This document shows positions 1 through 40,038 of a stretch of 40,038 nucleotides of DNA, piece after piece (the stretch's first letter is position 1; each line of letters opens with the position of its first letter). The DNA is from an uncultured Actinomycetes bacterium. Its GTDB lineage: Bacteria; Actinomycetota; Actinomycetes; Nanopelagicales; Nanopelagicaceae. Both the position numbers and the translations under genes were made by a program. Under the pieces are notes generated by a model. The model did no database searches. It was not told the DNA's origin and saw nothing but the letters and a program-made list of their open reading frames with translations. Location: contig CAIOIJ010000060.1 in assembly GCA_903858325.1 (NCBI GenBank), positions 1-40,038 on the forward strand. Direction: 5' to 3'.

Positions 1-879
1 GTAACAGGTACAGGTCGAGTAAAGCGCGGAATGGCAGAGATGCTCAAAGGCGGCGTCATCATGGATGTCGTAACTGCCGATCAAGCAAAGATTGCCGAAG
101 ATGCAGGCGCAGTTGCAGTGATGGCCCTTGAGCGCGTACCAGCAGATATTCGTGCGCAAGGTGGCGTTGCTCGCATGTCCGATCCTGACATGATTGAAAA
201 AATTCAAGCAGCAGTATCCATTCCAGTTATGGCTAAAGCTCGTATCGGTCACTTCGTAGAAGCTCGTATCTTGGAGAGCCTCGGCGTTGATTACATCGAT
301 GAGTCAGAAGTTCTTACTCCAGCTGATTACGAAAACCATATTGATAAGTGGGATTTCAAAGTTCCTTTTGTTTGCGGAGCTACAAATCTTGGAGAAGCAC
401 TTCGTCGTATCAATGAAGGTGCAGCAATGATTCGCTCGAAGGGCGAAGCTGGAACTGGCGATGTATCTAATGCAATGCAACATATGCGCAAGATTGGTGG
501 CGAAATTCGTCGCCTCTCATCAATGCGTGAAGATGAGCTCTACGTTGCAGCTAAAGAGATGCAAGCACCATTTGAATTAGTCAAAGAGGTTGCAGCTAAC
601 GGGAAGCTACCCGTTGTTCTCTTCACTGCTGGCGGAATCGCAACACCTGCTGATGCAGCGCTCATGATGAGCATGGGTGCCGATGGCGTATTCATTGGTT
701 CTGGTATTTTCAAATCTGGTAACCCAGCACAACGCGCAGCAGCGTGCGTAAAGGCAACAACTTTCTTTGACGATCCAAAAGTCTTAGCCCAAGTTTCGCG
801 CGGCCTCGGCGATGCAATGGTTGGAATCAACGTTGCAGATCTTCCAGCACCGCACCGTCTTGCCGACCGCGGTTGGTAA
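1..879 (+). CDS. pdxS: Pyridoxal 5'-phosphate synthase lyase subunit PdxS (5'-truncated by window edge)
   Basis: The frame is open from base 1 ([51 protein letters not shown]). Highly conserved PdxS/SNZ signature. The true start lies upstream of the window. Confidence 0.98.
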
Positions 880-888
880 TAATTTCTG

Positions 889-1506
889 ATGAAGGTTGGT
901 GTACTCGCACTTCAAGGTGATGTGCGCGAACACGTTAGTTCTCTCATTGCCTGCGGTGTAAATCCATCGGCGATACGCAGAATCGAAGAATTAGAAGCTA
1001 TTGACGCGCTTATTATTCCTGGTGGTGAATCAACAACGATTGCGCAATTAGCAGAGCACTATGAATTACTGCTTCCCATACGCGCGCGAATCAACAAAGG
1101 TATGCCGGTTTATGGTTCATGTGCAGGAATGATTCTCCTTGCCGATCGTGTTCTTGATGCAGTAGATGGTCAGAAAACTTTTGGCGGATTAGATATCACT
1201 GTTCGTCGAAATGCTTTTGGTCGCCAAGTGGATTCATTTGAAAGTGATATTGAATTTGGCGATGGTGGCAGCGAAAAAGTTCATGCAGTATTTATTCGAG
1301 CTCCGTGGGTTGAAGAGATCGGAAAAGATATTAAAATATTGGCAAGCGTTATAGGCCCTGATGCAAAATCTCATCCTGTCGCAGTCCGTGGCGGCAATCT
1401 ATTTGCAACTTCATTTCATCCCGAACTTACGGGAGACCATCGAGTACATCGCTATTTCATAGAAGAAATCGCTCGTCCTGCCCTAGTTCGGGGTGGGCTC
1501 AGATAG
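889..1506 (+). CDS. pdxT: PLP synthase glutaminase subunit PdxT
   Basis: MKVGVLALQGDVREH, IPGGESTT, GSCAGMI and SFHPELT (class I glutaminase). Directly downstream of pdxS. Confidence 0.97.
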   Translation: MKVGVLALQGDVREHVSSLIACGVNPSAIRRIEELEAIDALIIPGGESTTIAQLAEHYELLLPIRARINKGMPVYGSCAGMILLADRVLDAVDGQKTFGGLDITVRRNAFGRQVDSFESDIEFGDGGSEKVHAVFIRAPWVEEIGKDIKILASVIGPDAKSHPVAVRGGNLFATSFHPELTGDHRVHRYFIEEIARPALVRGGLR

Positions 1507-1550
1507 TTTGCGATAAAGTAAGCCCAGTTCAAAACAAGTGAGGTGTGTAC

Positions 1551-2303
1551 ATGTCAGGCCATTCCAAGTGGGCAACGACCAAGCATAAGAAGGCCATTAC
1601 TGATGGTCGCCGCGCAAAGTCTTTTGCCAAACTCATCAAGGGAATTGAAGTTGCTTCACGCAATGGCGGTCCTGACGTTGATGGAAATCCAACGCTTTTC
1701 GATGCGATCGCTAAAGCTAAAAAAGCTTCAATGCCAGCCGACAATATTGCCAGAGCAGTAAAACGCGGCGCGGGCCTCGAGTCAGGCGGCGCTGACTGGC
1801 AGACAATTATGTACGAGGGTTACGGCCCTAACGGTGTTGCAATAATGATTGAGTGTTTATCTGATAATCGCAATCGCGCTGCATCCGAAGTTCGCGTGGC
1901 AGTAACACGCAACGGTGGAAATATGGCAGATCCAGGATCAGTCTCATATCTTTTCAATCGCAAAGGCGTAATTATCGTCTCTAAAAATGGCGGGATCACC
2001 GAAGATAAAGTTTTAGAAGCGGTCCTTGAAGTTGGCGCTGAAGAAGTAAATGACATGGGCGAAGCATTTGAAGTTGTTTGCGAAGCTAGCGATTTAGTTC
2101 CGGTACGTAGCGCGCTGCAAGGTGCTGGCATTGATTATGAATCAGCAGACTCCTCATTCTTGCCTTCAATGTCTATCCCACTCGATGCCGATGGAGCTGC
2201 GAAAGTTTTTGCGCTTATTGATGCAATCGAAGAGCTCGATGATGTTCAAAATGTTTACAGTAATTTCGATGTATCTGATGAGGTTATGGCGAGTTTGGGA
2301 TGA
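1551..2303 (+). CDS. yebC: YebC/PmpR family transcription/translation regulatory protein
   Basis: [30 protein letters not shown] signature. The ATG at 1551 is preceded by a GAGGTG-type RBS; the ORF-track start at 1545 is probably too far upstream. Confidence 0.96.
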
Positions 2304-2839
2304 AAGTTTTGGGAGTTGACCCAGGGCTCACTCGTTGCGGCATAGGAATTGTCGAAGGAGCAACAGGTACGCAACTCTCACTCGTCGGTGTTGGGGTTAT
2401 TCAAACCCCAACGGATATTGCGCTGGAAATGCGATTGCTGGATTTAGATCGTCAATTGGGTGAATGGATAAATCTTTATTCTCCCGATGTCATTGCAGTG
2501 GAGCGCGTTTTTTCACAACACAACTTACGCACTGTTATGGGTACGGGGCAAGCAGCAGGTGTCGCACTTTTGCTAGCTGCCAAAGCCGGCATCCCTGTTG
2601 TGATGCACACTCCTAGCGAAGTCAAAGCTGCAGTAACGGGCTCGGGACGGGCAAATAAGAAACAAGTTGCCGACATGGTTGTGCATATTTTGAAATTGGA
2701 AAGCGCTCCCAAACCTGTCGATAGCACTGATGCACTTGCACTAGCTATTTGTAATATTTGGCGAGGCAGTGCAAATACAAAAATTGCTACTGCAGTAGAG
2801 GCAGAGAAATCACGACTGCGTAAGTTGCGCGCACGATGA
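2300..2839 (+). CDS. ruvC: Crossover junction endodeoxyribonuclease RuvC
   Basis: [20 protein letters not shown] motif. Overlaps the yebC stop (ATGA) and precedes ruvA. Confidence 0.97.
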
Positions 2840-3447
2840 TTTCACTTCTCAATGGCACAGTGCGTTCTATCGCAAATGAGCGAGTTATTCTGGAAGTACA
2901 AGGCGTGGGATATTCGTTGCTGATTACTAGCGCCACTAGTGCATCTTTGACTATGGGATCACCCGCCATCTTGCACACGTCGTTAGTAGTGCGTGAAGAT
3001 TCACTCACTCTTTTTGGTTTCTTAGATGAAGAAAGCAAAAATGTTTTTGAGCTACTGCAGACGGTTTCTGGCGTTGGTCCGAAAGTTGCACTCTCAATAT
3101 TGGGTTCGCTATCACTAGAAGATTTAGCACGGGCAATAGCGCAAGAAAATGTAGGAGTCATTGAGAAAGTTCCGGGTATTGGCAAAAAGGGTGCGCAGCG
3201 CATGATTCTAGAGTTGAAGGGAAAGATGGCGCGCACAAGTTCTCACGCATCGCAATTGATGCATCAACCGCCGTGGCGCGAGCAACTTACCAGCGCTCTT
3301 GTCTCTTTGGGCTTTGCACCAAAAGATTCTGATAATGCAATTAGTTCATTAGTTGCACGTCTTCAAAGCGAGGGGATTGATCCCGCAACCGTTGCACTTG
3401 GTGATTTGCTCAAGGATGCACTTGCTAATGGAAAAGGTGCACGTTAA
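2836..3447 (+). CDS. ruvA: Holliday junction branch migration protein RuvA
   Basis: [24 protein letters not shown] and [18 protein letters not shown] (HhH motifs). Confidence 0.97.
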
Positions 3448-3449
3448 CA

Positions 3450-4496
3450 ATGGAGAATTCAGAAGAGCGTTTGGTAGCTGCAGAATCGCGCGGAGAAGAG
3501 TCAGTGCTTGAAAATGCATTGCGACCAAAAAATCTCAAAGAATTCATTGGACAAGAGCGCGTACGTGAGCAAATTGATGTATTACTTTCTGCTGCGCGCC
3601 AACGTGGTGCAAGTGCAGATCACATCTTGCTCTCTGGTCCACCAGGTTTAGGTAAAACTACATTGGCACTCATTCTCGCTAGCGAAATGGATACACCAAT
3701 TCGCATCACGAGCGGGCCCGCAATCACACATGCGGGTGATTTAGCAGCAATCCTTTCCTCATTAGTTGAAGGAGAAATTCTTTTCCTCGACGAAATACAT
3801 CGCTTGCCACGCCCTGCTGAAGAACTCCTTTACTTAGCAATGGAAGATTTTCGTGTCGATGTCGTAGTTGGTAAAGGTCCAGGCGCAACGGCAATTCCTT
3901 TGCAACTCCCGCATTTCACATTAGTCGGTGCAACAACGCGCGCTGGTTTGTTGCCAAGTCCATTACGTGATCGATTTGGTTTCACCGCCCATCTCGATTT
4001 TTATCAAGAGAGCGAATTAGAGAGAGTCCTAGTTCGCAGCGCCAAATTATTAGGTGTCACGATCGATACGAAGGCAGTCAGTGAAATTGCCAGACGTTCT
4101 CGGGGAACGCCACGTATTGCTAATCGCTTATTGCGACGTGTGCGTGACTATGCCCAAGTTCAGGGCAGCTCTTCAATTACCCTCCTTGATGCACGAAATG
4201 CTCTTGAGATTTATGAAGTAGATGAGATTGGTTTAGATCGACTCGATAGAGCAGTTCTCATCGCCCTCATCGAAAGATTCAATGGGGGACCGGTAGGTCT
4301 TTCAACGCTGGCAATTGCAGTGGGCGAAGAGATTGAAACTGTGGAATCAGTGGCTGAGCCATTCTTGGTCCGCAATGGATTTATGGCGAGAACTCCTCGT
4401 GGCCGAATCGCAACGGCGTTGGGTTGGAGCCATATAGGACGAACACCACCTGCGGGAATTGCGACCCTTTTCGACACACCTGCACCTGATGCCTAG
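3450..4496 (+). CDS. ruvB: Holliday junction branch migration DNA helicase RuvB
   Basis: [36 protein letters not shown] and GATTRAG motifs. Confidence 0.98.
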
Positions 4497-4507
4497 ACTC
4501 TCCTCCT

Positions 4508-6028
4508 ATGTCTACAACTATTAAACCCGTCAAGACGACTGCCCGCCCAGGACGAACTCTGGCAATTCTGGCGCTCGTACTCTTCGCATTACTCGGTGCA
4601 GTCTTTATCCAAGGCGCTACTGCGGTTCGCTTAGGTCTGGATCTACGAGGTGGAACGAGTGTCACTCTTCAACCACGTATAGCTCCGGGTGAGAGCGGAA
4701 AAGTTACGAACGAAGCGATTGATCAGGCAGTTTCAATTATTCGCCAACGCGTTAACTCATTAGGTGTTGCCGAGAGCGAAGTAACTGCGCAAGGAAGCGG
4801 AATCAATCGTCAGATTGTTATCTCTGTACCTGGTGATACAGGTCGACGTGTTGTTGAATTAGTTGGACAGACAGCAGAATTACGATTTAGACAAGTACTT
4901 GCTGAAACTTCCGGTACGCCAAATCCTTCAGATACTTCCACTGCTGCTACACCAGTAAGTGGAGTAGCACCTGATGTAAATGCACGTTATGCAAAATTGG
5001 ATTGTTCGATCGCAGAAAATCGTCAGGGCACAGGCAGCGATATCGCAACTGATGCCATCGTTTCCTGTAGCCGATCCGGTGCAAATAAATACATTCTTGC
5101 TCCAGCTGAAGTTCTTGGACGCGAAGTTGCAAAAGCATCTGCAGGTATCGACACACAAGGTGGAAGCGCTTGGTATGTATCACTTGTTTTCAATGGTGAA
5201 GGTACAAAGGCATTCGGTGCACTCACTACTCGTGTTACATCTTTGACTTCACCACTCAATCAAGTTGCAATCGTTCTCGATGGTCTTGTCGTATCAGCAC
5301 CTCGTATCAACGAAGCGATTCCCTCAGGAAACGCGCAAATCACTGGTAGCTTCTCGCAAACAGAAGCCACAGATTTAGCGAATGTTTTGAAATATGGTGC
5401 TTTGCCACTTGCATTCGATCGCGGCGAAGTTCAACAAATTTCTCCAACTCTAGGTTCTGATCAATTGCGCGCAGGTCTATTAGCTGGCGCACTCGGTCTC
5501 TTCCTTGTTCTTCTTTATTCTGTTTTGTACTACCGAGGTCTTGGTCTCGTAACTGTGGGCTCACTTCTCATCGCAGGAAGCCTTGTTTACTTACTCTTCT
5601 TGCTCCTTGGTAAGTGGATCGGTTTTACTCTTACTTTGGCAGGAATTGCCGGCGCCATTGTTTCCATCGGTATTACTGCTGACTCCTTCATTGTTTACTT
5701 CGAACGTATTCGAGATGAAGTGCGTGAAGGACGTTCATTGCGCTCTGCAGTAGAAACAGGTTGGTCACGAGCACGCCGCACAATTATCGTTGCTGACTTT
5801 GTATCGATTATTGCCTCTGTACTGCTCTACTTCTTTGCAGTTGGTGGCGTTCGAGGTTTCGCTTTCACTCTCGGGCTTACAACACTTATCGACCTCGTTG
5901 TTGTATTCACATTCACTAAACCAATTGTGACCGTGATTGCCAAACTCAATTTCTATAGTTCGGGTCATCCGCTCTCTGGCTTCTCGGCTAAGAGCCTCGG
6001 AACAATTTCTGCACCAAAGGAGGCATAA
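4508..6028 (+). CDS. secD: Protein translocase subunit SecD
   Basis: LGLDLRGGTSVTLQPR, VNSLGVAESEV, and the C-terminal TM block (GIAGAIVSIGITADSFIVYFERIRDEVREGRS). Confidence 0.96.
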   Translation: MSTTIKPVKTTARPGRTLAILALVLFALLGAVFIQGATAVRLGLDLRGGTSVTLQPRIAPGESGKVTNEAIDQAVSIIRQRVNSLGVAESEVTAQGSGINRQIVISVPGDTGRRVVELVGQTAELRFRQVLAETSGTPNPSDTSTAATPVSGVAPDVNARYAKLDCSIAENRQGTGSDIATDAIVSCSRSGANKYILAPAEVLGREVAKASAGIDTQGGSAWYVSLVFNGEGTKAFGALTTRVTSLTSPLNQVAIVLDGLVVSAPRINEAIPSGNAQITGSFSQTEATDLANVLKYGALPLAFDRGEVQQISPTLGSDQLRAGLLAGALGLFLVLLYSVLYYRGLGLVTVGSLLIAGSLVYLLFLLLGKWIGFTLTLAGIAGAIVSIGITADSFIVYFERIRDEVREGRSLRSAVETGWSRARRTIIVADFVSIIASVLLYFFAVGGVRGFAFTLGLTTLIDLVVVFTFTKPIVTVIAKLNFYSSGHPLSGFSAKSLGTISAPKEA

Positions 6029-6030
6029 CA

Positions 6031-7104
6031 ATGTCATCACTTTCAGGTCTAGGTGGTCGTCTATATCGCGGTGAAACATCGGTAGATTTCATCGGAAAGC
6101 GCCGTCGTTGGTATGCAATCTCAGCACTATTAATTCTTGCCTCTATTGGTGCACTTGCCATCCAAGGCTTACACCTTGGTCTTGAATTCAAAGGCGGTTC
6201 TTCATACATCGTTACTAAAGCTGGCATTACAGTTGAAGATGCACGTGCTGCAGTTGAATCAACTGGTATTCCAGGAGAGACAATTATTCAAAAGATCGGA
6301 AGCGAAAAGGTCCGAGTACAAACTGGCTCACTCACCAATGCGCAGTCCAATCAAGTTCAAGATGTTCTAGCAAGTAAATTTGGCGTTTCAGTAGATTCAA
6401 TTGATACGCAAATTGTTGGACCATCATGGGGTAAGGAAATTACGCGTAAAGCTCTCTACGGACTTATTGGTTTTATCGTCGTGGTAATGCTCTACCTTGC
6501 AATGGCTTTCGAACCAAAAATGGCCGTTGCTGCAATTATTGCCGTGGTGCATGACGTATTTATCACCGTTGGAATTTATGCGCTTGTTGGATTTGATGTT
6601 ACTCCAGCCACAGTTATTGGTTTCCTAACAATCCTTGGATATTCACTCTATGACACAGTCGTTGTCTTCGATAAAGTCCGTGAAAATACACGCACTATTA
6701 CTGCTACATCGAAGAGTACGTACTCCCAAGCCGCAAACCTTGCGGTCAATCAGACGCTTGTGCGTTCATTCAATACTTCATTGATCGCACTTCTACCTGT
6801 TGGTTCGATTCTTTTTGTCGGTGCTGGTTTGCTAGGAGCTGGAACCCTCAAGGATCTTTCTCTTGCACTCTTTATCGGTCTTGCAACAGGAACATATTCA
6901 TCAATCTTTATTGCAACTCCAATTCTTGCTGTGCTGCGTGAACGCGAACCTGCAATGGTCGCACTCGCTAAGCGCGTCAATGCACGTGGGGGAGGCGCGC
7001 CATCAACAGATAGCGCAGTTGCTGCAATGGGCCCAATGGGTTCAACAATTGTGAAAGAACGCCGCGGTCCCCGCAATCAACCTAAGCGAAAAGGTCGCAA
7101 GTAG
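6031..7104 (+). CDS. secF: Protein translocase subunit SecF
   Basis: LGLEFKGGSSYIV, and the TM region with FLTILGYSLYDTVVVFDKVREN. Directly after secD. Confidence 0.96.
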   Translation: MSSLSGLGGRLYRGETSVDFIGKRRRWYAISALLILASIGALAIQGLHLGLEFKGGSSYIVTKAGITVEDARAAVESTGIPGETIIQKIGSEKVRVQTGSLTNAQSNQVQDVLASKFGVSVDSIDTQIVGPSWGKEITRKALYGLIGFIVVVMLYLAMAFEPKMAVAAIIAVVHDVFITVGIYALVGFDVTPATVIGFLTILGYSLYDTVVVFDKVRENTRTITATSKSTYSQAANLAVNQTLVRSFNTSLIALLPVGSILFVGAGLLGAGTLKDLSLALFIGLATGTYSSIFIATPILAVLREREPAMVALAKRVNARGGGAPSTDSAVAAMGPMGSTIVKERRGPRNQPKRKGRK

Positions 7105-7117
7105 GGACGTGTTCTAA

Positions 7118-9280
7118 ATGGATACTTTGATTGCACCGATTCTGCGTGCACTCAAAGAAAATCATGCAAATGCGCCACTCGATAGCGTTGAGCGAGCTTT
7201 CGTTGTTGCCGAAAAAGCGCACGAAGGCCAGCTTCGCAAATCTGGTGACCGCTACATCACGCATCCAGTTGCCGTTGCAGAAATACTTGCAGAACTTGGA
7301 CTCAATCCGCCAACGATTATTGCTGCGTTGCTGCATGACACAGTAGAAGATACGCCTTATTCACTTGATCAATTGCGCGCAGACTTCGGCGATGAAATTG
7401 CATCTCTTGTTGATGGAGTAACAAAGTTAGACAAGCTCACATATGGACCTACTGCCGAAGCTGAAACCGTTCGCAAAATGGTAGTTGCGATGTCGCGAGA
7501 TATTCGCGTGTTAGTGATCAAGCTTGCAGATCGGTTGCACAATGCGCGAACTTGGAAATATGTATCTGCGGAAAACGCCGAACGCAAAGCGCGTGAAACT
7601 TTAGATATTTATGCACCCCTTGCGCATCGCCTGGGAATGAATGCAATCAAATGGGAACTAGAAGATCTCTCCTTTGCAGTTCTTGAGCCAAAAAAGTATG
7701 AAGAGATTGCTCGATTAGTAGCGGAGCGTTCACCTGCTCGACAGGCCTTGAGTGAAGATGTGATTACTTTAGTCCGTGAAGATTTACTTCGCGATGGTAT
7801 TGAAGCAACTGTTACAGGTCGTCAAAAACACTTTTTCAGCGTCTATCAAAAGATGGTTGTACGTGGACGCGATTTCAATGACATTTATGATCTGGTAGGA
7901 ATTCGTGTATTAGTCAACGATGTTCGTGATTGTTATGCCGTATTGGGATCGATTCACGCGCGATGGAGTCCAGTACCTGGGCGTTTCAAAGATTACATAG
8001 CCATGCCAAAGTTCAATCTATATCAGTCATTACATACGACGGTTATTGGCCCTACGGGCAAAGCAATTGAAATTCAGATTCGTACCTATGACATGCATTC
8101 GCGTGCAGAGTTCGGTATCGCTGCACACTGGAAATATAAGCAGGGGAGTGAGAGCAACTCTTCATCACCTGAAATGCTGTGGTTGCGCCAACTTCATGAA
8201 TGGCAGAAAGAGACTGAAGACCCTTCAGAGTTTCTTGAAGCGTTGCGTTTTGATTTAGGTTCGCCAGAAGTTTTCGTTTTCACGCCCAAAGGAAGTGTTA
8301 TTGCCCTTCCTGGCGGATCCACACCTGTTGACTTCGCTTACTCAGTGCATACAGATGTTGGAAATCGATGTGCAGGTGCGAAAGTAAATGGTCGCTTGGT
8401 TCCATTGGAGTCAAAACTTGTCAATGGCGACGTAGTCGAAGTTGTAACGAATAAAAGTGATTCGGCGAGTCCAAGTCGAGATTGGCTCAACTTCGTAAAG
8501 AGCCCGCGCGCAAGATCTAAAATCAAAGCATGGTTTAGTAAAGAGCGACGTGAAGAAGCAATTGATGCCGGACGTGAATCCATTGCGCGTCAAATGCGCA
8601 AAGCTGGTTTACCGTTGCAGAAAATATTTGCGGGTCATTCACTTCTTGAATTAGCGCACGAACTACGTTACACCGATATTGAGGCGCTTTATTCTGCAGT
8701 TGGCGACGGTCATGTTTCCGCCGCATCAATCATTGAAAAATTGGTTGCTTCGATGACGGTTGAAGATTCACATCCTGAACCCACTATGGATGCACTTCCT
8801 ACGCACATCACATCCTCGCGCCGTTCAAGTAATGCAGTTGAAGTAATTGGCGTTGGAGATGTTTTGGTAAAACTCGCCCGTTGTTGTACACCAGTTCCTG
8901 GTGATGCAATCATGGGCTTTATTACAAAAGGCAGTGGTGTTTCAATTCACCGCAGCGACTGCATCAATGCCGACGATCTACGTGATACGCAGAGTGAGCG
9001 AATTGTCGAAGTGCGTTGGCGCGCAGGTGCAGCAAGTGTTTTCCTGGTCAATATTCAGGTAGAGGCGCTAGATCGAGCATCGCTTTTGGCCGATGTAACC
9101 CGAACGTTGGCAGATCAGCATGTAAATATTTTGAGTGCAGCTGTGAGTACATCAAAGGATCGAACTGCCTTTTCACGCTTTACATTTGAAATGGCAGATG
9201 CAACGCATCTAGATGCAGTTCTCGGGGCAGTACGCACCATTGAAGGCGTGTACGACGTTTACCGAACAACTAATAATTAG
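7118..9280 (+). CDS. rel: Bifunctional (p)ppGpp synthetase/hydrolase (Rel/RSH)
   Basis: Intact HD hydrolase motif (LLHDTVEDTPYS), synthetase motif RFKDYIAMPKFNLYQSLHTTV, TGS domain (VFVFTPKGSVIALPGGSTPVDFAYSVHTDVG) and C-terminal ACT domain. Confidence 0.97.
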   Translation: MDTLIAPILRALKENHANAPLDSVERAFVVAEKAHEGQLRKSGDRYITHPVAVAEILAELGLNPPTIIAALLHDTVEDTPYSLDQLRADFGDEIASLVDGVTKLDKLTYGPTAEAETVRKMVVAMSRDIRVLVIKLADRLHNARTWKYVSAENAERKARETLDIYAPLAHRLGMNAIKWELEDLSFAVLEPKKYEEIARLVAERSPARQALSEDVITLVREDLLRDGIEATVTGRQKHFFSVYQKMVVRGRDFNDIYDLVGIRVLVNDVRDCYAVLGSIHARWSPVPGRFKDYIAMPKFNLYQSLHTTVIGPTGKAIEIQIRTYDMHSRAEFGIAAHWKYKQGSESNSSSPEMLWLRQLHEWQKETEDPSEFLEALRFDLGSPEVFVFTPKGSVIALPGGSTPVDFAYSVHTDVGNRCAGAKVNGRLVPLESKLVNGDVVEVVTNKSDSASPSRDWLNFVKSPRARSKIKAWFSKERREEAIDAGRESIARQMRKAGLPLQKIFAGHSLLELAHELRYTDIEALYSAVGDGHVSAASIIEKLVASMTVEDSHPEPTMDALPTHITSSRRSSNAVEVIGVGDVLVKLARCCTPVPGDAIMGFITKGSGVSIHRSDCINADDLRDTQSERIVEVRWRAGAASVFLVNIQVEALDRASLLADVTRTLADQHVNILSAAVSTSKDRTAFSRFTFEMADATHLDAVLGAVRTIEGVYDVYRTTNN

Positions 9281-10578
9281 CTAAATTCAGCTAAACCCTT
9301 TTCAGCTTCAGCAAGCCAGACACGTCGAGCAGCTGCAGATTCAAGGGCTTCTGCCGCTTTCTTTTCGTTTCCAGCCGCACTGGCTTTTGCCGCGACTTTC
9401 TCGTAATTTTCAATCGCATCGCTGAGTTGGCGAACAACTTCATTTGCACGGGCTTTGGCAGCTGGATCGGTTTTGCGCCAAACCTCAGCTTCGGCAGCTT
9501 TGATTGCCTCTTCAACAACGCGCACACGGGCATCAAGGGCGCTGCGCTTATCGCGATGCGTCATGCCAATCTTTTCCCATGAACGAAGGTGTTCACGTAG
9601 CGCGTTCTTAGCCTCTTTCAAATCCTTAATTGGAAGTAGCGCTTCGATAAGTGGAATCAGTTCTTCGCGCTTAGCAAGATTTGCCGACATCGTTACATCG
9701 CGCTTTTCGAGATCTGCAATCTTTGCGGTGAAGAACGCATCTTGTGACTTCTTGAATTTAGCCCACAACTTAGTGTCATCACTTGGCTTGCCGCGGCCCG
9801 CAGCTTTCCATTGATCCATCAAAGTTTTGAATGCTCGAGCAGTTGCAACCCAATCAGTTGATGTCGCGAGCGCTTCTGCTTGCGCAACAAGTGCCTTCTT
9901 TGTATCGGTAACTTTGCCCTGTGTTGCTTCAAGAGATGCAAAATGGGTTCGGCGACGCTTATCAAATTTGTTGCGTGAAGATGAGAATCTCTTCCAGAGA
10001 TCACCATCTGCTTTCTTATCTAAACGGGGAGCAAGTTTCCATTCATCGAGAAGTTGCTTGAGACGATCTCCCGTTACTTTCCAATTTTCAGATAGCGCCA
10101 AAGATTCTGCTTCGACGACAATCTTTTCTTTTTCTACAAGTATCTGCTCGCGGCGCGCATTCTTAGCTGCAGCTTCTGCAGCCTTCTTCGCCTCATAAGC
10201 TTCGCGATGACCTTCGATAAGTGGTTCGAGTTGTTCAACAGAAGTTGCAAGCGCCGCTAGATCGCCGACACCATTGAGTTCGCGTACTTGATCGCGCAGT
10301 TTCTTGACTGCAACGTGTGCATCGGATGGAACCATTGCGCCACTCTTGATGCGCGCTGCTAGAAGTGCAATTTCTCCTGCAACTAATTCAAATTTTCTTA
10401 CAAAATAGGCAAGCGCTTCTTCCGCGCTCTTTCCTGGATATGAACCAACAGCTTTCTCGCCATCTGGTGTACGTACATAAACCGTTCCATCTTCACCTAC
10501 TCGACCAAACTGTGCAGGATCTCCTATGAGTGCACTTGCAGCAGAGGGAGCAATTGATTGTGGATTGAAATCGGACAT
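9277..10578 (-). CDS. DUF349 domain-containing protein
   Basis: Charged, Lys/Glu/Ala-rich helical repeats (e.g. ATDRLKQLLDEWKLAPR-like, TARAFKTLMDQWKAAGRG...KLWAKFKKSQDAFF) typical of DUF349. Convergent with rel, as I recall for other actinobacteria. Confidence 0.85.
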   Translation of the reverse strand: MSDFNPQSIAPSAASALIGDPAQFGRVGEDGTVYVRTPDGEKAVGSYPGKSAEEALAYFVRKFELVAGEIALLAARIKSGAMVPSDAHVAVKKLRDQVRELNGVGDLAALATSVEQLEPLIEGHREAYEAKKAAEAAAKNARREQILVEKEKIVVEAESLALSENWKVTGDRLKQLLDEWKLAPRLDKKADGDLWKRFSSSRNKFDKRRRTHFASLEATQGKVTDTKKALVAQAEALATSTDWVATARAFKTLMDQWKAAGRGKPSDDTKLWAKFKKSQDAFFTAKIADLEKRDVTMSANLAKREELIPLIEALLPIKDLKEAKNALREHLRSWEKIGMTHRDKRSALDARVRVVEEAIKAAEAEVWRKTDPAAKARANEVVRQLSDAIENYEKVAAKASAAGNEKKAAEALESAAARRVWLAEAEKGLAEFS

Positions 10579-10602
10579 GGTCTATGTTCCTTTCAGCGCG
10601 GT

Positions 10603-10617
10603 GGTCTTGGTAAGACC
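10603..10617. repeat. Inverted repeat / hairpin in the DUF349 gene 5' leader
   Basis: GGTCTT-GGT-AAGACC, 6-bp perfect arms, about 25 nt upstream of the minus-strand start codon at 10578. Confidence 0.6.
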
Positions 10618-10767
10618 TTCGCTATGGTTTCAACTCCTAAGACTCGAGCCCTAGGTAGCGGTGATGGATGAAGCGTTGTGAAGGGCTAAAAGGTACCCTG
10701 TCTCATGGGGTAAGCGTCAATCACCTCAACCTGACCAGATATTCACGCGTGATTTCGAGAGATTTAG

Positions 10768-11460
10768 GTGGCAGTAATGCTTGTCGAAAGCTTTGCCGCA
10801 CCGATGTTTGCCACAAATACCTGGATTATCGCCCCTGCCCAGGGGAGTGAGTGCCTCATCTTTGATGCGGGAATGCCGGATACAACTTTGGAAGTTGCCG
10901 AAATTATTGAACGATTTAATCTCAAACCCGTTGCAATCATCGCAACTCATGGTCATTTAGACCATACATTCTCGATTCGTCCAGTAGCCGATGGTTATGC
11001 AATTCCTGCATATATACATAGTGAAGATCGGATTTTGTTAGAGCACCCAGAGCGCGCAATTAGCGCAGAATTTGCAGCGACATTGAACGATATGGACTTT
11101 ATTGAACCTGCCAATGTTAGAGAATTGCGCAATGGCGATCAGATTGAAATTATCGGCATGAAGGTGCAAGCCATTCACGCTCCTGGACATACACGTGGTT
11201 CGATGATTTTCACTATCGATAATGAGATATTGGTAAGCGGGGATGTTCTCTTTGCTGGTTCGATTGGTCGCACCGATCTACCGACTGGTTCCTCTAAAGA
11301 TATGGAAGAAAGTTTGAGAAATAGAATTTTGCCACTCGATGATTCTTTGAGAGTGCTGCCAGGCCATGGAGGCGAGACCACAATTGGTCACGAACGTCGT
11401 ACAAATCCCTACTTGAAAAACTTTGCACAACCTTCGAGTAAGAACAGAGGGCGCTTCTAA
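10768..11460 (+). CDS. MBL-fold metallohydrolase (glyoxalase II-like)
   Basis: THGHLDHTF metal-binding motif, LPGHGGETTIGHERRTNPYL C-terminus. Start is GTG 10768 or ATG 10777. Confidence 0.9.
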   Translation: MAVMLVESFAAPMFATNTWIIAPAQGSECLIFDAGMPDTTLEVAEIIERFNLKPVAIIATHGHLDHTFSIRPVADGYAIPAYIHSEDRILLEHPERAISAEFAATLNDMDFIEPANVRELRNGDQIEIIGMKVQAIHAPGHTRGSMIFTIDNEILVSGDVLFAGSIGRTDLPTGSSKDMEESLRNRILPLDDSLRVLPGHGGETTIGHERRTNPYLKNFAQPSSKNRGRF

Positions 11461-12711
11461 ATGAAGAAAGAAAAGATTCAAGCCCCAAAGGGAGTGAGTG
11501 AATATGTACCTCCCCAATCTAGAGAATTCGAATGGGTTCGTGAATCCCTCATAGCACCAGCTCGTCTTGCGGGTTATGCCTTGATGGAGCTGCCGGTTTT
11601 TGAAGATACTCAACTCTTTACACGCGGCGTTGGCGAATCTACTGATGTAGTGAGCAAAGAGATGTACACCTTCGAAGATCGCGGGGGTCGATCAATTACT
11701 TTGCGTCCCGAAGGTACCGCAGGTGTAATGCGCGCGGTGATAGAACATAATTTGGATCGCGGTCAACTGCCAGTCAAAGTTTGGTATTCGGGAGCTTTCT
11801 TTCGCGCAGAGCGACCACAAGCTGGACGTTACAGACAGTTCTATCAAGTAGGTATTGAAGCAATCGGTGTGGATGATTCTGCAATTGATGCAGAAGTTAT
11901 TGCAATCGCGGATCAAGGTTTCAAATCTCTAGGACTCAGACGCTATAGATTAGAAATCACATCCTTAGGTGATAGCGCATCGCGCAGTGCTCACCGAATT
12001 GAACTCGATAAATACATTGCAACTCTTGATTTAGATGAAGCCACTTCTGCAAGAGCTAAAATCAATCCACTTCGACTCTTTGATGATAAACGTGACGAAA
12101 TGAAAAAACTTATGGCAAAGGCGCCTTTGCTCATGGATTTCCTCTCGGAGCAATCCCATAGACAATTTAGTGAAGTTCAAGATCACTTGAACCGACTTGG
12201 AATCTCTTTTGTAATCAATCCCCACATGGTGCGCGGCCTTGATTACTACACGGGCACAACTTTTGAATTCATTCATGAAGATCTCGGCGCCCAGTCAGGT
12301 ATCGGCGGCGGCGGACGTTACGACGGCCTCATGGAGCAATTGGGAGGTCAAGCACTTTCCGGAATAGGTTTCGGTTTAGGTGTCGACCGAGCGCTTCTGG
12401 CTGCGCGAGCCGAAGGTGTGATTCCAAATGATGCATTTACTTCTGAATTATTTATTATTCCATTAGGGGAAAAAGCGAAGAGTGAAGCACTCGTTGTAGC
12501 AACGGCATTGCGTGGCCATGGGCACGTTGTTGAAATTGCATTTGGTGAGCGGGCTCTCAAAGGCGCTATGAAAGCTGCCGATAAGAGTGGTTCCAAATAT
12601 GTCATTGTTCTCGGTGATACTGAACTCGCATCAGGAGTTATTGAACTCAAAGAGATGTCTAGCGGAGTTTCAAAATCAGTTACGATTAGCGCCTTACACG
12701 AAGCGCTCTAA
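11461..12711 (+). CDS. hisS: Histidine--tRNA ligase
   Basis: [46 protein letters not shown] (class II aaRS/HisRS motifs). Confidence 0.97.
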
Positions 12712-12740
12712 AACCACTGATCGGAAATGTTGAATCCATA

Positions 12741-14480
12741 ATGATGAGAACACATGGCGCAGGCACTCTGCGCAAAAGCGATGCTGGCAAGGTTGTAACT
12801 CTTGCAGGTTGGGTTTCACGTCGACGCGATCATGGTGGTGTGGCATTTATTGATTTCCGTGATGCAACTGGTTGGGTGCAAGTTGTAATTCGCGACGAAG
12901 TAATGGCTGGCTCACTGCGTGCTGAATGGTGTCTGCAAATTACGGGAGAAGTCGTTGCTCGTCCCAGCGGTAATGAAAATGCTGGCGTTGATACAGGCGA
13001 AATCGAAGTGATGGGCGATGCCATTGTTGTACTGAGTGAATCTGCGCCACTTCCATTTCCAATCGACAGTGGTGACGATGCCGATATCAACGAAGAAGTT
13101 CGTTTAAAATATCGCTATCTCGATCTACGCCGCGAAAAACCAGCTGCCAATCTGCGTCTTCGTTCGAAAGTGACTTCAACTATTCGTTCGGTGATGGATT
13201 CGGAAGAATTTCTAGAGATTGAGACGCCTTATTTGACGCGTTCAACACCTGAAGGTGCGCGCGATTTTCTAGTTCCCGTACGCCTGCAACCAGGTAGCTG
13301 GTATGCCCTTCCTCAATCACCACAACTTTTCAAGCAATTGCTCATGGTTGCCGGAATGGAAAAGTATTATCAAATCGCACGCTGTTTCCGCGATGAAGAT
13401 TTTCGTGCAGATCGCCAACCGGAATTTACCCAATTGGATATTGAAATGTCTTTTATCGATCAAGAGGATATTTTGGCAGTTGCTGAAAAGATCGTTGCAA
13501 AGATTTGGAAGGAAGTAGCTCACTACGAGATCCCACTGCCGTTGAAACGAATGACGTATGCCGATGCAATGCAGGATTACGGTTCAGATAAACCCGATTT
13601 ACGTTTTGATCTCAAACTTCAAGAGCTCACTGCTTTCTTTGCGCAGACTCCATTTAGAGTTTTTCAAGCACCATATGTAGGCGCTGTAATCATGCCAGGG
13701 GGCGCCAATTCTGCGCGCCGCGAACTCGATGCTTGGCAAGATTGGGCAAAAGCGCGTGGCGCAAAAGGACTTGCATATATTTTGGTCAACGAAGATGCAA
13801 CATTGGGCGGCCCTGTTGCGAAGAACCTTTCCGAGCAAGAGCAGGGATCTATCGTTGCAACTGTTGGCGCTGTGCCAGGGGATGCGATTTTCTTTGCAGC
13901 GGGAGAGCGCACCGCTTCGCTCAATCTTTTAGGTGCAGTGCGCTTGGAGATTGGAAAACGTTGCAATTTGATTCCCGAAGGTCAATGGGAATTCTTATGG
14001 GTTGTCGATGCACCAATGTTTGAACCAACCGATAATGGTGGCTGGACCGCGGTCCATCATCCATTTACTGGCCCAAAGCCAGAGTTCGCTACAACATTTG
14101 CGCAGGATCCAGCCAATGCTCTTGCATACGCATATGACATTGTTCTCAACGGAACCGAATTAGGCGGCGGATCTATTCGTATCCACGACCGTCAAATTCA
14201 AAAAGATGTTTTCTCTGTCATCGGACTCAGCGACGAAGAAGCTGCAAGCAAATTTGGGTTCTTGCTCGAGGCTTTCAATTATGGTCCACCACCTCACGGA
14301 GGCATTGCTCTTGGCTTAGATCGCGTCTGTGCACTTTTATCTGGCTCAGATTCAATCCGCGAAGTGATTGCATTTCCTAAAACGGCAAGTGGAGGAGATC
14401 CACTAACCGGTGCACCTACCCCTATTACCCCTGCGCAACGAAAAGAGAGCGGCATAGATGGCGCTCCGAAGGGAAGTTAG
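12741..14480 (+). CDS. aspS: Aspartate--tRNA ligase (probably non-discriminating type)
   Basis: [54 protein letters not shown], and the C-terminal GIALGLDRV motif. Confidence 0.97.
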
Positions 14481-14493
14481 AGAGAATTCGCGG

Positions 14494-15135
14494 GTGAAAA
14501 AATCACTGGCACTATTTCTAGCTCCACTCTTTTTACTCACTAGCTGTGGAGCGCAATCACAAATATATGCCGCATCGAAGGGCGAAGGCGTTTACTTCTC
14601 GGTTCCTCTGAAATGGCATGGAATCAGTAATGCAACCTTAGATAAATTTGAACGCGGTAGCGCTCAGGGCGCAGCAGTTGAGCGACAAGCGTTAGTGACG
14701 TGGCAAGTAGCGTATTCAACAAATACTAAAGTAAAAGCTTCCGAAATTTTCAGTATTGATGCACCAAAGAAGCCTCTTGCTTTCGCAAGGGTTCGAAACT
14801 TGTCGGCAGATGAAATCAATGCAGTTTCATATAACGTATTGCGCGATGTGATAGTTCCATTGTCTCAATGGGTTAGTAGTCCAACTTCTGATACTCCACA
14901 GTTTGATATTTATGATGATTACGAAGTTGTCGAAAAAGGAGCGCGCGGGGTACGCACAATTTTTACTTTCACCCATAAAGGTGTCGCTCAAACAATAGAT
15001 CAAACAGCGATGGTCTCGGCAGATCATTCCAAGATATATCTCTTCATAATTAGATGCACTAACGCTTGCTACACAAAGAATGAAAAATTGATGACTAAGA
15101 TTTCCAATTCATTTACCGTAAGGGGAGCCAAATGA
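14494..15135 (+). CDS. Predicted lipoprotein of unknown function
   Basis: GTG start giving MKKSLALFLAPLFLLTSC, a signal peptide with an LTSC lipobox. The ORF-track start at 14458 overlaps aspS and lacks a signal peptide. The stop overlaps the downstream ATG (ATGA). Confidence 0.75.
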   Translation: MKKSLALFLAPLFLLTSCGAQSQIYAASKGEGVYFSVPLKWHGISNATLDKFERGSAQGAAVERQALVTWQVAYSTNTKVKASEIFSIDAPKKPLAFARVRNLSADEINAVSYNVLRDVIVPLSQWVSSPTSDTPQFDIYDDYEVVEKGARGVRTIFTFTHKGVAQTIDQTAMVSADHSKIYLFIIRCTNACYTKNEKLMTKISNSFTVRGAK

Positions 15136-17393
15136 GTGAGCTAGAGAATAGTTCCGGTAGAAAACGCGATACAGATCGCAAAACTCGCATCCACCTCTCC
15201 TTCTACGATCGCACAAAATTCTTTCTTCTATTCGCCGTAACCTTTCTTATCCTTGTCTGGTCTAACTTGGCAGATAACCCGATTCTTACACTGAGCGATA
15301 GTGTCAAGAATGTTGCTTCCAGTAAGAGTTGGTTACTTGTACTAGTTGTCATTGAAGTTGTGCGACAGGTTCATTTTGCTCTCGCCGAAATTCTTGCTCC
15401 GTATCATGGTTTGTGGCAGCGCTATTTTTCTTTTGTAGATCGTCAATTACATCGCCTCAGCGATTGGACTCGATTTAGATTATCGCGCGTTATCAAATGG
15501 GTTCTCTTTGTTGTGCTACTTGCCGTTGTTCTAGGTGCAATCTACAAAGAGACACCTGTTCGGGCGCTTTTCCTAGCTCCAAAAGCGCTCTATAGCGCGC
15601 TACCTATGCTTGGACAATTGCTCTTTGCAGTCTTCTTCGTAGTAATCCAGTTTGCTGCAATCTTTTGGTTCCTCAGTCGCGGTGGAGTAGATACCTATTT
15701 CCCAGACGACATCCGCACGCGATTTACCGATGTGTGGGGACAAGATCACGTGCTCAATCGAATTCGAGAGAACTTACTATTTTTAGAAAAGCCTGAAGAG
15801 ATTGAAAAGCATGGTGGTTATGTCCCAGGTGGAATTCTTTTGTGGGGACCTCCAGGTACTGGTAAAACTCTCATGGCTGAATCAATGGCGGGGGAGACTG
15901 GTAAGCCCTTTGTATTTGTCGATCCCGGTGCATTTACGAATATGTTTATGGGCGTCGGAGTTTTGAAAGTAAAGGGACTCTTTAGAAAATTACGTAAGCT
16001 CGCACTCCGCTACGGTGGAGTCGTTGTATTTTTTGATGAAGCTGATTCACTAGGAAATCGCGGGATTGTTTCATCGGGTGGGCAACAACGATTTACTAAT
16101 GCGCCGACACCGGGTGTGTTTGGCGATGCCTGTCATGGTGGCGCCTACCTTTCACCAACATCTGCCGCCGCTTTAGTTCACGAAAAATTTGTAATGGGTG
16201 GAGCTGCAGGTGGTGGTGGTGGCGGAACTGGAACACTGCAAGCCCTTCTCACAGAACTATCTGGCCTTAAGAAACCGCGTGGATTTTTCAATCGCATTGT
16301 GAGGCGGACCTTAGGAATGCGTCCTAAGAATCCACCTAAATATCGCATCCTCGTTGTTATGGCGACAAATATGCCAGAAGCACTCGATGAAGCTCTTCTT
16401 CGACCTGGTCGAATCGATCGTATGTATCGCGTTGGTTATCCAAGCAAAGCTGGACGCATCCGAACATATGAAGGTTATTTAGCAAAGGTATCGCATTCAC
16501 TAACTGCATCAGAGATTGATAAGTTAGCAACGATTACGCCATATGCAACGGGTGCGACAATCAAAGACACAATCAATGAGGCCCTTATTTTTGCTATTCG
16601 CAATGGACGCAATTCAATCGAATGGGCCGATGTCGTAAAGGCAAAGCAACAAAAAGAGCTTGGACCATCTGAAGACGTTGAATATATCGAGCGCGAAAGA
16701 CATGCAGTTGCAGTTCACGAAGCTTGCCATGCAGTGATGGCGCATCGCGTCCGACAACATATGGCAATCGACTTGGCAACTATTGAGAAAGGTTCTGATT
16801 ACTTGGGAATGGTTGCAAGTATTCCGCCCGATGATCAGTTCACTCGATGGCGCACAGAGTACGAGTCAGATATTTTGGTCTCGCTTGCATCTCTTGCGGG
16901 AGAACGCATGTTCTTCGATGGTGATAATTCGTCGGGTGTTTCAGGTGATCTTGAGAGTGCAACAACTATTGCATCTCTCATGGAAGGTCACTGGGGAATG
17001 GGATCCACTATCTCTTCACATGCAAGTAATCGCCGATTTGAAGTTGGCGCACCTGGTGGTGGCAAAGGTAAAGATGACACTGCCAAGCAGATCCGATTAG
17101 CGCTCAGTGATCGCATTGAAGATAATCTCACCGGTCTACTTGCAAAAGCTGAAGAGATATTGATTGCAAATCGCAAAGAAGTTCTTTCCCTGGCGCATGC
17201 ACTTGAGACGCATAAAACTATGAGTGGTGAAGATGTGGCAGCAGTAATTGATGGGACTCAAGGAGCGCTCGTCGACGGGCGTCCATATCTCGATAGCAAT
17301 CTGCAGGAAAAAATTGAGGAATATCACGTGGCATCATTGGTCGCGCATCGCGAACATCGAACCCCTGACGTTGCTCTACCGATAATCGCCTAG
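15132..17393 (+). CDS. Non-canonical FtsH-like membrane AAA ATPase / M41-type zinc metalloprotease
   Basis: About four hydrophobic N-terminal segments; Walker A GPPGTGKT; Walker B VVFFDEADSLG; pore-loop-like MFMGVG; LLRPGRIDR; zinc motif HEACH; and a later SGVSGDLESATTIA segment resembling the FtsH third zinc ligand region. Confidence 0.88.
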   Translation: MSELENSSGRKRDTDRKTRIHLSFYDRTKFFLLFAVTFLILVWSNLADNPILTLSDSVKNVASSKSWLLVLVVIEVVRQVHFALAEILAPYHGLWQRYFSFVDRQLHRLSDWTRFRLSRVIKWVLFVVLLAVVLGAIYKETPVRALFLAPKALYSALPMLGQLLFAVFFVVIQFAAIFWFLSRGGVDTYFPDDIRTRFTDVWGQDHVLNRIRENLLFLEKPEEIEKHGGYVPGGILLWGPPGTGKTLMAESMAGETGKPFVFVDPGAFTNMFMGVGVLKVKGLFRKLRKLALRYGGVVVFFDEADSLGNRGIVSSGGQQRFTNAPTPGVFGDACHGGAYLSPTSAAALVHEKFVMGGAAGGGGGGTGTLQALLTELSGLKKPRGFFNRIVRRTLGMRPKNPPKYRILVVMATNMPEALDEALLRPGRIDRMYRVGYPSKAGRIRTYEGYLAKVSHSLTASEIDKLATITPYATGATIKDTINEALIFAIRNGRNSIEWADVVKAKQQKELGPSEDVEYIERERHAVAVHEACHAVMAHRVRQHMAIDLATIEKGSDYLGMVASIPPDDQFTRWRTEYESDILVSLASLAGERMFFDGDNSSGVSGDLESATTIASLMEGHWGMGSTISSHASNRRFEVGAPGGGKGKDDTAKQIRLALSDRIEDNLTGLLAKAEEILIANRKEVLSLAHALETHKTMSGEDVAAVIDGTQGALVDGRPYLDSNLQEKIEEYHVASLVAHREHRTPDVALPIIA

Positions 17394-17451
17394 TTCACGC
17401 CTGATTTCAGGTAGGCTGACGCTATAACGCGAAAGCAGAGGGAGGTGAATT

Positions 17452-17817
17452 ATGGGTCCAGGAGGCATTGCAACAATCATTGCCGCTTGCTCATTACTCG
17501 TCATCGCCACAGCAATTAGCTATGCGGTGATTCGAGTCGGTCGATTTATTGATGAGGCGAAACTTTCGCTCAAAACAATGACAGATGAGACGGCGCCATT
17601 AATCGAAGAGGTTCACACAACAGTCACTTTGGTCAATGGACCATTGCATAGTTTGAACCGCGTAACAAAAAATATTGAAGATATCTCCAATAAAGTATCG
17701 GATACAACTTCGAGTTTTATGGATAAAGGTGGACCAGCACTTAAAGTTGCAGGCGCGCTATTGAGCGCTGCGCAGATGAGCAAAGGACGCTCAAAAAAGA
17801 AGAAGAAGGCTGAGTGA
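17452..17817 (+). CDS. DUF948 domain-containing protein
   Basis: N-terminal TM (IATIIAACSLLVIATAISYAVI) followed by a coiled-coil-like region. Position just upstream of alaS, as in other actinobacteria. RBS GGGAGGTG. Confidence 0.8.
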   Translation: MGPGGIATIIAACSLLVIATAISYAVIRVGRFIDEAKLSLKTMTDETAPLIEEVHTTVTLVNGPLHSLNRVTKNIEDISNKVSDTTSSFMDKGGPALKVAGALLSAAQMSKGRSKKKKKAE

Positions 17818-17826
17818 CACCTCCCT

Positions 17827-20499
17827 GTGGAATCCGCCGAGATCCGTTCGCGCTGGCTGCGCTTCTTTGAAAATGGCAACAGTCAAGGCCTGACGCACAC
17901 TGTTGTTCCATCGGCGTCGCTGATTGCTGATGACCCGAATCTACTTTTAGTCAATGCCGGCATGGTCCCTTTCAAACCATATTTTCTAGGTGAGATAACA
18001 CCTCCATACAAGCGCGCGACATCGGTACAAAAGTGCGTACGTACTCTCGATATTGATGAAGTTGGAAAGACAACGCGTCACGCATCTTTCTTTCAGATGT
18101 GTGGAAACTTTTCTTTCGGAGATTATTTCAAAGAGGGTGCAATTGCACTTGCGTGGGAATTGCTTACTGGTCCCGTATCGCAAGGCGGTTATGGATTTCC
18201 TGAAGAAAAATTATGGGTAACGGTTTATCTTGATGATGATGAAGCCGCAGATATTTGGCATAAGAAAATAGGTATTCCGCTCGACCGTATTCAACGACGC
18301 GATATGGCCGATAATTTCTGGTCCATGGGCGTTCCCGGACCATGCGGACCTTGTTCAGAAATTTATTATGATCGCGGACCACAATATGGCGTAGAGGGTG
18401 GACCAATCGCCGATGAAAACCGTTACATGGAAGTATGGAATTTGGTTTTCATGCAAAATGAACGTGGCGCAGGTTCGGGTAAAGATGATTTTCCAATTCT
18501 TGGCGAACTTCCAGCTAAAAGCATTGATACTGGACTTGGTTTAGAGCGTATGGCCGCACTCTTACAAGGTGTTGAAAATATTTATGAGATTGATACCACT
18601 GCTCAGATTCTCAATAAAGCATCGGCACTGACAGGTGTGCAATATGGACGTGATGAAAAGTCTGACATTTCACTACGCGTGATTGCAGATCATGCACGTA
18701 CTTCGGCAATGCTTATTGGTGATGGCGTCACTCCAGGCAATGAAGGCCGTGGTTATGTTTTGCGCCGCATGATGCGACGCACGATTCGCAATATGCGACT
18801 TCTTGGCTCGCACGATCCCATTATGAGCGAACTTACTCTTGCCGCGATTGGTGCAATGGGGCCTCAATATCCTGAGCTCATTACTGATTCAGCGCGCATT
18901 CTTTCAGTCTCCGTATCTGAAGAAGAGACTTTCTTGCAGACACTCAAGAGCGGAACGCAAATTTTCGATGTTGCAAGTGCGGCGCTCAAGAAGTCAAAGA
19001 AGAGCGTTCTTCCAGGAGAAGAAGTTTTCAAATTACATGACACATACGGCTTTCCTTTTGACCTCACTTTAGAAATGGCGCGCGAAGAAGGTCTAGAGAT
19101 TGATGCAGAGGGCTTTACGCGTTTGATGAAAGAGCAACGCGATCGTGCGAAAGCAGATGCGCGATTGAAAAAGAGTGGACATACCGACCTCACGGTCTAC
19201 CGCACGATTGCTGATAAGTCTGGAACAACAGAATTCGTTGGTTATCAACAACGCGAAAGTGAATCTGCAATTCGCGCGATTATCGTCGATGGCGCACGCG
19301 TTTCTAGTGCACAGATCGGTGATGAAGTAGAAGTAGTTCTTGACCGTACGCCTTTCTATGCAGAAGGCGGTGGACAGTTAGCAGATGGTGGAATTCTCAC
19401 TTTGGCATCTGGCGCAGTCGTAGAAATTGATGATGTGCAAACTCCAGTTCCAGGAATTTCTATTCACAGAGGTCGAGTTCTAAGCGGCGGTATTGAAGAG
19501 TCTGCAAAACTTTTGGCCACAATTGATATCGAGCGCCGACATGCTATTTCTCGCGCACATACTGCAACCCATATGGTTCACAAGGCTTTCCGCGAGATAC
19601 TTGGCGAGACTGCAACTCAAGCAGGCTCTGAAAATGCGCCGGGACGTTTCCGTTTCGATTTTCCAGCTACAGGGGCGGTCCCACTGAGTGTTTTAGGCGA
19701 TGTTGAATCGCGTGTCAATGCATTACTACTTGATAACTTGGAAGTCTCTGCACAAGTGATGTCGCAAGCAGAAGCTAAAGAGTTAGGTGCCATGGCACTC
19801 TTTGGCGAGAAGTATGGCGATCGTGTTCGCGTTGTCAGTGTTGGTGATTGGGCGCGCGAATTATGTGGCGGTACGCACGTTTCCCGTTCCGGTGAACTCG
19901 GAGTTGTAAAACTCTTGAGTGAATCTTCTATCGGTGCAGGTGTTCGGCGCGTAGAAGCACTTGTTGGTGTAGATGCATATAAGTTCTTAGCACGCGAACA
20001 TTTGCTACTCAATTCACTTACTGAAATTGTAAAAGGCGCTCGTGTTGAAGAGTTGCCAGAGCGAATCTCCGATTTAATAACAAAGATTAAGGATATTGAA
20101 AAGGAGTTGGCAACGCTTCGCTCTAAGGATGCCCTCGGTAAGACAAGTGAACTCGCAGCGCAAGCTAAAGAAATCAATGGAGTAAGCGTCATCGCATCTC
20201 ATCTAGCCGACGGTGTATCAGGTGATGATTTGCGCGCTATTGCACTGGATCTGCGAAATAGATCTAGCAATAGCGTTGTGGCGCTAGTAAGTGTCAACGA
20301 TGGAAAATGCGTATTAGTAGTTGCGACATCTGATGATGCTCGCGCTCAAGGCCTCAAAGCAGGCGCTCTCGTGAAATTGGGTTCTACAATTTTGGGTGGT
20401 GGCGGCGGCGGAAAAGATGACTTCGCACAAGGCGGCGGAATAGATTCAACTAAAATCACTCAGGCGCTAGAGGCAATCACTAGCTCTATTGCAGGCTAG
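17827..20499 (+). CDS. alaS: Alanine--tRNA ligase
   Basis: [70 protein letters not shown], and the C-terminal [18 protein letters not shown] start. Confidence 0.98.
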
Positions 20500-20503
20500 C
20501 TTG

Positions 20504-20932
20504 ATGCAACGTGGTCGTCGCATTGCTTTCGATTACGGTGATGTACGTATAGGCGTTGCTGTATGTGATCCCGATGCAATTCTTTCTTCACCGCTTACAA
20601 CTTTGCAGAGTAAATCCAAGGATCTTTTTCGCCAAATTGAAGAAATCATTACAAGCAATGATGCTAAAACAATATTCGTTGGTAAACCTACTTTACTCAG
20701 CGGCCAGGAAGGTGAAGCTGTTTCCAAAGTTACTGATTTTGTAGCGCAATTAGCGCACCATACTGAGATTGAGATTGTCCTCGTGGATGAACGACTTTCG
20801 ACTGTGTCAGCCATGAAGAAATTGCAGAGCGCTGGCGTCAATGCCAAAGATGCGAGGTTGTCTATTGATGCAATGGCCGCCGTTGCAATTCTTGAGCAAG
20901 GATTAGCAATGATGAAATCACGTGAACAGTGA
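20504..20932 (+). CDS. ruvX: Holliday junction resolvase-like protein RuvX (YqgF)
   Basis: GRRIAFDYGDVRIGVAVCD, VDERLSTVSA, SIDAMAAVAILEQ. The ATG at 20504 is preferred over the ORF-track start. Confidence 0.93.
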   Translation: MQRGRRIAFDYGDVRIGVAVCDPDAILSSPLTTLQSKSKDLFRQIEEIITSNDAKTIFVGKPTLLSGQEGEAVSKVTDFVAQLAHHTEIEIVLVDERLSTVSAMKKLQSAGVNAKDARLSIDAMAAVAILEQGLAMMKSREQ

Positions 20933-21948
20933 GACGCCTCTTATTAGCCGCAATACTCATCGTTTCACTTACCTTCTCCTTGCACCTAGTACGTTCTCAC
21001 AATAGTGGAGCGCCAGATTATGCACTTGCGCAAATCTCTGCTTCGAGTGCGCAAGTCACAATCGAGATTTCGCCTGGATCCACGGGTTCAGATATTGCTA
21101 AGCAACTCTTTGATGCTGGTGTAGTGAAATCTGCTTCTGCATTCTTTCGCGTTGCAGTGGGTGATGAGCGTTCATCAAAGATTGCACCAGGTGCCCACCA
21201 AATTTCCTTGCAAATATCGGCACGTCAAGCACTTGATCAATTATTGGATTCCAAGCGAATACCGAATCTTTTCGTAGTTACTGAAGGTGCGTGGAATTCA
21301 GAGATTCTCGCCGAGTTGGCCATTCGTGGCTTTTCCCAACAAGAGATAGCGACAGCCATCAAATCTTTGACCTTGCCGTCTGGTTTCACGCAATTAGAAG
21401 GCACGCTATTTCCTGCACAATATAGTTTCCAAAAAGGTATAAGTGCATCCGAGATTTTGCAATCGATGATCAACAGATTCAATTCAGAGGCAAAGTCATC
21501 TGGTCTCAGTAGTGCTCAAGGAAAGTTCTCGCCACAACAGTTATTGATTATGGCTTCGATAATCCAAGCAGAAGGTGATCTCAAAGATTTCGCTAAAGTA
21601 GCCCAAGTTATTCGCAACCGTTTAGCAATTAGCATGCCGCTGCAACTGGATTCGACTGTTCACTATATTCGTAAAGTCCGAGGTCAAGTCTTTTTGAGCA
21701 CGCAAGCAACGCTCATGAAATCGCCCTACAACACATATAGGAATTACGGTTTACCGCCAGGGCCTATTGGAAACCCTGGACGCGCCGCAATAGATGCTGC
21801 GATGCATCCAGAAGCGGGAGATTGGCTATTCTTTATTACCGTTGCTCCCGGTGATACACGTTTTACGGCGAGCAATGATGAATTTCTTTTATGGAAACAA
21901 CTCTATGAAAAGAATCTACGAGCAGGGGCTTTCAAGGTGGCGAAATGA
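20929..21948 (+). CDS. mltG: Endolytic transglycosylase MltG (YceG family)
   Basis: N-terminal TM, IEISPGSTGSDIAKQLFDAGVV, LEGTLFPAQYSF, MASIIQAEG, SPYNTYRNYGLPPGPIGNPGRAAIDAAMHP. Confidence 0.93.
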   Translation: MRRLLLAAILIVSLTFSLHLVRSHNSGAPDYALAQISASSAQVTIEISPGSTGSDIAKQLFDAGVVKSASAFFRVAVGDERSSKIAPGAHQISLQISARQALDQLLDSKRIPNLFVVTEGAWNSEILAELAIRGFSQQEIATAIKSLTLPSGFTQLEGTLFPAQYSFQKGISASEILQSMINRFNSEAKSSGLSSAQGKFSPQQLLIMASIIQAEGDLKDFAKVAQVIRNRLAISMPLQLDSTVHYIRKVRGQVFLSTQATLMKSPYNTYRNYGLPPGPIGNPGRAAIDAAMHPEAGDWLFFITVAPGDTRFTASNDEFLLWKQLYEKNLRAGAFKVAK

Positions 21949-22754
21949 TTAGAGCGGCCGTGCTTGGTTCACCTATTAGTCATTCACTTTCCCCGCTACT
22001 TCATCAAAGTGCCTACAAAATTTTAGGCGTTGAGGGCAGTTATGAAGCAATAGAAGTTGGTTCGGGTCAATTGTCACAATTTCTAGCTGATAAAGATTTT
22101 GGTTGGACAGGTTTCTCGCTCACGATGCCGCTCAAAGAAGAGGTATTGCTTCTGGCAGATACGGTAGATCCTGTTGCACTAAAAATTTCTTCAGCCAATA
22201 TGTTGTATCGCCGCGATAATTCTTGGTTTGCAGCATCGACTGATATCACGGGCTTTGGTTACGCGCTAGATTCGCGCGGATTTTCTAAAGGTAAAACTGC
22301 GACGATTCTTGGAGCGGGTGCGACAGCACGCGCCGTTGTTGGTGCACTCGATGGGCGAGTGGATGAAATTTCTATAATTTCTCGCAATACGGGCCGTGAA
22401 GAAGCGATTCGTAAGTGCGCTACTCAGAGTTCGATTACTTTCTTGCCGTGGGAATACACAACACCGATTGCCCAATCAGATTTAGTTGTAAATACAACAC
22501 CGCTTTACGGCGCAGATCTTTTTGCAGATTATCTTCCCGCTAAAGTTTCGACGCTCTTCTTCGAGGTCCTCTATCGACCATGGCCAACGGTGCTTCTAGC
22601 GGGTTGGCGCGAAAATGGTGGAGAGACGATGGATGGAATAGATCTTTTGGTTCATCAAGCGATAGAACAGATCGCGCTCTTCACAGGCGTGAGCGTAGAT
22701 CGCGATTCGATGGCCAAGGAACTTCGGAAAGTGGCAGTAGCTACGCTGGATTAA
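21945..22754 (+). CDS. aroE: Shikimate dehydrogenase
   Basis: AAVLGSPISHSLSPLLHQSAY, GFSLTMPLKEEV, ILGAGATARAVVGAL, MDGIDLLVHQAIEQ. Confidence 0.94.
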   Translation: MIRAAVLGSPISHSLSPLLHQSAYKILGVEGSYEAIEVGSGQLSQFLADKDFGWTGFSLTMPLKEEVLLLADTVDPVALKISSANMLYRRDNSWFAASTDITGFGYALDSRGFSKGKTATILGAGATARAVVGALDGRVDEISIISRNTGREEAIRKCATQSSITFLPWEYTTPIAQSDLVVNTTPLYGADLFADYLPAKVSTLFFEVLYRPWPTVLLAGWRENGGETMDGIDLLVHQAIEQIALFTGVSVDRDSMAKELRKVAVATLD

Positions 22755-22799
22755 TCCACAGCATGGTTTCGATGAGCTATTTTCATTTAGCCTCGATTG

Positions 22800-23207
22800 A
22801 TGATTTTCATTGTGTTGTTCTATTTCGGCGCGATTATTTCGCGAGACGATATTCGTAGGCATCGAATTCGCAATATTGATCTGCTGCAATTTTTACTGAT
22901 TGGTTCTCTTCTTTGGCACCAAGATATTGCACGCCTCTATTCAATGGGTGCTTGTGTATTCGTTGTTGGTCTCGCATTTGCATTGGTTTTCAAGATTGGC
23001 ATGGGCGATATCAAACTTATCTCCATACTCATTCCATTGGCGGGCCTAGAAGAGAGAATTGATATCTTTCGCCTTCTGACTTTTTTAGTTGTTACCTCGA
23101 TAGTTCCCTGCATTATTATTTATGTAAGAAAACGCAATATTTCTACGCAGATACCCTGGGCCCCATCACTTTTCTCTGCTGTCATCCTTTATTTGGCGAC
23201 GAGATAG
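22800..23207 (+). CDS. Minimal A24-family prepilin peptidase-like membrane protein
   Basis: Multi-TM short protein with the Asp-containing [11 protein letters not shown] (first catalytic Asp context) and [11 protein letters not shown] (GxGD-type motif). Start uncertain; the upstream RBS is weak. Confidence 0.75.
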
Positions 23208-23232
23208 GCACTTCATCTGCAAGAATAGGCAC

Positions 23233-24414
23233 ATGAGATGGTTGACGGCAGGTGAATCCCACGGACAAGCTTTGAGCGCCATTCTCGAAGGAATTCCCGC
23301 TTCGGTTAAAATAACAAGCGCTGATATTGATAAACATTTAGCGCGACGTCGATTAGGTTTTGGTCGCGGCGCACGTCAAAGTTTCGAGAGCGATAAAGTC
23401 ACAATTCTTGGGGGAGTGCGCCTTGGCCTCACCCAAGGTGGGCCAATCGCGATTCAAGTTGGTAATTCAGAGTGGCCAAAGTGGGAAAAAGTAATGTCAG
23501 CAGATCCTGTTGATGCATCGGAGATTGAAAACTTGGCGCGTAATGCACCGCTTACCAGACCACGTCCAGGACATGCTGATTTAGTTGGTATGCAGAAATA
23601 CGATTTGGATGATGCCCGACCTATTTTGGAACGAGCTAGTGCACGCGAGACTGCGGCGCGCGTTGCGCTAGGTGCAGTTGCTCGAGCATTCCTGGAGCAA
23701 AGCGTTGGTATAACAATTATTAGTCACGTTCTTTCGATTGGAAGTGTTCGTGTGCCCGATGCTGCGCCGCTTCCAAATGCGATGGATCTAGAACGCATTG
23801 ATGAGAACGAAGTTCGCTGCGCGGATGGTGCAACAAGTTTGGCGATGATCAAAGAGATTGAATCGGCGCATCGCGACGGAGATACTTTAGGCGGGGTTGT
23901 TGAAGTTTTAGCTTTCAATATGCCACCCGGTCTTGGCTCGCATGTTCATTGGGATCGACGACTAGATGCGAAATTGGCCAGTGCGGTGATGGGTATTCAG
24001 GCGATCAAGGGTGTTGAAATCGGCGATGGTTTCACAACAGCTACACGTCGTGGCTCAGTTGCACATGATGAGATAGAAAAGAATTCTAAGGGCGAAATCG
24101 TTCGTCGCACTGATCGCGCAGGCGGTACTGAAGGTGGAATGTCTAACGGTGAAATCCTGCGTGTACGTGCTGCGATGAAACCAATATCGACAGTACCAAA
24201 AGCTTTAGACACAATCGATGTAGCAACTGGCGAGCCTGCAAAAGCAATAAACCAGCGATCTGATGTCTGTGCAGTTCCTGCTGCTGCTGTAGTGGCCGAG
24301 GCAATGGTGGCATTAGTGCTTGCAGAAGTGGTTCTCGAGAAATTTGGTGGAGATAGCGTTACCGAGACCAAGCGTAACTTCGATTCTTATATGCACAATC
24401 TAAATTTCAAATAA
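23233..24414 (+). CDS. aroC: Chorismate synthase
   Basis: [58 protein letters not shown]. Confidence 0.98.
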
Positions 24415-24416
24415 TT

Positions 24417-24920
24417 ATGACCCTTGTAATTTTACTTGGCGCACCAGGTGCGGGGAAAAGTACGGTTGGCGCTTTACTGGCTAAAGAGTTGCATCTTCCA
24501 TTCATCGACACTGATAAGGCCGTTGAAAAAATTGCTGATAAATCAGTTTCACAGATTTTCGTCGATGATGGAGAAGAACGTTTTCGCGCTCTAGAGCTGG
24601 AAGTTCTAGAAGATGTGTTGAAAAAGAGCGACTCAGTAATCTCTCTAGGCGGGGGAGCACCTATTTCTCCCATTGCACAACAATTATTGAAAAATTCTGC
24701 AAGCGTGAAAATTTTTCTTGATGTCTCGCTATCGGTTGCAGCCCCCAGAGTTGGATTCAACAGAGATCGTCCTCTATTACTCGGTAATCCTCGCGCGCAG
24801 TGGCAATCACTTTTAGATAAACGTCGCCCGATATATGAAGATGTCGCCGATCACTGTATTAAGGTAGACACCTTGAAAGTTGGATCTATCGTCTCCGAGA
24901 TTGTGGAGTTGGTGAAATGA
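24417..24920 (+). CDS. aroK: Shikimate kinase
   Basis: ILLGAPGAGKSTVGALLAKEL, FIDTDKAVE, SLGGGAPI, NRDRPLL, RRPIYEDVAD. Confidence 0.96.
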   Translation: MTLVILLGAPGAGKSTVGALLAKELHLPFIDTDKAVEKIADKSVSQIFVDDGEERFRALELEVLEDVLKKSDSVISLGGGAPISPIAQQLLKNSASVKIFLDVSLSVAAPRVGFNRDRPLLLGNPRAQWQSLLDKRRPIYEDVADHCIKVDTLKVGSIVSEIVELVK

Positions 24921-25975
24921 GCATCATTACTATCAAAGCCGATCGTGTTTCGGAAGTGCATATCTGTAATGGCGAATGGGATCTTCTACTTGAACAAGTG
25001 TTGAGTGGTCGAGAGCGTGCAGCACTCATTATGAGTGAATCTATGTCTCGAGAGATTAATACTGAGATTGAATCTGATACTCAAATTCACGTATTCACAA
25101 TTCCTGATGGCGAAGCGGGTAAAAGTAGTGCAACTCTATTGAAATTATGGGATTGGTTAGGTGCTGCAGGATTTACGCGCAGCGACATTATTATTGGAGT
25201 TGGCGGTGGTGCGACAACAGATATTGCAGGTTTCGCAGCTGCGACATGGTTGCGCGGTATTGATTGGGTTGCAGTGCCTACAAGCGTTGCTGGCATGGTC
25301 GATGCTGCGATAGGTGGCAAGACTGGCATGAATAGTGATTACGGAAAGAATCTCATTGGCTCTTTTCATTCCCCTATTCGCGTCATCGTAGATACATCGT
25401 GGCTTACAACGTTATCTGACCGCGACTTCGCCGCTGGCATGGCCGAGGTAGTAAAAGCTGGATTTATCGCAGATAAGAAAATTCTTGAATTAGTAGAAGG
25501 TAAAGATCTAGCGACGATTCGCCATGATGATGATTTAGTCGTTGAGCTCATCTCTGCAGCTATCAGAGTAAAAGCATCGGTTGTGGGAGAAGATTTCAAA
25601 GAGAGCTTTCATCGTGAGATTCTCAACTATGGACATACTCTGGCTCACGCAATTGAAATCGATAGCAAGTATTCGCTGCGCCATGGCGAGGCGGTCTCGA
25701 TAGGCATGGTCTTTGCTGCCGAGCTCTCTCATGCGCACGGCAAACTTCCGATGAAAATAGTAGATCTTCATCGCCAAATTCTCACCGCCTTGAATCTCCC
25801 AATCGCATATGAGGCATCAGCGTGGAATAGGTTGTTACCGCTACTTTCTTTAGATAAGAAAGCACGCGGACGTACAATTCGCTTCGTCTTATTGGATGAT
25901 TTTGAAAAAACAAGCCGCCTGGAATCACCTGGAGAGCGCGAGCTCACCGCAATATATGAGAGGGTAAGCAAATGA
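24917..25975 (+). CDS. aroB: 3-dehydroquinate synthase
   Basis: FTIPDGEAGKS, IGVGGGATTDIAGFAAATWLRGIDWVAVPTSVAGMVDAAIGGKTGMN, LNYGHTLAHAIE. Confidence 0.98.
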   Translation: MSIITIKADRVSEVHICNGEWDLLLEQVLSGRERAALIMSESMSREINTEIESDTQIHVFTIPDGEAGKSSATLLKLWDWLGAAGFTRSDIIIGVGGGATTDIAGFAAATWLRGIDWVAVPTSVAGMVDAAIGGKTGMNSDYGKNLIGSFHSPIRVIVDTSWLTTLSDRDFAAGMAEVVKAGFIADKKILELVEGKDLATIRHDDDLVVELISAAIRVKASVVGEDFKESFHREILNYGHTLAHAIEIDSKYSLRHGEAVSIGMVFAAELSHAHGKLPMKIVDLHRQILTALNLPIAYEASAWNRLLPLLSLDKKARGRTIRFVLLDDFEKTSRLESPGERELTAIYERVSK

Positions 25976-26403
25976 AGATTCTTGTAATCAATGGTCCTAA
26001 TCTTGCGCGTCTAGATATTCGCGATTCTTCTATTTATGGAGATCTCAATTACAAAGAGTTAGTGATGCTTATTGAATCAAGCGCCAAGAGCAATGGATTC
26101 GAAGCCGATGTTCGTCAAAGCGATGATGAAGCAACGATTATTGGTTGGTTACACGAGGCGGCCGATGCCAATACGCCGGTAATTATTAATCCTGCAGCTT
26201 TTACACATTATTCCTACGCAATTCGTGACGCCGCAGAATTGGTGAAAGCTCCACTGATTGAAGTACATCTTTCTAATCCAATGGCACGAGAAGAATTTCG
26301 TCACACATCTGTAATTTCTGGCGTTGCAACGGGAACAATCGCAGGATTTGGCCCTAATTCGTATGCCCTTGCCTGCGTTGCCCTAAAAAACCTACTCAAA
26401 TAG
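25972..26403 (+). CDS. aroQ: Type II 3-dehydroquinate dehydratase
   Basis: ILVINGPNLARLDIRDSSIYG, IINPAAFTHYSYAIRDA, EVHLSNPMAREEFRHTSV. Confidence 0.97.
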   Translation: MKILVINGPNLARLDIRDSSIYGDLNYKELVMLIESSAKSNGFEADVRQSDDEATIIGWLHEAADANTPVIINPAAFTHYSYAIRDAAELVKAPLIEVHLSNPMAREEFRHTSVISGVATGTIAGFGPNSYALACVALKNLLK

Positions 26404-26457
26404 GGGATTCGCGCGGTAAAAGCGCAACATTTTCGCAGGTATCCTTACTCCATTGAT

Positions 26458-26481
26458 TACCGAAATCGGTAGCCGGCCGGC
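26458..26481. repeat. Adjacent inverted repeats upstream of efp
   Basis: TACCGA-AA-TCGGTA (26458-26471), immediately followed by the perfect palindrome GCCGGCCGGC (26472-26481). Confidence 0.7.
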
Positions 26482-26531
26482 GAGAAAATCTGCAGAGGCT
26501 GTGAAATTACGAAAGCGCGAGGCGATTTACC

Positions 26532-27092
26532 GTGGCAACAACTAATGATCTCAAGAATGGCATGACTCTAGATATCGAAGGCCAACTGTGGAATGTGATC
26601 GAGTTCCAGCATGTAAAGCCAGGTAAAGGTCCAGCATTCGTGCGCACAAAGATGCGTCAAGTTCTTACAGGTAAAGTTGTTGAGAAGACTTTCAACGCTG
26701 GCGTAAAAGTAGAGATTGCAATTTTGGAAAAGCGTGAAATGAACTTCTTGTACAAAGAGGGCGAAGATTTCATTTTCATGGATAACAAGACTTTTGATCA
26801 AATGCTTATCTCTGCAGCAACTGTTGGCGAAGCAGCCAACTATATGCTTGAAAATACTGAAGCTATTGTTGCAGTACACGAAGGCAACCCGTTGTACATC
26901 GAACTTCCAGCATCAGTTACTTTGACTGTTACATATACAGAGCCTGGCCTACAAGGAGATCGTTCCTCGGGTGGCACAAAGCCAGCCACCGTAGAGACTG
27001 GAATCGTGATTCAAGTTCCACTCTTTATCAAGCAAGATGAAAAGATTCTTGTAGATACTCGAGATGGTTCATATCTCGGTCGCGCCAACTAG
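26532..27092 (+). CDS. efp: Elongation factor P
   Basis: [44 protein letters not shown] start. Confidence 0.98.
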
Positions 27093-27514
27093 TGTCCGCA
27101 CGCAGTAAAGCGCGAAAAGCTGCGCTCGATATTCTTTTTGAATCTGATATTCGCGCAACTGTTGCACTCGATATTCTGGCATCGCGCGATATTGTTGAAG
27201 AAGGTCCCGATGCGCGTCCAATTCGTGAATACACACGCGAGATCGTTATTGGCGTCAGTGAACATCGCCGTAAAATTGATGAATTAATTGCAACGTATGC
27301 CCAAGGTTGGGATATGGATCGCCTTCCAGCGGTAGATCGCAGTATTTTGCGCATTGGAATCTTTGAAATTATTTGGTCGCCGGCACTTCCCGATGCAGTT
27401 GCAATCGATGAGGCGCTGACTTTAGCTAAAGAGTTATCGACTGATGAATCTGCTGGCTATATCCACGGGGTTCTTGGAAAGATCGCATCTATCAAAGAGA
27501 GTATTTCGCTCTAA
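27092..27514 (+). CDS. nusB: Transcription antitermination factor NusB
   Basis: SARSKARKAALDILFESDIR, LPAVDRSILRIGIFEI, AIDEALTLAKELSTDESAGYIHGVLGKIA. GTG start overlapping the efp stop. Confidence 0.96.
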   Translation: MSARSKARKAALDILFESDIRATVALDILASRDIVEEGPDARPIREYTREIVIGVSEHRRKIDELIATYAQGWDMDRLPAVDRSILRIGIFEIIWSPALPDAVAIDEALTLAKELSTDESAGYIHGVLGKIASIKESISL

Positions 27515-27515
27515 T

Positions 27516-28004
27516 CTATTTGATAAGCAAGCCTTCATCACGCAGCCAATCACGCACAAAATTTGGTGCACAGTCACAGAGCAAAGAGATAGCAACTAGA
27601 TCGCTGTGACGAATTGAAATTATTTGCCCATTCCAGTCGCCACGTAGGTGGGCAATTGATCTCAGATATTTGGCTAAAAGCTCATGTCGTTTATCCATGT
27701 CGGCAGTTGCTAGCACTTTACGTAAATCAATTGTGCTCTTCTGTCCAACAATGGATCCGTCGCGCAGATTGCCCGAAATAATCTCATTGACGGGGACTTC
27801 ATAGAGTGCGGCAATCGCAACAATCTTTTTGACACTGATAGAACGAGCGCCGCGTTCGTAAGCGCCCAAAATCACACTCTTGATCTCACCCTTACTCAAG
27901 CGCTCAACATCGCTCAATGTCAGATTCCGACCCTTTCGTAATTCGCGCAAACGGTGGCAAATCTCGTCCAAGGTTGGTTGCTCAAGTAAATTCTCAGTAG
28001 TCAT
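27516..28004 (-). CDS. bldD: BldD-like XRE-family transcriptional regulator
   Basis: HTH (LRELRKGRNLTLSDVERLSKGEIKSVILGAYERGARSISVKKIVAIAALYEVPVNEI), C-terminal RGDWNGQIISIRHSDL, and a nusB-bldD-pyrR context as in Streptomyces. The start is uncertain (ATG at 28004, or an upstream GTG at 28082). Confidence 0.85.
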   Translation of the reverse strand: MTTENLLEQPTLDEICHRLRELRKGRNLTLSDVERLSKGEIKSVILGAYERGARSISVKKIVAIAALYEVPVNEIISGNLRDGSIVGQKSTIDLRKVLATADMDKRHELLAKYLRSIAHLRGDWNGQIISIRHSDLVAISLLCDCAPNFVRDWLRDEGLLIK

Positions 28005-28093
28005 CTCCTTAGCGTAGGAATCTGCGCGTGCACCCGCCTTCGATATCCACAGTTTCTCTGGCCTCGTGGTAAAGTGCGCCACGCATCCTTTAA

Positions 28094-28121
28094 CGACCCG
28101 TCCTGCGAGGCGGGGAAGGAG
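28094..28121 (+). promoter_or_regulatory. PyrR-binding RNA hairpin / SD-sequestering leader upstream of pyrR
   Basis: cgaCCCG-TCCTGCGAGG-CGGGgaaggag. A 4-bp stem (CCCG 28097-28100 with CGGG 28111-28114) encloses a loop matching the known PyrR-binding consensus UCCNGNGAGG. The stem overlaps the run leading into the Shine-Dalgarno GGAAGGAG. Confidence 0.8.
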
Positions 28122-28127
28122 ATTTAC

Positions 28128-28664
28128 ATGAGTGCTGCCTTGTCGGCTGCGGAGATAACACGCGCTCTAACGCGCATCTCCCACGAAATACTTGAAAAAA
28201 ATAACGGATCATCCAACATCACATTATTGGGAATCCCCACACGAGGAGCTCACTTAGCGACTCGCATAGCAAAGATCATCAATGAAATTGAATCCTGCGA
28301 CGTACCTGTCGGGACCCTCGATATCACTTTGCACCGCGATGATTTGCGTACCCGACCACCAAAAGCTTTGATGCCTACTTTGATTCCATCGGCTGGAGTC
28401 GACGGTCGCGATGTGATTCTTATCGATGATGTACTTTTCAGCGGAAGAACGATTCGCGCAGCACTAGACGCGCTTGGTGAAATTGGTAGGCCAAAGAGCG
28501 TGCAATTAGCGATACTGGTCGACCGAGGTCATCGAGAACTTCCTATTCGCGCCGATTTTGTGGGCAAAAATATTCCCACCTCGCGCACTCAGAGCGTCGC
28601 AGTAAATCTGAGTGAAATTGATGGCCAGGATGAAGTACTTATCAGTGATGGAGAAGCTAACTAA
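28128..28664 (+). CDS. pyrR: Bifunctional pyr operon regulator / uracil phosphoribosyltransferase PyrR
   Basis: [79 protein letters not shown]. The ATG at 28128 follows GGAAGGAG. Confidence 0.97.
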
Positions 28665-29614
28665 TGCGCCATCTACTATCAATTTCGGACCTCTCTAAAG
28701 ATGAAGCCATACTTATTCTAGATACTGCAATAGAGATGGCTCGCGCGAGTGATGGACCAATGAAAAAATTGCCTACGCTTCGTGGTCGAACCATTGTCAA
28801 TCTCTTTGCAGAAGATTCGACTCGTACTCGCATCTCTTTTGAAGCGGCAGCTAAGAGATTATCGGCCGATGTAATCAACTTCGGCGCTAAAGGTTCTTCG
28901 CTCAGTAAGGGTGAGTCGCTCAAAGATACTGCGCTGACGCTTCAAGCTATGGGCGCAGATGCAGTAATTATTCGCCACTCAGCATCAGGTGCACCCGTTC
29001 GTCTTGCAGATTCGGCGTGGATGACTGGCAGCGTTATCAATGCCGGCGATGGAACCCATGAACATCCAAGTCAAGCGCTACTCGATGCTTTCACAATTCG
29101 CAAACATTGCACCAAAGGTGGCGGGGATTTAGCGGGATTGCGAATTGGAATAGTTGGCGATGTTCTGCATTCTCGTGTTGCTCGATCGAATGTTCTCTTA
29201 TTATCACTTCTCGGTGCGCATGTAACTTTGATTGCGCCGCCAACGCTTCTGCCTTTCGGTGTTGAAAGTTGGCCAGTTGATATTTCCTACGATTTCGATT
29301 CAGTATTACCAACACTTGATGCGGTAATGATGTTGCGTGTCCAACAAGAGCGAATGTCAGATCTTTTCTTTCCTAATGCACGTGAATATTCGCGTTATTT
29401 TGGACTCAATAGAGATCGCATGCTGACTATGAAATCCAACTCTATTGTGATGCACCCAGGACCAATGAATCGCGGACTTGAAATAACTGCAGATGTCGCA
29501 GACAGTGCGCGCTCTGTCATTGTCGAACAGGTATCAAATGGCGTAAGTGTGCGAATGGCAATTCTTTATCTTCTATTAGCAGGAGCGCCTACTGAGATTG
29601 GAGGCAATGTATGA
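28664..29614 (+). CDS. pyrB: Aspartate carbamoyltransferase catalytic subunit
   Basis: [66 protein letters not shown]. Confidence 0.98.
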
Positions 29615-30879
29615 ACAACTCATATCTTCTCAAAGGCGGGCAATTGCCTAATGGAGAAAAGAGCGACCTAGCAATTGATAATGGCAAGATTGCCGCAATC
29701 GGTGAATCACTTGATGTGCAAACCTTGGAAGTAATTGATATATCTGGTTGCGTAATTTTGCCTGGTCTCGTAGATCTACATACTCATCTGCGCGAACCAG
29801 GACGAGAAGATTCTGAAACAGTTCTCTCTGGTTCACGTGCTGCAGTCAAAGGTGGCTTCACTGCAATTTCTGCAATGGCTAACACCTCACCCGTTGCTGA
29901 TACAGCTGGCGTGGTTGAACAAGTTTTTCGACTTGGCCAAGAGGCGGGGCTCTGTGATGTTTTCCCAATTGGGGCGGTCACGCAAGGATTAGAAGGTGAG
30001 AAACTCTCAGAGATGGGAGCGATGGCCAATTCAATCGCAAAAGTTCGAGTCTTTAGTGATGATGGACATTGCGTTTCTGACCCGCTCGTAATGCGCCGAG
30101 CCCTTGAGTATGTAAAACAATTTGGTGGTGTTATTGCCCAACATGCTCAAGAGCCACGACTTACAGTTGGTTCGCAGATGAATGAAGGAATAGTTTCGGC
30201 ACGCCTAGGTCTGAAAGGCTGGCCTGCAATTGCGGAGGAATCAATTATTGCTAGAGATGTTCTATTGGCAGAACATGTGAGTTCGCGACTGCATATTTGT
30301 CACGTTACAACAGCTGGGGGAGTAGAGATCATTAGATGGGCGAAAGCGCGAGGAATCAATGTCACAGCAGAAGTTACGCCGCATCATTTATTACTCACCG
30401 ACGATCTCGCAACTTCATATGATCCAATTTTTAAAGTAAATCCACCGCTACGTACTGAAAAAGATGTCATGGCCCTTCGCGAGGCTCTCGCTGAAGGCAT
30501 TATTGATATTGTCGCAACTGACCATGCTCCACACCCTGCAGAAACTAAGGAGTGTGAATGGCAAGAAGCTTCCTTTGGAATGTTGGGACTAGAGACTGCG
30601 CTCTCAATTATCACGCAAACAATGGTGCACACAGGGCTCATGAATTGGGAACAAGTAGCAGACCGCCTCTCCATTGCACCTGCGCGAATTGGTGGCTATA
30701 GCGATCATGGTCGAGAGATTGCAGTGGGCGGTAGTGCACATCTGACAGTGATTAATCCAACTGCAACGTGGCGGGTTGATCGTGACCTCGTTGCATCAAG
30801 GAGCCGCAATACTCCATTCCATGGGATGGAACTTCCCGGCGTTGTTGAGCATACCTTTTTCAAAGGAGTGAAGAGATGA
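29611..30879 (+). CDS. pyrC: Dihydroorotase
   Basis: [59 protein letters not shown]. Confidence 0.97.
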
Positions 30880-32000
30880 ATAAAGCTTTCTTCGTTCTAG
30901 ATGATGGTCGTATATTTGAAGGCCGCTCGTGGGCAGCAACTGGGAAAACTTTTGGTGAAGCTGTTTTCCAAACGGGCATGACTGGATATCAAGAAACTTT
31001 GACAGATCCTTCGTATCACAAGCAAGTAGTAGTGATGACTGCCCCACATATTGGTAATACTGGCGTGAATTCGCAAGATAACGAATCATCGAGAATTTGG
31101 GTAGCAGGTTTTGTTGTACGCAATCCTTCGTCACTTACTTCTAATTGGCGAAGCGAGAATGATTTAGAGGCCGAGATGATTGCCCAAGGCATCGTAGGTA
31201 TTGCCGGAGTTGATACGCGCGCAATTACTAGACATTTGCGTGATCGTGGCGCCATGCGCGTAGGAATATTTTCAGGACTAGAGATGTCACGCGAGGAGAT
31301 GGTTGTCGAAGTTCGTAAAGTTCCTGCAATGTCGGGTGCATACCTCTGCGAGGATGTTTCGACAACTAAGCCATACATTGTCAAAGCAATGGGTGAAAAG
31401 AAGTACACAGTTGCAGCAATAGATTTAGGAATCAAAGCGGCAACTCCTCGAGCATTAGCTGCGCGCGGTGTAGAGGTTCACGTCATTCCTTACAATTCAA
31501 CTATCGATCAAATAAAGGCGCTCAATCCTGATGGTGTCTTCTTATCTAATGGTCCTGGAGACCCATCAACTATGCACGATGTAGTTGAAACGGTTCGCGA
31601 AATTCTCAATGCAGAGATTCCAATTTTTGGAATCTGCTTTGGTCATCAAATCCTTGGCCGGGCATTGGGTTTTGAAACTTATAAATTGCAATTCGGTCAT
31701 CGTGGAATCAATCAACCAGTAATGGATAAGAACACTAAGCGCGTAGAGATAACCGCCCACAATCATGGTTTTGCTCTTAAAGCGCCAACGGATTCGGTTT
31801 TTTCAACTGTTTATGGTCCTGGTGAAGTCACGCATGTCTGCCTCAATGATGGAGTTGTTGAAGGTTTGCAATTACTCGAACGTGGAGCATTTAGCGTGCA
31901 GTATCACCCAGAGGCTGCGGCTGGCCCGCACGATGCCGCGTATCTTTTTGATCGCTTCATAGATCTCATGAGTAAGTACCGAAATGAGGTCCACGCCTAA
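30876..32000 (+). CDS. carA: Carbamoyl-phosphate synthase small subunit
   Basis: [57 protein letters not shown]. Confidence 0.98.
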
Positions 32001-35000
32001 TGCCATTAGATACATCAATCAAAAGTGTTTTGGTCATTGGTAGCGGACCAATTGTTATTGGCCAAGCATGCGAGTTTGATTATTCTGGAACTCAGGCATG
32101 TCGCGTTCTACGAGCTGAAGGAATTCGCGTCATTCTCGTCAACTCAAATCCAGCAACGATCATGACAGACCCTGAATTTGCCGACGCAACGTATATAGAA
32201 CCAATCACTCCTGAATTTATTGAGAAAATTATTGCAACAGAAAAACCAGATGCAGTTCTTGCCACTCTGGGTGGGCAAACTGCGCTCAATGCCGCCATAG
32301 GTCTTTTCAAACGAGGCACCCTTGCAAAATATGGTGTGAAACTTATTGGCGCCGATGTCGCCGCAATTGAACGCGGCGAAAATCGCGAATTATTTCGCGA
32401 AATTGTCGCAAAGGTGGGCGGTGAATCTGCTCGATCTGCAATTTGTCACACGATGGAAGAAATTCTTGAAGCAGTAAAGGTTTTGAATTACCCAGTTGTC
32501 GTACGTCCCTCGTTCACTATGGGCGGACTTGGCTCTGGAATCGCATTTACTCAAGAGGAACTCCATCAAATTGCTGGAGCAGGCTTGCGCCACAGCCCAA
32601 CATCTGAAGTGCTTTTAGAGGAGTCGATTTTAGGTTGGAAAGAGTACGAACTTGAAGTAATGCGCGATCGACTCGACAACGTGGTGATTGTTTGCAGTAT
32701 TGAAAATCTTGATCCGATGGGTGTGCATACAGGTGATTCCATCACGGTTGCACCTGCCATGACACTTACTGATGTTGAATTTCAGAAACTTCGAAATCTC
32801 TCTATGGATATTATCCGTGAAGTTGGTGTTGATACTGGTGGATGCAATATTCAATTCGCGGTTCACCCCGATAATGGTCGAATCATTGTTATCGAAATGA
32901 ATCCACGTGTCTCACGTTCTAGCGCGTTAGCATCCAAGGCCACTGGATTTCCCATTGCAAAGATTGCTACCAAATTGGCAATCGGTTACACCCTCGATGA
33001 AATTCAGAACGACATTACTAAGGTCACACCTGCATCTTTTGAACCAACCCTTGATTATGTAGTCGTAAAAGTTCCACGCTTTGCTTTCGAAAAATTCCCA
33101 GACGCAGATCCACGTCTTACGACAACGATGAAGAGTGTCGGTGAAGCGATGGCTATTGGCCGATCTTTCCCTGAAGCTCTCATGAAGGCGTTGCGTTCTT
33201 TAGAACGTAAAGAGGCAATCTTCACCTGGCCAGATCAGGTTTCTGCCCAAGAGCGTGATGCATTAGTGAGCGCCTCGCGCATTCCCACGGAATATCGCTT
33301 ACAACAAGTTCAGAGAGCGCTCTGGTTCGGTGCAACAATGGATGAAGTTTTCGAAGCCACAAAGATTGATAAATGGTATTTACGCCAAATTGAAATGATT
33401 AATGAGAGAGCAATGCTCATTGCGCAACCGGGGGAGTTATCTCCTGAATTACTGAAGTTCGCAAAAGAGTTTTCATTTTCTGATGCTCAAATAGCGACTC
33501 TGCGAGGAATTTCAGAAGACGATGTGCGTAAGGCGCGTCATCACTTTGGAATTAGACCCGTGTATAAAACGGTCGACACTTGTGCAGCCGAGTTCGAAGC
33601 ATTTACTCCATATCATTATTCGAGTTATGAAGAAGAGAGTGAAGTCCGACCTCGCACTAAACCGGCAATCATCATTTTAGGAAGTGGTCCCAATCGCATC
33701 GGACAAGGAATCGAATTCGATTATTCATGTGTGCATGCATCCTTTGCCCTTCGTGAGGCAGATTTCGAAACAATCATGATCAACTGCAATCCTGAAACTG
33801 TTTCAACCGACTATGACACAAGTAATCGACTCTATTTTGAGCCCCTCACACTTGAAGATGTTTTAGAAGTTGTTCATGCAGAGTCTTTAGCGGGTCCATT
33901 ACTTGGAGTAATTACGCAATTAGGTGGGCAAACTCCACTCGGTCTTGCAGCGGGTCTGAAGAATGCGGGAGTGACAATTCTTGGCACGAGTCCGGATGCA
34001 ATCAATCTTGCTGAAGAGCGCGGAGCTTTCGGTGATGTTCTCAAAGATCAAGGTTTGACCGCACCGGAATATGGAATGGCAGCTTCGCAACTTGAAGCAA
34101 TTACTATCGCAACTCGTATTGGCTATCCCGTACTCGTGCGCCCCTCTTTTGTATTAGGTGGTCGCGGCATGGAAATTGTGTACGACGATGAATCTTTAGC
34201 TGGATTTATTTCGCGCGCAACAGATATAACTCCCGACCGTCCCGTTCTTGTTGATCGTTTTCTCGATAGTGCAATTGAAATCGATGTTGATGCCCTCTTC
34301 GATGGCGATGAACTCTTTCTCGGTGGCGTAATGGAACATATTGAAGAGGCTGGTATTCACTCAGGAGATAGTGCTTGCGTATTGCCTTCTATGACCATGT
34401 CTGTACAGCAATTAGTTGAGATCAGGGAAGCGACACTCAAAATTGCAACAGGAGTGGGTGTTCGCGGATTGATCAATATTCAATTCGCAGTCGCGCAAGA
34501 TATTCTCTATGTATTGGAAGCAAACCCACGAGCTTCAAGAACAGTTCCATTTGTAAGTAAAGCAACAGGTGTTCCTCTTGCTAAAGCTGCTGCTCGCATA
34601 TCTGTGGGTTCGACAATTGCGCAGTTACGCCTGGAAGGTCTATTACCAAGTGTTGGAGATGGAGTTGCGCACGGAATCTCCGTCAAAGAAGCAGTTCTAC
34701 CATGGAATAGATTCCGCAGAAGCGATGGTCGCGGAGTTGATGCAGTGCTCGGTCCAGAGATGCGTTCAACTGGTGAAGTTATGGGCATTGCAGATTCATT
34801 TGGTGAAAGTTACGCCAAGAGCCAAATAAGTGCTTTTGGTCCACTTCCCAAGAGCGGAAAAGCATTTATTTCCCTTGCCGATAAAGATAAAAATGCAGGC
34901 ATTGCACCTGCTCGCGAACTCAGTGCCCTTGGTTTCACAATCCTTGCAACGGTGGGAACTTCGCAATTTCTCTCACAGCATGGCATCGCTTCAACACATG

Positions 35001-35266
35001 TTCGAAAAAATTCGCAAGGAAGTGGCCCATTAGGTGAGCCAACTATTGTAGAAATCCTCAATTCTGGAGATATTTCTCTAGTGATTAATACACCTGTAGG
35101 CCGTGGCACTCGACAAGATGGTTGGGCTATTCGCACAGCTGCGATTCAGCGTTCAGTGCCATGTATTACAACGACTGCAGGTTTTGCTGCGGCAGTTCAA
35201 GGAATCCGTGCATTGCAGCACGAAGAGTTATCAGTCAAGCCAATTCAAAGTTGGTTACTCTCCTGA
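32000..35266 (+). CDS. carB: Carbamoyl-phosphate synthase large subunit
   Basis: [29 protein letters not shown], duplicated ATP-grasp halves ([23 protein letters not shown]), C-terminal MGS-like allosteric domain. Confidence 0.98.
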
Positions 35267-36114
35267 TGTCACAGATAAATAGGAATGCTGCGCAACTACG
35301 AGCGACCATTGTCGGAAATAAGTTGGTAGGTCAGTACCACCAAATTCTCATCAGTGTTGGCGACTTAGTAGATCGCTGTAAACCAGGAAACTTTGTAGCA
35401 ATCAATGTTGGTGGCGATTCTTCGCGGATGATTTTGCGACGCGCTTTTGCAATTTCGCGCGTAGCGCACAGTGCATCTTTTGGTGGCACGATGGAACTCA
35501 TTGTTGCTCCACATGGACAAGGCAGCAAATGGTTATGTTCTCAGCCTGAAGGGGCAATCATTGATTTAGTTGCACCACTGGGAAGCGCTTTCGGTATCCC
35601 AACGGAGCCCGTTCAAGTACTGCTCGTTGGTGGAGGATATGGTTCTGCACCGCTCTTTGGTTTAGCTGAAGTCTTGAAAACTCGTGGTTGCAAAGTAGAC
35701 ATGCTCTTAGGAGCAAGCACCGCTGGCAAGATTTACGCTCCAATGGAAGGCAAGCGCTCTGTAAATTCGCTACGTATTTATACTGAAGATGGCTCTATGG
35801 GTATTGCAGGAAAGGTAACGGATCCGATTACAGAATTGATTTCTGATTTAGATGTTGCAGTTATTTACTCGTGTGGTCCAATGGGAATGCTCTCCGCAAT
35901 TTCAGCGCTGACTGAAAGTACCGATGTTGTACACCAATGCGCGGTAGAAGAATCAATGGCCTGCGGAATTGGTATCTGTATGACTTGCGTATTGCCGGTG
36001 CGCAATAGTGATAATTCGATTTCGATGTTGCGTAGTTGTATTGATGGCCCCGTTATGGATGGCGCCGATGTTATGTGGGATCTAGTAGGCAAGAATCCGT
36101 TGGTGCAACCATGA
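35266..36114 (+). CDS. pyrK: Dihydroorotate dehydrogenase electron-transfer subunit (PyrK-like)
   Basis: FAD/NAD-binding architecture (LRRAFAISRV, LLVGGGYGSAPLFGLAEVL, SCGPMGML) and a 2Fe-2S motif CAVEESMACGIGICMTC...LRSC. Start at 35266 overlaps the carB stop; the ORF-track start is inside carB. Confidence 0.92.
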   Translation: MSQINRNAAQLRATIVGNKLVGQYHQILISVGDLVDRCKPGNFVAINVGGDSSRMILRRAFAISRVAHSASFGGTMELIVAPHGQGSKWLCSQPEGAIIDLVAPLGSAFGIPTEPVQVLLVGGGYGSAPLFGLAEVLKTRGCKVDMLLGASTAGKIYAPMEGKRSVNSLRIYTEDGSMGIAGKVTDPITELISDLDVAVIYSCGPMGMLSAISALTESTDVVHQCAVEESMACGIGICMTCVLPVRNSDNSISMLRSCIDGPVMDGADVMWDLVGKNPLVQP

Positions 36115-37055
36115 CCGCGGTAGATTTCTCAACAACATTTAGCAATGCGTGGTTTCCAACACCACTTTTTACTGCCAGTGGCTGCGCAAGTTCAGGTAAG
36201 GAATTAGCGCAATTCTTTCCACTCAAAGATATTGGTGCAGTAGTCACGAAATCAATTATGAACAAGGCTCGACTCGGTAGACCAACTCCTCGAATGGCTG
36301 AAACGCCAAGCGGAATGCTCAATTCGATAGGTTTGCAGGGTCCAGGAATTGATACTTTTCTAGAAAAAGATATTCCGTGGCTCATCGAACAAAAAGCTCG
36401 CATTATTGTTTCTATTGCGGGGGAGACCGTTGAAGAATATTCAACGCTAGCTCGAAAACTTCGCGCCGTTGCGGGAATTAGTGCAATTGAAGTAAATATC
36501 TCGTGTCCCAATGTTGAAAACCGCGGTCTGGTATTTGCGTGCGACCCCGAAGCCTCAAGAAAAGTTATTGATGGCGTACGTCGCACTATTGGCGGAGAAA
36601 TCCCTATCATTGCCAAACTTTCACCTGATGTGACCGACATAGTTTCTATCGCGCGCGGAGTTGTTGATGCAGGTGCAGATGGATTAGCCCTGATCAATAC
36701 TGTTTTAGGAATGGTCATCAACGTTTCAACAATGCGTCCGCATCTGGGAGGAAAAACTGGTGGCTTATCTGGTCCAGCAATTCGCCCCATTGCTGTTCGT
36801 GCCATTTATCAAGTACATGCGGCGATGCCACACGTTCCAATTCTTGGAATGGGCGGAGTAGCAAGTGGTCGAGATGCATTTGAAATGATTCTGGCTGGTG
36901 CAAGTGGTGTATCAGTGGGAACCGCAAGTTTTGGAAATCCAATGGCTATTCCGCAGATTCAAGAAGAGCTCAAGGCACTGCTAGCGGAAAAAGGTTTCAA
37001 GCAACTCAAGGATGCAATTGGGTATGCACATAGAAGCGATGAAACGCATGAATAA
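36111..37055 (+). CDS. pyrD: Dihydroorotate dehydrogenase, class 1B
   Basis: GPGIDTFLEKDIPWL, IEVNISCPNVENRG (catalytic Cys, class 1), PIIAKLSPDVTDI, PILGMGGVASGRDAFEMILAGAS. Adjacent to pyrK. Confidence 0.95.
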   Translation: MTAVDFSTTFSNAWFPTPLFTASGCASSGKELAQFFPLKDIGAVVTKSIMNKARLGRPTPRMAETPSGMLNSIGLQGPGIDTFLEKDIPWLIEQKARIIVSIAGETVEEYSTLARKLRAVAGISAIEVNISCPNVENRGLVFACDPEASRKVIDGVRRTIGGEIPIIAKLSPDVTDIVSIARGVVDAGADGLALINTVLGMVINVSTMRPHLGGKTGGLSGPAIRPIAVRAIYQVHAAMPHVPILGMGGVASGRDAFEMILAGASGVSVGTASFGNPMAIPQIQEELKALLAEKGFKQLKDAIGYAHRSDETHE

Positions 37056-37752
37056 CGCCTCACCTCTGATTTTGGCGCTTGATACTTCTGATTTACAGAT
37101 TGCGCACAAATGGATTGAGTGCACGCGTGAATCTATTGGTGTATATAAACTCGGTTTAGAATTTTTTGCAATGTTTGGCAGTAAAGGCGTAGAAGAGATT
37201 ATTGCGCAACACGGCGTTGAAATTTTTTTGGATTTGAAATTGCACGATATTCCACACACTGTTGCTGGTGCAACGCGAGCAGTAGCGCATTTGAAACCTC
37301 GTTTTCTCACAGTGCACGCAGCTGGCGGAGCAGCAATGGTTTCGAGTGCAGTTGAAAACGCTCCCAGTACCGATATAACTGCGGTAACAATTCTTACTTC
37401 GCTATCAGATGCTGATCTCAAGGATTTAGGTTTTGCCAGTAATGCATTGATGAGCGCGGCACAATTGGCCAAAGTTGCCGTCGGCGGCGGAGCACGAGCA
37501 ATCGTTTCATCGCCATTTGAAATTGAGGCGATTAGAGAAAGTGTTGGCGCCGCACCAATCATTATTACCCCAGGAGTTCGCCCCGCCGATTCACAAGGGG
37601 GAGATGATCAAGTACGAGTTATGACACCGCAGCAGGCGCTCACGCGCGGCGCCAATTATGTAGTCATCGGTCGCCCAATAACGTCACTATGGTCACAGGG
37701 TGCTCCAGCAATGAGAGATAAAGCTGCGCAAATTCTTGCAGAGAGCATTTAG
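37039..37752 (+). CDS. pyrF: Orotidine 5'-phosphate decarboxylase
   Basis: LILALDTSDLQIA, IFLDLKLHDIPHTVAGATRAV, IITPGVRPADSQGGDDQVRVMTPQQAL. Start at 37039 (or 37048). Confidence 0.94.
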   Translation: MKRMNNASPLILALDTSDLQIAHKWIECTRESIGVYKLGLEFFAMFGSKGVEEIIAQHGVEIFLDLKLHDIPHTVAGATRAVAHLKPRFLTVHAAGGAAMVSSAVENAPSTDITAVTILTSLSDADLKDLGFASNALMSAAQLAKVAVGGGARAIVSSPFEIEAIRESVGAAPIIITPGVRPADSQGGDDQVRVMTPQQALTRGANYVVIGRPITSLWSQGAPAMRDKAAQILAESI

Positions 37753-37762
37753 TTTTTACCGA

Positions 37763-37768
37763 TAGATT
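37763..37768 (+). promoter_or_regulatory. Candidate -10 element (TAGATT) positioned for a leaderless transcript
   Basis: TAGATT (TANNNT) occupies -12 to -7 relative to the ATG at 37775. No Shine-Dalgarno is visible immediately upstream. Confidence 0.4.
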
Positions 37769-37774
37769 TAGACT

Positions 37775-38650
37775 ATGCCAACTCCTCCAAAACTGACACC
37801 GGAAGAGAGAAGCGCTGCATTAGCTAAAGCAAGTTATGCACGCAAACGCAGAGCCGAAATCAAGGCGCAGATCAAAAGTGGGGCACTAGATCTTCCAAGC
37901 GTTTACGCCCTTGCACAATCTGATGAAGCGATATCGAAGATGCGTGTAGCCGAGATGTTGGAATCTATTACTGGTGTTGGCAAAATTCGTGCGCTCTCCA
38001 TTATGGAACGCCTCAATATTTCATCAACGCGGCGTATCAAAGGTTTAGGCGCGCATCAACTAAAAAATCTTCTCAAGGAATTCGCTGCAGCACCCCAAAA
38101 AATGAGGCGCGGAAAGTTGATTGTTTTGTCAGGTCCTGGCGGCGTAGGAAAGAGCACGGTAGCTGCGCAACTTCGAGCAACAGGTGACTATTGGGTGAGT
38201 ATTTCGGCGACAACGCGCGAACCACGCACCAATGAAATAGATGGAGTCGATTATTTCTTCATCGATGATGTCGAGTTTCAGAAAAGAATTGATGCATCTC
38301 ATTTTCTCGAGTGGGCACAATTTGCAGGTGCGAAATATGGAACACCGCAGAAAGGCGTGGAAGATGCACTGGATCAAGGACACAATGTTTTATTGGAAAT
38401 CGAAATAGATGGTGCCAAGCAAGTAAAATCACATATGCCTGAAGCGCTATTGATATTTTTGGCACCTCCCAGTTGGGAAGATTTGGTATCTAGGCTTGAA
38501 GGCAGAGGCACTGATAGTCCTGAGAGGCGCACAGAACGCCTTGCGCTAGCCCAAGAAGAGCTAGCGGCAGCGCCTTCATTCGACCTTGTTATCGTAAATA
38601 CTTCGGTCAATGAAGTTGTCGAGCAACTGGTATCCTTGGCCTCTGCTTAG
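37775..38650 (+). CDS. Fusion protein: mycobacterial/streptomycete-type integration host factor (mIHF) domain + guanylate kinase
   Basis: N-terminal PPKLTPEERSAALAKASYARKRRAEIKAQIKSGAL...ITGVGKIRALSIMERLNISSTRRIKGLGAHQLKNLLKEF (mIHF), followed without a stop by RRGKLIVLSGPGGVGKSTVAAQLR...SISATTREPRTNEIDGVDYFFI (guanylate kinase). Confidence 0.93.
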   Translation: MPTPPKLTPEERSAALAKASYARKRRAEIKAQIKSGALDLPSVYALAQSDEAISKMRVAEMLESITGVGKIRALSIMERLNISSTRRIKGLGAHQLKNLLKEFAAAPQKMRRGKLIVLSGPGGVGKSTVAAQLRATGDYWVSISATTREPRTNEIDGVDYFFIDDVEFQKRIDASHFLEWAQFAGAKYGTPQKGVEDALDQGHNVLLEIEIDGAKQVKSHMPEALLIFLAPPSWEDLVSRLEGRGTDSPERRTERLALAQEELAAAPSFDLVIVNTSVNEVVEQLVSLASA

Positions 38651-38694
38651 CCGCTGAGCTAGCTGTCAATACATCGCATTGTTAGGGGTATTAC

Positions 38695-38943
38695 ATGGAC
38701 GGAATCACAAATCCACCGATTGATGAACTTTTGGATAAGAGTGGATCGAAATACGGACTCGTTCTCTATGCAGCAAAGCGTGCGCGCCAGATCAATGCAT
38801 ATTATTCACAACTCGGTGAAGGCTTACTCGAATATGTTGGACCTTTGGTCGAAACACATGTTCACGAGAAGCCACTTTCAATAGCCCTACGCGAAATTAA
38901 CGAAGGCCTATTGACGATTGAGAATCTCGAACCAACCGCGTAA
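38695..38943 (+). CDS. rpoZ: DNA-directed RNA polymerase subunit omega
   Basis: [40 protein letters not shown]...[24 protein letters not shown]. Position after gmk. Confidence 0.95.
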
Positions 38944-38964
38944 TTTCGCGCGTGCACGAGGGCA

Positions 38965-40038
38965 ATGAATAAAAGCGGAAAAGAAGTAGTTCTCGGTGTT
39001 GGCGGTGGAATTGCCGCCTATAAAGCATGCGATTTACTTCGAAGGCTTCAAGATGATGGTTATTCAGTCACTGTAGTACCAACGCCTTCATCTTTGAACT
39101 TTATTGGCAGCGCTACATGGGAAGCTTTATCAGGTCGCGCTGTGTACACACAGGTTTGGGAAAATGTTGCCGGCGTAACACATATTTCCTTGGCAGAGAA
39201 AGCTAATTACTTTCTCATTGGTCCAGCTACTGCCGATCTCATTGCACGAATCGCTGCAGGTAGAGCCGATGACCTACTTACCAATTTAGTTTTAGCGACA
39301 AATGCTCCAATCATGATTGTGCCGGCGATGCATACAAATATGTGGAATGACGCCGCAACACAAACTAATGTAACAACACTACGTAATCGTGGTTATCACG
39401 TGATGGAACCCGCTACTGGTCGACTAACAGGTGAAGATTCTGGTCAAGGAAGATTTCCTGATACCGCGCAAATTCTTGAAGAGTTTTCTAAAGTCACTGG
39501 TCAACGTCGCGATTTAGTCGGCAAGAAAATTCTTATCTCTGCAGGCGGAACCCGCGAACCAATTGATCCCGTGAGGTTTATTGGCAATCGTTCCTCGGGT
39601 AAACAAGGATTTGCTTTAGCCGCAGCAGCTTTTGCACGCGGTGCTGATGTTTCTTTAGTCGCAGCAAATTGTGAGATTTCAGATATTGCAGGGGTGCACA
39701 TGATTCGTGTCGAACGCGCCGATCAAATGTTGCATGAATTGCAAGCACGCTTTAGTGCAAGTGATGTAGTGATTATGAGCGCTGCAGTTGCAGATGCGAA
39801 ACCTAAGCAAGTAGCACGCGAAAAAATCAAAAAGGCACTCTTTGGTTCAATCGAATTAGAGGCAAATCCTGATCTCATTGCAACACTTACTGCCAATCGT
39901 CGCAAAGGCCAAGTAATAGTGGGCTTTGCTGCAGAGACTACAGAGCATATGATTTCAGCACAGAAAAAATTGGAGAGCAAAGATCTTGATTTGCTCTATC
40001 TCAATGATGTTAGTGGGGGAGCTATCTTTGGTAGCGAC
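38965..40038 (+). CDS. coaBC: Phosphopantothenoylcysteine decarboxylase / phosphopantothenate--cysteine ligase (3'-truncated by window edge)
   Basis: The frame is open to the window end, so it is absent from the ORF track. MNKSGKEVVLGVGGGIAAYKACDLLRRL, VPAMHTNMW, ISAGGTREPIDPVRFIGNRSSGKQG. Confidence 0.96.
   Translation, partial: MNKSGKEVVLGVGGGIAAYKACDLLRRLQDDGYSVTVVPTPSSLNFIGSATWEALSGRAVYTQVWENVAGVTHISLAEKANYFLIGPATADLIARIAAGRADDLLTNLVLATNAPIMIVPAMHTNMWNDAATQTNVTTLRNRGYHVMEPATGRLTGEDSGQGRFPDTAQILEEFSKVTGQRRDLVGKKILISAGGTREPIDPVRFIGNRSSGKQGFALAAAAFARGADVSLVAANCEISDIAGVHMIRVERADQMLHELQARFSASDVVIMSAAVADAKPKQVAREKIKKALFGSIELEANPDLIATLTANRRKGQVIVGFAAETTEHMISAQKKLESKDLDLLYLNDVSGGAIFGSD

Follow-up and report, generated by a model that had tools for sequence, protein, structure and literature searches.

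The window, that is the whole stretch of 40,038 nucleotides that we analysed, carries on its forward strand a single gene for a protein with two parts, a DNA-binding domain of the mIHF type and a guanylate kinase (Gmk; Table 1). According to the ORF listing and its translation, the frame from 37775 to 38650 comprises 291 codons plus a stop codon and contains zero internal stops. H2TH_5 and Guanylate_kin were the Pfam domains detected in the 291-aa protein. The N-terminal part scored 118.9 bits against the curated actino_IHF profile NF041260 (cut-off: 60 bits) and covered profile positions 3–101 of 102. The C-terminal part scored 214.4 bits against the TIGR03263 equivalog profile (cut-off: 160.45 bits) and covered positions 1–178 of 180. 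The initial annotation had described one 291-aa ORF with a full mIHF domain and a complete guanylate kinase, which is confirmed by the stop-free frame and by scores above both curated cut-offs. The domain is a member of the actino_IHF family; the protein as a whole is an in-frame fusion to Gmk and not a stand-alone mIHF of ~105 aa encoded beside gmk.

Table 1. Features at the fusion locus; positions are those of the window
Feature	Position	Strand	Basis
Upstream neighbour pyrF (orotidine-5'-phosphate decarboxylase); its start codon is uncertain	37012..37752	+	ORF; order as in annotated relatives
−10-like hexamer TAGATT, −12 to −7 relative to the start ATG	37763..37768	+	Fixed offset across the family
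mIHF-guanylate kinase fusion gene	37775..38650	+	291 aa plus stop; ORF, profiles, homologues
mIHF / S13-like H2TH DNA-binding domain, residues 5–103	37787..38083	+	NF041260, 118.9 bits; PDB relatives
RRIKGLGAHQ motif of the mIHF domain, residues 86–95	38030..38059	+	Residue conservation
Interdomain linker, residues 104–112	38084..38110	+	Variable sequence, near-constant length; pLDDT under 50 at 106–109
In-frame ATG (codon of Met110), suggested as an internal start but not conserved	38102..38104	+	Comparison of fused genes
Guanylate kinase domain, residues 113–289	38111..38641	+	TIGR03263, 214.4 bits; fold match 1s4q
P-loop GPGGVGKS, residues 120–127	38132..38155	+	Sequence; conserved positions
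rpoZ (RNA polymerase omega), downstream neighbour	38695..38943	+	ORF; gmk-rpoZ order elsewhere
coaBC, runs off the window	38965..40038	+	ORF; order as in Tsukamurella

The relatives of the mIHF domain in the PDB are sIHF (SCO1480; 4itq, 6bek) and mIHF (Rv1388; 6tob). Compared with these proteins, the window protein has a full-length domain (E-values of 9e-27 to sIHF and 1e-23 to mIHF) in which the basic and glycine motifs are retained, and the neighbourhood pyrF-mihF-gmk-rpoZ is common to both. The known form is a free protein of ~12 kDa, whereas the form in the window makes up the N-terminal part of an enzyme of 291 aa. When the window protein was compared with Gmk (Rv1389; PDB 1s4q, 1znw), a complete catalytic domain was found (about 47% identity in the fold alignment, TMt 0.83), with the P-loop and further conserved core residues (S144, TTR146–148, R151, E179, R240, R244, R255 and N275) present. 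The known Gmk starts just before the first strand, while the window protein extends N-terminally by a DNA-binding domain.

The fusions in the window's family (f1) keep the positions that are conserved in the stand-alone forms, both those of mIHF (K/R23, K/R26, K/R30, G69, K/R72, RR86–87, GLG and Q95) and those of Gmk (the P-loop, TTR..R and the lid arginines). Retention of the basic and glycine positions of mIHF is ~100% in f1, and most of them are retained in a second fused family described below (f35). Within the RRIKGLGAHQ motif, these positions are kept in the separate forms as well as in the fused forms of f1 and f35. An AlphaFold2 model (13-row alignment; pLDDT 87, pTM 0.60) predicted two confident domains and a hinge at residues 106–109 with pLDDT values below 50, and gave no sign of a fixed interdomain arrangement.

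Between close relatives, the linker was 11–33% identical, compared with 56–83% for the mIHF domain and 65–89% for Gmk (ranges that leave out the relative L033). Its length is near constant, and most family members have 24 residues from GxGxxQ to the P-loop. No conserved residue was found in the linker among the compared relatives, nor did it contain a conserved protease site or an intein.

It had also been proposed that initiation at the in-frame ATG at 38102 yields a separate Gmk besides the fusion, with two products from one locus. This ATG lies right before the kinase core, and some relatives have other ATG, GTG or TTG codons in the linker. However, Met110 is missing in the closest relatives, which are 83–85% identical, and 16 of 62 distinct fused genes contain no ATG, GTG or TTG at all between the final mIHF motif, GxGxxQ, and the first strand of the kinase. 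The sole Shine-Dalgarno-like match in the 30 bases before 38102 is an AGGA that begins 26 bases upstream, in agreement with the earlier remark that the single AAGGA nearby is rather distant from this codon, and no TAnnnT occurs at −12 from it. The claim of a second product is thus unsupported, as the ATG is not conserved and has neither a Shine-Dalgarno sequence in range nor a −10 element, and we consider internal initiation very unlikely.

For the start of the fusion itself, we compared 60 upstream regions of the window's family, 57 of which were distinct. TAnnnT was located exactly at −12 in 35 of the 57 distinct regions and at any other offset in no more than five. A TAnnnT at −12, directly before the start codon, is the layout expected of actinobacterial leaderless mRNAs. 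The hexamer at 37763–37768 suggests, as far as can be read from sequence, a leaderless transcript that begins at the ATG at 37775, within the pyr cluster. Because the offset of TAGATT before 37775 is conserved, the fusion is probably served by a promoter and a start codon of its own.

The window's assembly (1.4 Mb) consists of 164 contigs and is about 81% complete, which would leave room for a sequencing or assembly artefact that removed a stop codon. Against this, one stop-free frame was found in each of the 33 genomes of the same genus that gave a match, at 54–85% identity. The single open frame is also present in many single-contig genomes, including ~99%-complete ones, and in a second, distant family. 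Artefact and chance are excluded for practical purposes because the single frame recurs at these identities throughout the matching genomes of the genus; the concern about a sequencing indel is refuted by dozens of independent genomes, and the residual probability of an artefact is negligible. Among the relatives, a Candidatus Planktophila sp. record (L035) encodes a protein 67% identical to the window protein; the window thus probably comes from a small-genome relative of Planktophila within the freshwater acI actinobacteria. Among the records L031, L034 and L039, those titled Bifidobacterium breve encode proteins 83–85% identical to the window protein, and one titled Klebsiella pneumoniae has a gmk only 45% identical to the query; these titles look like misassigned MAG names.

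mIHF was present in 160 of 160 genomes of the window's family. The genes are fused in ten of its 16 genera and separate in six (g28, g30, g31, g130, g133 and g134), where 26 genomes have a separate mihF frame of 105–154 aa. In the ten remaining genera, mIHF lies in frames of at least 197 aa, mostly 290–340 aa, at every place listed. The window's own genome (about 81% complete) yielded one mihF match and one gmk match, both of which are the fusion. At the family threshold, no second mihF or gmk was found in this genome or in complete relatives, and no second gmk scored above the cut-off in 22 genomes checked. Two genomes of genus g30 (G410 and G465) each have two mIHF-family matches, unlike all other family members.

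The wider search covered a class-level sample of 395 genomes and a phylum-level sample of 120 genomes. Beyond the window's family, the class-level sample showed the fusion in f35 and in two genomes of family f33. All 22 sampled genomes of f35 are fused: 20 in the class-level listing, G337, and G187, in which contig ends cut the frame. The 298-aa gmk product of a Microbacterium sp. (NZ_CP072877) contains both domains and is 74–78% identical to three f35 members, and we therefore assign f35 to the Microbacteriaceae. The long Microbacteriaceae 'guanylate kinase' (WP_223172673.1, Microbacterium, 298 aa) has the same mIHF-Gmk architecture and neighbourhood as the window protein. It differs by a slightly longer linker and a more diverged mIHF domain (69.6 bits against the cut-off of 60). 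In the Microbacterium replicon (L101, NZ_CP072877.1, 2014–5455), pyrF is broken up into two frames, and the fused gmk is separated from rpoZ by two Fic-family genes. The same two-domain architecture, for which a search of actinobacterial genomes had been advised, is thus not peculiar to the window's genome and is a trait of much of its family and of the Microbacteriaceae.

In the phylum-level sample, apart from the window's own genome, every full-length match contains stop codons or is split into two genes; the adjacency of the two genes therefore looks ancestral and the fusion derived. In almost all other actinobacteria sampled, mihF and gmk are adjacent but separate. Tsukamurella has separate genes in the order mihF-gmk-rpoZ, as does M. 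tuberculosis (PMC6155035). These arrangements support the earlier claim that the fusion arose from two adjacent genes. No mIHF match was found in genomes G040 and G068, in which mIHF may have been lost or the copy may have diverged. G040 (family f5, locus L083) is a small genome, and the part of its 280-aa frame that precedes gmk is not mIHF-like.

We constructed a tree of both domains from 75 sequences. The tree requires four changes between the fused and the separate state, all of them forced by well-supported branches. A single origin of all fusions was rejected (p-AU 0.008), as was a single origin for the window's family and the Microbacteriaceae, which places the Microbacteriaceae form as a separate origin (p-AU 0.007). 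Two joint origins were not rejected: f33 together with f35 (p 0.12), and f33 together with f1 (p 0.18). On these sequences, at least two fusion origins are firm and a third is likely. In the free tree, genera g30 and g134 are nested inside the fused clade by supported branches; a tree in which all f1 fusions were held as one clade was not rejected (p-AU 0.337). If the nesting is correct, either the genes fused a second time or a fused gene split. In both genera, the mihF stop codon overlaps or abuts the gmk ATG (ATGA or TGATG) in a different frame, and a small insertion or deletion would therefore suffice to switch states. At other loci (L084–L090), mihF and gmk share one frame but are divided by a stop codon. 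From these arrangements we infer the routes between the two states: the stop codon between neighbours in the old pyrF-mihF-gmk-rpoZ-coaBC cluster would have been lost, or a one-base shift would have joined overlapping genes.

The gene probably encodes one bifunctional protein with a flexible linker, in effect a guanylate kinase tethered to DNA at a ratio of 1:1. Its N-terminal mIHF domain would bind and bend DNA, its C-terminal domain would be a working guanylate kinase (phosphotransfer between GMP and ATP), and the short flexible linker would join both. As no second copy of either gene was found, all mIHF and all guanylate kinase would be made 1:1 in one chain. The kinase would be carried on the nucleoid because it shares this chain with the mIHF domain; provided that both domains are functional, the architecture itself implies a DNA-localised kinase. 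We infer that the protein retains both activities, that its chain stays uncut and that the kinase resides on the nucleoid. No evidence of one domain controlling the other was found in the sequence, its conservation or the model.

All synthesis of GTP and dGTP depends on guanylate kinase. In M. tuberculosis, mIHF organises the chromosome and is both essential and among the most abundant proteins (PMC6155035). Guanylate kinase is not usually needed at such a level, which makes the forced 1:1 ratio a puzzle. Partial proteolysis at the linker could ease the puzzle. In a stricter version, a post-translational cut would separate the two proteins and the fusion would merely coordinate their synthesis. 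Such a cut would reconcile the very different demands, and the variable sequence and predicted disorder at residues 106–109 would permit it, but the linker is short and has neither a conserved protease site nor an intein. We regard the cut as very doubtful. The mIHF part could also be a decaying remnant beside a kinase that alone works. Between close relatives, the mIHF domain (82–83% identical) does diverge faster than the kinase (86–89%), and it is weaker in the Microbacteriaceae. However, the genomes contain no other mihF, the gene product is essential in M. tuberculosis (PMC6155035) and the basic and glycine positions persist in f1 and for the most part in f35, which makes a remnant highly improbable.

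The initial annotation had raised both a DNA-localised kinase and nucleotide sensing. Beyond a tethered kinase, the protein might act as an allosteric sensor: GMP, ATP or ppGpp on the kinase would alter DNA binding by mIHF, or the reverse, and guanine-nucleotide status would be coupled to chromosome architecture. In favour of a sensor, the physical fusion of both activities arose at least two times, the linker is near constant in length while its sequence varies, a relA/spoT-like gene is present in the same window, and a solved Gmk-(p)ppGpp complex (4qrh) is among the structure matches. On the other hand, the low-confidence hinge and the pTM provide no hint that the two domains share a fixed interface, zero linker residues are conserved, and genes that are transcribed together can fuse although their products are not functionally coupled. 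A sensor is unlikely, and no observation made here points to sensing directly. We judge it quite unlikely that a recurrently evolved, nucleoid-bound guanylate kinase uses guanine-nucleotide or ppGpp occupancy to tune how the attached mIHF domain bends DNA. If the sensing reading were true, metabolism would act directly on chromosome architecture in actinobacteria, dominant freshwater lineages among them.

For the bifunctional, tethered kinase that we prefer, a 1:1 lock in one chain that evolved at least two independent times would challenge the view that the level of a nucleoid protein is set independently of metabolism. Fused Microbacteriaceae and their unfused relatives offer a natural test of coupling between nucleotide metabolism and chromosome architecture. 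The fusion spans several actinobacterial groups, abundant lake bacteria among them. We found no description of a mIHF-Gmk fusion in the open-licence literature. Each domain belongs to a family already known, and databases list the long protein as 'guanylate kinase': the NCBI annotation of the Microbacterium copy is simply 'guanylate kinase', which mentions the kinase only. In whole families, this name conceals the nucleoid protein, and surveys of nucleoid-associated proteins that seek a short stand-alone mIHF could therefore miss the fused form.

Spread of the fusion by plasmids or phages was considered and rejected, as the plasmid matches that contain both genes represent clusters of the chromosomal type, and the single phage match is a lone mihF. 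The latter lies in Saccharomonospora phage PIS 136 (JX006077, 29131–29439) and is a stand-alone mihF homologue, 36.9% identical and the sole one in 50,697 phage records.
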